A stretch of DNA of 64,000 bases from Candidatus Woesearchaeota archaeon CG10_big_fil_rev_8_21_14_0_10_45_16 (GTDB lineage: Archaea > Nanobdellota > Nanobdellia > Woesearchaeales > GW2011-AR9), in assembly GCA_002762785.1 (NCBI GenBank), contig PCXY01000004.1:1-64000 (forward strand), read 5' to 3'. Both the position numbers and the translations under genes were made by a program. The notes below the pieces were generated by a model that was not told the DNA's origin, searched no databases, and was given only the letters and a program-made list of their open reading frames with translations. This document shows positions 1-64,000 of this stretch, piece after piece (position 1 is the stretch's first letter; the number at the start of each line of letters is the position of its first letter).

Positions 1-5
1 TCAGA

Positions 6-56
6 GAAACCGTCTTTTTTCAAACCCCGTCTTTTAGGGCGGGGTAAGACGGTTTC
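6..56. repeat. Nested inverted repeat (11-bp outer stem GAAACCGTCTT/AAGACGGTTTC, inner stem ACCCCG/CGGGGT)
   Basis: Direct reading: 6-16 pairs with 46-56; 24-29 pairs with 40-45. Confidence 0.75.
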
Positions 57-181
57 ACGCATTTTTATGATTTTAATTCCATTATGGCAAAAATGTACCT
101 CATTTGGCGGCGCTCACCCACTTAACTAAATACGTGCCGTTTTTGGTAAGATTTATATAAATCTGCATCACTTCCAGGACT

Positions 182-1459
182 ATGCTCGATATAAATCTAG
201 TCCGTGAACAGGCTGAACTGGTCAAGAAGAACGAATCGAAGAAGAATAAGGATCCCAAAGTGGTGGATGAGGTCATATCTCTTGATAAAAAATGGCGGGC
301 TGCTTTGAAGGAGATGGAGACACTGAAGCATACCAGAAATGTCGTTTCGGAAGAGATCAACAAAGCCAAGAAAGCTAAAGATGAGAAAGCTGCTCAGAAA
401 AAGATCGCTGAGATGCGTACTGTCGCTGATAACATCAAGAAACAGGAAGAGAAAGTCAAGACTTTTCTTGAGAAACGCGACATTGTCCTGTTGAAATTGA
501 GCAATATTATCCATCCTGATGTTCCTCCTGGTAAAGATGATTCTGAAAATGTTGAACTGAAGAAGATCGGCAAGATCCCTAAGTTTGACTTTCCGGTGAA
601 GAACCACGTTGAGCTATTAGAAGAATTGAACCTAGTAGATTTTGATGCATCTGCCACCACTACTGGTAATGGTTTCTATTTCCTGAAAGGGGAACTGGCA
701 TTATTGAACCAGGCTTTGATCCGTTTCGCTGTCGATTTCATGTGCAAGCAAGGTTATACTTATATCGAGCCGCCGTTGATGCTTCGTAAAGATGTGCTGA
801 GCGCAGCCATCGATACCGGAGAGTTCGGCCAGACCATTTATTCCATCGACGGTGAAGATCTATCTCTTATCGGCACCAGCGAACATGCTCTCTTAGGGAT
901 GCATGCCGGGAAGGCCTTTGAGATGAAAGAACTGCCTCTCAAATACTTTTCATACAGCATGTGTTTCCGCAAGGAAGTTGGTGCCCATGGTATCAATGAG
1001 AAAGGCCTGTGGAGAACGCACCAGTTCAATAAAGTTGAGCAGTTCATCTTCTGTCATCCTGATGAAAGCGACAAGATGTTCATGGAACTGTTGAAGAATT
1101 CGGAAGGTATCCTCAAAGAATTGCAGTTGCCGTACCGGGTCATCGAACTCTGTACTGGCGATCTGGCTGCCTGGAAATACCGCAGCTACGACGTGGAAGT
1201 CTGGCGTCCTACTCTTGACAAGTATGGCGAGATCATGTCTCTCAGCAACTGCACCGACTATCAGGCTCGCAAGCTGGGGATCAAAGTTAATGACAAAGAC
1301 GGCCGCAAGATGGTCCATACGCTGAACAATACTGCTCTGGCCACGTCGAGGATTATGGTGGCTATTTTAGAAAATAATCAGACCAAGAAGGGTACGGTGA
1401 AAGTTCCGAAGGTTCTTGTTCCTTATATGCAGGGGATTACTGAGATGGGGAAAAGATGA
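182..1459 (+). CDS. serS: Seryl-tRNA synthetase
   Basis: N-terminal coiled-coil arm plus class II core (TSEHALLGMHAGKAF, CFRKEVGAHG, GLWRTHQFNKVEQF). Confidence 0.97.
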   Translation: MLDINLVREQAELVKKNESKKNKDPKVVDEVISLDKKWRAALKEMETLKHTRNVVSEEINKAKKAKDEKAAQKKIAEMRTVADNIKKQEEKVKTFLEKRDIVLLKLSNIIHPDVPPGKDDSENVELKKIGKIPKFDFPVKNHVELLEELNLVDFDASATTTGNGFYFLKGELALLNQALIRFAVDFMCKQGYTYIEPPLMLRKDVLSAAIDTGEFGQTIYSIDGEDLSLIGTSEHALLGMHAGKAFEMKELPLKYFSYSMCFRKEVGAHGINEKGLWRTHQFNKVEQFIFCHPDESDKMFMELLKNSEGILKELQLPYRVIELCTGDLAAWKYRSYDVEVWRPTLDKYGEIMSLSNCTDYQARKLGIKVNDKDGRKMVHTLNNTALATSRIMVAILENNQTKKGTVKVPKVLVPYMQGITEMGKR

Positions 1460-2184
1460 ACATCGTCAAATTAGGCGGCTCCATCGTCAATCCCAACGGG
1501 AAGTACGATGATGCTGCCATCAAGGGATTCATCGACGTCGTCAAGAAAAGCAAAGAGCAGTTTATCTTCGTCGTAGGCGGCGGCAAGATCTGCCGGTTGA
1601 TCCAGGATTGTTCTCAAAAACATCTGGCTACGGCCTTGCCATCTACTTTGGTAGATGAAGCCAGAGACTGGCTGGGGATTGCGGTCACCCATATCAATGC
1701 GTCGTATGTTCGTGAGCAGTTTGAGCACGCTCTTGGTCAGGAAGTTTACCCGGAGATCATTTTAGATCCGACCCAAAAATTAAAAAGCAAAGCCAAAGTC
1801 TTCATCGCCTCCGGTTGGAAACCAGGCTGCAGCACGGATCACGACATGATGCTGCTGGCCGAGACCTTTTCCGCTTCTAAGGTGTTCAAGATCACCAATT
1901 TCCCCTATGTGAAGAACGTCTCTCCAGTCGAACTGGCGGAGTCTTCTGAGAAAGAGATGAAGAAGAGACTAGAGGCGGCCGCATCTTTGGAATCACTGAA
2001 GTGGCAGGAACTCCGCAACCTGGTGGGTGAAGACTGGCTGCCGGGTCTCAATACGCCGTTTGATCCGTCCGCGGTGGAAGTAGGCCTGAACAACAAGAGG
2101 ATCGCTTTATACATCGGCCTGAAAGAAGAGTTCTTCAAAGCCGTTCAGGGCAAGCAGTTTAAAGGGACTGTGGTGAGTGGATAA
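1456..2184 (+). CDS. pyrH: Amino-acid kinase family protein, archaeal-type UMP kinase
   Basis: N-terminal VKLGGSIVNP, FVVGGGKICR, GWKPGCSTDHDMMLLAE; overlaps serS by 4 bp. Confidence 0.8.
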   Translation: MNIVKLGGSIVNPNGKYDDAAIKGFIDVVKKSKEQFIFVVGGGKICRLIQDCSQKHLATALPSTLVDEARDWLGIAVTHINASYVREQFEHALGQEVYPEIILDPTQKLKSKAKVFIASGWKPGCSTDHDMMLLAETFSASKVFKITNFPYVKNVSPVELAESSEKEMKKRLEAAASLESLKWQELRNLVGEDWLPGLNTPFDPSAVEVGLNNKRIALYIGLKEEFFKAVQGKQFKGTVVSG

Positions 2185-2235
2185 CTCTTCTCCTCTACCA
2201 TAAACTTAATATAACATCCCTCAACTATTCTGGCT

Positions 2236-3303
2236 ATGTCATTGTTCAAGGATATGCTCAAGTCAGGTGAATCATTATTTAGGGATACGGTCTTCTTAAG
2301 CTACGATTTCCAGCCAAAAATTCTTCATGGTCGAGAAAATGAACAGCAGCGTTTTGCCGTCGCTATCCGCCCTTTACTCCAGGGCCATTCCGGCCGCAAC
2401 TTGTTTGTCTATGGCGCTCCAGGGATCGGCAAGACGACAGCCTGCAAGCATGTGCTCAGAGAATTGCAGGAGACCACGGAAGAAGTGGTTCCGATCTACA
2501 TCAACTGCTGGAAGGAAAACACGACGTTCAAAGTATTCTACAAGATCTGTGAGGATCTGGGCTACAAGTTTATCCAGAGCAAAAAGACGCCGGAACTGCT
2601 TACGCTTATCAAGAATAAGCTTAACAAGAGCAGCGCCGTCTTTATCTTCGATGAGATCGACAAGCTGGAAGAAACTGATTTCCTCTATACTCTATTGGAA
2701 GATATCTACCGCAAGTCCATCTTTCTGATAACCAACTACCGTGATTCCTATAGTGAGATGGACGAACGTATCAGGAGCCGGCTGAATCCAGAGTTTCTCT
2801 GCTTCCGGGCTTATAATGAATCTGAGATTGCCGAAATATTGAAACAAAGAAGGGAATATGCTTTTGCTCCTCACTGCTGGGATGAAGAAGCGTTCAAAGA
2901 GGTGGTCGAGAAGTGCGCTGAAACCAACGATCTTCGGACCGGTCTCTACCTGATGCGGGAAGCCGGCAACATCGCGGAAGACAAATCTTCGCGTAAGATC
3001 AATGTTGAGCATGTAGCCCTGGCCTGTAAGAAAGTTGATGAGTCGTTCCTGAAACCAAAAGAAGGCTTGGATGAAGAGCTTCAGCTTCTCTTAGACTTAG
3101 TCAAAGACAAGTCAGGCAGCCGCATCGGCGATATCTATGCTGCTTATCAGGTGATGGGCGGCGAGCTTAGTTACAAAAGTTTTCAGCGAAGGATCCTTAA
3201 GCTGCAAGATGGCCGTTACATATCCACGGAAAAATCGACCGGGCTTGAGGGTAATACTACTTTGGTGCATTACGCAGCTGAGAAGAAGCTGACGGAGTTT
3301 TAA
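2236..3303 (+). CDS. orc1/cdc6: Orc1/Cdc6-type replication initiator ATPase
   Basis: YGAPGIGKTTACKHV Walker A, FIFDEIDKL Walker B, C-terminal winged helix. Confidence 0.92.
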   Translation: MSLFKDMLKSGESLFRDTVFLSYDFQPKILHGRENEQQRFAVAIRPLLQGHSGRNLFVYGAPGIGKTTACKHVLRELQETTEEVVPIYINCWKENTTFKVFYKICEDLGYKFIQSKKTPELLTLIKNKLNKSSAVFIFDEIDKLEETDFLYTLLEDIYRKSIFLITNYRDSYSEMDERIRSRLNPEFLCFRAYNESEIAEILKQRREYAFAPHCWDEEAFKEVVEKCAETNDLRTGLYLMREAGNIAEDKSSRKINVEHVALACKKVDESFLKPKEGLDEELQLLLDLVKDKSGSRIGDIYAAYQVMGGELSYKSFQRRILKLQDGRYISTEKSTGLEGNTTLVHYAAEKKLTEF

Positions 3304-3304
3304 G

Positions 3305-3877
3305 ATGGAAATCAGCAAGCTGCGGAAACTGTATCAGCTGAAGAACGTGGAACGGGTCGGTCCCGTCGGCAAGCGAAAAGAGAGTCCGGCCGAACACAGC
3401 TGGAGCTCATTGATCCTGGCTGATTATTTTCTCTCACAAATGGAAGAAAAGAAAGAAAAGAAAGAGAAGATTGACCGGCTTAAGGTCTATGAACTGCTGA
3501 TCTATCATGATGTGGTGGAGATCGAGACCGGAGACATCCCCATCCATCATGAAGAAGAAAGGAAAAACAAGAAAGAACAGGAGATGGTCGCTGCTCACCT
3601 TCTGAAAGAACATCTTCCCTTATCATTGGGAAGTAAGTTTCATGCTCTCTTTGAAGAGATGGAAAATCAGAAGACTATCGAATCCAGATTTGCCAAGGCT
3701 ATCGACGCTCTGGATGCTATTATCCATTTTCTGGACTATAAAGAATATTGGAAAGGCTGGGATGAAGCCATGGTCCGAAAATATCATGGGGAAAAGATGA
3801 AAAGCTTTCCTCTACTGCAAAAAACATTTGAGGAGATCCTGAGCTATGTCAAAAAGCAAGGATACTTCTCACCATGA
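3305..3877 (+). CDS. HD-domain hydrolase (YfbR/HDDC2-like nucleotidase)
   Basis: AEHSWSS, YHDVVEIETGDIP motif. Confidence 0.85.
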   Translation: MEISKLRKLYQLKNVERVGPVGKRKESPAEHSWSSLILADYFLSQMEEKKEKKEKIDRLKVYELLIYHDVVEIETGDIPIHHEEERKNKKEQEMVAAHLLKEHLPLSLGSKFHALFEEMENQKTIESRFAKAIDALDAIIHFLDYKEYWKGWDEAMVRKYHGEKMKSFPLLQKTFEEILSYVKKQGYFSP

Positions 3878-4305
3878 GAGCGGAAAAATCAGCCGGCATC
3901 ATCCTGTTCAGGAACAAGGAAGGAAAGAGAGAGTATCTGCTGCTGAAATATGAATCTTCTCATGAGTATTGGGGTCTCTGCAAGGGTCGTATCGAAAAGG
4001 ATGAGTCTCCGGAACAGGCTGCTCTTCGGGAGTGTGAGGAAGAGACGGACCTGCAACGGGTGAAATTGCTTCCTGATTTCCGGGAGGAGAGCAACTACTT
4101 CTTTAAGCGGGAAGGCGAACTAACTCATAAAGAGGTGATCTGGTTCTGTGCCGAAGTGACAGATGATCATGACGGCAAAGTTTCTGAAGAACATCAGGAG
4201 CTGGGCTGGTTCTCCTATGCTGATGCTGTCCTGAAGATGACTTATAAGAAAGATAAAGAAGTGCTGATCAAAGTTGAAGAGTATCTTAATCGTTCTCGTT
4301 CTTGA
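3874..4305 (+). CDS. NUDIX hydrolase (diadenosine tetraphosphatase-like)
   Basis: Nudix box GRIEKDESPEQAALRECEEETDL. Confidence 0.92.
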   Translation: MRAEKSAGIILFRNKEGKREYLLLKYESSHEYWGLCKGRIEKDESPEQAALRECEEETDLQRVKLLPDFREESNYFFKREGELTHKEVIWFCAEVTDDHDGKVSEEHQELGWFSYADAVLKMTYKKDKEVLIKVEEYLNRSRS

Positions 4306-4915
4306 TCAGGCCGATGTCGGCGATGGTAGTCTTGTCTCTATACTCTTCCATGCCGGTCTTGAGGTCGTGCATAGTGATGACTAGGTCAGCTTCACATTTT
4401 TTTTCGTATTCTCCCGTGTCGGCGTTGACGCCAGAGGGGATGTCTATGGCCACTTTTATGCCTTCTAAAGAATTGAAATGGTCGATAGCGGTGATGATGG
4501 GTTCTCTGACCTCTCCTTGAAATCCTGTACCTAGGAGAGCGTCGATCAGGATCAGCTCATGGTCCGGCTGGAAATGAAATTTCTGTAGATCTTCTTTATT
4601 TTCGATCGGGATGATGGTAACCTTTCCTTTGATCTTTTCATAATTTTCTTTAGTCTCTTCCGTAAAGTTTTCTTCATGGCCGAAGAAGAGGATGACTACG
4701 GGGGCTTCTTCCGAGAAATATCGGGCTGCTACGAACCCGTCGCCGCCATTGTTGCCGGAGCCGCAGAAGATGACGGCGCGCTTGTTGTCAAGATCGTATT
4801 TTTCTTTGACTATCTCATATACTTTCCTGCCAGCATTTTCCATCAGGTCCTTAGCAAAGAGACCGTGTTTCTGAGCCTGGCGTTCCAGCTGCCGCATCTG
4901 TTTTACGGTGATCAT
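4286..4915 (-). CDS. nnrE: NAD(P)H-hydrate epimerase (YjeF N-terminal domain only)
   Basis: CGSGNNGGDGFVAARYF, DALLGTGFQG, AIDIPSGVNADTG; 209 aa, no dehydratase domain. Confidence 0.92.
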   Translation of the reverse strand: MITVKQMRQLERQAQKHGLFAKDLMENAGRKVYEIVKEKYDLDNKRAVIFCGSGNNGGDGFVAARYFSEEAPVVILFFGHEENFTEETKENYEKIKGKVTIIPIENKEDLQKFHFQPDHELILIDALLGTGFQGEVREPIITAIDHFNSLEGIKVAIDIPSGVNADTGEYEKKCEADLVITMHDLKTGMEEYRDKTTIADIGLIKNEND

Positions 4916-5007
4916 GGACAGCAGAAATAACTTCTCTTTTATATTATTTTAGATGTTTATTTACACACTGGCTTTTTTACTGTAGGTGAGAGTTTCATAT
5001 TAGCGAC

Positions 5008-5418
5008 TCACACTAACCAATACACAGCCATGGAGATAAAGAATCCGATCAATGAACCTACGAGAACCTGCATCGGGGTATGGCCGAGGGCGAAATGAGT
5101 CTTGGTCTTGATCTTGACCTTCTTGAGGATCTGGGTTATGACCATCCCTTCTTCACCGACCGTCCTGCGGACACCGAAAGCGTCGCGGATGACGATCATC
5201 GCCAGCACCAGGCTGATGGCGAACATAGTGGAAAGGCCTTCTTCCAGATAGATTATTGTAGCTAAAGCGACGACGAAAGCAGAATGTGATGAAGGCATGC
5301 CGCCAGTGACCACGATATCCTTGAAAGAGAGCGACTTGTGCCTGAACCAATAGACGATCAGCTTTACAAGTTGAGCACCGAATCCAGCCAGTAATACTGC
5401 TAATAGGACTTTATTCAT
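5008..5418 (-). CDS. Divergent PAP2 family (DUF212) membrane protein
   Basis: GGMPSSHSAFVVALA, DAFGVRRTVGEEG, LGHTPMQVLVG. Confidence 0.85.
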   Translation of the reverse strand: MNKVLLAVLLAGFGAQLVKLIVYWFRHKSLSFKDIVVTGGMPSSHSAFVVALATIIYLEEGLSTMFAISLVLAMIVIRDAFGVRRTVGEEGMVITQILKKVKIKTKTHFALGHTPMQVLVGSLIGFFISMAVYWLV

Positions 5419-5514
5419 AAGAGAAGATACTTTTTCGGCTTTAAATAGATTCTTCCTAATTTAAGAGTGAAAAATCCATAAAGTTTTTTAAAAGAAACCT
5501 CAATTATTCACTGC

Positions 5515-6213
5515 ATGGAGAATAAAGTCAAGCATGTCGGCATCATCCTGGATGGCAATAGAAGGTTTGCTAAGAGACTGATGATGCAGCCCTGGAAAGG
5601 ACATGAGCTGGGCTTCGAGAAGCTGAAAAAACTATTTGAATGGTGCAAGCAGCTGGACATCCGGGAGTTGACATTATATTGTTTTTCCATGCAGAATTTT
5701 AACCGGCCTAAGCTGGAGTTTGACTTCCTGATGGATATTTTTGAGAAAGCAGGAAATGAAGCAGCCGAGGATGAGAACGTCCATCAGAATAAGATCCGGA
5801 TCAAAGCTGTCGGCCGGACGCATCTCTTCCCGCAGAAAGTGCAGGATGCTTTGAAGAGGGCCGAGGAAGCGACCAAAAACTATTCTGGTTATATCGTAAA
5901 CCTGGCTCTTGCTTACGGCGGTCAGGAAGAGATCGTCGACGCCGTCAAGAAGATCGGCCGGCAGATCGAGGCTGGTGAGATCACCGATGAACAGATCACG
6001 AAAGAGCTGATCGAGAAGAATCTTTATCTGAGCAGTCAGCCGGATCTGATCATCCGTACCGGTGGTGACCACCGCACTTCTAACTTCTTGATCTGGCAGT
6101 CCTGGTACAGCGAATGGTTCTTTCTGGAGAAGACCTGGCCGGAATTTGAGAAAGAAGACCTGATTGCTGTCATCGAAGAATTCACGCAGCGTGAACGACG
6201 GTTTGGAAAATAA
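5515..6213 (+). CDS. uppS: cis-prenyltransferase (polyprenyl diphosphate synthase)
   Basis: HVGIILDGNRRFAK, GHELGFEKLK, LTLYCFSMQNFNRP, DLIIRTGGDHRTSNFLIWQS. Confidence 0.94.
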   Translation: MENKVKHVGIILDGNRRFAKRLMMQPWKGHELGFEKLKKLFEWCKQLDIRELTLYCFSMQNFNRPKLEFDFLMDIFEKAGNEAAEDENVHQNKIRIKAVGRTHLFPQKVQDALKRAEEATKNYSGYIVNLALAYGGQEEIVDAVKKIGRQIEAGEITDEQITKELIEKNLYLSSQPDLIIRTGGDHRTSNFLIWQSWYSEWFFLEKTWPEFEKEDLIAVIEEFTQRERRFGK

Positions 6214-6269
6214 GCGGATTACCTCTTAGTAGTAGTTTCTCCCCAGAAGTTTTATAAAAAGGGTCTGTT

Positions 6270-8042
6270 TTGAAGTTTATAAACCTCATGACGCTAGAAG
6301 AAGGAGTAAGGATGGACTATCATTATCAAGCAGAACACTTAGGAACTCCTCAAAGCGATTATGTCCTTTGGGCAGCAGAGACTATCGATTCTCTTACACC
6401 AAAATATCAGGGTAGGGAAGGCAGGGTCAGGAAGAGGATGCAGGCGTTTGTCATCCCTGGTGATGTAGAAGGCCATTTCTCTACTGAAGAATTGGAAAGT
6501 CTCCTTGCTGAAAATGAAAGCAGATATCAGGCTTTGCTTTCAGAAGATAGAAGTACAAGAGATAATGCAGATGTTCGGGAAATGCGAGAAGGTATCTGGT
6601 CAAAGATGCTCCAGTCATATCCCGACGTTGCCCTGGGCCATATCGCAGCCGACGATCTTGGCGTCACGTCTTATGCTTCAGAAGAAGTCGATCAGCTTCT
6701 TTCCTACATCCAGCATGCGCAAGACAGCATGGAACGATTACAAACAGGGATTCGGCAGAGATCACTTCAGTCATACGAAAAGATGACTGGATCATTGAGC
6801 GATGAAAACTTTTCTTTGATGAGTGATGCGTCTGATTTCTGTGACCTATTCGACATAGAAGATGTCCAGAAACTTGATCCGATAGAGCGCTTACATCTAG
6901 GCCAGGTCGTCCTGCGCCGTGATCTTCCAGGGATTATGGATCAAAAAGGGACAGCCGATATCATCTATACTTATGCCGAGAAGTTATTTGACGTTTTTAC
7001 TTCTGTTGCTACCAACAACGTCAGTACACGTGATCCCGAAGAATTTGCAAACGTCTTTAATGCGACCGCCAACCTGCTTAATGATTATTTTGACATCGCT
7101 TTTGTCTCAGACAGATGCGAGAAAGAGAAACGAGAAGTAAACTCCCATCGCACGGAGCTTATCGCTAGGAAGAGCTGGCTGATAATGCGTCCGACAACGA
7201 GGGCTGCTGCCGATTCCCCGGCCATCTTTTTCAAGACTGAATATCTTTCACCTGATGAAAAAGTAGAAAAAGTAGCTGCCTGGCTGGACACTCATGATAC
7301 GGCTAAACATGCTAAGGCGTTACGATCAGAACTAAGCGGTTTTTTGGCTGTAGAAAAGATTCTATCTCCTGAAAGTCTTGCCGTTGTCGAAGGGATGTAT
7401 GGACGCTCCGCGAAGCTGCTTTCAAAGACGACTGGTGAATATGCTGCTGTCGATGTATTTGCTGCTGGAAAGATCACTGGAGCATACCCAATCATAGAAC
7501 CCTCAGTTATTGTTGAAGAAGGGATTCCTATAAATGATACGCCTCTGGTAGAGGTTGTGCATGAAAAACCTTCCAGAAGTATTTGGGGGAAAGTCAAGGG
7601 GACTTTGGCAGTAGCTGCTTTTGGGTTAGCTGGAATGCTGGCAGCCTATGTAACGCAAGACCCGATACCTGCGCCGCGGCCCGTAAAGTCAATTCCGGAG
7701 GTAGTAGATCTTTCACAGATCAGAGAACAGCCTGAACAGAAATCTTTAGATAGGCTTATTGAGATGACGCCTCTTAAGATAACAGCTTCTGCTGAACCTT
7801 TGAATTTTACTGAGGAAGAGACAGCAGCTTCTTCAGATTACCAGATCCAGACCATCACTATCGAGAAAGGTTCCGTCCCTTGGCGTATCGCGAAAGAGCT
7901 GAGTGAAAAGGATCCAGACCATAGGGCAACAAAGGAATGGGTGAAGATCCTGATGGGAGAGAACGAGGTCAGCGAGATGGATTCCAACTGGTGGATTGCC
8001 GGCAAGGAAGCCAGGGTGCCTTATTTTCCTGGAACTGATTAA
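6270..8042 (+). CDS. Hypothetical single-TM protein with possible LysM-like C-terminal segment
   Basis: 590-aa ORF; TM segment GTLAVAAFGLAGMLAAYV; C-terminal ITIEKGSVPWRIAKELSEKDPDHRATKEWVKILMGEN...ARVPYF. Confidence 0.7.
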   Translation: MKFINLMTLEEGVRMDYHYQAEHLGTPQSDYVLWAAETIDSLTPKYQGREGRVRKRMQAFVIPGDVEGHFSTEELESLLAENESRYQALLSEDRSTRDNADVREMREGIWSKMLQSYPDVALGHIAADDLGVTSYASEEVDQLLSYIQHAQDSMERLQTGIRQRSLQSYEKMTGSLSDENFSLMSDASDFCDLFDIEDVQKLDPIERLHLGQVVLRRDLPGIMDQKGTADIIYTYAEKLFDVFTSVATNNVSTRDPEEFANVFNATANLLNDYFDIAFVSDRCEKEKREVNSHRTELIARKSWLIMRPTTRAAADSPAIFFKTEYLSPDEKVEKVAAWLDTHDTAKHAKALRSELSGFLAVEKILSPESLAVVEGMYGRSAKLLSKTTGEYAAVDVFAAGKITGAYPIIEPSVIVEEGIPINDTPLVEVVHEKPSRSIWGKVKGTLAVAAFGLAGMLAAYVTQDPIPAPRPVKSIPEVVDLSQIREQPEQKSLDRLIEMTPLKITASAEPLNFTEEETAASSDYQIQTITIEKGSVPWRIAKELSEKDPDHRATKEWVKILMGENEVSEMDSNWWIAGKEARVPYFPGTD

Positions 8043-8094
8043 TTATTGTTCCACTACAACAGTCTTTATATATTAATTTTGTTCACATAATGGT

Positions 8095-9861
8095 ATGCCA
8101 GCCATCCAACTTCTGGACGAGGATCTGATCAATAAGATTGCAGCAGGAGAAGTGATCGAAAGACCGGCTTCTGTAGTCAAAGAGCTGGTGGAAAATTCTC
8201 TCGATGCGGGTGCTTCCAGGATCATCGTCCATATTGAAGATTGCGGCAAGAAGCTCATCAAAGTGGCCGACAACGGTCACGGGATGGAGGAAGAAGACGC
8301 CAAACGTTCTATCCTGCGTCATGCTACCAGCAAGATCCGTTCAGCTGATGATCTCTTCAACATCAACACGCTGGGCTTTCGCGGTGAAGCTCTCGCGTCG
8401 ATAGCAGCCGTCTCACAACTTTCTCTTATCACCAAACAGGCTGAAAAGATGGAGGGATTTAACCTCGTCGTCGAAGGCGGCCTTGTCGTCAGTTCCGGGA
8501 TCATCGCTGCTGAAACTGGCACTTCGATAGAAGTCCGCAACTTGTTCTACAACACCCCCGCTAGAAAGAAGTTCCTGAAGACTGATGCCGTGGAGTTAAG
8601 ACACATCATCGACGTTGTCACCTATTACTCACTGTTGAATCCAGCAGTTTCATTTAGACTGGTCCATGAGAAACATACCCTGATCGATGCTCCAGCCGTA
8701 GAAGACCTGCGCAGCAACATAGCTTCTATCTACGGCATCCCGATGGCCAAAGACCTGCTGGATGTCTACTATGAGACTGACGAGGTTAAAGTTAGAGGTT
8801 TCATCGGCAAGCCCTATCAGGCGAGGAACGACAAGAATCAGCAGGCGCTGTTCATCAACGGCCGCTGGGTCAAGAATGCCGACGTCGGCCAGGCGGTCTA
8901 TGACGGATTCCATTCTCTGTTGTTCCACGGTAAGCATCCGATCTATATCCTCAAGGTCCAGCTTGATCCGGAAAAGATCGATGTTAATGTCCATCCCCAG
9001 AAATCAGAAGTAAAGATCGAACAGCGTGAACAGGTGATGAAGACGGTCACGGAAGCGGTCCGCAAGACGCTGGAAGATAATAACTTGATCCCTATCGTCA
9101 ACCTTGAGTTTGAAGAGCAGATGTCGCTGCGTCAGAAAGAAACTAAATATTCATTTGAACCTGAGAAACAGACCGTGCTGAAAGTTAAAGAGACCGCGGC
9201 AGTGATGCAGCCTTCCATCCAGCATGAAGAAGCTTTAGAAGCCTCATACGAAGAACCGCCGCTGCTGGTACAGAAACAGAGAACGCTGCCTGAACTTACT
9301 TTGTTCGGCCAGATCCACAAGACTTTTTTTGTCGCTGAGACCACCGGCGGTGTCTTTTTCATCGATCAGCATGCAGCTCACGAACGCGTGTTGTACGAAG
9401 CTTTCATGGAACAATTCATGGATAATTCCGTGCAGGTCCAGAGCCTGTTGCAAGGCGAGGTCATCGAGCTGTCGCCGGCGGATTTTGTCGTTGCCAGAGA
9501 GAATCTGGTGGCTTTCAAAAGTTTCGGCTTCCAAGCTGAGGAGTTCGGCGAAAATTCCATCGTGCTGAAATCACTGCCTTCCGTCTTCGGCCGGCTGCAG
9601 CCTAAAGAAGCTTTTTTAGAATTCATCTCAGCTTTACAGGATGAGAACAACAGCCTGCTGGCAGCGAAAGAAACTATCATCACCAGGATGGCCTGCCGGG
9701 CCGCCGTCATGGCCGGGGATGAGCTGACTTTGTATCGGATGCAGGAGATCATCAATGATCTTGGGACGAAAGAACATCCATACACCTGTCCGCATGGCCG
9801 GCCGACGATTATAAAGATAACTGCTGATGAGCTGGAGAAGAAGTTTAGAAGGAAGGGATAG
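8095..9861 (+). CDS. mutL: DNA mismatch repair protein MutL
   Basis: GHKL motifs (IAAGEVIERPASVVKELVENSLDAGA, GFRGEALASIAAVS); FIDQHAAHERVLYE; TCPHGRPT. Confidence 0.96.
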   Translation: MPAIQLLDEDLINKIAAGEVIERPASVVKELVENSLDAGASRIIVHIEDCGKKLIKVADNGHGMEEEDAKRSILRHATSKIRSADDLFNINTLGFRGEALASIAAVSQLSLITKQAEKMEGFNLVVEGGLVVSSGIIAAETGTSIEVRNLFYNTPARKKFLKTDAVELRHIIDVVTYYSLLNPAVSFRLVHEKHTLIDAPAVEDLRSNIASIYGIPMAKDLLDVYYETDEVKVRGFIGKPYQARNDKNQQALFINGRWVKNADVGQAVYDGFHSLLFHGKHPIYILKVQLDPEKIDVNVHPQKSEVKIEQREQVMKTVTEAVRKTLEDNNLIPIVNLEFEEQMSLRQKETKYSFEPEKQTVLKVKETAAVMQPSIQHEEALEASYEEPPLLVQKQRTLPELTLFGQIHKTFFVAETTGGVFFIDQHAAHERVLYEAFMEQFMDNSVQVQSLLQGEVIELSPADFVVARENLVAFKSFGFQAEEFGENSIVLKSLPSVFGRLQPKEAFLEFISALQDENNSLLAAKETIITRMACRAAVMAGDELTLYRMQEIINDLGTKEHPYTCPHGRPTIIKITADELEKKFRRKG

Positions 9862-9936
9862 AAACATTTAAAAATGATCTCTGCTTTTCATACTAAAAAT
9901 AAGAGGTTTGGATCACAATTTCTGGGTGAGTATACT

Positions 9937-10566
9937 ATGGAACAAGGACTAAAAACAGGAACAACTACGATTGGTCTGGTCTGTAAAGACGGCATCGTCT
10001 TGGCAGCAGACAAACGCGCTACCGCCGGCACCATGATTGTCGATAAAAGGGCTGACAAAGTCCATGTGCTTTCTGACAATTTCGCTGTCACCATCGCCGG
10101 CAGCGTCTCCGAAGCGCAATTGCTTATCAAGCTTATCCGCGCTGAACTTAAATTAAAAGAAGTCAGGACCAATAAGCCGGCCAGCGCTAAAGAAGCAGCT
10201 AACCTTTTGGGCGGCATGCTTTATTCCAGCCTGCGCCGCATGAGTATGTTTCCAAGCGTCGCTCATTTCCTATTAGGGGCAAGAGATTCGGAAGGTCTTC
10301 ACCTCTACGATCTCTTTCCGGACGGCAGCGTCACCAAGATCAGGGATTTCATCTCTTCTGGATCTGGTTCGGTCTTCGCCTATGGGGTATTAGAGACACA
10401 ATACAAAGAATCCATGACTACGGCGGAAGGCATCAAGCTGGTTGTCAAAGCGATCAACACGGCTCTTAACCGTGACAGCGCTTCTGGTAACGGCATCGAT
10501 GTAGTCGTCATCACGGAGAAAGACATCCAGAAAGTGATGCAAAAAGAAGTTGAGATAACACTTTAA
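9937..10566 (+). CDS. psmB: Proteasome beta subunit
   Basis: Propeptide MEQGLKTG then TTTIGLVCKDGIVLAADKRATAG. ORF track starts at 9874; internal ATG at 9937 fits the family better. Confidence 0.93.
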   Translation: MEQGLKTGTTTIGLVCKDGIVLAADKRATAGTMIVDKRADKVHVLSDNFAVTIAGSVSEAQLLIKLIRAELKLKEVRTNKPASAKEAANLLGGMLYSSLRRMSMFPSVAHFLLGARDSEGLHLYDLFPDGSVTKIRDFISSGSGSVFAYGVLETQYKESMTTAEGIKLVVKAINTALNRDSASGNGIDVVVITEKDIQKVMQKEVEITL

Positions 10567-10604
10567 TTTTTTTATAATTACTTATTTTTATAGAGGTTTT
10601 TAAC

Positions 10605-12494
10605 ATGCCAGATATACTGAAAGAAATTTTGAAAGTATTGCCGGAAGGCAAAATCGACAACGCTGCTTTTGAAGGCGCTAACATTGTCGTGTACACGAAA
10701 GATAAAGATTACTTCTCTGATAACAAGGGGACTATCCGCAAGGCCGTCCAGGAGTTTAAGAAAAGGATTGAGCTTCGACCAGATAATTCTCTCTGCATGG
10801 AGCAGGAGAAAGCTAAGAAAGCTATCGGAAAGCTGGTTCCGGCGGAAGCTGGTATCCAAGAATATATCTTTGATCCGCCAAGGTCACAGGTGGTCATCCA
10901 CGCTGACAAGCCGGGATTGGTCATCGGTAAGCAGGGCGAACTGCTAAGACAGATCGCCAACGAAACTTATTGGGTGCCGTTCGTCAAGCGCGTGCCGCCG
11001 ATAAGATCGAAGCTGATCGAGAGTATCCGTTCTGTCTTATATGAAAACGCTGACGAGCGCAAGAAATTTTTAGATAGGACCGGTCATCGTATCTATGACG
11101 GCTGGCTGCGCGAGAAGAAGCACGAATGGGTGAGACTATCCTGCCTTGGAGCTTCAAGACAGGTTGGCCGTACTTGTTTCTTGATCCAGACGCCTGAATC
11201 AAGAGTTCTTATTGACTGCGGTATCGACCCCGGTGAGGAAGGCTCTGAAACGTATCCCTTCCTGGATGCGCCGGAATTTAATATAAGTGAAATCGATGCT
11301 GTAGTAGTGACGCATTCACATCTGGACCATTCCGGTCTGATCCCGTATCTGTTCAAGTACGGCTACGAAGGTCCAGTCTATTGTACTTACCCGACAAGGG
11401 ATGTCATGGCTCTTCTACAGCTGGACATGATCAAGATCCAGCGTAATGAAGGGAAAGAACCGTTGTATACGAGCGAAGAAGTGCGGAAGATGGTCCTTCA
11501 TACCATCTGCCTTGATTATGATGAGGTGGCTGACATCACGCCGGATGTAAGGCTGACATTATATAATGCTGGTCATATCCTTGGCAGTTCCATCGTCCAT
11601 CTGAACATAGGTAATGGTCTGCACAACTTTGCATATACTGGTGATCTAAAGTATGCCCGCACCAATGTCCTGGAGCCAGGAAATACGCAGTTCCCTCGTC
11701 TGGAGACATTGATGATGGAATCAACTTATGGTGGTAAGGATAACGTCATGGCCGAACAGGAAGCTGACGAGTACATGATCAAGATCGTCAAGGAGACTTT
11801 TGAACGTGGCGGCAAGGTTTTGATGCCGGTTCTCGGTTCGGGAAGAGCACAGGAAGTCATGGTTATCGTCGAAAGGTTGATGCGGGAAAAGAAGATCCCT
11901 GACGCGCCGATCTATATTGACGGTATGTTATGGGACATCACCGCTATCCATACTGCCTATCCTGAATATCTTGGTAGAAATCTACGGCAGCAGATCTTCC
12001 ACAAAGAGAACAATCCGTTCCTTTCTGACGTCTTTAAGAAGGTTGGTTCTCATAAGGAGCGTATGCAGATCGTCGAGGAAGAAGGACCATGTCTGATCTT
12101 AGCCACGTCCGGGATGATGACTGGCGGTCCTTCTGTAGAATACTTCAAGCATCTCTGTGAGAGCAGTAAGCATGCTCTTGTATTTTCTTGCTATCAACCT
12201 CCTGGAAGTATGGGTTACCGCATCAGAGGAGGCGAAAAAGAGATCATGTTTAATGAAGCAGGCAAGCAGATCGTCCGTAAAGTTATGATGGATGTCCATA
12301 AAGTTGAGATCACCAACCACTCTGATAGACGGCAGTTGATGAACTATGTTAAGAGGTGCAACCCGCAGCCTCGGAAAGTGATCGTCGTGCACGGAGAGGC
12401 TTCCAGATGCCTGGACTTAGCTTCATCCATCCATAAAGCTTATCGGATCGAGACGGTGGCTCCTAAGAACCTGGAAGTGATAAGGATCAAATAA
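10605..12494 (+). CDS. KH-domain beta-CASP metallo-beta-lactamase ribonuclease (aCPSF1/FttA type)
   Basis: KH region (VVIHADKPGLVIGKQGELLRQI); THSHLDHSGLIPYL; LATSGMMTGGPSVEYF. Confidence 0.95.
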   Translation: MPDILKEILKVLPEGKIDNAAFEGANIVVYTKDKDYFSDNKGTIRKAVQEFKKRIELRPDNSLCMEQEKAKKAIGKLVPAEAGIQEYIFDPPRSQVVIHADKPGLVIGKQGELLRQIANETYWVPFVKRVPPIRSKLIESIRSVLYENADERKKFLDRTGHRIYDGWLREKKHEWVRLSCLGASRQVGRTCFLIQTPESRVLIDCGIDPGEEGSETYPFLDAPEFNISEIDAVVVTHSHLDHSGLIPYLFKYGYEGPVYCTYPTRDVMALLQLDMIKIQRNEGKEPLYTSEEVRKMVLHTICLDYDEVADITPDVRLTLYNAGHILGSSIVHLNIGNGLHNFAYTGDLKYARTNVLEPGNTQFPRLETLMMESTYGGKDNVMAEQEADEYMIKIVKETFERGGKVLMPVLGSGRAQEVMVIVERLMREKKIPDAPIYIDGMLWDITAIHTAYPEYLGRNLRQQIFHKENNPFLSDVFKKVGSHKERMQIVEEEGPCLILATSGMMTGGPSVEYFKHLCESSKHALVFSCYQPPGSMGYRIRGGEKEIMFNEAGKQIVRKVMMDVHKVEITNHSDRRQLMNYVKRCNPQPRKVIVVHGEASRCLDLASSIHKAYRIETVAPKNLEVIRIK

Positions 12495-12810
12495 GCTGTT
12501 TCCAGCCGTACAGGGCAGCGGTGTAACCAACCCTGCCTTTTGAGGTGTGGATACAGAGAGTATTGTAACGGTCTGCGCAGGTGTTATGGACGAAAGGCCT
12601 AATGGGGTTTTGTCTTTCAAGATCGGCTGCAATCAGTTCCTTGATCGTCTCAAGGTATCTTAAAGGGTCGGTGAAAACTTCAGCAATGTCTCGAGGATGA
12701 CCTTCTTTTTTTCTTCTTTCCCGGTATGTTCTTGTGAAGTCTTCTAAATTGAGAGGGCTCTTAAATTCTATCGCTTTTATGATTCTCTCTGGGTAGAGTT
12801 CTACTTCCAT
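12487..12810 (-). CDS. Conserved hypothetical protein
   Basis: 107-aa ORF, 8-bp convergent overlap with the preceding gene. Confidence 0.55.
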   Translation of the reverse strand: MEVELYPERIIKAIEFKSPLNLEDFTRTYRERRKKEGHPRDIAEVFTDPLRYLETIKELIAADLERQNPIRPFVHNTCADRYNTLCIHTSKGRVGYTAALYGWKQLI

Positions 12811-12854
12811 GATATCTCTATTTTGGCTATCATTTAAAAGAATTAAGTGAAAAT

Positions 12855-12862
12855 TTTATAAA
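12855..12862 (+). promoter_or_regulatory. TATA box (TTTATAAA) of the tRNA-Ser locus
   Basis: Centre lies about 28 bp upstream of the first 5'-end copy at 12887. Confidence 0.55.
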
Positions 12863-12884
12863 CCAGCTGTGTAATCGTGTCTTT

Positions 12885-13006
12885 ATGCCAGCGTCGCATC
12901 CTTAAAACGATTACTCGTTTTGGGCGCGACTTAGCATTAAATGCCAGCGTCGCATACATAGAGAACAAGTTCTCTGGTCGCGACTCGGTAAATGCCAGCG
13001 TCGCAT
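12885..13006 (+). repeat. Three direct copies of ATGCCAGCGTCGCAT (12885-12899, 12941-12955, 12992-13006)
   Basis: Perfect 15-bp identity; the third copy is the start of the tRNA-Ser gene. The first two are each followed by a hairpin closed by GTCGC/GCGAC. Confidence 0.95.
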
Positions 13007-13148
13007 AACTCGGTGACGAGAGGCGGAGCCTCTGGACTCCCCTCGTCGAGGAATATTGCGCAGGTCTTGAACAGATTTTAGCGATAAGTTAAGATCGATA
13101 GTCAACCTGTTCCTTACGGAATTCTCGGTTCAAATCCGGGCGCTGGCG
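12994..13148 (+). tRNA. tRNA-Ser(UGA), two putative introns (about 13014-13052 in the D-loop; 13072-13103 at 37/38)
   Basis: Acceptor GCCAGCG/CGCTGGC; D-stem GCA/TGC; anticodon stem CAGGT/ACCTG with loop CTTGA-A|A; variable stem TTCC/GGAA; T-arm CTCGG-TTCAAAT-CCGGG; G73; no encoded CCA; followed by a T run. Confidence 0.88.
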
Positions 13149-13237
13149 CTTTTTTTCTTATTTTGAATCTAAAGACTCTCGTCAAGTCTTCCGTTTACTC
13201 GTAAGTATTATAAATAAATTCTTTTCTACAAACACCT

Positions 13238-13450
13238 ATGCCTTCCTACATCGAACTGAACGATTTTCTCAAAATCAACAACGTTGCTGCCACCGGCGGT
13301 AAGGTGAAGATTATCATTCGTTCTGGTATCGTTAAAGTCAATGGTGAAATTGAAACCAGAAATCGCAAGAAGCTGGTGCCGGGGGATAAAGTACAAATTG
13401 AGGAAAGGGTCTTTACTGTAGGCCCGGAAGTGGTAAGAGAGCATTCCTGA
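13238..13450 (+). CDS. Small S4-domain RNA-binding protein (YbcJ/YaaA-like)
   Basis: 70 aa; ELNDFLKINNVAATGGKVKIIIRSGIVKVNGEIETRNRKKLVPGDKV. Confidence 0.85.
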   Translation: MPSYIELNDFLKINNVAATGGKVKIIIRSGIVKVNGEIETRNRKKLVPGDKVQIEERVFTVGPEVVREHS

Positions 13451-13535
13451 TTAACATGATTATTCACCAACGCTTGATGGTCTTAAAATGATTCCTTCCC
13501 AAACATTCTTAAAATAGGCTGCTAAAAATGGCTTC

Positions 13536-14099
13536 ATGCTTAACAAGAACCATCCGGAAGCACTGATCCTCCAAGATTTCAAAGAAGAACTGTATCACGG
13601 CAAGAAACTGCGCGGGCTCTCTACTACAACTGATTCTTTGAACATTCCTGAGATCATCAATTATCTTTCTATTGAAGTCAAAGATACTCAAAAATTACTC
13701 TCAAGACTAGATGACTTGAAGCGTAACCGTTTCATAGAACTCTTACTTCCTCTCAAACTTTACACGCCTGAACTTCTTCCTAAACTGGCTGGGGTTAGAC
13801 GGATCATCATCACTGCCTCAAAGCCGATAGATAATGTTGAAAAGATCTTTGCTGAACTGATCACCAACCGTTTCTATCCTCTCGTCAAAGGAGCTCCTTT
13901 ATGTTCATTGCCGTTAGAGAATACTTATGAGTTCTTTCAGAAAGCTAAACCGACAGAAAAAGCAGCCGCCTGTGATGGCTGTCTGCTTAAAGGTCGCTGC
14001 CCTTCAGACGGTTCTTTTAATCCTCGACCAATTACTATACTAGATAAAGAAGCCCTAAGCTTTATTGAAAAACATGAAAATACTGATAGTCGGTTTTAA
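13536..14099 (+). CDS. Hypothetical protein with CDGCLLKGRC cysteine cluster
   Basis: 187 aa; overlaps the following radical SAM gene by 35 bp. Confidence 0.6.
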   Translation: MLNKNHPEALILQDFKEELYHGKKLRGLSTTTDSLNIPEIINYLSIEVKDTQKLLSRLDDLKRNRFIELLLPLKLYTPELLPKLAGVRRIIITASKPIDNVEKIFAELITNRFYPLVKGAPLCSLPLENTYEFFQKAKPTEKAAACDGCLLKGRCPSDGSFNPRPITILDKEALSFIEKHENTDSRF

Positions 14100-15318
14100 T
14101 GTACAGGCAGATGTCTTCCCTCTGGGAGCAGCTTACCTAAAGACATATGCCCGGAAATATCATCCTGACGTAGAGATCGAGATAAAAGAGTTCTCGTTTG
14201 GTAGCCGTTACAATTATGAGACCAATAAGAACACCGAGCTTCAGGCTTTGTCGTACATCCTTCTTAGCAAGCCGGACGTGGTGGCGTTCTCATCCTATAT
14301 CTGGAGCGGGGAGATGGTAAAAGATTTTGCCCGGGCTGTCAAGCAGATCTCCCCTGAGATCAAGACGGTCATCGGCGGTGTGGAAGCGAGTAGCGATATC
14401 CTGACTAAAGATGTTGATTTCATCATCACCGGGGAAGGCGAGATCGCTTTCAAAGAGCTTATCGATCATCTGAAAGGGACCAGAAACCTGGATGAAGTTC
14501 ATAATGTCGTGACTTCAGGGAGGAAGAATCCCATCATCATCGTCGAAAATCTTGATGAGCTGCCGTTCCCGTATGAGATTGAATTAAAGAAAGAATATGC
14601 TGCTGTTCGTTTGGAGACGGCCAGAGGCTGCATCTTCAGCTGTAATTTCTGCCATTATGCTCAGCCGAAACTACGGCATTTCTCCGTAGACTATCTTAAA
14701 AGAAATATTCCCTACCTCTTTGAACATTATGATTTCAAGAACCTCACGATCCTCGATGCCAACTTCAACACCAACAAGGAGCGGATGCTGGCTATCCTTG
14801 ATATCCTCGAACAGGAATTTACGAAGAAGAAGATAAAGCTGAAAGTCCATGTCGAGCTACGTCCGGAACTTATCGATGAAAGATTGGCTGAAGCGATGTC
14901 CCGCTTTTCTTTTTCTCTGGCAGTGGAATTAGGATTGCAATCGACTGATAAAGAAGTGCTGGCTTTTGCCAACCGGCCGACTGACCTGAAAAAAGTCGAA
15001 GAGGCTTTGCTTCATCTTGAGAGATATCGTATCAATTATAAGATCGACCTGATGTACGGCCTGCCGAAAGATACTTTCTTCAAGTTTCTTCATTCGATGC
15101 AGTTTGTCATCAACAATGCCGTCTCTCAGAACAAGGTGGTGGCGCATCATTTCATGCAGCTGAACAACACTGCTTTTGCCGATGCTCCGGGAATCAGCCG
15201 TATCACCCCTGAGCATAGCAGCATGGTGCTGAAGACGGACAGGCAGGACGTATTGGATCTCTATAAGACCAAGCTGTTTGTGGATATGGTCAATGAAGAA
15301 TTGAAATTGTTGAAGTGA
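14065..15318 (+). CDS. B12-binding-domain radical SAM protein
   Basis: ETARGCIFSCNFCHYAQ (CxxxCxxC); N-terminal Rossmann-like region IGGVEASSD, ITGEGEIAF. Confidence 0.92.
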   Translation: MKNMKILIVGFNVQADVFPLGAAYLKTYARKYHPDVEIEIKEFSFGSRYNYETNKNTELQALSYILLSKPDVVAFSSYIWSGEMVKDFARAVKQISPEIKTVIGGVEASSDILTKDVDFIITGEGEIAFKELIDHLKGTRNLDEVHNVVTSGRKNPIIIVENLDELPFPYEIELKKEYAAVRLETARGCIFSCNFCHYAQPKLRHFSVDYLKRNIPYLFEHYDFKNLTILDANFNTNKERMLAILDILEQEFTKKKIKLKVHVELRPELIDERLAEAMSRFSFSLAVELGLQSTDKEVLAFANRPTDLKKVEEALLHLERYRINYKIDLMYGLPKDTFFKFLHSMQFVINNAVSQNKVVAHHFMQLNNTAFADAPGISRITPEHSSMVLKTDRQDVLDLYKTKLFVDMVNEELKLLK

Positions 15319-15353
15319 TCATCTTTTCTGTCTTTCTTTTTCTTCTTTTATTC

Positions 15354-15638
15354 TCACAACAGATCATCCATGCTGAATTCAGCTCGGCTGAGGTGGTCGC
15401 TGCTGCTGCAATAAGGGCATCGGGGCGCCAACGCTTTAAACTTATACTTACAGCGGCCGCAGAAATAGTTCTCTTTAACTTTTGTCTCTTCTTTCCCCAT
15501 CCGCCAGCGGGGCTGCTGTTTCTGGTAACAGGCGTAACACTGGTAGCGTTTCATCTTCTGATCTACCAGCATAGCTGCCCCTGGATTGACGGAACCGTTA
15601 CACCTATAACATTGTATCGGGACACGGAGAATAGCCAT
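15354..15638 (-). CDS. Small double zinc-ribbon protein (paralog 1)
   Basis: CYRCN...CYACY and CGRCKYKFKALAPRCPYC. Confidence 0.8.
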   Translation of the reverse strand: MAILRVPIQCYRCNGSVNPGAAMLVDQKMKRYQCYACYQKQQPRWRMGKEETKVKENYFCGRCKYKFKALAPRCPYCSSSDHLSRAEFSMDDLL

Positions 15639-15778
15639 ACTTGCCCGGAATAAACAGTAATATAAAAAGTTGTGTTACCCCTAGCCGTAAACGAAATCTG
15701 GATGGGCGGTGCCGGCTCGCTCTGATGTCCGGAGAGTGCATAGATCCAGCCATAAGATTAATATAAGCGGCGGTCTCT

Positions 15779-17029
15779 TTGATGCCTATGAAAGAAGTTC
15801 TGCAGAAGATTATCCCGACCAAAGCCGAACGGGACGGGTTCAGGCAGACAGTGGACTATTGCGAGAAGGCCCTTGCCAGACTGTTGAAAGATGCCAAGCC
15901 ACAGCTGGGCGGTTCTGGAGCTAAAGATACTTGGCTTTCCAAGAACCATGACATTGATATCTTCGTGTTGTATGATTATCAAAAGTATAAAGACAAGTCT
16001 TCAAAGCTGTCGGACCTTCTCGAGCCTATCGTCAAAAAAGCGTTTCCTAAGATGAAGATCGAACGTCTCCATGGCAGCCGTGACTACTTCCAGTTCCAGC
16101 AGGATAATTATAACGTGGAGATCATCCCGATACTTGATATTAAACAGTCAGAAGAAGCGATCAACATCACTGATGTCTCGCCGCTGCATGCCCGTTGGGT
16201 GGCTTCTAGACCGGCTAAAGTTAAAGATGAGATCCGCTTGACCAAGCAGTTCTGTAAAGCTAACACCCTATACGGAGCAGAATCCTATATCGGCGGTTTC
16301 AGCGGTTATGTTCTGGAGATCATGACCATCAATTACGGTTCTTTCAGCAAATTATTAGAAGCTTCACAGAAATGGCGGCAACAGCAGGTTGTTGATGTCG
16401 AGAAGTTATATCCTCGTAAAGACGCTTTGTTCCATCTTAATAGTTCCAAGACCCAGTCACCTTTGATAGTGATCGACCCGGTCGATAAGGACCGTAATGC
16501 CGCTGCTGCTCTGACGGTAGAGAAGTTTCAGCTGTTCCGGCAGAAAGCCAGAGAATATCTGAAGAAACCGTCTGCGTCTTTCTTTGAAAGCAAGGAGCTG
16601 ACAACAGAAATTATCCTAAAGAAAGCTGGGAAGTTGCCTGCGGTCTATCTGGAAGTCGTGCCATTGTCAGGTAAAAATGACGTGGTCGGCAGCAAACTGC
16701 TCAAAGCCTTCCAGTTCCTACAAGAGGGATTATCTGCTTTCACGGTAAAAGAAGCTGGTTGGTCCTGGAATGGTAAAGGTATCTTCTACTTCATCCTGCA
16801 GAAGAAAGAACTGCCGAAAGAAGAGATCAGGGACGGCCCGCCTTTAAGGTTGAAAGAGTATGCTGCTGATTTTCGGAAGAAGAACAAGGATGTGTTTGAG
16901 GAAGACGGCCGCGTTAAAGCCAGGGTTAGCATCAAGCACAGGAAGATCCCAGAGGCGCTGAAGTATCTACTGGAACAGGCTTATTTCAAAGAGAAAGTGC
17001 AGAAAGTTTCCCGTCAGGAATTATTGTGA
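15779..17029 (+). CDS. cca: Archaeal (class I) CCA-adding tRNA nucleotidyltransferase
   Basis: GGSGAKDTWLSKNHDIDIFVLYD; LHGSRDYFQF; YIGGFSGYVLE. A start at 15785 is also possible. Confidence 0.94.
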   Translation: MMPMKEVLQKIIPTKAERDGFRQTVDYCEKALARLLKDAKPQLGGSGAKDTWLSKNHDIDIFVLYDYQKYKDKSSKLSDLLEPIVKKAFPKMKIERLHGSRDYFQFQQDNYNVEIIPILDIKQSEEAINITDVSPLHARWVASRPAKVKDEIRLTKQFCKANTLYGAESYIGGFSGYVLEIMTINYGSFSKLLEASQKWRQQQVVDVEKLYPRKDALFHLNSSKTQSPLIVIDPVDKDRNAAAALTVEKFQLFRQKAREYLKKPSASFFESKELTTEIILKKAGKLPAVYLEVVPLSGKNDVVGSKLLKAFQFLQEGLSAFTVKEAGWSWNGKGIFYFILQKKELPKEEIRDGPPLRLKEYAADFRKKNKDVFEEDGRVKARVSIKHRKIPEALKYLLEQAYFKEKVQKVSRQELL

Positions 17030-17090
17030 TGACAGATATAGCAATTCCACAATCCAAAAGTATAAAAATCCCTTCTGTAACAGACCTTTT

Positions 17091-17474
17091 ATGAATCCAG
17101 TTAAGGCTCAATGCAAGCGTTGCGGCAATTTCGTCCCTTCTGACCAGTTCCGGCTCCATTTTGAGTACCGGCAGATGGTCTGCCCTGGGTGTTTTAAAGG
17201 GAAAGCGGTGGCAAAAGATGAGAAACCGAAGAAAGTGGAGCCGCCGAGACCGCCTGGCTGGGATGCTGACGATGATTATCTGGAAAAGATGAGCCGTCTC
17301 AAGAAGCAGGAACAGAATGTTCAGTTTAAGAAGATTCCCGGCACCGACCAGGTGCAATGCACCTGCATGAAATGTAAGTATCAGTTTAAGTATGATCCTT
17401 TCAGGAAACGGCCGAGAGTCTGTCCTTATTGCAGTGAAGAGATCCCGCAGATGAAGACGTTTAGTATGTTGTGA
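17091..17474 (+). CDS. Small double zinc-ribbon protein (paralog 2)
   Basis: CKRCGNFVP...VCPGC and CMKCKYQFKYDPFRKRPRVCPYC. Confidence 0.85.
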   Translation: MNPVKAQCKRCGNFVPSDQFRLHFEYRQMVCPGCFKGKAVAKDEKPKKVEPPRPPGWDADDDYLEKMSRLKKQEQNVQFKKIPGTDQVQCTCMKCKYQFKYDPFRKRPRVCPYCSEEIPQMKTFSML

Positions 17475-17505
17475 TGATTTTGATTTGATTCTAGAAATTT
17501 AAAAT

Positions 17506-17591
17506 GCCCACGCGAGGATTTGAACCCCGGCTTGAAGCTGTTTACACGGATTCCGCAAGCTCCCGTCCTATCCAGGCTAGACGACGTGGGC
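17506..17591 (-). tRNA. tRNA-Arg(GCG), 13-nt intron after position 37 (about 17540-17552)
   Basis: Complement: GCCCACG TC GTCT AGCCTGGATA GGAC G GGAGC TTGCGG [AATCCGTGTAAAC] A GCTTC AAGC CGGGG TTCAAAT CCTCG CGTGGGC A. Confidence 0.85.
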
Positions 17592-17635
17592 GATAGAAGG
17601 CTAAAATGACGAACTCTTTAAAAAAGTAACTCCCC

Positions 17636-18412
17636 TTACTTCACAGAAGCCCCACCGGCCGGCAGAAACTTGATGATATCATCAAGATCGCCGCCTTTCA
17701 GCTTTGACCTGATCTTCTTGGCCAGCGAACTCTTCTTCTCGCCGCCGGGTATCACCACAACATACACTTTAGTCTTTTTCTCGATGGCAGAAACCGGTCC
17801 GCCGATCACCTCTTCTCCGAGGATCCCGATGGCATACTCTAACTTGGGATGAAGATACTGGGTCTTGCCATAGACCATGAAACTGCCTTTGGCCAGATGC
17901 TCTCCAGCTTTGGCTTCTTTGGTGACCTGTTCCGGTTTCACATAAAATACGTCGGCCGTACCATGTCCCAGCTTCCAGGCTTTGGAATAGACAGCCACGG
18001 CCTGAGCCGCTTCCTGGATACTTTTCTCACTGGCTTTCTGTCCGTCTTTGATGACAAAGAACGGTGAACCGGCCATGTCCGTATGCAGGACAAGATCATC
18101 TTTATCCAGATGTTTCTTGACTACGATCTCGTTGGAAGTAGCATCTTTTCCACCGACGCAAAGGTAGCCTTCAGAAGAGACAAACCAATGGAACTTCTCA
18201 TACCATTCTCGTTTGCGGTTCCTTTTTGTTTCCTTCTTGGACTCTTCCTCCCAGAACCTGGCTTCGTCTTTTTGGAGCTTTTCTAGCTTCTGTCGGCTTT
18301 CTTCCAGGGCCTTACGGGCGCCTTCTAGTTTTTTCTTAGCTTTCTTTGCCAGATCATAATACTTGCCGGCATTCTCGTCCACGGACTTGGTAAGGTCGAA
18401 TTCGATCTCCAT
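17636..18412 (-). CDS. NFACT-R (DUF814) protein, stand-alone RqcH/NEMF C-terminal-type domain with coiled coil
   Basis: WYEKFHWFVSSEGYLCVGGKDATSNEIVVKKHLDKDDLVLHTDMAGSPFFVIK. Confidence 0.9.
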   Translation of the reverse strand: MEIEFDLTKSVDENAGKYYDLAKKAKKKLEGARKALEESRQKLEKLQKDEARFWEEESKKETKRNRKREWYEKFHWFVSSEGYLCVGGKDATSNEIVVKKHLDKDDLVLHTDMAGSPFFVIKDGQKASEKSIQEAAQAVAVYSKAWKLGHGTADVFYVKPEQVTKEAKAGEHLAKGSFMVYGKTQYLHPKLEYAIGILGEEVIGGPVSAIEKKTKVYVVVIPGGEKKSSLAKKIRSKLKGGDLDDIIKFLPAGGASVK

Positions 18413-18507
18413 ATGGTCATGAATAGCATCTCCTATTAATAAGTTTTTACTGCGAAAGATATTTAAATAAGCTAAGCTTACAGTAAGAAAGTAAGATGGA
18501 GGTTAAC

Positions 18508-18756
18508 ATGACAGTAGAAACGGTAAGGATGTCTTCTAAAGGACAGATAGTGATCCCTTTAGATGTCAGGGAAGAACTGCATGCTGATGTAGGAACGGTC
18601 TTTGCGGTTGTGGGTACTAAAGATACGATCGTGTTGAAGAAGATTTCTACCCCGAGTAAAGAAGATCTTCTTAATGACCTGGAAACCTTTGCTAAAAAGG
18701 CGAAGAAAAAACTGCAAAGCAAAGGTTTCAACGAGAGAGACCTGCAGAACAAGTAA
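18508..18756 (+). CDS. AbrB/SpoVT-type antitoxin
   Basis: RMSSKGQIVIPLDVREEL; GGAGG just upstream of the 18508 ATG (track ORF begins 18496). Confidence 0.88.
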   Translation: MTVETVRMSSKGQIVIPLDVREELHADVGTVFAVVGTKDTIVLKKISTPSKEDLLNDLETFAKKAKKKLQSKGFNERDLQNK

Positions 18757-18757
18757 G

Positions 18758-19156
18758 ATGGTGGTTATCTTTGATACGAACGTGCTGCTCTCGGCTACTC
18801 TTTGGGATGGCAGCGTCGCTCAGAAACTGCTGTACGACCTGATAAAACAAAATGTTCCGATCTACGGCTCGCCAGAGATCATTGCTGAGTACCGGAAAGT
18901 TTTGAAGAGAGATTTCGATTTTTCTGATGAAGAGATAGCAGAGGTATTGCTCCAGATCCACGCTTTTATGACCCTCGTAAAACCGACTATAAAAGTCAAT
19001 GTTGTTAAAGATGATCCAGATGATAATATCATAATTGAGTGCGCTTTAGAATCTAAGTCCAGATATATTATCACTTATGATGCGCACCTATTGAAGTTAA
19101 AAGAATACGGTGGCATTCAAATAATCCCTCCGGAGATCGCTAGAGCAATTTTTTGA
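18758..19156 (+). CDS. PIN-domain toxin (COG1569-like)
   Basis: MVVIFDTNVLLSATLWDGS...DDPDDNIIIECALESKSRYIITYDAHLLKL; adjacent to the AbrB gene. The track's 18674 start overlaps the antitoxin. Confidence 0.9.
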   Translation: MVVIFDTNVLLSATLWDGSVAQKLLYDLIKQNVPIYGSPEIIAEYRKVLKRDFDFSDEEIAEVLLQIHAFMTLVKPTIKVNVVKDDPDDNIIIECALESKSRYIITYDAHLLKLKEYGGIQIIPPEIARAIF

Positions 19157-19193
19157 CAATAAGATTATAAAAACTAGCTAAAAAAGACTTTCC

Positions 19194-19490
19194 ATGCAAA
19201 TCATCGATTTTCCTAAACCAAAGATGCACCTGTTCGTGTGTATCAACCAGCGGGATAAAGACAACCCTAAGCCGAGCTGCGCTCCCCGGATAACTGCGGA
19301 TATGGTCAATCAACTGAAGATCTGGATCAGGGAACAAGGTCTCACCACGACAGTTTACTGTACTAAAGCGCAATGCCTAGGATTCTGCAACGCTGAGGGC
19401 AGCGTGGCAGTCATCTATCCGGAAGGAACGTTCGTCAACGGCATCCAGAATCTCGATGATCTTAAGAAGTTGATAAAGGAAAGAGTCTAA
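19194..19490 (+). CDS. Thioredoxin-like [2Fe-2S] ferredoxin
   Basis: HLFVCINQRD...SCAPR...TKAQCLGFCNAEGSVAVIYPEG. Confidence 0.88.
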   Translation: MQIIDFPKPKMHLFVCINQRDKDNPKPSCAPRITADMVNQLKIWIREQGLTTTVYCTKAQCLGFCNAEGSVAVIYPEGTFVNGIQNLDDLKKLIKERV

Positions 19491-19960
19491 CAGTTCCTAA
19501 CATTCTCAGCGACTAATGTCTCTTCGACACAGATCTGTTCTTCATCGTAGAGGACTACTTTTGGCGTGATCTTCACCTGCCTGATCGCTCCTGAGACAGC
19601 CGTGTCATAAGGCACACTGCCTAAGTAATTGCCTAGCTTGGCCATCGCTGCTGAGAGATCGACGCTCTTGGCTTCATTCTCGCCGATGACGTTGAAGATG
19701 AAGCCTTCCACCTTGATGTTAACGCCGTTTTCGATAGTGAAATCAACGCTTCTTTTCCCGGCGTTATAGCAGACTTGGTCCACGCCCCCGATGTTAGCCA
19801 GCTTCAGTCCTATCTCGATAGCGCACTGCGCGCCGTCTTCCACTTCAGCGCGGCCGAAGTTCATCACGACTACGCCCACGGCCACTGCAAAAGAGACTAG
19901 TAAGATCGTCCCCATCAGCGGGGTTATACCTCTTTTATTGTGTCTTCTCATCGTTTCCAA
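19487..19960 (-). CDS. Archaeal type IV pilin/archaellin-like secreted protein
   Basis: KRGITPLMGTILLVSFAVAVGVVVMNFGRAEVEDGAQC N-terminal hydrophobic helix. Confidence 0.7.
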   Translation of the reverse strand: METMRRHNKRGITPLMGTILLVSFAVAVGVVVMNFGRAEVEDGAQCAIEIGLKLANIGGVDQVCYNAGKRSVDFTIENGVNIKVEGFIFNVIGENEAKSVDLSAAMAKLGNYLGSVPYDTAVSGAIRQVKITPKVVLYDEEQICVEETLVAENVRNC

Positions 19961-20385
19961 TGGGTCTTACCTTTATGGATGATCTCACTGATCCTGTTGA
20001 ATGGGACAAAGATCTCTTTGTTGTTCTCTTCAAAGACCACGAACCCTTTTTCGATATTTTTAATCTTCTGCGCTTTCATGTGAACCTGCGCTTTCTTGAG
20101 GTGGTCGTTGTACTTGATATGGAATTCATGCTTCTGTGGATGTTTATGGACTCTTCGTAACACTTTGCTCACTTCTTTCTCGGTCTCGCTGCCGAAAGGG
20201 TCGGCATCTCTGAACACAAACTTTGACATGCCGAACATGAACAATCCTAAGAACAGGCTGAGCAGTGGATTTTCTAGATACGGCAGATACCCTATCCCAT
20301 CCCAGACTCCTACCCAGAAAAAGACCACGCCGATGACTCCGAAGACAAACCAAAAGTACTGCTTGATCTGGTCGATGATGATCAT
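19948..20385 (-). CDS. Membrane protein with C-terminal MJ1316/DUF504-like domain (paralog A)
   Basis: Two TM segments, then HEFHIKYNDHLKKAQVHMKAQKIKNIEKGFVVFEENNKEIFVPFNRISEIIHKGKTHWKR. Confidence 0.65.
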   Translation of the reverse strand: MIIIDQIKQYFWFVFGVIGVVFFWVGVWDGIGYLPYLENPLLSLFLGLFMFGMSKFVFRDADPFGSETEKEVSKVLRRVHKHPQKHEFHIKYNDHLKKAQVHMKAQKIKNIEKGFVVFEENNKEIFVPFNRISEIIHKGKTHWKR

Positions 20386-20386
20386 C

Positions 20387-20848
20387 TTAGAGCCTCCAAT
20401 AGCGTTTCCCTTCGTACAGGACTTCTGTCACCCTATGTGTAGGGATAAACACTTCTTCTCTTCTGTCAGGATGCTTGATGATGATGGTGCCCTTTTCGAT
20501 CTTCTTGATCTGGTTGGCTTTGATGGTGACCTGTTTTTTCCTGGACTTGTCATAGTACTTTATAGAGAACTTATGTTTCTTTGAGCTGATCTGGATGCTG
20601 TGCAGCATCCGGCTGGTCGCTTTTTGGATACTGCCGAGGGGATCGAACTCTTTGAAGATCAATCCTGAGAATGTTAGCATAGCCAGCCCCAACGAGAGGA
20701 AGACAAACGGCAGGGCAGATTCAGAGATCATCTCACTGACGTACGGCAGGACATAGACGCCGTCCCAGAGGCCTTTCCAGGCGAAGATGACAGCTACTGC
20801 TGCGTACAACGATGCTAAAAAATGCTTATCTTGCTCTCGCAATACCAA
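20387..20848 (-). CDS. Membrane protein with C-terminal MJ1316/DUF504-like domain (paralog B)
   Basis: Same layout as its neighbour: HKFSIKYYDKSRKKQVTIKANQIKKIEKGTIIIKHPDRREEVFIPTHRVTEVLYEGKRYWRL. Confidence 0.65.
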   Translation of the reverse strand: MVLREQDKHFLASLYAAVAVIFAWKGLWDGVYVLPYVSEMISESALPFVFLSLGLAMLTFSGLIFKEFDPLGSIQKATSRMLHSIQISSKKHKFSIKYYDKSRKKQVTIKANQIKKIEKGTIIIKHPDRREEVFIPTHRVTEVLYEGKRYWRL

Positions 20849-20910
20849 TAGCTACACCTCTTTTTTATGAATGGATAAATGAAGTTAGTTATAAATATCT
20901 TTCTGTTTGC

Positions 20911-21270
20911 TTACTTCCGTTCTAAAGCGGCAACTTTATATTCAGATGCTTTGAAAAATTTCTTGCAGAATACGCCCATCTTCTTTGCATTATATTTTTT
21001 GCAGCTGAAGATATCGATGAATGCCCTGCCGCCTTGTTCATCAAAATGAGCTACAATAGTACTGGTCTCGATAAACTGCATCATAGAATAGCCTCGCAAT
21101 TTCCCGTGGCCGAAGCGCTTGATCTCTGGCGGTCCGACCCGTACCATATTCAGTTCTTTGACCAGCCCGCGGACAAATCTGGCGATCGCTTTAGGGTCTG
21201 AAAGGAGTTTCGCATCACAGCCGTGAAGATCAACACTTGCCGACCTGCCCCACCACCAGTTTTTTGCCAT
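20911..21270 (-). CDS. S-adenosylmethionine decarboxylase (SpeD)-like protein
   Basis: SASVDLHGCDAKLL; MMQFIETSTIVAHFDEQGGRAFIDIFSCKKYN. Confidence 0.8.
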   Translation of the reverse strand: MAKNWWWGRSASVDLHGCDAKLLSDPKAIARFVRGLVKELNMVRVGPPEIKRFGHGKLRGYSMMQFIETSTIVAHFDEQGGRAFIDIFSCKKYNAKKMGVFCKKFFKASEYKVAALERK

Positions 21271-21389
21271 GGTTGATTGGAAAAGATTTTTCCTATAAAT
21301 ACATTTCGGACAGAGTTATACACTTAGAAGTAGTAAACTTTATAAAAGAATTGGTTCTGAAAGCTACCATCAGCAAAAAAGGTGACTCC

Positions 21390-22052
21390 ATGGACACGTT
21401 AGAACTTAAAAAAGAGCAGTCAAGATTGGCCCGCCGCATCCAGTTACGTGATACGTTCTCTGATGTTAAGACCATCGGCGGTGTGGAATGCGCGCAGGCT
21501 GGTGACAAGTTGGTAGCCGTGGTCGTCGTCTGTGAATACCCTTCTATGAAATTTCTGGAAAAAAAATCAGCTGTCCTCCATAATCCTCTTCCTTACAAGA
21601 CCGGTTATGTCGCCTATCGGGAGATGCCGGCCATCATCGATGCCTTTGACCGCCTGGAACAGGAGCCTGATATCGTCTTGGTGAAAGGCCTTGGTGTCAA
21701 CCATCCTCGAGGTTTAGGAGTCGCTTCTCACGTCGGCCTGGCTTTGAACAAACCTACCATCGGCGTGACTGACAGCATGCTGTTTGGCGATCTTGAAGAT
21801 GGCCGCATCAAAGCTCATGGCGAGATTCTTGGTTTTGAGATCAGGACCCGTGAGTATGCTAAACCGGTGTATGTCTCTCCCGGCCAGCAGGTAACTCTTG
21901 GTTCTGCTTTACAGATTGTCCAGAAGACGATCCAGTTCCCTCATAAGATGCCGGAACCTTTGCATCTGGCCCACAAGCTGGCTAAAAAGAAGGCCAAAGA
22001 GATGGTAGAAGAAAAAGAGCCCCGGGCGAGAGTTGAACTCGCGACCTCCTGA
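21390..22052 (+). CDS. nfi: Endonuclease V
   Basis: IGGVECAQAGDK, YVAYREMPAIIDAF, DIVLVKGLGVNHPRGLGVASHVGLALNKPTIGVTDSML; C-terminal tail EPRARVELATS lies inside the antisense tRNA. Confidence 0.92.
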   Translation: MDTLELKKEQSRLARRIQLRDTFSDVKTIGGVECAQAGDKLVAVVVVCEYPSMKFLEKKSAVLHNPLPYKTGYVAYREMPAIIDAFDRLEQEPDIVLVKGLGVNHPRGLGVASHVGLALNKPTIGVTDSMLFGDLEDGRIKAHGEILGFEIRTREYAKPVYVSPGQQVTLGSALQIVQKTIQFPHKMPEPLHLAHKLAKKKAKEMVEEKEPRARVELATS

Positions 22053-22140
22053 TTGCCTGATGCGCTTTTTGTTATTGTGTAAACACATCAGCAAAAGCAC
22101 CGTTACAAGTCAGGTGCTATAGCCACTAAGCCACCGGGGC
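22018..22140 (-). tRNA. tRNA-Thr(UGU) with an intron of about 50 nt after position 37
   Basis: Complement: GCCCCGG TG GCTT AGTGGCTATAGC A CCTGA CTTGTAA[intron]A TCAGG AGGTC GCGAG TTCAACT CTCGC CCGGGGC T. Confidence 0.86.
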
Positions 22141-22187
22141 ATAGGTTCTTGTTTTAGTCAAATTCTTTATTAATGTTTTCGTTCTTA

Positions 22188-22365
22188 GTACGTATTTAGT
22201 TAAGTGGGTGAGCGCCGCCCACGAGAAATCTTAAGATTTCTGGGGGTTCCAAAAATCTTTGATTTTTCAGAGCCCATTGAGGCGATGGCGCGCTTGAAGT
22301 TATTTTAGAATATGCGCCATAATGACGCCGTGCTGCGCTCACAAAGAACGCAACTAAATACGTAC
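22188..22365. repeat. Structured intergenic repeat with 14-bp perfect terminal inverted repeats
   Basis: GTACGTATTTAGTT (22188-22201) vs AACTAAATACGTAC (22352-22365); inner GTGAGCGC/GCGCTCAC; internal hairpins AGAAATCTTAAGATTTCT, AAAAATCTTTGATTTTT, ATGGCGC/GCGCCAT. Confidence 0.85.
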
Positions 22366-22410
22366 CTTTCTTAAGTCGATTAAATGATTGTAAGAAATAA
22401 AATAGAAAAA

Positions 22411-23037
22411 TCACTCTTCTTTGATATGAGAAGGCCAGGCTTTGGATGGGAAGAAATTTCTGGCTTCTTCGTACGGCAGGTATCTCTTCAGCTTGAACCA
22501 CTGTTTTACAAAATTCTGCAGGGCATACATCTCCTGGTATAGTTCTTTTTTCCGTATGTCGACTTCTTTGTGGTAGATCCTTTTTGAGAAGATCCCTTTG
22601 ATGCTCTTCAAGAAGCTGTTCTTTTCAAAATCTTCTTTATATTTCTCTTCAATATAAGCTTTGATGAACATCTCTACTTCCCCTTTGTTAACTTTTAGTT
22701 TTTTCCCGTCTTGGATGATTTCCGCCGGCAAGATATGTAGGAAATGGTAATCGATGTCCAGATGGTATTTTAGATATTTGGCTACAGGGGCATCCTTGCT
22801 CAATCTCCACCAGACCCAGATCTCCTTGGCGCCGTCCTGGGTAACTTTCTCGTCATAGTTTGCTTCCCAGAATTCGGAAGTGCCTTGAGTATCTTTCCAA
22901 CCGTTTTCCAAAAGCCATTCTTTCATGGCGATATAGAACTCTTTGGCATCGAAAACGTCTCGAAACTTTAATTTTAACGGACTTGTCTCTGGAAAGATCT
23001 TTACTAATCTATCACTGGGAATCTTATATCTGGTCAT
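22411..23037 (-). CDS. Conserved hypothetical protein
   Basis: 208-aa ORF with convincing amino acid composition. Confidence 0.7.
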   Translation of the reverse strand: MTRYKIPSDRLVKIFPETSPLKLKFRDVFDAKEFYIAMKEWLLENGWKDTQGTSEFWEANYDEKVTQDGAKEIWVWWRLSKDAPVAKYLKYHLDIDYHFLHILPAEIIQDGKKLKVNKGEVEMFIKAYIEEKYKEDFEKNSFLKSIKGIFSKRIYHKEVDIRKKELYQEMYALQNFVKQWFKLKRYLPYEEARNFFPSKAWPSHIKEE

Positions 23038-23145
23038 CTAAAGAAAAGAGAAGAAAATGTGCTATATAAAGTCTTCTATAATCTCCCTGATCAGCGATAC
23101 ATTTATTAAACATAAAGGCCATTACCTCTCAAAAAAGGAGTGATC

Positions 23146-24687
23146 ATGGATAGGTCTGAACTATTGGTAGAACACGGCTTCATCAAAAAAGACGAAGACA
23201 AGAAGTACGAGAAAGATGAGAAGACCAATCTCTACAAACCGGTTCCGGGCAGTAAGCTGAGCCCTGCCGATGCCGATGAAGAGATGGCAGAGATAGTTTC
23301 TACTGGTGACGGTGGCGACTTTCAAAAGACTGGTTTTCCGAAGCCTCGAAAGACATTCAGGCTGGTGTATGAAGTCTATGATCTCAGCTTGGAAGAACCG
23401 TATTTTTGGATACTTCACAGCCTCAGAGAAAGTTTCTCGAAAGTTGATAAGCTGGAAGATTCTTTTGCCGCTGCTGAGAACTCGGCTTTCTTCGGCGTGA
23501 CCCAGCAAAGGTTGGGAGCGCAGCAGGACAAGATCTCTCAGTTCTTAGCTACCGTCGGCAAGATGATCAAAGAGCTGTTCCAGATGGTCCGTGAGCTGCG
23601 TATCATCGACGAAAGGATGGAATATTACGAGGAATCAGAAAAAGAATTACAGAAACCGTTCGGACAGCGGGGAAGAAGCGCTGAGATCACGTTGAAAGGC
23701 TTGTTCGTGGACTTGGTGCAGGGCGGCGGCAAGAGCGCGGCTTCCGTCTACGGCATGGCCCGGGAGCTGGAGTTCGTGACCTTGCCTGACTTGTTCTTCG
23801 ACGCGCCGCCGTTCCGAACAGCCGACGAACTGGAGAACCATCTCAGGGACTTGGAGAAAAATTTCAACCTTAACGTCACCCGAGTTCTGGGCAGACATCT
23901 ACGCCAGTTCATGCAATGGAAGAAAAGCACTCACAAAGAACATGCCAACCGCCGTCGTTTCATGCTTAATTATCTCCAGCAGCATTTTGAGATCATCAAT
24001 ATGTACTTAACCTGGGTCAAACCGTACCTGCGTCATACTGAAAAATTAACGTTGAAATCTTCAAGCATGAAGAAACCTGATATAATCTCAGCGTTCGAAG
24101 GCAGCATGCTGGATCTGGAGATCTTAGCTTCCCGAAGGGTTGATGTCAACGGTGCTGGGGCCAACGGCTGTCTGCTGGTGACGTTTCATTACAGGACGCG
24201 TCCGGAACTGAAAGTTGTCCAGGAAGGTTATCAGCGCGGTCCTGTCCATATCGGCGAAGTTGAGATACAATATCGTGTCTATGGTTGGACTGACGAACAA
24301 TTGGAAAATTATAAAAGATTGAAAGAACGAGAGACGATCCTGATGATGGGCGATGTCTCTACATCTGTGCAGCAGGCCATGCAGTCTCTCGGCGACGATC
24401 TGCAGCTATATCTTGATGAAGCAAAAGGCATAAAGAAGGAAGAAGAGAAGAAAGAAGGACCTGCCCGCAAAAGTTTCACGGAAAGATTTTTAGGAGATTT
24501 CTACACGCCGGCAAAGAAGAAAGCTGCTAAGAAGTCTAAAGGGCAGTCGTCTCGTCAGAAACGAGAGCTGGAAGATAAGCTTGAAGAACTGATCGGTGAT
24601 GAGGGCAGTCTGGTCGGTTATTCTATAGGAGCTAGCTGGCTGGCTTTCCACAACTTCAAGAAAGCGCATCGGATGATCGCTTGGTGA
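23146..24687 (+). CDS. Conserved hypothetical protein, helical
   Basis: 513 aa from ATG 23146 with GGAG upstream; long open frame. Confidence 0.8.
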   Translation: MDRSELLVEHGFIKKDEDKKYEKDEKTNLYKPVPGSKLSPADADEEMAEIVSTGDGGDFQKTGFPKPRKTFRLVYEVYDLSLEEPYFWILHSLRESFSKVDKLEDSFAAAENSAFFGVTQQRLGAQQDKISQFLATVGKMIKELFQMVRELRIIDERMEYYEESEKELQKPFGQRGRSAEITLKGLFVDLVQGGGKSAASVYGMARELEFVTLPDLFFDAPPFRTADELENHLRDLEKNFNLNVTRVLGRHLRQFMQWKKSTHKEHANRRRFMLNYLQQHFEIINMYLTWVKPYLRHTEKLTLKSSSMKKPDIISAFEGSMLDLEILASRRVDVNGAGANGCLLVTFHYRTRPELKVVQEGYQRGPVHIGEVEIQYRVYGWTDEQLENYKRLKERETILMMGDVSTSVQQAMQSLGDDLQLYLDEAKGIKKEEEKKEGPARKSFTERFLGDFYTPAKKKAAKKSKGQSSRQKRELEDKLEELIGDEGSLVGYSIGASWLAFHNFKKAHRMIAW

Positions 24688-24767
24688 TTGTTTTGAATAT
24701 TTGATCAGGGGGACACTACCCTTTTCCTTCCAAAAACCTTTTAACCTGCGTTGTCTTCTAGATCTCC

Positions 24768-25433
24768 ATGGCTAAAGAAGACCTGTCCAAGCTGCCGCCG
24801 GAAGAGCGTATCAAACGTCTCAAGAAGAGGGAAGAAGAGCGCAAGAAGGAGATCGCAGAGATGGAACGCCTCATCAAGGAAAGCGAGGATGAGATCAGCG
24901 AAAAACTGCGATGGGTGCAGAGAGTACCGATCCCGCAGGTGGCTTCCAAAGAGACCAAAGATGTTAGCAAGGAAGGGAAAGACGTTATCAACACGCTTCA
25001 CGGTATAGCAGACGACAAGAAAGAAGAAGAGAAAGAGACGGTAAAAGAAGATTCTTTAGAAGAGACTGTCTTTAGGGAAGCCGTCGATCTACCGCCGGAA
25101 GCAAGAAACATCCAATACGGGACGGCAGCCAACGAGTTTGCTGGCTATCAGCCGTTGAGTGAGAAACCTATCGGTGAATTATATCAGGATGCTTTAACTC
25201 TCAAGAATTCTATCCAGGAGAAAGGATACATCAGCCGGGCTGACGAACAGCGGGCAGCGTACCTCAATTCTGCGGCTGCCGAAAGGATCAATGCGGTGCA
25301 TCAAGGCAATTATTCTTTTACAGAACAGACGGCGAGGGCCGCTTCATTGACGCAGATGGTGGCTGCCAGCATCTCCAACGCCTACCAGCATAAGACTGAA
25401 GTGACAGGACACGACTGGTATACGGGAAGATAA
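24768..25433 (+). CDS. Hypothetical coiled-coil protein
   Basis: 221 aa; charged helical N-terminus. Confidence 0.75.
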   Translation: MAKEDLSKLPPEERIKRLKKREEERKKEIAEMERLIKESEDEISEKLRWVQRVPIPQVASKETKDVSKEGKDVINTLHGIADDKKEEEKETVKEDSLEETVFREAVDLPPEARNIQYGTAANEFAGYQPLSEKPIGELYQDALTLKNSIQEKGYISRADEQRAAYLNSAAAERINAVHQGNYSFTEQTARAASLTQMVAASISNAYQHKTEVTGHDWYTGR

Positions 25434-25435
25434 GA

Positions 25436-25861
25436 TCAAGTCCTTTTCAACAGCATCTGCGCTTTCCAGCCTTCTTCCGCCGACTGCACTTTGAACGCCT
25501 CGATACCTTTTACATCCTTCTGTTTCTCGTGTCGTAAAGGATCAAGCTTCTCGCCGGCAGCTATGCAGGAGAGTTGGTATTTCCCTTCTCTTTTCTCTAT
25601 GCTGATCTGGAAATTTCTAAATATCATCTGCTTGTAGTCACGGAAGAAAAATAATTCATCCATGAAGTCGAGAAGCAGATTTTCTACATTGCGGTCTTCT
25701 CCGAGAATCTTCACTTTCTCTCTTGCTTGTATCAATTCCCGTTCTGCCTGTGTCTGTTGGAAAGCCAGGCCGCACTGTTCAAATAGTTCTGCTAATGTAC
25801 TGCCTTTGGCCATGAACAGGACATCCTCGCTCTGGTCGAGAATCTTATAGGAGGGTTCCAT
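25436..25861 (-). CDS. Archease-like protein
   Basis: YKILDQSEDVLFMAKGSTLAELFEQCGLAF...VENLLLDFMDELFFFRDYKQMIFRNF. Confidence 0.82.
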   Translation of the reverse strand: MEPSYKILDQSEDVLFMAKGSTLAELFEQCGLAFQQTQAERELIQAREKVKILGEDRNVENLLLDFMDELFFFRDYKQMIFRNFQISIEKREGKYQLSCIAAGEKLDPLRHEKQKDVKGIEAFKVQSAEEGWKAQMLLKRT

Positions 25862-25961
25862 ACAAAAAAAAGAGAGGACTGGAGTTTTTAATCTTTTTGA
25901 CAGTCTAGGAGATAGGTTTTAAAGCCCAACCTTTATATATCCTAAAAATCTTCTCTAAAAC

Positions 25962-28094
25962 ATGGTCCAATTTGGTACAGGGTATTATAATCCGATGGAA
26001 CGCGGTTATGAGGTAGCGACGCATCACGGTCATTCTCATGAAGTACACGAAGGTCCTAAAGCCACCAACGATATTGGGGTCAGCATCGGCGATCTGGGTA
26101 TGAGCCTTGGTCTTGGTCCGGTGCCCAATGTTACAGCCATCGCCTCCAAGCTGAGACCGGGAGCCAAGAAACTGGAATTTGTCTTCACCGGCTCCGGGAA
26201 AGGTTCGGGGCAAGGACAGACGCCGGAGATGTACGGTCTCAAGCAGCGTCAGGCTTTGGTCGAATTAGGAAAAGCCAACCGGGTTGATTTCACCACGCAC
26301 TCTACCGTGGGTGTTTATGGTTTAGCGGGCATGGACCAGCAAGGTAACTTCTCCAAGCAGAGCAAGACCTTCTCGCTGAATGAAGTTAAAAGAGCTATCG
26401 AGTTCGCCGCTGACGTGGCGAAAGGCGGACCGGTCGTAGTCCATACCGGTGAGTTCCAAAGGCCGGTAGCTGATGCTGAATGGAATAAAGATGATAAATG
26501 GAAAGGCAAGTTTGAGATGTATCCCGGGGAAGAAGAAAGGACCTCCTACCGCGTCGTGGACACCAGGACCGGCAGCCTGATCCAGGAAGCGCGTAAGAAC
26601 CGGAAAGTTTCCCGGCCGGTGTGGAACCGTTTCGAGGAAGGCAATGATTTCTGGCAGGAGAAAGGCGGCCAGTCATTTACTGATCCTAAAGGCAATACTG
26701 TAAAACCAGGCGACTATATCGATTACTTCGGCAACAAGATTGATCCGGAAGAAAGGGTTCCAGTGTTTGATTCCAAGAACCAACAGTTTAAGGTTCAACA
26801 GCTGGAATGGACAGATCTGCAGAAAGAAGCGGAAGAGATGACTGATAGGGCCAAAGATGCCTGGCGGGAGTGGAAGAAAGGAAGATTACCCGAAACGAAA
26901 TTTAAAGATTCCTACTGGGTGCGATTTGCTGAGGCTAAGTCTGAAAATGAGATCAAAGTCAAGCCTGAGGAGGCCTATATCATCGCAACGTTAGAGACGC
27001 AAGCGGCCAACAGCCGGGGTTGGGCTGTCTATTACGGCGGTGACTTTGAGGAGTACGTCAAGAACATCAAGAAGTTGGAGAAAGCGAAAGAGTTTTATGA
27101 ACAGATCGAGAGCAGCATGGACGAGAGCGAGAAATGGCGCCTGAAGCAGCAAGCCCGCGACCTCCTTCCGGGACTGGTTCCAGATGATGCGAAATTTCCT
27201 ACTCAGGTCATCAACGATCATATCAAAGAATTTCAAAAACGTCTGCGTTACTCACGGGAAGCGTCCGCTTCGCAGTGGGCGCAGGCTGAAGAAGCGAAAG
27301 AAACTATCCGTAACGTGCAGAGCGCCGACGGCTATGCGTTGAAAGAAGCGTACGATTCTTATGCAAGATTAGCGATGGAAGCGATGCGGCAGACAGATGA
27401 CCTGCAGAAGAAAGGACAGCTTAGGCAAGGCAAACCGTTGCAGGTAGCCATGGAAAATCTGTTCCCGGAGCAGTACGGCGCTCATCCCGATGAGATCATC
27501 GACCTTGTCAAAGGCAGCCGGGAAAAGATGGTCGAATTATTGAAGCAGAACAAGATCTCTGAAGATGAAGCCAAGAAAAGAGCAGAGAGTCACATCACGA
27601 TCACTTTCGACACCGGACATCTTAACATGTGGCGGAAATACTGGAAGGCTGACCCCGGCAAGACCTTGCTGCAGAATGACAATGATTTTAACGACTGGAT
27701 GCTGGAGAAAGTCAAGAAGATGGCCCCTTATATCGGCCACGTCCACCTCGATGACAATTACGGTTATCACGACGATCATCTCGCTCCTGGTGAAGGAAAC
27801 ACGCCGGTGCGGGATATCGTGAAAACACTAAAAGAAAGCGGCTACAAAGGCGAACTGATCGTCGAGCCTGGCGCCGATTATACCACGGATGTGACTGGTT
27901 TCCATTCAGTGATGAAAACCTGGCGTCATTTCGGCATGCCCGTCTATGGCAAAGGTTCCGGGATAAGCCAGGGAAGAGGCTGGGGTCAGGTCGGTTATGG
28001 TTTCTTCGGCCAAAACCAGCCGCCGTACTTCGTCTTCGGCGGTTATTCGCCGTCAGAAGATTGGACCTTATGGAGCGGCGTGCCTCTGGAATAA
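25962..28094 (+). CDS. Xylose isomerase-like/AP-endonuclease-2-like TIM-barrel protein with large insertion
   Basis: 710 aa; ITFDTGHLNMW, IGHVHLDDNYGYHDDHLAPGEGNTPVRDIVKTLKESGYKGELIVEPG at the C-terminus. Confidence 0.75.
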   Translation: MVQFGTGYYNPMERGYEVATHHGHSHEVHEGPKATNDIGVSIGDLGMSLGLGPVPNVTAIASKLRPGAKKLEFVFTGSGKGSGQGQTPEMYGLKQRQALVELGKANRVDFTTHSTVGVYGLAGMDQQGNFSKQSKTFSLNEVKRAIEFAADVAKGGPVVVHTGEFQRPVADAEWNKDDKWKGKFEMYPGEEERTSYRVVDTRTGSLIQEARKNRKVSRPVWNRFEEGNDFWQEKGGQSFTDPKGNTVKPGDYIDYFGNKIDPEERVPVFDSKNQQFKVQQLEWTDLQKEAEEMTDRAKDAWREWKKGRLPETKFKDSYWVRFAEAKSENEIKVKPEEAYIIATLETQAANSRGWAVYYGGDFEEYVKNIKKLEKAKEFYEQIESSMDESEKWRLKQQARDLLPGLVPDDAKFPTQVINDHIKEFQKRLRYSREASASQWAQAEEAKETIRNVQSADGYALKEAYDSYARLAMEAMRQTDDLQKKGQLRQGKPLQVAMENLFPEQYGAHPDEIIDLVKGSREKMVELLKQNKISEDEAKKRAESHITITFDTGHLNMWRKYWKADPGKTLLQNDNDFNDWMLEKVKKMAPYIGHVHLDDNYGYHDDHLAPGEGNTPVRDIVKTLKESGYKGELIVEPGADYTTDVTGFHSVMKTWRHFGMPVYGKGSGISQGRGWGQVGYGFFGQNQPPYFVFGGYSPSEDWTLWSGVPLE

Positions 28095-28109
28095 GTTTTT
28101 AGTAAGTTT

Positions 28110-28320
28110 CATTCTTCGTGAGCAATGCCGGCTCGCTCTTTGGTTGAAGCGATCAGAATGTGGGATCCCTCGAGAAATTTCTTTGAGATTTCTGGGGGTT
28201 CCAGAAAGATGGACTCTTTTTCTGAACCTTCCCGTAGGGTGCATCCCCTCCCTCAATAGTTCTCACAGACGCATTGTACCGCTCACGAATTGGCGATGCT
28301 CACCCATTCAACTTACTATC
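28110..28320. repeat. Second, diverged copy of the structured intergenic repeat
   Basis: CGAGAAATTTCTTTGAGATTTCTGGGGGTTCCAGAAAGATGGACTCTTTTTCTGAACC parallels CGAGAAATCTTAAGATTTCTGGGGGTTCCAAAAATCTTTGATTTTTCAGAGCC of the 22188 copy; GTGAGC/GCTCAC near both ends. Confidence 0.7.
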
Positions 28321-28979
28321 TCTCTAGAATAAGGATGTTTGGCATACAGCTTCTTCAATCTTTTGATGTTTTCTTGCTTTTGGGTCTCGAACAGTTTCTT
28401 GGCCCCTTTAGTCAGCCAGCGATGCTTCTCTTCCAGGAAATCGATCTCGAACGCCAGCCAGCGCCGCTCTTCTTTGGCAAACGGCGCCAGTTCCGATTCA
28501 GGATGAGCTAAAGATTCTTTCTGCAAGTCTTTCATCCAGTCAAAGAAACCTTTCTTGCCGATGGGAGAAAGATCAGCATCCCTCAGGATCTTTTCATGGA
28601 TGGTCTTGGGCTTATTATTAAGGTTGGTGCATAATATGGCTTTTTTGATAAGATTCAGCTGCACCAGGCTGTACGGCAAAGGGCTGCTTTTCATGTACCG
28701 TTCTGCGAAAGCAGCGCCGACGATCTCATTGTTAAGATATTTCTGCGTATAACCGGTGTCATGGAACAAAGCTGCCAGAGTGACGATGATGATCTCCTGT
28801 TCAGACAGCTTCTCTTCTTTGGCGATAGCTTCTGCTGCCGGAACGACGCCTTTGAACGTATGACCTTGGCGGTGGTAGAAGAACGAATCATCTAGCTGGG
28901 CAAGGTATTGTTTGGCTTCTTCCCTAGCTTCCAGGACATGGGATTCTGTGAGGGCTACTTTCTGTCGGAGAATGACCAT
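28308..28979 (-). CDS. HD-domain phosphohydrolase
   Basis: ALFHDTGYTQKYLNNE; FYHRQGHTFKGV. Confidence 0.85.
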   Translation of the reverse strand: MVILRQKVALTESHVLEAREEAKQYLAQLDDSFFYHRQGHTFKGVVPAAEAIAKEEKLSEQEIIIVTLAALFHDTGYTQKYLNNEIVGAAFAERYMKSSPLPYSLVQLNLIKKAILCTNLNNKPKTIHEKILRDADLSPIGKKGFFDWMKDLQKESLAHPESELAPFAKEERRWLAFEIDFLEEKHRWLTKGAKKLFETQKQENIKRLKKLYAKHPYSREIVS

Positions 28980-29037
28980 GTCTGTTCATGGGGAAATATG
29001 GTTTATAAGCATTTGTTCCCTTGCTGGGGGAGAGAAT

Positions 29038-29592
29038 CTAAGATAGATCTGGAAGTAGATGTGGATTTCTGGCTAGAAGCCTTTCTTGCAGTGTTTCTGG
29101 CTGATCAGGACCATGAGAGTTATAGTGTATTAACTTAAACCGGTCAAATTTCGGCCAATACATTAAAGTCAGATCATACGCCGTTGTTCCGTTAGATATG
29201 CTTAAATCAGAGTTAAGAGGAAGCTTTCCAGTCTGATCAACAAGAACACCATTGTTAAGGCGGTCAAAAATATCTTCCAGCATTCGCAGGTGTTCCTCTA
29301 TGATTGAGGGATCGTAGCTACCATCGATTAATGGTCTTACTTCTTCTAGAGATGGTAATGTTCCGCGTTCCTCATACCGGCATTTGTCCAAAAGAACGAC
29401 CGCTTTACCAGCAAATTTTTGGTATCTTAAGAGCGGTTTAGAGGGAGTAGGCTCTATCTCTCCTTTATGTTCAAGAATATCAGCGATAGATGTAGCATGA
29501 TACGTATTAGGATAGAAATACTTTACTTTTAACCGCATATGCAGGGGTAGACCGGCAACTTTGTCACTCAAGCTTATCATTTTTCTCGTCAA
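29038..29592 (-). CDS. Hypothetical protein
   Basis: 184-aa ORF with plausible composition. Confidence 0.6.
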   Translation of the reverse strand: MTRKMISLSDKVAGLPLHMRLKVKYFYPNTYHATSIADILEHKGEIEPTPSKPLLRYQKFAGKAVVLLDKCRYEERGTLPSLEEVRPLIDGSYDPSIIEEHLRMLEDIFDRLNNGVLVDQTGKLPLNSDLSISNGTTAYDLTLMYWPKFDRFKLIHYNSHGPDQPETLQERLLARNPHLLPDLS

Positions 29593-29734
29593 CTCCTAAG
29601 TAGGTCCTCTTTTTATACCTTGCTTAAAACAAAAGAAAAAAGCCAGGCAAGCAGGGCAGCCTGGTAATGTCTTAAAGGAGGTGTTTTTGAGGTTTATCTG
29701 CTATAAACCAGATCCTTTATAAATCGGTTATGAT

Positions 29735-29863
29735 ATGCATATTCAGAAAGCTATTTTAGAAGAAAGAACCATAATCTTTTTAAAGGGTCATTCTGATTTG
29801 TTACTTAAGAGTATTAAGAGTATTATCAGCAGCATGACTGCTGGTAGAGAACAGCAACAATAA
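29735..29863 (+). CDS. Possible small ORF (42 aa) preceding a membrane-protein gene
   Basis: MHIQKAILEERTIIFLKGHSDLLLKSIKSIISSMTAGREQQQ; TTTATAAA about 20 bp upstream. Confidence 0.3.
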   Translation: MHIQKAILEERTIIFLKGHSDLLLKSIKSIISSMTAGREQQQ

Positions 29864-29879
29864 ATTGGGGGGTTTTGCC

Positions 29880-30587
29880 ATGTTCCGTTTGTTTACTACG
29901 CCAGTCTGGTTCAACGGCTGGGATGTCATGTTTGATATGGTCAGTTTAGTAGTGGCTTTACTGATTGCGGCCTATAGTTTCCGGCTGTACAGGATCAACA
30001 ATCAGAACAAGTTCGCATACTTCTCATTAGCTTTTGTCATGGTAGCTGTCAGCCTCTTTTCAAAGATATTCACAGACAGCGTCTTATATTACACTCCATT
30101 AAGAGATGTTACGGCAGTTGTCCTGCAGCCGCTGGCTGGTCCGGGACTGCAGTTCTCAGCTTTATTGTATAGAGCAGCGTTTTTCCTACAGATGGCGCCA
30201 TTGCTGGGCGCTTGGCTGCTGATCTTTTTCATCTCACAGAAATCGAGAGACAGGCTGCACCGCTTTTACGAGCTGTCACAGATCGGACTTTTTGTCTATC
30301 TGGTACTGCTGGTCTCGTTTGTCAGCAACTTCCGCTACTTCGTCTTTTACTTGACCAGCGCCGTGCTGCTTGCTTTGATAGTCCTCAACTATTACAAGAA
30401 TTACCTTAATACTGACAAGAACAAGAATGCTAAGATGGTCATGATCTCGTTTGTCTTCATCCTGCTGGCGCAGTTCTTTTTCATCTTCGTGTTCATGGTT
30501 CCGGGATTATATGTCATCGGCGAGCTGCTGATGCTCATCGGCTTCCTGCTGATCCTATATGCATATGGGAGGGTGACCCGAACATGA
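29880..30587 (+). CDS. Multi-TM membrane protein (about 7 TM)
   Basis: Hydrophobic segments throughout; G-rich stretch upstream of ATG 29880. Confidence 0.8.
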   Translation: MFRLFTTPVWFNGWDVMFDMVSLVVALLIAAYSFRLYRINNQNKFAYFSLAFVMVAVSLFSKIFTDSVLYYTPLRDVTAVVLQPLAGPGLQFSALLYRAAFFLQMAPLLGAWLLIFFISQKSRDRLHRFYELSQIGLFVYLVLLVSFVSNFRYFVFYLTSAVLLALIVLNYYKNYLNTDKNKNAKMVMISFVFILLAQFFFIFVFMVPGLYVIGELLMLIGFLLILYAYGRVTRT

Positions 30588-30877
30588 CTGCTTCACGCCG
30601 TTCACGGCTGGAACTCATCTTTGACATCCTGCTGGCTATCCAGAACAAAGGCGGCACGATCAAGCCGACCCACTTGATGTACAAGTCAAACCTTTCTCAC
30701 AAGCTGCTTAACAACTATCTTGACGAACTGATCGAGAAAGAGCTGGTGCAGGTGGAAGAGGTGGAAGCCAAGAAGAAAAGGAAAAGTTCCAAGAAAGTCG
30801 TGATCACTGAAAAAGGTCTTAACTTCTTGTCAGAGTTCAGAAGGATGCGGGAGTTTACCAACGCTTTCGGATTGTAA
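30584..30877 (+). CDS. Winged-helix transcriptional regulator (archaeal HTH_45-like)
   Basis: ILLAIQNKGGTIKPTHLMYKSNLSHKLLNNYLDELIEKELV; 4-bp ATGA overlap with the preceding membrane-protein gene. Confidence 0.85.
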   Translation: MTASRRSRLELIFDILLAIQNKGGTIKPTHLMYKSNLSHKLLNNYLDELIEKELVQVEEVEAKKKRKSSKKVVITEKGLNFLSEFRRMREFTNAFGL

Positions 30878-31045
30878 TTCTCGCTTTGATCTCTTCCTGG
30901 GTATTATAGGCCGCTTGTTGCAGTGATCAATCAACAAGAAGGACCAAAAACCCAATAACGTGCTAATCTATCAACATACACCGCCGTTTGCTGTGGTTTG
31001 GTTTTTGATTAAGCTTTTAAAGTAGTTTCTATTATAGATAAGATC

Positions 31046-31723
31046 ATGCCGCCTAAAAAAAAGAAAATTATCACTGTCGGTGTCGATGAAGCCGGTAGAG
31101 GTCCTGTCCTCGGCCCATTGGTCATGGCAGCGTTAGCTGTCGATGCTGAAGGCATCCAGAAATTAGGATGGATGGGTGTCAAAGACAGCAAATTGCTCAG
31201 TTCTCAAGTTCGTGAAGAACTTTTTGAAAGGATCAGGGAAGTTGTCCATGATTTTAGGGTAGAGATGATCGAACCTGACGCGATAGATCTCTCATTAGCT
31301 GAATCAAACCTTAACTGGCTGGAAGCTGATACTTCAGCAAGACTGGTCTCAGAGATGAAACCAGATGTGATCATCGTCGACTGTCCTAGTGTCAATATTG
31401 AATCATATAGGACTTACTTTCTGAGTAAGCTGCCGCCTAATCTTAAAGAGAAAGCGACGCTGCTGATGGAACATAAAGCTGATCTTAACCATATTCCTGT
31501 TGCAGCCGCTTCTATCATTGCTAAAGTGATTAGAGACAGATATATTGAACATTTAAAGACAGAGATCGGCATAGATTTTGGTTCTGGTTATATGAGCGAT
31601 CCTAAGACTCAAAAATTTCTTAAAGAACATCATGAGGAATATGCACACCTTTTCCGTAGAAGTTGGCGGTCTTATCAAAAAGTAGAAGAAGCTAAGAAAC
31701 AGAAATCATTAGGGGATTTTTAA
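31046..31723 (+). CDS. rnhB: Ribonuclease HII
   Basis: VGVDEAGRGPVLGPLVMAA; VKDSKLLS; AAASIIAKVIRDRYI; GSGYMSDPKT. Confidence 0.95.
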   Translation: MPPKKKKIITVGVDEAGRGPVLGPLVMAALAVDAEGIQKLGWMGVKDSKLLSSQVREELFERIREVVHDFRVEMIEPDAIDLSLAESNLNWLEADTSARLVSEMKPDVIIVDCPSVNIESYRTYFLSKLPPNLKEKATLLMEHKADLNHIPVAAASIIAKVIRDRYIEHLKTEIGIDFGSGYMSDPKTQKFLKEHHEEYAHLFRRSWRSYQKVEEAKKQKSLGDF

Positions 31724-31760
31724 GATAGTTTTTTAAATTCAAGCCACGTTATTTTTTATT

Positions 31761-32564
31761 ATGACGGTGTTTGAAGATGTTACAAAAGAGGATATAGAAA
31801 GATTATTAAAAAAAGGATATTCTATTGAAACTCCAAAAACTATCCACGAAGATTTTCGTCTTCGTAAAGGAACGGTCTCTTTGGTATATTACACTTCTGG
31901 GAAATTGTTATTGCAAGGTAAAGACGCTGATGACGTTGCCGAGGAATTAAAAAGTCTGGGCTTTAAAGAGGTTAAGAAAATTACTTTCCGCAAGGAATCA
32001 GGCTGGTTCATCGGCAGCGATGAAACCTTGAAAGGAGATACTTTCGGCGGATTGGTGGTAGCGGCGGTGAAAGCTGATGAAACTATCCGTGAACAGCTGA
32101 AAGAAGCTGGAGCGGCTGACAGCAAGACCTTGCGTGACGCTGAGATCCTGCCCTTAGCCGAGAAGATCAGGAGGATCGCTCCTTGTGAAGTCATCAGTCT
32201 CCTGCCGGAAGAATACAACCGGTTCTCTGGCGTTACCGAAATATTGAACAAGCTTCATGCTGATTCTCGGAAAGATCTCGGTCCGGGCAAACATGTGGTC
32301 GATAAATACCCCGGCTGTTCCGTCGGTGATATCATCGAAGAGAAGGCTGATTCTAAATATGTAGAAGTAGCGGCGGCATCGATACTGGCGAGAGCAGCCG
32401 GCTTGAAGCAGCTGCAATACTTGAGCCAGGAAGCTGGTTTTGAGATCCCTAAAGGATCGACGCATGTGAAAGAAGCCTTGCAGATGCTCAAAGAGAAGAA
32501 GCTGGAACCTCGGCGGTTTGTCAAGCTGCATTTCAGAAATGTGCAGGAGTTTCTCTGTGATTAA
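31761..32564 (+). CDS. Ribonuclease HIII-like protein
   Basis: FIGSDETLKGDTFGGLVVAAV; ADSKTLRD; VEVAAASILARAAGLKQL; N-terminal TBP-like region before the catalytic domain. Confidence 0.85.
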   Translation: MTVFEDVTKEDIERLLKKGYSIETPKTIHEDFRLRKGTVSLVYYTSGKLLLQGKDADDVAEELKSLGFKEVKKITFRKESGWFIGSDETLKGDTFGGLVVAAVKADETIREQLKEAGAADSKTLRDAEILPLAEKIRRIAPCEVISLLPEEYNRFSGVTEILNKLHADSRKDLGPGKHVVDKYPGCSVGDIIEEKADSKYVEVAAASILARAAGLKQLQYLSQEAGFEIPKGSTHVKEALQMLKEKKLEPRRFVKLHFRNVQEFLCD

Positions 32565-32576
32565 AAATCTAAAAGA

Positions 32577-33431
32577 TCACATATACCCCAAACTTCGGAG
32601 TTTCTGCATCATGTGCTCGGTCTCTTTGTCCTGCCTGCGGCCGTCTCGCTCTTTGCTCTTGCTCTGTTTCAGCTCTTCGATGATCTTCTCTACAGTGTCT
32701 GCCTGCGAACTGATAGGTTCGGTGATCGGCTGACAGCCCAGGCTGCGGTATCTCTGGCCGTCTTTCGCAAAATATAAACTGCAGATCGGCAGCTTTTCCT
32801 GTAAAGCGTATTCCCAGATGTCCAGTTCGGTCCAGTGAAGGAGCGGATGGACCCGGACGTGGCTGGTGCCTTCCGTAAATTCTGTCGCATAGACTCCAAA
32901 ACCATCCAGTTCAGCATCCTGTAAAGAGACAAAGTTACTATCTCCCTCTTTGATCTCTTTCTCTTTGACAACATTCCATCCGAAGTTGCTGTCTCTAGGC
33001 GAGAAATAGCGTTCTTTGTTGCGGATGCCGTGCTCATCTCTTCTGATACCCACCAGAACAGCATCAAAACCATGTTTCTCGACGGCTTTCTTCAGCGCTT
33101 TGGTCTTCAGCTCGTCGCAGCAGGTAAACGCATCGTGAGTACTGTAACCGATTCCTCTTTCAAGAGCATCCTCGTTCTTTTCCACGATCAGGTTGAAACC
33201 CCATCCTTTCGCCAAGCGGTCGCGCATCGCATACATCTCCGGAAACTTGAAGGTAGTATCGATATGCACGACTGGAAACGGGATCTCCCCATAGAACGCT
33301 TTCCTGATCAGCCACAATAATGTTGTCGAATCCTTGCCGATGCTCCAGAGGATTGCCGGCTTCTTGAACCGGCTGTACACTTCTCTGATGATAAAGATAC
33401 TTTTTTCCTCAAGATCTTTCAGCGTTGCCAT
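32577..33431 (-). CDS. cysD: Sulfate adenylyltransferase subunit 2-like / PAPS reductase family
   Basis: PAILWSIGKDSTTLLWLIRKAF; FPVVHIDTTFKFPEMY; RSLGCQPITEPI. Confidence 0.88.
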   Translation of the reverse strand: MATLKDLEEKSIFIIREVYSRFKKPAILWSIGKDSTTLLWLIRKAFYGEIPFPVVHIDTTFKFPEMYAMRDRLAKGWGFNLIVEKNEDALERGIGYSTHDAFTCCDELKTKALKKAVEKHGFDAVLVGIRRDEHGIRNKERYFSPRDSNFGWNVVKEKEIKEGDSNFVSLQDAELDGFGVYATEFTEGTSHVRVHPLLHWTELDIWEYALQEKLPICSLYFAKDGQRYRSLGCQPITEPISSQADTVEKIIEELKQSKSKERDGRRQDKETEHMMQKLRSLGYM

Positions 33432-33441
33432 CTTAATTCAC

Positions 33442-35154
33442 TTAATTCAGATATCCTAATGCTTTCAGCGCCCTAAGCTGTTCTTCCGTGTATTCAACCT
33501 CTTCTTTATTCTCTGAAACCTTCTTTTCATTGTATCGATCGATCTCTTTTTCCATGGCGTTCACGCGGTCTTGCATGCTGGGGTCTACATAATGGTTCTC
33601 TAACTCCTGAGGATCAGACTGCAGTCGGAAGTAACCATAGAATGGCTGTAAGCCTTTGTCTAGTTCCGGATATGGTGATCTGATGAGCCCGAAACTCAAG
33701 CAGCGTTGATCTTCCTCACGGCCGCTGATCTTGGAAACTTTGGTGCAAGGCGTATCAGAGACGATCTTCAACGTCTTCTCCTCTTCATCCTCGAAGTTAA
33801 GAGTAAATCCTCCTCCAGAGAACGGCGGTACGATACGGTTAAGGATCATCCGTCCATCCCGGTAGATACTGATATCCTGATTCTTATAGAATGACATGAT
33901 CGGTATGTTTACAGAAGTGCCTTTGAAAGTGATCTCTGTCTCTTTCTCAAACCAAGTATAAGGCAGCAATGTCTTGACATCCGGCTTGTCGATGACTCCA
34001 GTGATAAGCTTATCCTCCGGCGTCTGTACGGAGCTGAAGATATGGCCTCGTAAGTTAAGTTCGGCAAAGCTGGAGTCATGTTTCTCCTTGCTGAGAACAT
34101 TGATGCCGTCTATACCTTCGGGGGGATTGATATCCAGCAGAGGAAGAAGAGTCGGTATCAGGTCGATCTCCCCAACCATCTTATCCACTTCCAGATGCAC
34201 CTTGTTCGGCAGGCGCATGATCCAGGGAACTTTCAGCATCTCGTTGAAAAGGGTTTCACCATGGTGGAAACTGCCATGATCCATAAACTCTTCTCCATGG
34301 TCGGAGACGACGATGATGATGGAGTTTTCATACATCCCTTTTCTCTTCAGGGCAGCCAGGACGTTACCGATCATCTTATCGTTATAAAGGATCTCGTCAT
34401 CATACAATCCCATCATCACCCTGGCGATCTCGGTCTTTTTTTCATAGGTCTCTTCAAAACCAGAGGCATTCAGGGAGAATCCAGAAGCAAAAACATCGTT
34501 GATGAACTTTTCCACGCTGTCATTGTAAGAAAAGAAATTTTTCTCTCTTGGTTCGTAAGGGTAATGGGGATCCATGTAATGAAGATAGATGAATTGTTTG
34601 CTGGTCTTGTTAAGGCTTTCGATGAAAGGGATTATCTCTCCGTTCAGCGTGTCAGAGTAGTCATCCGGGTACGTTTTCTCGATGAAAGTATCATACCCTT
34701 GGTTGAACCCGGCGGTGGTCCCGACGGCGGGATTGGCGATGAAAGCATGAGTATTGAAGCCGTTATCCTGAAGAATTTCTGGCAGCAACAGCTTCTCTTC
34801 CGTCAGCTTTCTTTCGTTGGTATCAGCTTGGTGGTTCTTAGGATAGAGGCCGGTAAAGTAGGTTGCTGTAGCCGGTTTGGTCCAGGAACTCTGGGCGAGA
34901 GCATTCCGGAAAACGATGCCGTTGTCAGCGAGCGCCTGAAGATTAGGGGCAGTATTCCTTTGGTAACCATACATCGGCAGATGATCTGCTCTTAAGGTAT
35001 CTATAAGGATGAAGATGACGTTGCAGTCTGAGCATTCGTATGCTCTTGTCTCTGCTACCGCTCCGCTGGTGAGGTTTTGTCCCGGAAGATGGAACACTAA
35101 TAGTCCTCCGCTGACGAATAATAATAGTAACAACACCCATGACTTCTTTTTCAT
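33442..35154 (-). CDS. Membrane-anchored sulfatase-family protein
   Basis: NVIFILIDTLRADHLPMYGYQRNTAPNLQALADNGIVF; IIVVSDHGEEFMDHGSFHHGETLFNEML. Confidence 0.9.
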   Translation of the reverse strand: MKKKSWVLLLLLFVSGGLLVFHLPGQNLTSGAVAETRAYECSDCNVIFILIDTLRADHLPMYGYQRNTAPNLQALADNGIVFRNALAQSSWTKPATATYFTGLYPKNHQADTNERKLTEEKLLLPEILQDNGFNTHAFIANPAVGTTAGFNQGYDTFIEKTYPDDYSDTLNGEIIPFIESLNKTSKQFIYLHYMDPHYPYEPREKNFFSYNDSVEKFINDVFASGFSLNASGFEETYEKKTEIARVMMGLYDDEILYNDKMIGNVLAALKRKGMYENSIIIVVSDHGEEFMDHGSFHHGETLFNEMLKVPWIMRLPNKVHLEVDKMVGEIDLIPTLLPLLDINPPEGIDGINVLSKEKHDSSFAELNLRGHIFSSVQTPEDKLITGVIDKPDVKTLLPYTWFEKETEITFKGTSVNIPIMSFYKNQDISIYRDGRMILNRIVPPFSGGGFTLNFEDEEEKTLKIVSDTPCTKVSKISGREEDQRCLSFGLIRSPYPELDKGLQPFYGYFRLQSDPQELENHYVDPSMQDRVNAMEKEIDRYNEKKVSENKEEVEYTEEQLRALKALGYLN

Positions 35155-37061
35155 TGCAGCAAGTCCTCACCGTCTAATTTTTGTTTAATGTTGAAGGAAC
35201 CAAGGATCGTCGGGGCGATATCCAGCAGTGAAGCTTTCTCTTGGTTGATCTTCATGTTGCTGAACAGCACTCCTGGCACGAAGCTCGGGTCTACCAGATG
35301 ATCTCCACTCCATTTCTTTTCGTTATCGATGATCGTCTCTGGACCGAAACCACCGACCGCAGTCTGCCAGGACATACGGTAACCGGGATTGAAACCGATG
35401 ATGATATCCGGCGCGTTGTCAAGATAACCTCCAGAATAGAGCTCTTCTTTTCTATAGGCTTTATAGATGACTTTTTTCCCGGTCTTCGGATCTTTCAGCT
35501 CTTCCAATCCATCGATCATCTCTGTGACTGTCGCTTCTCTATCTTTGACTATCCCTTTGCTTTCACGTCCTTCAGCATTCACATAGATGCTGGTGAATCC
35601 TAATGAATAGGCTTTGGTCTTGGTCCAATCGACGGTCTGGAACAGCGGGTCTTCTTTACCATCTAACTCTTTATTGACGGTCATGAAACCGTTCTCTACC
35701 AGCCAATTATTGATGCTTACGGCCCTTTCAAAAGAAGTGATGCCATGGTCGGAGATGATAAACAGCCGCGTGTTCTCGTCAAGCTGTCCAAGAAGCTTTC
35801 CCAGAAAAGCATCTTTCTCTTGATAATAATCAAGCAGGGCTTTGTCGATGGCCAATCCAGGTCTATCATCTTCCAGAACTTTCTCATTCCAGAAGACGTG
35901 CTGCAGCCGGTCTGAAGTGTCGAAAACAAAAGCCAGCAGGCTTTGTTTTTTGGTCTTGAAGAGATTAAATTCTTTCCAGAACATCTTTGTCCTTTCTTCT
36001 TCTATCTCTCGTGTCTGTTCGAGGAAGGCCTTGCGGTCAAGCCGTCCGTTGACATAGCCGTCAGTCTCTTCTGGCATCCCTAACGTGTAATACGGGCCGA
36101 TCTCCTTTGCCAATTCCGATGAATATGAGCCTGGATAAGAGATGTCCAGCACCGGGTTTTCAGGATCGATCTGTAAAGTGGTCATGTACATCTGGAAAGG
36201 TTCGGTGTCTATCAGATAAACTTTGAAAGTAGCAGTGATCTTCTTCAATAAGCTTACTTTGAATGTTGCTCTTATCCAGGGGCTCCACTCTCCTTTATTT
36301 AACTGATAAGTCTGTCCGTCGACTGCAAATACCGCATCATGATCCCGACTAGGGGTTAGAGAGATGACAAGTGGTGTAGTGACGTCGATGATCTCGCCGT
36401 TTTTTATGGTTCGTGGTCCGGTCAGGAAAGTGTTGACCTGGCTGTCTTCAACGGAAACAGAAATCACTTTCTCTTTATCAGCCGCTTCAAAGGTCTTATC
36501 GGAAGTATAAAAGCTGTAACCGCTGAGAAATCCTTTTATGTCCGGGACGCCGAGACCAGAGAACATCTTTCCGGATACTTTTTCCGGAGGAAAAGTTACC
36601 GGCCAGCGGATGATGGTCGTATCGATCCCCGCATCAGAAGTCAATTTCCAGAAGGGGGTTCCTTTCACATAACTCTCGTAGCTTGTGCCACCTAGACCTT
36701 CCTTTGGCTTGGCTAAAGATAGTTCCGGGATCATCCTCTGCGGATCTCTTCGTATGAAATCAAAGATATTGTGTTTTCCAGGGTTAAGGCCGGTAGAGAT
36801 AGAGACCCAGGCCACAGGGCTTTCCGGCGGGGTGACTGTATCTAACCGTAGGAATGATCCCTTGTCGGCTAGTATCTGGAAGTTAGGTAGTTTCCCTGCC
36901 GCCATGAGGCTTTTTGTCACCTTGTGATCCATGCCGTCTATGCCGATGATCAATACCTTTTGGTCCATTTTTTCTTTACCCCTAAATGTATCGAATGTAA
37001 GATAGGCAGCACCGATGACGATGATTATCAGAAGCCATGCTCCTATCTTATTTTTTGCCAT
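35151..37061 (-). CDS. Alkaline phosphatase superfamily / type I phosphodiesterase, membrane anchored
   Basis: VLIIGIDGMDHKVTKSL; FIISDHGITSFERAVSINNWL; WSGDHLVDPSFVPGVLFS. Confidence 0.9.
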   Translation of the reverse strand: MAKNKIGAWLLIIIVIGAAYLTFDTFRGKEKMDQKVLIIGIDGMDHKVTKSLMAAGKLPNFQILADKGSFLRLDTVTPPESPVAWVSISTGLNPGKHNIFDFIRRDPQRMIPELSLAKPKEGLGGTSYESYVKGTPFWKLTSDAGIDTTIIRWPVTFPPEKVSGKMFSGLGVPDIKGFLSGYSFYTSDKTFEAADKEKVISVSVEDSQVNTFLTGPRTIKNGEIIDVTTPLVISLTPSRDHDAVFAVDGQTYQLNKGEWSPWIRATFKVSLLKKITATFKVYLIDTEPFQMYMTTLQIDPENPVLDISYPGSYSSELAKEIGPYYTLGMPEETDGYVNGRLDRKAFLEQTREIEEERTKMFWKEFNLFKTKKQSLLAFVFDTSDRLQHVFWNEKVLEDDRPGLAIDKALLDYYQEKDAFLGKLLGQLDENTRLFIISDHGITSFERAVSINNWLVENGFMTVNKELDGKEDPLFQTVDWTKTKAYSLGFTSIYVNAEGRESKGIVKDREATVTEMIDGLEELKDPKTGKKVIYKAYRKEELYSGGYLDNAPDIIIGFNPGYRMSWQTAVGGFGPETIIDNEKKWSGDHLVDPSFVPGVLFSNMKINQEKASLLDIAPTILGSFNIKQKLDGEDLLQ

Positions 37062-37258
37062 AATGAGATAACTCTCTTCTTAACTGGTCGGTAAAAGTAT
37101 CTGGCGCAGAAGCCGCCCACTGCGGTGACGATGCCGACGATGACCGGCCACAAAGAACCGGTAATCATCCCCCCCGTTCCGGGATCGATATAAGCTGCTG
37201 CGCTGACTGAACTGATAGATATAGCTAATATGCAGCAAGACCACTTCATTTTTGACAC
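37043..37258 (-). CDS. Small membrane protein (AYIDPGTGGMI type)
   Basis: 71 aa; signal-like N-terminus then AYIDPGTGGMITGSLWPVIVGIVTAVGGFCARYFYRPVKKR. Confidence 0.75.
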   Translation of the reverse strand: MSKMKWSCCILAISISSVSAAAYIDPGTGGMITGSLWPVIVGIVTAVGGFCARYFYRPVKKRVISLWQKIR

Positions 37259-37376
37259 TCTTAGACCACCCTTTCAGTTAAAGTATTCCTAAGTTATTTA
37301 TATTCTTTCTGATATTATATCGTCATCGCTCTGGACTCGCAATACTTTTATAAAGTTCCTCCTCTCTTAAATTAGC

Positions 37377-38210
37377 ATGGCTGAGGAACTGACTGATGAG
37401 CAGCGGAAGAAGCTGGAAGAGAAGCTGCGAAGCATGTCTCCTGAAGAGATTGCCGCCCTTCAGAAACAGCAGTGCGTCTTCTGTCAGATCGTGGAAGGCA
37501 AGATACCCACTAAAAAGATCTACGAGGATGAGACCTGCCTGATCATCCTTGACATCAACCCGGCTGCCAAAGGTCATCTGCTGCTGATCCCCAGACAGCA
37601 TCATCCGATCATGCCTCTTATCTCTGACAAAGAGCTGAGCCATCTCTATCTGGTGGCTAAATTTGTTTCTCAATCTTTGTTGCGGGAGCTGAAAGCTTCC
37701 GGCACGACCATTTTCGCCGCCAACGGCGCCGCTGCCGGTCAGAGAGTTCCTCATTTCATCCTTCATGTAATACCAAGGAAAGACGGCGACAAGATCCTGC
37801 CTAGTGAAGAGAAGATGATAGATATTGGGATGATCGGGAACGTCAAAGAGACCATCCAGAACCAGCTGTTCCAAGAGCTTGGTGTGAAGAAAAAGGTGGT
37901 ATCGGTACAGAAAAAGCTGGAAGCTGGGCCGGAAAATGAGCCCGAAGAGATAGAAGAACCGCCGCAAGGATCTGAAGATGAAGCTGAAGCTGAGGAAGCT
38001 GAAAAGTTCAGGAAACCGACTGCGAGAAGACCTCGATCAAAAAAGACCCGGAAAAGCAAAGAGGAAGACGTAGAAGAACCGCCGCAAGGGTCTGAAGATG
38101 AAGAAGAAGCGGAAGCGGCGGGAGAGTTTGGGACGTCTCCTACCAGAAAAGTGAAAAAAGACAAGGACGATGCCGTCTCTCTGGATGACATCGCCGACCT
38201 GTTCAGGTAA
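37377..38210 (+). CDS. HIT-domain protein with acidic/basic C-terminal repeat
   Basis: CVFCQIVEGKIPTKKIYEDETCLIILDINPAAKGHLLLIPRQHH...VPHFILHVIPR. Confidence 0.9.
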   Translation: MAEELTDEQRKKLEEKLRSMSPEEIAALQKQQCVFCQIVEGKIPTKKIYEDETCLIILDINPAAKGHLLLIPRQHHPIMPLISDKELSHLYLVAKFVSQSLLRELKASGTTIFAANGAAAGQRVPHFILHVIPRKDGDKILPSEEKMIDIGMIGNVKETIQNQLFQELGVKKKVVSVQKKLEAGPENEPEEIEEPPQGSEDEAEAEEAEKFRKPTARRPRSKKTRKSKEEDVEEPPQGSEDEEEAEAAGEFGTSPTRKVKKDKDDAVSLDDIADLFR

Positions 38211-38212
38211 AG

Positions 38213-38737
38213 ATGGAATGCGAATACTGTGAGATAATCAATGGTAAAGGAAGAGCAGAAGTCCTTTACGAAGACAATGATGTAGCTATCGCTGTCAAAG
38301 ACAAAGTGTTCACACCCGGCCAAATCACTATCTTCCCTAAAAAACATTACACAATATTAGAGATGGTCCCTAGCAGAGTCCTTGAGAAATGCGTCGCATT
38401 CGCCAATAAGACCAGCAAGGCTGTCTTTGCCGGGATGGGCAGCCAGGGGACGAATATCATCATCCAGAACGGGCTGGGTGCCGGCCAGTCTGTACCGCAT
38501 TTTGGCATCGAGGTAGTTCCCAGACGTGAAGGAGATGCTGTAAACTTACAGTGGGAATCGCGGCAGCTGGCTGAAGATGAGGTGGAGATGACTTTCAGTC
38601 GGCTCAAGAAAGAAGTTCCCGATATCGTCAAAAGGGGATTGAAAGGCGAAGAGACCGTCGAGGCTATCGAAGAGGATCAGGAAGAAAGATCGACTAAAGA
38701 CAGTTACCTTCTAAAATCATTGCGAAGAATCCCTTAA
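38213..38737 (+). CDS. HIT-domain protein, degenerate active site
   Basis: CEYCEIINGKGRAEVLYEDNDVAIAVKDKVFTPGQITIFPKKHYTILE...VPHFGIEVVPRREGD. Confidence 0.88.
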   Translation: MECEYCEIINGKGRAEVLYEDNDVAIAVKDKVFTPGQITIFPKKHYTILEMVPSRVLEKCVAFANKTSKAVFAGMGSQGTNIIIQNGLGAGQSVPHFGIEVVPRREGDAVNLQWESRQLAEDEVEMTFSRLKKEVPDIVKRGLKGEETVEAIEEDQEERSTKDSYLLKSLRRIP

Positions 38738-39021
38738 CGTTTCTTGTTGAGATATGTCGACATCAGCGTGGAGATGATCGTTATCCAGATGATGCCTGAG
38801 ATCAGCAGATGAAGAAAGTTATCCCAGCCGCTAAGATAGATCATGGCGGCGATGGCGATGATGCCGATAGCCAGGTTTAACGGCAGAATCTTCTTAAGAC
38901 CTTCCCGCAGGATGTCCATATTTGTGGGTTTTCCTTTTGGTTCCTGGCGTTTCTGCTGAAGCTTGTACTCCCGGATAACTTTTTCACGGAACAGCTTTTC
39001 TTCTAAAGGCGTCATCTCCAT
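38734..39021 (-). CDS. Small membrane protein (2 TM)
   Basis: 95 aa; ILPLNLAIGIIAIAAMIYLSG and LLISGIIWITIISTLMSTYL. Confidence 0.65.
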   Translation of the reverse strand: MEMTPLEEKLFREKVIREYKLQQKRQEPKGKPTNMDILREGLKKILPLNLAIGIIAIAAMIYLSGWDNFLHLLISGIIWITIISTLMSTYLNKKR

Positions 39022-39065
39022 GGACGGGAGGAAAGGAGAAAGAGTTTATAATATTTGTTGCTCAT

Positions 39066-42000
39066 CTATTCCGGCATCATGGAAAGGAAAGTCTGAGCTC
39101 CGACCTTGACCTGTCCTCTTAACGGATCTTTTTCAGCTACATTATAATTGGTAAGGGCCGTCAATCTTTCTTTGATATCTGAGTAGTTTAATAGGTTGGA
39201 GTTTTGCGGGCTATCTTCATCAAAGTTATCAAGTCCTAAAGAGTGGTCGCGCAGTCTTAAAGCAGAGCCAGCTCGTACCAATCCCCAATACATGTGTTCG
39301 TTCGTCCCTGGCGAAAGGCTGGTGAGGCAGTTCTGGGCTAGTTGATAGGCTCCTTGCATCTGTTTCTCAGCTTCTCCGTCTGAGATGATGCCGAAAGTTT
39401 CCGGCAGCTTGTCGGCGGGATGTTCGCTAATGTACGCCAGGCAGGTATTCTGTGCTTCTTCTCTTTCCTTGAGTGAAACACCGGGAGCGTATAGTTCCGG
39501 GTGTTCATGTATCTCTTTGACCATTTCAGTGATCATCGGCTTGAAGATGGTCCCGGCGAAGACTCTTTTTTTCATACTAGCCTGTAAAGTTTTTTTCCCC
39601 TCTTCTGGGAGAGCAGTCGCCGCCAGGGCGTATTTTATTTCTTCTGAGCCAGCTCTTTCTTTTATTTCTATCAAAGATTCAACTACTGCCCATGCAGTTT
39701 CACTGGCCGTACCGGTCTTTACTCCTGTGTACATCTCTTTTCTTGTTGATAGACTTTTCCTTCCCTTTCCAAGAGCTTTTTCCTCTATCGAATCGCCAGC
39801 CCGTTCTAATGCGTACCTCACCTGATCAAATGTTTTTTTACTCATGATTTCCCCTTCCAGTTCGTAACTGAATGGGGCCACTTCTCTGCCGGCGATAGTT
39901 AAGTCTCTGACAATCTTTGGAAAGACGATATGGTTCTCCTGGAATCCAGCAATGGTCCTAGCGAAGTCAGTTGAGGATCCCCCAATAGTACCGAGGGCGA
40001 TGGCATCACCTTTCTTCGCTTCTTCAAAGAACATTTCCAGATCATACCCAAATCTTGCCACCCATTCTGCGAAACCTTCCTGACCTATACCTTCTTTGAC
40101 AGTTCCATCCGTATCAATCATACCATAGACAATTCTTCTGTACAATACGGCTGTAGTCGGGTTCAATGAAAGGGTAATCATCGACACACCATTAGCTCCT
40201 TTAGGTAGCTTATTATTACCATCCCAATGTTTAGGGCACCAGCTTAGGCGTCTGACCAATTCGTTCATCTGGTATTTGTATAATTTACTGGTGATCACTC
40301 TTGGTTTACTGGATCCTGTTGATGCTGGAGGCAGAGTTGTTCCATTAAGCAGATCATCTATGGTTAGCTGCTGCGCTGGAACCTGTTGCGCTTCTTCTAA
40401 AGTAAATTTTATCTTTTCAATTTCAGGGATGCCAAGACGTTTCATCAGCTCCCTGGCTGATTCGACGTTATCAAAAGGCAGTCCTTCTTCTGTGAGGATA
40501 CGATTATATTCAGCAGCAGTTCTGCCGACGGGGATGATAGCTAGAGGGTCTTCACAGGTAGCTGGGAGTCCTTCCAAGACACTGCCGACATACCCTTTTT
40601 CTAGGCCGAGAGATAATATCAAGAGTTTTATAGCGGATTTCATTCCTTTGTTGCCTTCATAAGCAGTATTGAAGCCGAACCATTCTCCATCAGTTTGATT
40701 TTTGTTGTGGACGGCGACGATCTCACCATCTCTTACCATGACTGCTCCCAGGTTTGGAGTGGGATGGTTGGCTTTTTCCGTCGCTCTCTTGAGAAGTTCA
40801 TTTGTCTCGTATTCAACTGTTAAAGTAAGATCGAAACCGAAAGGCAATGCATCTACTCCTTTCCTCATCAAAGGTTCTAGGTTCACTCCTTGTCTCTGCA
40901 ATTCTATCAAAGCTGTTGAGATGACGGCAGGAGCCCTTTTTACGTAATCGTCTCTAGTTCTGATCTGGATGGCATCTTCTTTCAGTAGTTCTTCGGCTTC
41001 TGTGGAATTGATGTAACCCTGCAGTCGGTAGTTATTCACCAGGATCTTGTATCTGTCCATCTGCCACTTAAACCCACCTGGATTCTGGGGGTTTCGTGAA
41101 GGGTTTCTAGGCATCAAAGAAAGGAATATTGCTTCGGCTTTTGTTAGATCTTCCACTTTTTTACCAAAATAATTGTGGGCTGCTGCGCCGATGCCGTGGT
41201 TGCCGTCTCCAAAGTAGATGGTGTTTAGATACATCTCCATAATCTTATCCTTGGTATCTTTACCGTAGAGACGCTCAGCTTCTTTTTCCAAAGCGGTAGC
41301 ATAGAGCACTTCCCTTACTTTCTGGATCTTTCCTTCCAGGCCGCTTCTTTTAGCTACCTCTCCGCTCTCCGTCATCAAAGACTTAGCGACTTGTTCTGTG
41401 ATACCGCTCGCTCCGGTTATCCTTCTCGTTGCAAGGTAGACCAAAGGAATCTTCAGCTTTCCCGTAAGATTGAGGCCTTTGTGTTTTCTGAAGCCGCGGT
41501 CTTCCTTGTTGATGAAAGCTTGTATGACGTGGTCTGGCAGCTGTTGATAAGTGATGGGGATTCTGCTGACATGTTCATATATCAAGTATCGTCCATCTTC
41601 ACTGCAATCTGGATTGTCTTTTGATGGTTTACAGGTGATCGAGATACGTCTCATATCGCTTTCCATCCAGGGGCTTTTAGTCAGTATGTCCAGGCTTGGG
41701 TAACCTTCTACTTCAGTTTCCACATTTATCTTAACACCAGGGATAAGCTCATGCCGCTTTGCATTCAAGCTTTTCTTGAAATAATCCTGCTCAGGAATAA
41801 TGTTTTGTCCGTCATCGTCTTTTCTTTCAATAAGATTGACAACCTTCCGTCCTACATCTTTTGCCTGCTCATACGTGTTATACTCGTCCCACGTGCGGCC
41901 GATCTGTTCTTTAGAGTTATCTATGATGTGATCTGCTATGATGCCTTGACCTATGACGCCAACATAATGTTCTTCGACGAGAAAGGCTAAAGGTACGCTT

Positions 42001-42350
42001 GAGGTGGATCCTAATGCACCAAGCCACATCAATCCGCCAGCAGCACGACGTGACCACTTACCAAAGCTTTTTCTCTCTCTACCACTTCGCCAGATAGAAT
42101 TACCTGTTCTGCCTATGATCTGGCTGGGGATAGTCCCAAGTCCAGTCAATCCCCCGACGACACCAGCTGCCACCGTCACCGGTGTTCCTACAACGCTCGC
42201 AGTATAACCAAGAGCCTTGCCAACACCACTCTTTCTTTGAGAAGCCCATTTCCATAAGCTGACAGTTGGGGTATAAGCCCAGGTGACGGGAGAGGCGACG
42301 CTACGTCCGATATTTCTGCCTAGTCCTTTGACGACGTCTTCCAAGCCCAT
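39066..42350 (-). CDS. Class A penicillin-binding protein-like glycosyltransferase/transpeptidase (PBP1A-like)
   Basis: GT51: INKEDRGFRKHKGLN, GASGITEQVAKSL, EMYLNTIYFGDGNHGIGAAAHNYFGK, LMPRNPSRNP. Transpeptidase: SAIK (SxxK), SLN (SxN), VKTGTASETAWAV (KTG). Confidence 0.92.
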   Translation of the reverse strand: MGLEDVVKGLGRNIGRSVASPVTWAYTPTVSLWKWASQRKSGVGKALGYTASVVGTPVTVAAGVVGGLTGLGTIPSQIIGRTGNSIWRSGRERKSFGKWSRRAAGGLMWLGALGSTSSVPLAFLVEEHYVGVIGQGIIADHIIDNSKEQIGRTWDEYNTYEQAKDVGRKVVNLIERKDDDGQNIIPEQDYFKKSLNAKRHELIPGVKINVETEVEGYPSLDILTKSPWMESDMRRISITCKPSKDNPDCSEDGRYLIYEHVSRIPITYQQLPDHVIQAFINKEDRGFRKHKGLNLTGKLKIPLVYLATRRITGASGITEQVAKSLMTESGEVAKRSGLEGKIQKVREVLYATALEKEAERLYGKDTKDKIMEMYLNTIYFGDGNHGIGAAAHNYFGKKVEDLTKAEAIFLSLMPRNPSRNPQNPGGFKWQMDRYKILVNNYRLQGYINSTEAEELLKEDAIQIRTRDDYVKRAPAVISTALIELQRQGVNLEPLMRKGVDALPFGFDLTLTVEYETNELLKRATEKANHPTPNLGAVMVRDGEIVAVHNKNQTDGEWFGFNTAYEGNKGMKSAIKLLILSLGLEKGYVGSVLEGLPATCEDPLAIIPVGRTAAEYNRILTEEGLPFDNVESARELMKRLGIPEIEKIKFTLEEAQQVPAQQLTIDDLLNGTTLPPASTGSSKPRVITSKLYKYQMNELVRRLSWCPKHWDGNNKLPKGANGVSMITLSLNPTTAVLYRRIVYGMIDTDGTVKEGIGQEGFAEWVARFGYDLEMFFEEAKKGDAIALGTIGGSSTDFARTIAGFQENHIVFPKIVRDLTIAGREVAPFSYELEGEIMSKKTFDQVRYALERAGDSIEEKALGKGRKSLSTRKEMYTGVKTGTASETAWAVVESLIEIKERAGSEEIKYALAATALPEEGKKTLQASMKKRVFAGTIFKPMITEMVKEIHEHPELYAPGVSLKEREEAQNTCLAYISEHPADKLPETFGIISDGEAEKQMQGAYQLAQNCLTSLSPGTNEHMYWGLVRAGSALRLRDHSLGLDNFDEDSPQNSNLLNYSDIKERLTALTNYNVAEKDPLRGQVKVGAQTFLSMMPE

Positions 42351-42467
42351 TTTAGCTTAAAATACCTTCTTTTATTTATAAATCTTTCGCTTTTGTAATA
42401 ACTAAGGAGTGGTGATAAAAACAGAATCCCCAACACATTTATAAAACAGCCCTCCCCTGAAACAGCT

Positions 42468-44927
42468 ATGGAAATCTGCTTCTATCCCTATGATTTTCAG
42501 TACCGTGTACAGGACGACGTTGTCCAGGTTTACCTCTATGCCAGACAAGATTCAGGAGAGCAGATCTGTGTCGTCTACAAGCACCAGCCGTCGTTCTTTG
42601 CTTCTCTGCTGAACATAGATGAGAAAGAGTTTGAGAAGAGACTTTCCACTTTGAAAATGGATGGCCCGAGACCCGCAAAAGTGATCTCATTCGAAAAGGT
42701 AGAAAAAGAACTGCTGGGGAAGAAGAGAGAGTTCTATCAAATCTATGCCAACTATCCGAAAGCTGTGCCGGTCTTAGCGAGAGAGATCCAGTCCTGGGGC
42801 GTTCCCTGTTTTGAGAAAGATATCTTGTTCATCCATCGCTTCCTGCGAGACTTGAAGATCCTGCCGATGACCTTAGTCAAAGCGGAAGGAGAATTCAGAG
42901 AAAGTTCACAGCGTGTCAAGACGTTCTTTGCCGATACCTTGAAACAAGAAGATACTGCGCCCGGAAAGCATTGGAAAGTTCTGGCGTTAGACATCGAGAC
43001 TTATGCTCACCGGAAAGAGATCGATGCCGTCAGAAACCCTGTATTGATGGTCGCTCTCTACGGTGAGAACGGCGACGGTACACCTTTCCGGAAAGTCATA
43101 ACCTGGAAAGAGACCGGGAAAAATCTAGAGTATGAAGAGGTTGTAGCCGACGAGAAAGCGTTGATAGAAAGGTTGAGCGGGATCATCAAAGAATATTCTC
43201 CAGATATCATCACTGGCTACTTCACCGACGGCTTTGATTTTCCTTACCTGAACACACGAGCGCAGAAATATAAGCTGTCTTTAGATTGGGGACTGGATAA
43301 TTCTACTCTGTTCGTCCGCAGCGGCGCCGGCTTCCGTGATACAGAATGCAAGATTGCCGGCATGCTTCATCTTGACCTGCTTAAGTTTGTCAAATATATC
43401 TTTGGAAAGAACCTTAAGACCGACAGCTACTCTCTCGGCGCTGTCTCTCAGGAACTGCTGGGCATAACTAAACATGATGTCAACCTCGATGAATTGTCGA
43501 CAGCGTGGGATCAGCATGATAAAAAGAAACTGCTGGCGTTCTGCGAATACAACTTGCAGGATGCCCATCTGACGTTTAAGATGTGCCAGAAATTATTGTC
43601 TGACATGATTGAGTTCACTAAGATCGTCGGTGTGCCGACATATGATGTTATCAGGATGCGCTTCTCTCGGCTGGTGGAAAATTACATCCTGAAACGGGCC
43701 ATGGAACATGACGTCTTGGCTCCCAACAAGCCTGACGACCAGGAGCTTGGCGAGAGGATGAATGAATCTATCGAAGGAGCTTTTGTCTATGAGCCGACCC
43801 CTGGCTTATATCAAGATCTGGTTGTCTTCGATTTCCGTTCACTATATCCGACGATCATCGTCTCTCATAACCTCGGACCGGAGTCGTTCAAAGCGGAAGG
43901 AAAAGATAAAGTTACAGTTCCAGGGAAAGAAGAATACTGGTTCTCTACTGAGAAAGCGTTCATCCCTTCTGTCTTGGCTGACCTTATCACCTATCGCATG
44001 GAGATCAAGAATGAGATCAAGAAAGAGAAGAAACAAGGAAATGACACTTCGTTCCTGGAAGCGCGTTCCTACGCTTATAAGATCCTGGCCAACTCTTTCT
44101 ACGGCTATCTTGGTTTTTACGGAGCCAGATGGTACTGCCTGGAATGCGCCGCTTCTACTACTGCCTATGCCCGTCATTACATCAAGAAGACCATCGAGAA
44201 AGCAGAACAGACTGGTTTTAAAGTAGTTTACGGCGATACTGATTCCTGTTTCTTCCTGCTGGGAGAGAAAAAGTTGCAGGACGCTTTGAAGTTTATGGAT
44301 GACGTCAATAAAGATCTTCCTGGAATGATGGAACTGGAGTTTGAAGGTCATTTTCCTCGGGGAATATTCGTGGCCATCAAAGGGACGGAGAAGGGCGCCA
44401 AGAAAAAATACGCGCTCGTCCGTGAAGATGGCAGCATGAAAATCACTGGATTTGAGACAGTAAGACGGAACTGGTCTCTTTTGGCTAAAGAGTTGCAGGA
44501 AGAAGTCTTACATCTGGTCTTGTCTGATAAAGTTGAGAAAGCGGTGGAATATGTTAAGAAGACCATCGAAGAACTGCAGTCAGGCAAGATCCCTTTGGAG
44601 AAGCTTATCATCAAGACTCAGCTGACTCGGGAACTGTCGAAGTATGCATCCATCGGTCCTCATGTCTCAGTGGCCAGAAGGATGGCCGAAAAAGGCGAAC
44701 CGGTCCACGTCGGCATGGTCGTCGAATATGTGATCGTCAAAGGCAAAGGATTGGTGCGGGAACGGGCCATGATGCTGGAGGAAGTTTCCGAAGGCCAGTA
44801 TGACTCTGAATATTATCTGAACCACCAGCTGCTGCCTGCCGTTTCCAGTATCTTTACGGTGCTGGGCTATTCTGAGGACTCCCTGCTGGGAAAAGCAGAA
44901 CAGACGGGTTTGGGCGCTTATTTCTGA
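42468..44927 (+). CDS. polB: Family B DNA polymerase
   Basis: ALDIETY; DFRSLYPTIIVSHN; ANSFYGYLGFYGARWYC; VVYGDTDSCFF. Confidence 0.97.
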   Translation: MEICFYPYDFQYRVQDDVVQVYLYARQDSGEQICVVYKHQPSFFASLLNIDEKEFEKRLSTLKMDGPRPAKVISFEKVEKELLGKKREFYQIYANYPKAVPVLAREIQSWGVPCFEKDILFIHRFLRDLKILPMTLVKAEGEFRESSQRVKTFFADTLKQEDTAPGKHWKVLALDIETYAHRKEIDAVRNPVLMVALYGENGDGTPFRKVITWKETGKNLEYEEVVADEKALIERLSGIIKEYSPDIITGYFTDGFDFPYLNTRAQKYKLSLDWGLDNSTLFVRSGAGFRDTECKIAGMLHLDLLKFVKYIFGKNLKTDSYSLGAVSQELLGITKHDVNLDELSTAWDQHDKKKLLAFCEYNLQDAHLTFKMCQKLLSDMIEFTKIVGVPTYDVIRMRFSRLVENYILKRAMEHDVLAPNKPDDQELGERMNESIEGAFVYEPTPGLYQDLVVFDFRSLYPTIIVSHNLGPESFKAEGKDKVTVPGKEEYWFSTEKAFIPSVLADLITYRMEIKNEIKKEKKQGNDTSFLEARSYAYKILANSFYGYLGFYGARWYCLECAASTTAYARHYIKKTIEKAEQTGFKVVYGDTDSCFFLLGEKKLQDALKFMDDVNKDLPGMMELEFEGHFPRGIFVAIKGTEKGAKKKYALVREDGSMKITGFETVRRNWSLLAKELQEEVLHLVLSDKVEKAVEYVKKTIEELQSGKIPLEKLIIKTQLTRELSKYASIGPHVSVARRMAEKGEPVHVGMVVEYVIVKGKGLVRERAMMLEEVSEGQYDSEYYLNHQLLPAVSSIFTVLGYSEDSLLGKAEQTGLGAYF

Positions 44928-44965
44928 GGAAAACCTTTTATAATCGCTCTTCTTTTCATTTAAAT

Positions 44966-45790
44966 ATGGATGTCGGGGGTCAGGCTGTCATTGAAGGCGT
45001 GATGATGCGCAATAAAGAAAAATTCTCTGTAGCGGTCAGGCTGCCCGATGGCAGTATCAAAGTCAAGAAAGAGAACAGCACCCATTTCCCAAAATTTTTC
45101 AACGTCCCTTTCATCCGCGGTATTGTCGGCCTTGGCTACATGCTTTATGACGGGGTCAGAGCTTTGACTTGGAGCAGCAACCAGAGTCTCGGTGAGGATG
45201 AACAGCTCAGCAAGAAAGAACTGGTGCTGACAGTCGCTTTTTCCTTTGTAGCCGCAGCCGTATTTTTTGTCGTCATCCCTTTCTTTTCAGCCAAGCTTAT
45301 CCATTCAGACGGTTTCCTCTTTGACATTCTTGACGGCTTCTTTAGGGTCGTCCTTCTTGTCGGCTACATGGGCGGCATCTCGCTGATGAGCGACGTCAAG
45401 CGTCTTTTTCAGTATCATGGCGCTGAACATAAGACCATCTACTGCTACGAATCAGGCCAGAAACTTACTGTTGAGAATGTGAAAACTTTTTCACGCTTCC
45501 ATCCGAGATGCGGCACCACTTTCCTGTTCTTGTTAGTGTTACTTTCAATCGTCGCTTTTACCTTTATCCAAGGTCCCTGGTGGGTCAAGTTGGGGGGACG
45601 TATCCTGTTGCTGCCGGTCATCTCTGGAGTAGGTTATGAATTCATCAAGTTAGGGGGACGTTTTAGGAAAAACATCATCATCCGTTCTGTCCTGGCTCCC
45701 GGTCTTTGGCTGCAAAGACTGACGACCAGAGAACCTAGTGATGAACAGCTGGAAGTGAGTATCAAAGCGTTGAAATCTGTCGTCAATTAA
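44966..45790 (+). CDS. DUF1385 (YqhQ-like) membrane protein
   Basis: GGQAVIEGVMMRNKEKFSVAVR; FQYHGAEHKTIYCYESG; SRFHPRCGTTFLF. Confidence 0.92.
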   Translation: MDVGGQAVIEGVMMRNKEKFSVAVRLPDGSIKVKKENSTHFPKFFNVPFIRGIVGLGYMLYDGVRALTWSSNQSLGEDEQLSKKELVLTVAFSFVAAAVFFVVIPFFSAKLIHSDGFLFDILDGFFRVVLLVGYMGGISLMSDVKRLFQYHGAEHKTIYCYESGQKLTVENVKTFSRFHPRCGTTFLFLLVLLSIVAFTFIQGPWWVKLGGRILLLPVISGVGYEFIKLGGRFRKNIIIRSVLAPGLWLQRLTTREPSDEQLEVSIKALKSVVN

Positions 45791-45810
45791 GTGTTGTCAA
45801 TTAAGTGTCG

Positions 45811-48213
45811 TCAATTGATAGAGCTTCTATGCCCCTGTTTCTGTATTCGGACTACATTCTCTACGAAACTCTCTATCTTGTTCTCATGAGAGACGATGAT
45901 GGTCTGTTTCAGGTTCAGTTTATCCAGCACATCCCTGACTTTATCCAGCTGTTCTGAGCTGAAACCGTCGGTAGGTTCGTCTAGTATCAGCACCTCTTTG
46001 GTGTTGATAAGATGGATGACATCGTTGATGACCCGGTTCAGAGCTAGCCTGTAGGCTAAAGAAGCAGAAGTTTTCTCGCCGCCGCTGAGATTGGCGAAAG
46101 AAGTCTCATAGCCGTTCTGTTCGATCACTGGCGAGAACGTATCGTCGATCCTAGCATAGAGGTCATCATCATCGATCAGGGTGGAGAACCATTCCTGGAA
46201 CATCTCATTGAAGCGGCTATGGATAGTGACCATCACCTGTTTTTCTATAGCATAGGTCAGTTTCAGAAGATGGCCGTCTAGCCAGTGATACAGCTCTTTC
46301 TTCCGTATCAGCATCTTTTGGTTCTCTAACAGCTGCTGAACATTCTTGCTGATCTCTTCATCTCTGGCAGAAGCATTCTTCAGCTCATTCTCCTGTTCAG
46401 CGATGATGACCGCAGCTTTCTTTTCCTCTTCCCTGACGGCAGCCAGATCCTTCTTTAAGAGGTCAATCTTGCTGGAAACATCTTCAACCTTCACTAGGCA
46501 TCGCTGGTATTCATCTTTTTTCCCCTGCTTTTCGGCAATCTCTTCCTCTAGCCGTCCGATCCTCTTGCTGTGTTCTTCCTGTTGTTGTTCCAGCAAAGTT
46601 TTACTGTGATGTTGTTTAAGTATCTCCTGTTTCTCCTCGATAGTCTGCTTTAGCTGTCCTAATGGTGATGACATCTGCCACTTCTGCAGTTCTTCCATGG
46701 TCTTGTTGTTGTCTTGAGAAAGCGTCAGGAGGTTTTCCCTTTTCTCCTGCATCTTGCGCTGCTCTTCCCGCAGATGAAGAAGTTCCAGCTTGGTCCTGGT
46801 GAGGAGGTTTTCCTTTCGGAACAGTTCTTCTCTTTTCTTCGCGACCTCTTCCCGCTGCTGCTGGATCTGCGATACTTTTTTCTGTAGTTCAAACAATAGG
46901 TTCTCAGCCTGCTTGACTTTCTTGGTCTCTTCACTGATTATCTTTTCTTTATGGCCGCTGGAAACTTCCTGGAGACAGGTAGGGCATTCTTCCAGGTTTT
47001 TCATCTTCTCCTGTACCTGCTGCGACTGTTCCAGCAGTATCTTGTTTCTGGAGACTAATTCAGATGTCCTTTCGAAAAGTTCCTGCAACTGTACTGATTT
47101 CTCCTGTAATCTCTCTTTCTCGGCAATCTCCTGCTCCAGCTGTTCCTGTAGTTTTTCTTTTTCGGGAATTCCTGCGGTGTTCTCGGCCGATCCTTTGATC
47201 TCTTTCTGCTGTTGGGCGATGGTCTCTTGGATCTGCGTAACTTTCTGTTCTAGATTTGTCTTGATCCTGATCTCGTTTTCCTGTCTTTCTTCCAGCTCTT
47301 TGATCTCCTTCTTTATCTCTGTGACCTCTGTTTTTAAGGTAAAAGAATCAACCTTGGCTTTGATCTCCACGATCTTTTCCCGGCTTTCGGCAAGCTGTCT
47401 GTTCTTCTCTTCTATCACGGCATTAAGAGTCTTGATCTCTTTCTGCCATTCCTGAAGCTGGCGCTGGTTCTGTTCAAGCATCTCCAGCTGCTTCTCCAAC
47501 GACAGGTGTTTTTTCAGGAGCATCTCATACCCTGGCTTCAGTTCCCGCAGAGCTTTCTCCATCAGCTGGATATTCTCTTGTATGGTCTTCTGCTGCGCCT
47601 GCAATCCTTCCAATGGTTCCAACCGCGTCTTGAGGATGGCGATATCGGTCCGCATCTTCTTAAGGTAATGCTGGATATTCTCCCGGATGTTCTTGTATTT
47701 GTCGACGTTGAATATCTTGCGCAGGACGTCCAGCCTGATCTCCGGGTTTTCTTGCAGGATCAGTTTCATCTCTTCCTGCGGGGTATAGACTGTGTACCGG
47801 AAGATGTAATTTTTGTTCTTGGAGATAACATCCTGCGGGTAGCCCAGCAAGGAGACGACTTCGGTCTTCAGCTCTACGGCAGTAAGATCTTTCTTGACGT
47901 TTCCTTTGATGATGTAGCCGGGCAGCTGTTTGATCGTGTCTTTATCTTTCTTGAGATTTCTCTTGATAGTAAAAACCTGTCCGTTGATCGCTGCTGTCAG
48001 TTCCACCGATCCCTGGTTGGCTCCCTTTCTGAGCAGAAGTTCTCCCGGCAGATCGGGCCGTGAAGTGCCGAAGAGAGCGAATTCGATGGCCAATAAGATA
48101 GAAGATTTGCCGGAACCGATATCACCGGCCAATAAGGTTGTCCCTTCCGGAAAGACGATCGTCTCTTCTTCATAAGAGCGGATATTCTGAAGCTTTATCT
48201 GTTGCAGAAGCAT
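45811..48213 (-). CDS. rad50: Rad50-like SMC ATPase
   Basis: LLAGDIGSGKSSILLAIEFALFG; zinc hook CPTCLQ; LSGGEKTSASLAYRLAL; LILDEPTDGFS. Confidence 0.92.
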   Translation of the reverse strand: MLLQQIKLQNIRSYEEETIVFPEGTTLLAGDIGSGKSSILLAIEFALFGTSRPDLPGELLLRKGANQGSVELTAAINGQVFTIKRNLKKDKDTIKQLPGYIIKGNVKKDLTAVELKTEVVSLLGYPQDVISKNKNYIFRYTVYTPQEEMKLILQENPEIRLDVLRKIFNVDKYKNIRENIQHYLKKMRTDIAILKTRLEPLEGLQAQQKTIQENIQLMEKALRELKPGYEMLLKKHLSLEKQLEMLEQNQRQLQEWQKEIKTLNAVIEEKNRQLAESREKIVEIKAKVDSFTLKTEVTEIKKEIKELEERQENEIRIKTNLEQKVTQIQETIAQQQKEIKGSAENTAGIPEKEKLQEQLEQEIAEKERLQEKSVQLQELFERTSELVSRNKILLEQSQQVQEKMKNLEECPTCLQEVSSGHKEKIISEETKKVKQAENLLFELQKKVSQIQQQREEVAKKREELFRKENLLTRTKLELLHLREEQRKMQEKRENLLTLSQDNNKTMEELQKWQMSSPLGQLKQTIEEKQEILKQHHSKTLLEQQQEEHSKRIGRLEEEIAEKQGKKDEYQRCLVKVEDVSSKIDLLKKDLAAVREEEKKAAVIIAEQENELKNASARDEEISKNVQQLLENQKMLIRKKELYHWLDGHLLKLTYAIEKQVMVTIHSRFNEMFQEWFSTLIDDDDLYARIDDTFSPVIEQNGYETSFANLSGGEKTSASLAYRLALNRVINDVIHLINTKEVLILDEPTDGFSSEQLDKVRDVLDKLNLKQTIIVSHENKIESFVENVVRIQKQGHRSSIN

Positions 48214-48342
48214 CTTTTGTTTTCAGGGAATCTCGTTTATATAGATTATTGTGGTTAAGAAGGGTTTTCTAGAGGAAACATCCACCAAAACTTTAAATAC
48301 CTCAATAAAATCTGATTACTAAAACAATTGAGGTGATTATGA

Positions 48343-48750
48343 ATGGATTTTAATGCTATGGGCGCTTTAGGAGTCTTTGGTCTTCTTGCGGCTCTCGGAA
48401 TGTTTCTGTTTTTCATGGGCATAGTTGTGTATGTTTATTTTGCGCTGGCCCTGATGACGATCGCGAAGAAACTAGGCAACGATAAAGCCTGGCTGGCCTG
48501 GATCCCTATCGCTAACTTTTTCCTTCTGGCGATCCTGGCTGAGAAAGATTGGCCTTGGGGATTTCTCATCCTTGTGCCATTAGTCAACATCGTATTCGTG
48601 ACGATCTGGCTTTGGAAAGTCTATGAAAGAAGAAGCTACCCTGGTTGGCTGGCTATCGTTCCTTTACTAAGCATAATTCCGCTTTTGGGATATCTTGCGA
48701 TGTTGGGTCACGCCATCATCTTCGGATTTGTAGCTTGGAGCGATAGATAA
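48343..48750 (+). CDS. Small 4-TM membrane protein
   Basis: 135 aa; hydrophobic; AWLAWIPIANFFLLAILAEKDWPWG. Confidence 0.75.
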   Translation: MDFNAMGALGVFGLLAALGMFLFFMGIVVYVYFALALMTIAKKLGNDKAWLAWIPIANFFLLAILAEKDWPWGFLILVPLVNIVFVTIWLWKVYERRSYPGWLAIVPLLSIIPLLGYLAMLGHAIIFGFVAWSDR

Positions 48751-48795
48751 CCCGCATCGGCAACTATTTAAACTTCTTTTCTTTTTCTTTTCGTT

Positions 48796-50013
48796 ATGCC
48801 TATCATACAAAAAATCTCAGCCAGGCAGATTCTGGACAGCCGCGGCCATCCGACCATAGAAGCGACGGTGATTACGGCAGCTTCTATCGGTATCGCTTCT
48901 GTTCCTTCCGGGGCCAGCACCGGTTCCCATGAAGCGGTAGAATTACGTGATGGGACAAAAGAATATGGCGGTTTAGGAGTCAGCAAAGCGGTACGTAATG
49001 TCAATACTGTGATCAATACTCTTCTTGTGGGAAAAGATGCTGCCAGACAAAAAGAGATCGACACGTTGATGATCAAGAAAGATGGAACTCCTAACAAGAA
49101 AAAATTGGGCGCTAATGCGATACTGGCTGTATCATTAGCTTGCGCCAAAGCTGCTGCCGGCAGCCAGCCGCTGTATGCTTATCTTCCTCGATTAGTGCCA
49201 TTCAAGACGAAAAGGTCGTTGCCTCGACCGTTCTTCAACGTTATCAACGGCGGCAAACATGCGGATAACAATCTGGCCGTGCAGGAGTTCATGATCGCGC
49301 CGCGTCTTTCTTCGTTTAAGAAAAATCTGCAAGCCGGTTCCGAGATTTACCATGCTTTGAAAAAAATTCTAGAATCAAAATATGGTAAAGGTAGTACGAC
49401 GGTCGGTGATGAAGGCGGTTTTGCACCATCGCAATTGAAGACAACTGAAGATGCGCTTAAATTATTATTAAAAGCCATCGAGAAAGCTGGCTACAAAGGG
49501 AAGGTTGACCTCGCTCTTGATTGCGCGGCGTCAGAATTTTATAAAGCTGGAAAATATGTAGTTGACGGTCGGATGCTTAGTTCATTACAATTAGGATCAT
49601 ACTATCTAAAGCTTCTTAAGAAATATCCTCTAATTTCCATCGAAGATCCTTTCCATGAAGATGATTTCACGGCTTTTACTTCTTTACGGAAGAAGACCAA
49701 AGCCCAGGTTGTCGGCGACGATCTTACGGTTACTAATCCTGAAAGGATACGGAAAGCTCTCAACGAGAAAAGTATCAGCTGCCTGCTGCTGAAAGTGAAT
49801 CAGATCGGCACCGTTACCGAAGCGTTGGAAGCAGCTTCACTGATGCATAAAGCTGGACTGAAAGTGATGGTCTCTCATCGCAGCGGAGAAACCACGGATA
49901 CATTTATCGCCGACCTGGCTGTGGCTCTCGGCTGCGGCATGATCAAAGCTGGTGCGCCTTGCCGGGGAGAAAGAGTCGCTAAGTATAATCGATTGTTAGA
50001 GATGGAAAGTTAG
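48796..50013 (+). CDS. eno: Enolase
   Basis: ILDSRGHPTIEATV, VPSGASTGSHEAVELRDG, NVINGGKHADNN, TVGDEGGFAP, MVSHRSGETTDTFIADLAVALGCGMIKAGAPCRGER. Confidence 0.97.
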   Translation: MPIIQKISARQILDSRGHPTIEATVITAASIGIASVPSGASTGSHEAVELRDGTKEYGGLGVSKAVRNVNTVINTLLVGKDAARQKEIDTLMIKKDGTPNKKKLGANAILAVSLACAKAAAGSQPLYAYLPRLVPFKTKRSLPRPFFNVINGGKHADNNLAVQEFMIAPRLSSFKKNLQAGSEIYHALKKILESKYGKGSTTVGDEGGFAPSQLKTTEDALKLLLKAIEKAGYKGKVDLALDCAASEFYKAGKYVVDGRMLSSLQLGSYYLKLLKKYPLISIEDPFHEDDFTAFTSLRKKTKAQVVGDDLTVTNPERIRKALNEKSISCLLLKVNQIGTVTEALEAASLMHKAGLKVMVSHRSGETTDTFIADLAVALGCGMIKAGAPCRGERVAKYNRLLEMES

Positions 50014-50014
50014 A

Positions 50015-50785
50015 TCATCGTTTTTTACGGTTGCGGTTCTTGTGGTTATCGTTCTTCTTCTTCCTATGGTTATGAAGGGCATGCTCTAGAACTTTCCATT
50101 CTTTCTGCTTCTGCTTCACTTCTTTTTTTTCTTCTTTGGCGGCTTTTTTGATCTTTTTTTCAGTCTCTTTCAGTTCTTTCTTGGTCTTCTGGACCACTTT
50201 CTTGACTTTTTTTACGTCATCGATCTTTTCCTTGCTCTTCAGGCGGTTGATATATCTCCACCAACGTTTCAGGATCAAGTTCAGCAAGGCGAAACAACTG
50301 AGGATAGCTAGGAAGAACAAGATTGCCGCGATGATGGTCGTAAGACCGATGACTATCTGCGAATAGATCATGGCTATGGCCACGTAGGCAGTGATATTTA
50401 CGGATAATGGCGACGAGACTAGGAAAGCTATCCGTTTTGGCAGGATATGGTTGAAGTTGATGAACAGTAAAAAGAATCCTTCTAACAGCAGCAGGAAGCT
50501 GATGATGGTAGCTCCAACATTGATCGTGAAGTTGTGCATCGAACCGGAATCAGCATTGAAGATTGTCCTGAACAGGTCTAAAGAGACGAAGATCAGCACC
50601 AAACTATTTCCTAAAGCAGTGTTCCAGCCTAGTTCCTCATCCTGATATCGGCTGAAATAGAAGATCATCAAGGTGATGATGACCAGTAAAGGTAAAACGA
50701 TCCAGATCATGTCCGGGTGGCTGTTAGGAGCAGTCAATAAAGTGATAAATTGTCCATAGATCTGCTGTAGGAATGACGATACCAT
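50015..50785 (-). CDS. Membrane protein with highly charged lysine-rich coiled-coil C-terminus
   Basis: Multiple TM segments, then KKVKKVVQKTKKELKETEKKIKKAAKEEKKEVKQKQKEWK...NRKKR. Confidence 0.7.
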   Translation of the reverse strand: MVSSFLQQIYGQFITLLTAPNSHPDMIWIVLPLLVIITLMIFYFSRYQDEELGWNTALGNSLVLIFVSLDLFRTIFNADSGSMHNFTINVGATIISFLLLLEGFFLLFINFNHILPKRIAFLVSSPLSVNITAYVAIAMIYSQIVIGLTTIIAAILFFLAILSCFALLNLILKRWWRYINRLKSKEKIDDVKKVKKVVQKTKKELKETEKKIKKAAKEEKKEVKQKQKEWKVLEHALHNHRKKKNDNHKNRNRKKR

Positions 50786-50882
50786 CTCTTTGATTTTTAG
50801 GCTTTTTTTATGCTATTTAAAGATATCGAATAAAGCACAATAATACATAACCTTTTTAATATAGATTCACTACCAGAGCCAT

Positions 50883-52778
50883 ATGGTAAAAGAGGCCTTC
50901 CTGGTCATGTGCCGGGAGAAAGGTTATTCTCGGGAACATCTAGACCTGTTTATGGAAGCATTAGAATTCTCACAGACAGTATTAGGCGACAAAAAAAGAC
51001 TCTCGGGCGACTCTTTCTTTGAACATAACTGCCGCACGGCGATGATCTTAGTGGAGAACAACGCCGAGCCGGAGACGATCGTAGCAGGTCTGCTGAACGG
51101 AGTCCTCAAGCATAAAGGCAGCCGGGAGATCCTGGAACGATTTGGTTCTGAACGGGTAGAGCTGCTGCACGGAGTAGAAGACATCTCTACCGTCAAGTCA
51201 AAGAACATTCAGTTAGAAGCCGATGCCCTGCGTAAGATCCTGCTGACAACGTTGAAAGATGTCCGGGTGATATTGGTCAAGTTAGCGGCAAAGATCGACA
51301 ATCTCAAGACGATAGCGGCCTTGCCGTCGAAAGATCAGAAACGGATCGCGGAAGAGGTGCTGGAGATCTATGCTCCTCTTGCTTATCGTCTTGGTCTTGA
51401 GAAGATGAGGGTGGCTCTCGAGAATCTGGCTTTCCGTATCGTCAATCCCCGGAAATACGAAGAGATCAGCAAGTTTCTGGAAGAGTCGCAGGAACAACGG
51501 CAGAAGAACATCGAACAAGCCATGTCTATCATCAAAGAAAAAGCTGCCGGCTCCATCCCGATCCTGGCTGTCAAAGGGAGACCGAAACACGTTTACAGTA
51601 TCTACCGTAAGATGAAGAGCCGCGGTGTCAGGCTGAACAAACAGTACGATCTCCTGGGCATCAGGCTGATCGTCCCGGAAGAGAAAGATTGTTACAATCT
51701 TCTTGGTCTCTTGCACGAGATCTTTGAACCGATCGAAGACCGGCTGAAGGATTACATCTCCAATCCTAAACATAATTTTTATCGTTCTATCCACACTGGT
51801 GTGAAACTGCCTAGCGGCAGCATCCTGGAGATCCAGATCAGGACGCCGGAGATGGACGAGCTGGCTGAGGAAGGGATCGCCGCCCATTGGAAGTACAAAG
51901 GGGTCAAGTCAGATACTTTCTTCGACAAGAAACTGGCCTGGCTGAAGGCCTTGTTACAGATGCAGAAAGGCGACGAGAACAAAGAGTTTCTGGAAACGGT
52001 CAAAGTGGACATCTTTGGCGACAAGCTCCATTGCTACACGCCAAAGGGTGATGTGAAAGAGCTGCCGCAAAATGCCACTTTATTGGATTTTGCCTATGCT
52101 GTCCATGAACACGTCGGTAACCAGGCCATAGCCGGCCGGGTCAACGGAAAATTTGTCTCGCTGAAGCATAAGCTGAAGACCGGCGACATCGTGGAAGTGT
52201 TGACGAACAAGAACCAAAGACCGAGAAGAGGCTGGATCAAGATCGTCCAGTCGGCGAAAGCGCGGCAGAGGATCAGAAGAAGCCTGCGCGAGTTCGAGAA
52301 ACTGCCGGCTTTCCATTATCGCAGGCTTAAGCCGTTAGTAAAAGATGAACAGAACCTTCTGGTCAATTCAGAAGAATTTCCTAATGCCATGTGCATCCTG
52401 GCTAAATGCTGCCGGGCTTTGCCGGGAGATGATATCGTCGGCTTGTTGACCAAAAGAAGAGTTGTCTCGGTGCATCGTGAAGACTGCCGGGATGCTTTGA
52501 AAGAAGAGGAACGCTGGACTTCCGTCGTCTGGAAAGAGACGTTTAACCAGAAGATCAAGTTCTTTATCCTGGCTAGTGAGAGAAGCGGCCTGTTGGCCGA
52601 TCTGCTGCATACCATCGCCAATGCCGGGTTTGAAGTTAAAGAAGCCAAAGCCAAGCTGATCGATTCTGCGGTGGCAGAATGCTCATTCCAGGTCGTTCCC
52701 CGGGATCTAGAGCAGCTGCAGGAACTGGTAAAGCGGGTCGGCAAGGTGAAGGGGCTGAGAAAGATCTATTTTGAATGA
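50883..52778 (+). CDS. RelA/SpoT homolog (long RSH), hydrolase site degenerate
   Basis: GRPKHVYSIYRKMK, YDLLGIRLIVPEEKDCYNLLG, LEIQIRTPEMDELAEEGIAAHWKYKG; TGS (VDIFGDKLHCYTPKGDVKELPQNATLLDFAYAVH); C-terminal ACT. Confidence 0.94.
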   Translation: MVKEAFLVMCREKGYSREHLDLFMEALEFSQTVLGDKKRLSGDSFFEHNCRTAMILVENNAEPETIVAGLLNGVLKHKGSREILERFGSERVELLHGVEDISTVKSKNIQLEADALRKILLTTLKDVRVILVKLAAKIDNLKTIAALPSKDQKRIAEEVLEIYAPLAYRLGLEKMRVALENLAFRIVNPRKYEEISKFLEESQEQRQKNIEQAMSIIKEKAAGSIPILAVKGRPKHVYSIYRKMKSRGVRLNKQYDLLGIRLIVPEEKDCYNLLGLLHEIFEPIEDRLKDYISNPKHNFYRSIHTGVKLPSGSILEIQIRTPEMDELAEEGIAAHWKYKGVKSDTFFDKKLAWLKALLQMQKGDENKEFLETVKVDIFGDKLHCYTPKGDVKELPQNATLLDFAYAVHEHVGNQAIAGRVNGKFVSLKHKLKTGDIVEVLTNKNQRPRRGWIKIVQSAKARQRIRRSLREFEKLPAFHYRRLKPLVKDEQNLLVNSEEFPNAMCILAKCCRALPGDDIVGLLTKRRVVSVHREDCRDALKEEERWTSVVWKETFNQKIKFFILASERSGLLADLLHTIANAGFEVKEAKAKLIDSAVAECSFQVVPRDLEQLQELVKRVGKVKGLRKIYFE

Positions 52779-52903
52779 ATAGTGAAGGAATACTGGGAAA
52801 TATATTCTATACTACTTATTCCCCCTCTTCTCTATACTGTAAGAATGAAAAGATTATATAGTAGTCTAGCCTCCACAACAGCAATTGCCTTTGAGGTGAG
52901 AAG

Positions 52904-53281
52904 ATGGACATACGAAAAACCAGGACCTGCGAACGATGCAGCGTTCAGACGCCTTTGGATAAGGTACGGCTGATCCCTAAAAGCCAGGACAAGAATGTGT
53001 TAGTGTGCATGGATTGCGCTGAATTTCTCAAAAAAGCATCGATGTCGAGAGTATCTGATATCACTCTTAAACAACCCCCCATCAAGAACATCTATGCGCC
53101 GAAAGAACCGCTCAAGCCGTTTGTTCCTAAGGAGCTTCGCCCTTCTCCCGGCCAGAAGCTGAAAGAAGTCCCTCCCCGCCAGATGTTCTGCAGCCGCTGC
53201 AAGTATGAGTTCACCGTAAAAGCGGCCGTCAAAGTCTGTCCTTACTGCGGCCGTGATGACAAGCTTGTCCGGAAATCCTGA
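52904..53281 (+). CDS. Small double zinc-ribbon protein (paralog 3)
   Basis: CERCSVQTP...VCMDC and CSRCKYEFTVKAAVKVCPYCGR. Confidence 0.85.
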   Translation: MDIRKTRTCERCSVQTPLDKVRLIPKSQDKNVLVCMDCAEFLKKASMSRVSDITLKQPPIKNIYAPKEPLKPFVPKELRPSPGQKLKEVPPRQMFCSRCKYEFTVKAAVKVCPYCGRDDKLVRKS

Positions 53282-53283
53282 AA

Positions 53284-54048
53284 ATGCTCTACATCCATAA
53301 ATTCTCAGACCTTACGAGAAGGGTGGCTGAAGCGGAAAGTATCTCGTTGGTACGGGATTTTAGGCAGAAGCTGAAACCTCCGGTGAACCAAGAACAGTTT
53401 AAAGAATTCTTCCAGAACTGTGTTGTCAGTGATTCCGGCATCATGGAGATGGAACAGGCGCGAAAGATTCTAGAGCCGGTCTTCCAGAAAGCACAGTCGC
53501 TGCTTCTGGAACGTAATCCATTACATGAGCCGATCAGCCTGCAGCGTTTCATCCGGTCGTTACAGACAGTTCCGGCAGCTTTGGATGCTAACATCGCCTT
53601 CGCCAAAGAGATGAGAGACCAGCTTCCTGTCCTTCTTCAGACAGCTCCCCAGCTCTTCAGCCGTATCAGGACAGCTCAGACCAGGGAGGAGAAGATGCAG
53701 GTCGACAGGGACCTGAACCAGATGTTTCAAGGATTGTTAAGGAACACCGAATTTCATTTCAAAGCTGACGATCTTATCAACGAAGGTCATGTGGAGATGA
53801 TCAAGAGTCTTACTGAAGGCATGGAAAGAGGTTTCTTCTTCCATGTTACTTTAGAGGAAGAGATCAAAAAGCTGCCGTTCCAGCATATCAAAAGCCGTAT
53901 CCCTGCCGAGAGGCTGAATGAGGCAGCAGAATTGGAGATGGATTTGCAGTTGATCAGGAAAGGCATCATGCGCGCTTATGATAACAACATGAAAGCGATC
54001 GAGACAGCGGTGCTCCTTTATTCTGGAGTGAAATGGGCGATGAGTTAA
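53284..54048 (+). CDS. Hypothetical helical protein
   Basis: 254 aa ORF 3 bp after the zinc-ribbon gene; likely operonic. Confidence 0.7.
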   Translation: MLYIHKFSDLTRRVAEAESISLVRDFRQKLKPPVNQEQFKEFFQNCVVSDSGIMEMEQARKILEPVFQKAQSLLLERNPLHEPISLQRFIRSLQTVPAALDANIAFAKEMRDQLPVLLQTAPQLFSRIRTAQTREEKMQVDRDLNQMFQGLLRNTEFHFKADDLINEGHVEMIKSLTEGMERGFFFHVTLEEEIKKLPFQHIKSRIPAERLNEAAELEMDLQLIRKGIMRAYDNNMKAIETAVLLYSGVKWAMS

Positions 54049-55061
54049 GAGATGAACTTGATCATGTCGACCATGCGGCTACTGTAACCCCATTCGTTGT
54101 CATACCAGGCAACAACCTTGAGGATTTTTTTATCGACGACCGTCGTCAGTTTAGAATCGAAGATTGCAGAATGGGGATTATGGATGATATCGCTGGAGAC
54201 CAGCTGGTCTTCTGAATATTCTATTATCCTCTTCATATTGCCCATGGCAGCTTTCCTGAAAATCTTATTTACTTCTTCAGCTGTTACCTCGCGGTTAGTC
54301 TCGATGGTGAAATCAGTGACGCTGCCGTCGGTGATCGGCACGCGGAAAGCCAGCCCTCTTACTTTACCTTGCAGTTCGGGGATGGCTTCTACTGCCGCCA
54401 CATCAGCGCCGGTAGAGGTGGGGATGATGTTGATGCCGGCCGCTCTTGCCCTCCGCAGGTCTTTATCTGGTCCGTCGACCACTTTCTGGCTGGCGGTGTA
54501 AGCATGGATAGTTGTGAAAGTGCAGCGTTTGATACCGACATGATCCTGGATAACTTTTAGTATCGGAGCCACACAGTTGGTGGTGCAGGAAGCGTTGGAG
54601 ATGATCTGATGTTTCTTTTTGTTGTAATTTTTCTCGTTGACGCCAAGGACGACGGTTGCCGTGTTTACGGGACAAACTTTTTCCGCTTCACATTTGCAGG
54701 GAGCGGAGATGATCACCTTCTTCGCTCCAGCTTTTAGATGGACGGCTGCTTTATAGGGGTCGGTGAAATGTCCGGTGCTTTCAACGACAACATCTATCCT
54801 TAGTTTTTTCCAAGGTAATTTAGCTGGATCTTTTTCAGCGAAGACTTTCATCTTCTTCTTGCCGACGCTAAGGGTGCTGTCGGTATGGCTGATGGTCTCC
54901 GGCAGGACGCCATGGACAGAATCATATTTCAGAAGATGCGCCAAGGTCTTGTTATCAGTCAGATCATTTACCGCCACAATGTTGATCTTGGGATCTTTGT
55001 AGGCAGCCCTGAAGACCATCCTTCCTATTCTTCCAAAACCATTGATAGCGACGTTGATCAT
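54045..55061 (-). CDS. gap: Glyceraldehyde-3-phosphate dehydrogenase, bacterial/eukaryotic class I type
   Basis: INGFGRIGRMVFRAA, SNASCTTNCVAPILK, TSTGADVAAVEAIPEL, WYDNEWGYSSRMVDM. Confidence 0.97.
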   Translation of the reverse strand: MINVAINGFGRIGRMVFRAAYKDPKINIVAVNDLTDNKTLAHLLKYDSVHGVLPETISHTDSTLSVGKKKMKVFAEKDPAKLPWKKLRIDVVVESTGHFTDPYKAAVHLKAGAKKVIISAPCKCEAEKVCPVNTATVVLGVNEKNYNKKKHQIISNASCTTNCVAPILKVIQDHVGIKRCTFTTIHAYTASQKVVDGPDKDLRRARAAGINIIPTSTGADVAAVEAIPELQGKVRGLAFRVPITDGSVTDFTIETNREVTAEEVNKIFRKAAMGNMKRIIEYSEDQLVSSDIIHNPHSAIFDSKLTTVVDKKILKVVAWYDNEWGYSSRMVDMIKFIS

Positions 55062-55188
55062 GATAACACCTCTTTACAGCAGAAGAAGGCGTTAGGTTTT
55101 ATATAGGTTTTGTCTGGGGTGATTTCTGGACCAAAGTATATTCCCTATATACACAATATTAAAGAACGCCAGCATCATCTCTTTATAT

Positions 55189-55653
55189 ATGACCGTCCGG
55201 ACTGCTGTCGAACAGGATCTGCAACAGGTTGTCAGTCTCTATCAATCATTCTTCCCGGCGCATAATATCTTCCGGAAGGAAGAATCTGAGATCCTCACGT
55301 ACCTTCAGGAGAAGATGAAGAAAGACACGCTTCTAGTCTATGAGGAAAAACATATCATCAAAGCAGCGTTATTCTTAGTATTAAAGACCAAGACCGAGGA
55401 TCATGCCCTTTGGAAGCTTCGCCATTTCGCTTTCGACACCCTGCAGGAAGCTTCTATCTTGATCCAGGAAGCTGAAAAACGGATTTCAGCATCATCAGGA
55501 TCCGCGAAAGTGGAAGTAACCTTAGCTGAAGATGAAGAAGGACTGCAATTCTATGAAAAACAAGGCTATAAGCGGGAAGGCAGATTATCTGACCATTACC
55601 GAAAAGGCGAATTCTGCGTGGTGCTGGGGAAGAACTTTCCTTCAAATGGATAG
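55189..55653 (+). CDS. GNAT-family N-acetyltransferase
   Basis: MTVRTAVEQDLQQVVSLYQSF...AEDEEGLQFYEKQGYKREGRL. Confidence 0.8.
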   Translation: MTVRTAVEQDLQQVVSLYQSFFPAHNIFRKEESEILTYLQEKMKKDTLLVYEEKHIIKAALFLVLKTKTEDHALWKLRHFAFDTLQEASILIQEAEKRISASSGSAKVEVTLAEDEEGLQFYEKQGYKREGRLSDHYRKGEFCVVLGKNFPSNG

Positions 55654-55688
55654 GTACTTTTAAATACCAGAAAACCGTTGCTCTTAAC

Positions 55689-55988
55689 ATGGTCGCAGCC
55701 AAAAATTTGACAGTAAGAGAGATAGCTAAAGTAGCTGTGCCCATACTAAAGAGAAATGGTGTTCCCAAAGCAGGAATCTTTGGTTCTTATGCAACTGGTA
55801 AAGCTAAAAAACAGAGCGATATCGATATCCTTGTAAAGACAAGAAAAGGGACAAGTTTATTTGATTTTGCTGGAATCAAGATTGAACTTGAGGAAAATCT
55901 GCATAAGAAAGTTGATCTCGTTGAGTATAGTGCCATCAAGCCTCTGATCAGAGATTCTATCCTCCAACATGAGGTAAAGGTATTATGA
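55689..55988 (+). CDS. Minimal nucleotidyltransferase (MNT), antitoxin of HEPN/MNT type
   Basis: AGIFGSYATGKAKKQSDIDILVKTRKGTSLFDFAGIKIELEENLHKKVDLVEY. Confidence 0.92.
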   Translation: MVAAKNLTVREIAKVAVPILKRNGVPKAGIFGSYATGKAKKQSDIDILVKTRKGTSLFDFAGIKIELEENLHKKVDLVEYSAIKPLIRDSILQHEVKVL

Positions 55989-56071
55989 AGAGGGAAATCT
56001 CACTATATCTCATTGATATTCTTAATTGCATAGAATTGATTGAAACGCTGAGTATTCCACCACTCTATTGA
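55985..56071 (+). pseudogene. Truncated HEPN-family (HepT-like) gene
   Basis: MKREISLYLIDILNCIELIETLSIPPLY*; 4-bp ATGA overlap with the MNT gene; only the first ~21 residues look HEPN-like. Confidence 0.7.
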
Positions 56072-56502
56072 GTGGTGGTTTGCAAGCAAACCACGTATCT
56101 GTTGTGGGATACTTGCGCATGAAAAAGGAACTCCTACGAAAATGCCCCTCCCGAGTGTTTGAACAAGACAATCAAAAATGAGGGGGTGTGGATGAACGAA
56201 TATGAAACGTTGAAAGATGTGTACAGGAACATCAAAGAGTTCCTGAAGCTGTACAACACAAAAAGGTTGCACAGTAGTATCGGCTACAAGCCGCCAATTG
56301 AGTTTGAAAAAGAGCAAATATTAAATACCAGAATAATAGCTTAACTTAATGGGAACCTAGAGGGAGTTCACTCCAGCTGTACAACACAAAAGGGTTGCAC
56401 AGTGGTACCGGCTACAAGCCGCCGATTGAGTTTGAAAAAGAGCAAATATTAAATACCAGAATAGTAGCTTAACTTAATGGGAACTTAGAGGGAGTTCACT
56501 CC
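56072..56502 (+). mobile_element. Remnant of an IS3-type insertion sequence
   Basis: 56159-56344 encodes NEYETLKDVYRNIKEFLKLYNTKRLHSSIGYKPPIEFE, typical of IS3-family transposase C-termini; no catalytic core upstream. Boundaries approximate. Confidence 0.8.
56247..56502 (+). repeat. 128-bp tandem duplication of the IS 3' end (56247-56374 and 56375-56502)
   Basis: AGCTGTACAACACAAAA..GGGAGTTCACTCC present twice head to tail with a few substitutions. Confidence 0.93.
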
Positions 56503-56585
56503 GCATTAACAGGTTACTAGGAATGGGAAAAGAGCTAATTTTGATATTCATCAGAATTACAAGGATTTCATATTAGTCAGAGATC

Positions 56586-59500
56586 ATGAAATCAACAAAA
56601 AGAGGTGCTGTACGAGATCATCACAATAGGCATTACAATATCCTCTTTATATTTACGGTTCTCATAGCAGTTACTGTTTTATTCTATGCTGGACCGGAAG
56701 GGACGATTACGGGATATGCTGTCCAGGACACATCATTTACAGGAACCAACGGAATTCCTGGTTCTGGAGGCGATCCAGTTTCCGTTTCTGAAAATGGTAT
56801 AACTTTACGCAGTGAACATTCAATCTATGACCCTGGTTCTGAACTACAAGTTGAACTCACAATCGCACCTCTTCCACACAATACCGGGGTTGGCGTGGCT
56901 TCTGCCAATTCTGATGTTGTGTATACATATTCCTGGCAATACCTGGTAGATGGAGAATGGCAGACATCTTCTACTTCCACTGCCGTTGCATCTTTTGGTA
57001 ACGGAAATCACTATTCTACGCTCACCCACTCCGTAGAGAGGGACAGCGCTATTACAGATTATGGGCTTCTTGTTGAAGTGAATGGCATAGAAACACACCT
57101 CCCCTTGAAACAATCGTCCATCTCTGCTCATACTCCTTTGAATCTTGATAAAGATTCGTACAAAGAAAGTGATGATGTTACGCTCTGGGGCGAATTAGGG
57201 TATCAATTTGGTGCAGATGCCAATGATTATGGAGATGGCAGCGACAAGTTAGTCTTACGGCTAGGTGATGTTGAACAAAGGTTGAAATTAAATGGCAATG
57301 GTGCGTTTAGCCATACATTTGAAGATGTTCCTGCCGGTGATTGGCAATTGTCTTTGGAATATACGAATGGTGTTGATGTGTATAATGATGGAATTTCATT
57401 TACTGTTGAAAAGGATGAGGAACCTGTTGAAGATGTTAAAGATATTCCTGAAGAAAAAGTTATTCCTGTTGATAATGTTTTTCCTGATATTGATACGATT
57501 AGAAATAAGACCGGTGAAAAAATAATTGAGAAAAATGAGACAACATCAACTGAAAATACTAACGAGAACATTTATCTTGGGAGTATAAAAACAGAACTGA
57601 AAGAAGAACCAAAGAAAATGTTTGGCTTGCGTGGTTCCAAAAAGTCTGAACAGATAACGTTTAGGAAAAGGGGCATTTCTGGACTTGGCGTTTCTTCAGT
57701 ACGGGATACAGTCGAGCTAGGAGTGTATGATGTTAACATTATCCCAGATGACCTACGTATAACGAATGTAGAAGTGAGGGATGTAATAATCAATGGTTCA
57801 GTGGAGGCTATCTTTGACTATAATGAGAAAGTTGATTTAGAGTATAAAAGTTGGGATACAGCCTGGAAAATTTGGGCGCTAAATCCAACATCTGGGTTTT
57901 CAGAAGCAGACATTACATTCACGGCTACTGGGAACAAGTTGTACAAATGTCAGGACTGGGATTGGGAGGAACAGCAATGTTACGGGGAGTGGAATCTAAT
58001 CATGGAAGGTTTGATTCCAGGTGAGGAATATACATTTACTATTGATGCAGTTGACCCTGGGTTTGGTGAAGAGCTGAACTACGGTGTTTCGGAAGAACAA
58101 CCTTCTGACTGGGATGGTTTTCCTACCGTAGATGTTTTGGATAATACTAATACGGGAGATGATCAGCCGGGCAGTTTTGGGGCAGCTCCTGCAGGTACAG
58201 GCAATGTTGTAGGAGCTACCTGTACTCAGGCTATTTTATCACTTACTGGACAAGTTTCTGCAGTCATTGACTCAGGAAATTATGACCCTAACGCGAGCGC
58301 AACTATAACTTTAACGCCAAGTACTACGGGAACAGCTCTATGTACTGCCACTGATACTTATTTTATATATAGATGTTTTAATGGTAATATTGGTGCAATA
58401 TGCAATCAGATTGCAAGTGCTAGCTGTAGTTTCGCTCTTACAGGGTCTTCATGTACGCCTGCTGTATTCAACACTCATATGGATACGGGTGGAAACATCA
58501 CCTCTTATTTTGTTCGTATAGAATCTGATGACACGGGAAACTCAGGAGATACAGGAAACGCTCCTCAAAATGAACTGCTTCTCAAGGATAACACCTTCGC
58601 AACTGAAAACACAACGTATAACCCTTCAGATCCTGACAAAAACCCTGCACAATCGGTCATCTTTACCTATGCAGAGGCTGGATATGAAGGTTCTGATGAT
58701 GACAACAACGGTGATGGCTGGGATGGTAATGTTCCGGGGGATTTACGATTTGAAGTTAATCTTTTTGATCCAGATGGAACACTTACAGTATCTAATACAA
58801 CAGACTGTAATGAGTTCGGTTTTTGCAACGCTTCTCTTGACCTATCTGATTATGCAGAGGCAGGGACGTATAACATTACATACAATGTAACCAGTGCCGA
58901 CCGTTTTGACAGCGTCTTTAGGTCTTCCACAGTTAATGTAAGGTTAATTATCAACAAGACGGAAACGAAAGCGTATGAACATTCCGACCGGAATTTAGCA
59001 ACAACTCTTCTTAATGCAGTTGAGTTTAACCGAGGAGAATTCATTGAGACCTGGGCGTACATCATGAACCCTGATGATAATGATGTTCTTCAGACAAGCT
59101 TCTCATCTATAACGGACAATGTAACTTCTGATAACGAAACTTCATTTTCATATGATACAACTAACAATATCGTCAAGTTTAGAACTGTTTTTGATGCAGA
59201 TAACAACGCTAATGCGACAGGAGTAGATTATGATGCTCATGTTAACATTTCCATGAATGGCCAGCATGCGAGAACAGGTGATACTTTTAGCAGTAAAAAT
59301 GCACTTGTGCACTTATACGATTTTATCAACGTGAGTTCTCATATTATTGGTGATACTAACTTTGGTAGTACTGAGAAAGATTTTAACACTGGAAATTTCC
59401 CAGATACTATGTTTGTCAATGTAACCCTTAGAAACATCCGAGAGGAAACTACTAATCTATTCACTAATGTCAATGATAGGATAAATTTCAGCAATCCATT

Positions 59501-62500
59501 TGACAATTCATTCATCGGTTTCTTTGATATACCGATGGTTCCATTTGAAGATACGTTCGGACAGTTTAATGCAACACTAGATCTTTCAGAGAACTATCGA
59601 TGGAACACCTCTAACTTAACCTGGTTTGTGAGTAGTTCTGATGAAAACAATAGTTTAATCTTCGGGGATTCTATTACTGTTTATGATGGGAAACTACATT
59701 TTTTGTCGGTTAACTTAACAGTGGAAGATGCTACTAACCTAGCTAATCAGACTTTACGTTCACAGTGGAACAATATTACACTTATTCCGTATGATACATT
59801 TAACGACATGAAAGATAATGGTCTTGTTGATGCTTCTGCTGGCGAAATATTGGGTGCTGTAACTTGGAACATGAGCATCTTTGAAGACGGCGACCATTCT
59901 ACTCCCGAGTTTAAAAATGGATCATTGACTCATGATGGGCGAATAAAGTACAACAACACGTATTCTCGTACTGCCGTGCGAGATCATCGCGATGTCTTTG
60001 TTAATGTAAGCTCTGCAGGTTTAGATATAGATGGTCGTTCTTGGAATAATTATACGCAACGAGATGATTCTGGCTTGAATGATGATTCTGGCCTCTTCCT
60101 GATCGATGACTTGATTGTTAATACGATTGTGTTTGATGAAGCGTACTATAATCCTTACGATACAACACGAATCGTTGTAACAACCAATTACGATTATTTT
60201 AGGTCTGAATATTCTTCTGAAGTCCCTGCTAATGAACCCTATTTCACGCTTAACATAACTTTATACGAACCAGATAATGAAACTGGTTCTGTTCACGGAA
60301 CTGATTACGTTAACCAATCATTCTTCCAGTCTAACATTACTAACTCTCTTGGTGAAACTACTACGACATTTACCCTTACCAACATCACTGAACCCGGTAA
60401 CTGGAGCCATGAAGCAGAGACTTACTCAGAATCACAGAACGGTTCTTTCCGTGTTAATTTAATCATCGATGACATTTACACTTCCGCTAATCTACATTCA
60501 GATGCATCTCAAGTTGAACTCAACACCTCTGAGTTCAATCGCGGTGAGTTTATCTATATCTACGCACATCTGCAGAATAATCCGGAAGATGATACAGTTA
60601 GCTCTAACTGTTTGATTAATATTTCTCGACATTCTGGCAGTTACATTGCAGAGAGAGATTACGTCCGATGCTCCCCTAGGTTTAATGAGACGCAGTCTGC
60701 CAACTTCACTGGAGTGAACTGGACAATTCACGTTAACGCAAATGTGAATGAAGAAAATTCTTTTACGGGAGATAGTGATTCCGTGGAAAACACCTCGATC
60801 TTACTTTACAACTTTATCAATGTTAGCCACGTCGTCCTTGGTGATGATAGTTTCAGCGACGATGACCGTGATTACAATACTGGTAACGAACCTGATACCA
60901 TCTTTGTCAACGCCACTTTACGGAATATTCGGGAAGAGACGACCAACCTTTTCACCAAAATCAGCGAACAACTTACTCTTGAGCGACCGTTCGACAATTC
61001 TTTTATTGGATATATCAACGTTACTTTGACAGCATTTACTGGTACCTTCGGTCATTATAATGGTACTTTTGATCTTTTAACTAATCACCAATGGAACACC
61101 TCTAACGTAACATTTGTCATTGTTGGTGGTGATGAAAATAACAGTATTTTCACTGGAAGTAATTTGACTGAATACGATGGCAAGTTACATTTCCTTGCTG
61201 CTAACTTGACTGTTGACGATGCTGCCAACTTAGCCAATCAAACTTTGAGGACGCAGTACAATAATATCACCTTATTGCCATTTGACACGTTTGACGATTA
61301 CAAGGACAACAATCTCCTAGATTCCTCTGCCGGCCTGATAACAGCTGCAGTCACCTGGAACATGAGCATCTTTGAAGACGGCGACCATACCACAGCCGAG
61401 TTTGAGAACATGTCTATTGCTCCTAATGGCAAAGTCAAATATAATAATACCTACCCCCATACTGCTGTCCTTGACCATAGAGATGTTTTCGTGAATTCCA
61501 GCTCTTCTTCTTTAGATCTGGACGGCCACACCTGGAACGATATCCTGATTCGTGATGATCCCGGCCTGAACGACGATACGGGGTTATTCCTGATCGACGA
61601 TCTTATTGTAAATACAATCGTGTTTGATCAAGGATATTACAACCCATACATTCCGACGCAAGTAGTGGCAACCACTGATTTTGACTATTCACGTACAGAA
61701 TACTCTTCAGAAACTCCAGCAAATGAACCATACTTTACGCTGAACGTGACCTTGTTTGAACCAGATAACGAAACTGCCTCCATCCATGGAACGGATTACG
61801 TCAACCAGACGTTCTTCCAGTTTACAATTACTGATTCTCTTGGTCAAATTATCACAAGATTCAACTTAACGAACATCACTGAACCTGGCAACTGGAGTCA
61901 CGAAGCCCGTACTTATTCTGAAATCCAGAACGGTTCGTTTGCTGTCAACCTGATCTTGAATCAAATTTTCCGGCAGGCGAACAATCACTCCGATACTGAT
62001 GAACGTGAATTCAACGCCAGCCAGTACAACCGCGGCGAGTTCATCTATGTTTACAGTCATCTGCAGAACAATCCTGAGGATGATATGGTTACAGCAAACT
62101 GTATCCTGAACAGGACGAATCAACGGCAGGATGTTTCCGGTACGTATAATGATTCCAACAACCGGATCAGATGTTCGTACCAATGGCAGTTGAACGATTA
62201 TGCAAATAGGACTGGTGTTAATTGGACAGCCCGTGTCAATGCTACAGTTAACATGGAAAATTCGTTTACGAGCGATGCTGATTCGGTGGAAGACACTACT
62301 CTCCTATTATACAATGTTATCAAGTTATTTGATTACATTGTTGATGATAATGGAACATTGAAATCAGATATTTTGAGTTTTAATACCGGTAATGAGCCAG
62401 ACATCATGTTTACTTTAGCACGATTACAGAACATCCGCGGTGAATTTACGAATCTATTCGATAATGTTTCTACTAATGTAACGTTAAGGAACCCGAATAA

Positions 62501-64000
62501 TTTCGCTTTCAACACTTCGTTCTTCTACAACGTCACTCCTCCTAACGAGTGGGGTAACTATACTGGGAATAGGTCGCTAGTCGACCAGCGTTGGAACACA
62601 GAGAACGCAACCATTGAACTTGTTTCCAGCGACAGTAATAACAATACCTTCATCCAGCAAGACTTTAGTAGGAACAAATCTGGAAAACTGCATTTCCTGG
62701 CGGTCAATCTGACCTTTGACGACCCGGCTAATTTTGGCAACCATACCCTCCGGACACAGACTAACAACATTACACTAGAAGCATATGATACTTTTGAGGA
62801 CTTGAAGGATAACAATGCGCTGGACGCTTCTTCCGGATTTGTCACCGCCAGCGTTGATTGGATCATGCGAATCTATCTGGATTCTGACCATAGTACCGCA
62901 GAATTTACCAACCAATCTACTACTACAATAGGTAGAACCATCTATAACAACACGTTCAACAGATCTGCTTCTATCGGTTGGCGGGATGTTCTGGTCAACA
63001 GTACTGCTGCAGAACTTGATCTTGACGGCTACACCTGGAACAAAATAACTATCCGCGATGAGCCGGGAGAAGATGACAAAGCAGGTATTTTCTTCGTCGA
63101 TGATCTTAAGGTAGTTAATGTTACTGTCAACCAGTCAATATATGATCCGCCGGCCAATGCTCTCTTTGTTATTGATCTGAACTTTTCACAGTTATTTACA
63201 AACCTTGACCCTGCCGATGAACCGTATGATTTTATCAATCTGACCATCTATGAAACAGATAGTGAACTGGCAAGTGTACACGATTATGTCAATGACAGCA
63301 ATCCTGTATTTTTCATTACTAATAATACTGGATTTATCAGGGGAATATTTAACTTATCAACGATCGCTGAAGCAGGTGCTAATTGGACCTTACGGGCGCA
63401 GACCTATAATAATTCTCTCACAACGGCGTTCGATGTCAATGTTGTCTTTAATGCTACTACCTGGTATGCTTATCTGAACAGCAATTCTTCTAAAGCACAG
63501 GTGCAGAGCAGCCTTCATAATAGGGGTGAACAGGTCAATGTTTCTTTTACTATTGCCAACAATCCTGAACAGGATGCGGTTTCAGCAGCACAATTGAATG
63601 ATGACCTTGGTGGAGAAGTTCTTGATCCACAAGGGACGATCTCCGGTGATAACCTGAAGTTTAATTTCACTTGGAAGATTGGTGATGAAGCGAATAGTAC
63701 TGGTATTAACCATACCCCTGTCGCTAATATTACCTTGAACAATCTTAATGCTTCACAAGCGGCAACTGTTGCAGCTGTTTTGTACGATCTCTATAACATT
63801 ACAGTAACCTTTGGCGCGAATGAATATATCGTGACCGATTTTTTCGGAACGACCACTACCATTAAGAATATCAGGCAGGAAGGTCTTTCGGCCCGGAATT
63901 TCACATTGAATTTCACAGATTCAGCAGGTGCTGTACGGTACAACAGAACTCCTCGTACTGATTCCAGCGGAACCTATACCAATGACGGGGAATTGTTAGT
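56586..64000 (+). CDS. Giant secreted/surface protein, 3' end beyond the window
   Basis: ATG 56586 (MKSTKRGAVRDHHNRHYNILFIFTVLIAVTVLFYAGPEGTITGYAVQD...); frame checked open at several points including the window end; no terminated ORF in this frame in the track; long internal repeats in frame. Confidence 0.88.
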   Translation, partial: MKSTKRGAVRDHHNRHYNILFIFTVLIAVTVLFYAGPEGTITGYAVQDTSFTGTNGIPGSGGDPVSVSENGITLRSEHSIYDPGSELQVELTIAPLPHNTGVGVASANSDVVYTYSWQYLVDGEWQTSSTSTAVASFGNGNHYSTLTHSVERDSAITDYGLLVEVNGIETHLPLKQSSISAHTPLNLDKDSYKESDDVTLWGELGYQFGADANDYGDGSDKLVLRLGDVEQRLKLNGNGAFSHTFEDVPAGDWQLSLEYTNGVDVYNDGISFTVEKDEEPVEDVKDIPEEKVIPVDNVFPDIDTIRNKTGEKIIEKNETTSTENTNENIYLGSIKTELKEEPKKMFGLRGSKKSEQITFRKRGISGLGVSSVRDTVELGVYDVNIIPDDLRITNVEVRDVIINGSVEAIFDYNEKVDLEYKSWDTAWKIWALNPTSGFSEADITFTATGNKLYKCQDWDWEEQQCYGEWNLIMEGLIPGEEYTFTIDAVDPGFGEELNYGVSEEQPSDWDGFPTVDVLDNTNTGDDQPGSFGAAPAGTGNVVGATCTQAILSLTGQVSAVIDSGNYDPNASATITLTPSTTGTALCTATDTYFIYRCFNGNIGAICNQIASASCSFALTGSSCTPAVFNTHMDTGGNITSYFVRIESDDTGNSGDTGNAPQNELLLKDNTFATENTTYNPSDPDKNPAQSVIFTYAEAGYEGSDDDNNGDGWDGNVPGDLRFEVNLFDPDGTLTVSNTTDCNEFGFCNASLDLSDYAEAGTYNITYNVTSADRFDSVFRSSTVNVRLIINKTETKAYEHSDRNLATTLLNAVEFNRGEFIETWAYIMNPDDNDVLQTSFSSITDNVTSDNETSFSYDTTNNIVKFRTVFDADNNANATGVDYDAHVNISMNGQHARTGDTFSSKNALVHLYDFINVSSHIIGDTNFGSTEKDFNTGNFPDTMFVNVTLRNIREETTNLFTNVNDRINFSNPFDNSFIGFFDIPMVPFEDTFGQFNATLDLSENYRWNTSNLTWFVSSSDENNSLIFGDSITVYDGKLHFLSVNLTVEDATNLANQTLRSQWNNITLIPYDTFNDMKDNGLVDASAGEILGAVTWNMSIFEDGDHSTPEFKNGSLTHDGRIKYNNTYSRTAVRDHRDVFVNVSSAGLDIDGRSWNNYTQRDDSGLNDDSGLFLIDDLIVNTIVFDEAYYNPYDTTRIVVTTNYDYFRSEYSSEVPANEPYFTLNITLYEPDNETGSVHGTDYVNQSFFQSNITNSLGETTTTFTLTNITEPGNWSHEAETYSESQNGSFRVNLIIDDIYTSANLHSDASQVELNTSEFNRGEFIYIYAHLQNNPEDDTVSSNCLINISRHSGSYIAERDYVRCSPRFNETQSANFTGVNWTIHVNANVNEENSFTGDSDSVENTSILLYNFINVSHVVLGDDSFSDDDRDYNTGNEPDTIFVNATLRNIREETTNLFTKISEQLTLERPFDNSFIGYINVTLTAFTGTFGHYNGTFDLLTNHQWNTSNVTFVIVGGDENNSIFTGSNLTEYDGKLHFLAANLTVDDAANLANQTLRTQYNNITLLPFDTFDDYKDNNLLDSSAGLITAAVTWNMSIFEDGDHTTAEFENMSIAPNGKVKYNNTYPHTAVLDHRDVFVNSSSSSLDLDGHTWNDILIRDDPGLNDDTGLFLIDDLIVNTIVFDQGYYNPYIPTQVVATTDFDYSRTEYSSETPANEPYFTLNVTLFEPDNETASIHGTDYVNQTFFQFTITDSLGQIITRFNLTNITEPGNWSHEARTYSEIQNGSFAVNLILNQIFRQANNHSDTDEREFNASQYNRGEFIYVYSHLQNNPEDDMVTANCILNRTNQRQDVSGTYNDSNNRIRCSYQWQLNDYANRTGVNWTARVNATVNMENSFTSDADSVEDTTLLLYNVIKLFDYIVDDNGTLKSDILSFNTGNEPDIMFTLARLQNIRGEFTNLFDNVSTNVTLRNPNNFAFNTSFFYNVTPPNEWGNYTGNRSLVDQRWNTENATIELVSSDSNNNTFIQQDFSRNKSGKLHFLAVNLTFDDPANFGNHTLRTQTNNITLEAYDTFEDLKDNNALDASSGFVTASVDWIMRIYLDSDHSTAEFTNQSTTTIGRTIYNNTFNRSASIGWRDVLVNSTAAELDLDGYTWNKITIRDEPGEDDKAGIFFVDDLKVVNVTVNQSIYDPPANALFVIDLNFSQLFTNLDPADEPYDFINLTIYETDSELASVHDYVNDSNPVFFITNNTGFIRGIFNLSTIAEAGANWTLRAQTYNNSLTTAFDVNVVFNATTWYAYLNSNSSKAQVQSSLHNRGEQVNVSFTIANNPEQDAVSAAQLNDDLGGEVLDPQGTISGDNLKFNFTWKIGDEANSTGINHTPVANITLNNLNASQAATVAAVLYDLYNITVTFGANEYIVTDFFGTTTTIKNIRQEGLSARNFTLNFTDSAGAVRYNRTPRTDSSGTYTNDGELL
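59031..64000 (+). repeat. Long coding repeats, period about 1.49-1.51 kb (about 497-503 aa), inside the giant protein
   Basis: RGEF/RGEQ landmark codons at 59031, 60540, 62031, 63522, all in frame; AACATGAGCATCTTTGAAGACGGCGACCAT occurs near 59870 and 61360. Confidence 0.88.

Follow-up and report, generated by a model that had tools for sequence, protein, structure and literature searches.

The additional 5′ ends that precede a tRNA-Ser(UGA) gene in the window, the whole 64,000-nucleotide archaeal stretch analyzed here, are probably target duplications left by two copies of an undescribed mobile-type DNA hairpin, as judged from sequence comparison. Such an element would land after a CAT trinucleotide, and the sequence on its left (13 to ~100 nt) would be repeated on both sides of the insert. 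A strand within the insert (X′) would complement the target end before CAT (X), allowing the insert and the left target copy to fold as one long hairpin. The insertion would be tolerated because the gene end is part of what is duplicated, leaving a complete gene on the right. In the window, two insertions, or one insertion followed by duplication and divergence, would lie in tandem before tRNA-Ser(UGA). Insertion with leftward duplication is favored because location, orientation, duplication, and sporadic spread all follow from it, together with selection for an intact gene.

Three 5′ ends at one tRNA-Ser locus

The window belongs to a genome of 1.18 Mb that is closest, among named organisms, to Woesearchaeota and related Nanoarchaeota. 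The 15-mer ATGCCAGCGTCGCAT occurs exactly at positions 12885–12899, 12941–12955, and 12992–13006 of the forward strand, on which all features below are located, and at no other site on either strand of the window; genome-wide, the exact 13-mer GCCAGCGTCGCAT is confined to the same three tRNA-Ser 5′-end copies. The threefold 5′ end described in the initial annotation is thus real. Copies 1 and 2 are decoys forming the 5′ strands of modules 1 and 2, and copy 3 is the functional tRNA 5′ end, with G1 at 12994. Module 1 continues with core hairpin 1 (12897–12925; CATCC...GGGC, a CC/GG variant of AC/GT) and an X′ strand, GCGAC (12926–12930), complementary to GTCGC at 12893–12897 and followed by the outer strand AGC. 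Module 2 contains core hairpin 2 (12953–12979; CATAC...GGTC) and the X′ strand GCGAC (12980–12984), complementary to GTCGC at 12949–12953 and followed by the outer strand GGT. Both cores were identified by the covariance models R1 and R2 and by folding, and both decoys fold into hairpins with these stems (z, −3.4 and −3.5), in agreement with the earlier description of differing hairpins closed by a shared GTCGC/GCGAC stem. The motif ACTCGGTAA after copy 2, previously read as a relic of the D-loop, is instead composed of X′ and an outer GGY strand able to pair with GCC of the copy; the equivalent place in relatives carries TCGGC, TTAGGC, GTAAC, and others, with no tracking of the D-loop.

Only the third copy leads into a full tRNA, as had been proposed. 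The unspliced gene received no call by ARAGORN or Rfam, and joining exons 12994–13014, 13053–13071, and 13104–13148 in silico yielded an 85-nt tRNA-Ser(UGA) recognized by ARAGORN. Exon 1, delimited by comparison with intronless relatives and by ARAGORN on the spliced sequence, is followed by a D-loop intron (13015–13052; 3′ boundary uncertain by 2 nt), exon 2 with the anticodon TGA, an anticodon-loop intron at position 37/38 (13072–13103), and exon 3 with the variable arm, the T arm, and the 3′ acceptor strand; both introns were assigned by comparison with relatives. A T-rich run at 13149–13164 is, from its sequence, a likely terminator. In the 98% complete host genome, the Rfam cut-off was reached by only 16 tRNAs, and many tRNA-Ser genes of this genome and its relatives contain D-loop, anticodon-loop, or T-loop (~position 59/60) introns, sometimes several. 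Standard tools miss many tRNA-Ser genes because these introns interrupt them.

Architecture, distribution, and putative targets of the hairpin module

A BLAST search of the window locus against 60 relatives matched tRNA-Ser plus the decoys, and DNA similarity placed the same module before tRNA-Ser in many genera with one shared architecture: a copy of the gene 5′ end that ends in CAT, a hairpin core, X′ as the complement of the copied end, a spacer, and the real gene. The module is ~50 bases long, and its putative insertion point lies directly after CAT, corresponding in tRNA-Ser to position 13 (G10 C11 A12 T13). An alignment of 34 cores revealed a near-invariant CAT...G(U/G)C, with the core (~25–35 nt) resembling 5′-A[A/C]CN(Y)AAAA-loop-UUUUR-G[U/G]C-3′ and with an X′ of ~5–11 nt complementary to the target end before CAT. 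The module folds into an outer stem, a 2×1 internal loop (AU/C), two pairs, a 1-nt bulge, and an inner stem, whose helix was recovered unguided by RNAalifold. The copied end varies with its own gene (GCCACC, GCCACT, GCCAACA, GCCAGCA), and the complementary strand varies in step (GTGGC/GCCAC, CATCGC/GCGATG). Across 13 modules, 89.7% of the pairs were standard, and 41 double-change cells were counted versus 13.5 in shuffles; in the main helix, 94.8% of the cells paired, with double changes in 10 of the 15 pairs, whereas sliding the partners by one column as a control left ~40–42% pairs. The covariance models were built from selected loci, so that the pair statistics of later matches are biased towards the model; the copy-2 repeats were outside the training of R2 and are hence independent. 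In many tRNA modules, the X′ base opposite T8 is often C (GCGCC) or T (GCGTC) rather than A, a recurrent mismatch that might stop X′ from invading the real tRNA.

A chance origin of the repeats was ruled out by the genome-wide uniqueness of the 13-mer, the covariation, and the model matches. A search for a phage origin of the module yielded no match, and among known RNA families (Rfam 15) only tRNA reached the gathering score, while a permissive scan of the locus returned matches at chance level. One R2 match, at window position 6347, was judged on inspection to be due to chance.

Model R1 matched 23 of the 51 genomes of the family and 65 of the 362 genomes of the order (51/223 genera), and in 382 genomes sampled across the phylum the matches were confined to the order. 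All genomes compared are environmental assemblies; an assembly artefact, named earlier as a possible refutation, is rejected because many independent assemblies carry the module. No title or abstract in the literature searched, to which most subscription journals did not belong, describes this hairpin module. The host genome contains further tRNA-Ser modules on contigs C6 (L029) and C4 (L103, at 164108), and another genome, G337, has about ten cores at unrelated genes. In L188, two cores in series enclose a second unit, which separates the outer X from X′.

Occupied and empty orthologous sites, as for a mobile element, were seen between genera at the syntenic tRNA-Ser(UGA) locus downstream of a beta-CASP gene, where five sites are occupied (the window, L220, L233, L239, and L243) and at least 15 are empty, a contrast drawn between genera and not within one species. 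The regular expression used for the count misses first copies of the GCATC type, those of the window and of L220, as well as one of the modules in L233, and these were added from the loci themselves. No pair of occupied and empty sites was found within a single species: in the genus of G337, and for L184 in its genus, the sequences were too diverged. Among the three options offered by the initial annotation, relics of insertions at the tRNA fit these data best, and the phenomenon reaches well beyond the window locus.

The module also targets tRNA-Tyr-like and tRNA-Arg-like genes (L137 and L151, identified by eye from their anticodons) and, as found through the core-only model R2 and weak R1 matches, protein genes, which are named here after their Pfam matches. 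Sense cores lie a few codons inside genes for RNase PH/Rrp41, amino acid kinase, cyclophilin, pseudouridine synthase, a tRNase Z-like protein, and alanyl-tRNA synthetase; in the RNase PH/Rrp41 gene of the host genome itself (L102 on C5), the core is at the start codon. Antisense cores lie inside the last codons of genes for an AI-2E transporter, an SMC protein, ribosomal protein L34e, and AAA ATPases. A leftward duplication would spare the gene in just these two positions, 5′ sense and 3′ antisense, and in every protein-gene case read in detail the second copy retains the complete gene end. Weak or decayed repeats were present at some non-tRNA sites (e.g., L158, L172, and L187). In two families (L198 and L200), a core lies directly 3′ of the stop codon of an AAA ATPase whose protein ends in YM(R/K)MFG, a recurrent target.

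The boundaries of the insert were clearest in L184, in which alignment of both flanks delimited a ~26-nt insert, ACTCAAAAATCTCAGATTTTTGGTC(G), between near-identical direct repeats of ~103 nt. Direct repeats elsewhere measured ~44 nt (L156), ~36 nt (L155), 20 perfect nt plus a longer imperfect part (L185), and 29 perfect nt (L043). Direct target duplications are thus present, and their length spans 13 to ~103 nt. In L043, X′ is extra sequence outside the duplicated target, and in L184 it overlaps the native upstream sequence.

A reiteration of the 3′ acceptor strand 59–150 nt downstream was observed in 14 of the 95 tRNA loci scanned, a count in which some entries may be neighboring genes or duplicates. 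The loci include L029 and L103 of the host genome (C6 and C4:164108), L133, L142, and L202, and in several of them the copies are separated by a hairpin, for example GGTTCCAAAATG...CATTTTGATACC. These reiterated 3′ ends are possibly the 3′ counterpart of the hairpin element.

Promoter, predicted leader, and alternative explanations

The TATA box TTTATAAA at 12855–12862 is suitably positioned for transcription from about copy 1, its first T lying 32 nt from G1 of that copy. The assignment of this box to copy 1 in the initial annotation holds, as judged from the sequence and from the spacing of 32–35 nt between TATA box and tRNA in decoy-free orthologues. Occupied loci generally follow the same pattern, with the TATA box mostly 32–35 nt before the first copy, and empty loci have this spacing before the tRNA; none of the 56 occupied loci has such a box 24–60 nt before the last copy. 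Because the promoter lies upstream of copy 1, the primary transcript should start there and would carry the two decoy hairpins as a ~109-nt leader. The decoys should form part of the precursor and presumably be removed by RNase P, which would cut at copy 3, with the splicing endonuclease excising the two true introns. An organism devoid of RNase P and in need of leaderless tRNAs was ruled out by an RNase P RNA candidate well above the cut-off in this genome.

At every clean locus with differing copies (18 upstream copies; L107, L133, L142, and the secondary L123 rows were left out as unclear), complementarity to the 3′ acceptor strand in 7 of 7 positions is found in the last copy and in no other. 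Because only the last copy matches, the upstream copies are not 5′ exons, contrary to one of the options raised earlier. A tRNA-Ser locus with an N gap (L041, on C32 of G012), in which copy 1 matches the 3′ acceptor strand, looks chimeric; the sequence after the gap resembles the gene of another genome (L042), and a scaffolding error is likely. In the window, the 3′ acceptor strand is predicted from secondary structure alone to pair with copy 1 (P ~0.87) rather than copy 3 (~0.03), in a model that lacks tertiary structure and folding order and shows only that competition is possible. The suggestion that the hairpins sequester the decoys from the acceptor strand finds no support in the thermodynamics; because the predicted pairing favors copy 1, the decoys look like potential competitors.

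The same pairing could speak for a BHB-type intron, in which the tRNA splicing endonuclease would remove the stretch from copy 1 to the last copy and leave copy 1 as the mature 5′ end, a reading also compatible with the position of copy 1 at the predicted start site and with the richness of these archaea in tRNA introns, which likewise place extra sequence inside tRNA genes. However, at the clean loci with differing copies the acceptor strand matches the last copy, which is the functional one, and mismatches copy 1; no bulge-helix-bulge was found by inspection across the putative junctions, whereas D-loop and T-loop introns show one by eye; the module is flanked by a duplicated gene end; and several modules lie outside tRNA genes. 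We regard this explanation as extremely unlikely. Somewhat less remote, yet still very unlikely, is replication template switching, by which inverted-strand local duplications would arise de novo at palindromes and no mobile element would be involved. The complementarity of X′ to its local target, the variable duplication length, and the overlap of X′ with native sequence in L184 would suit such events, but the same core recurs at dozens of unrelated sites across many families, so that a source to copy it from is required, and random events would not yield CATAC...GGTCG each time.

A functional RNA leader deserves more weight, although it too is unlikely as the primary explanation. A conserved 5′-terminal hairpin would lock the first nucleotides and control RNA stability, processing, or expression, with the spread and the duplication being secondary. 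The transcription expected from copy 1 and the strong covariation of the stem pairs agree with this, as does the leader of the amino acid kinase gene, in which 56 of 59 positions are kept across three species compared with 39 of 58 third codon positions (p, 1e-4); the region upstream of this leader is hardly alignable, and the tRNA-Ser leader in genus g105 shows similar conservation. Such conservation beyond neutral expectation in several loci suggests function at least in places. On the other hand, occurrence is sporadic, since most tRNA-Ser genes of the same clade, those at the syntenic locus included, are without the module; in L193, part of the orthologous stem is disrupted; and the long direct duplications remain unexplained by an RNA function. 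Regulation of tRNA maturation by a leader, another option of the initial annotation, is possible at individual loci, yet it fails as a general account, since antisense cores also occur at the 3′ ends of protein genes, which an RNA function of the leader would not predict. Under the preferred reading of a target-duplicating hairpin, an element selfish in origin may have become useful in places, because the leader is under constraint in some lineages. In the amino acid kinase leader (L157, L159, and L161), an upstream open reading frame starts at the copied ATG, and its end overlaps the true start; a GGAGG-like site is located in the leader spacer of L157 and L161. Translational coupling is possible for this upstream frame.

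Comparison with known elements and implications

Y1 transposases are the usual movers of hairpins of this kind. No match to the Y1 transposase family (PF01797) was found in the host genome (G000) or in G337, and within the family PF01797 occurred in 7 of 23 carriers and 12 of 28 non-carriers (p, 0.40). Mobilization by IS200/IS605 or RAYT proteins was rejected, as Y1 and the carriers show no association. REP/REPIN sequences, RAYT-linked repeats with GTAG or CGTC tags, among which CGTC REPs are without a known transposase (PMC3733652), resemble our module in being short imperfect hairpins that are dispersed, non-autonomous, and present in several copies per genome and in tandem groups (PMC3733652). 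Unlike them, the module resides inside gene ends instead of intergenic regions, is accompanied by a long direct duplication, and has a closing strand that matches the target; an unpaired GTAG or CGTC tag was absent from the alignment of 34 cores. Mitochondrial GC clusters and repetitive hairpin-forming elements are likewise hairpins, some tens of bases in length, that spread although they encode no enzyme (PMC4478555, PMC2800124); compared by description, the module differs in its archaeal chromosomal location, its CAT target, its target-complementary strand, and its duplications of 13–103 nt. MITEs and casposons share a non-coding insert with flanking direct duplications and the use of tRNA genes as targets (PMC10969869, PMC4046053), whereas the module has no terminal inverted repeats beyond its hairpin and no fixed duplication length, and it occupies the 5′ rather than the 3′ end of tRNA genes.

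The variable duplication length counts against a simple transposase. As a tentative and rather doubtful proposal, the module could represent a novel class of mobile hairpins. A DNA 3′ end at ...X-CAT would be extended along the core of a resident element, fold back so that its own X templates X′, and then anneal again upstream to copy the gene end a second time. The writing of X′ by copying X as the newly made hairpin snaps back is speculative. If true, every new target would supply the sequence for the closing stem of the element, and an intact gene would be regenerated each time. This raises the question of which enzyme places the hairpin behind CAT and equips it with a strand complementary to the target. 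For annotation, the module is a hazard in that a tRNA 5′ end may be placed at a decoy. A target-duplicating hairpin would naturally give rise to long leaders on tRNAs and mRNAs and to tandem 5′-end decoys in archaea, and it would mean that DNA can enter essential genes, tRNA genes above all, harmlessly, as the duplicated target end leaves a full gene behind the insert.
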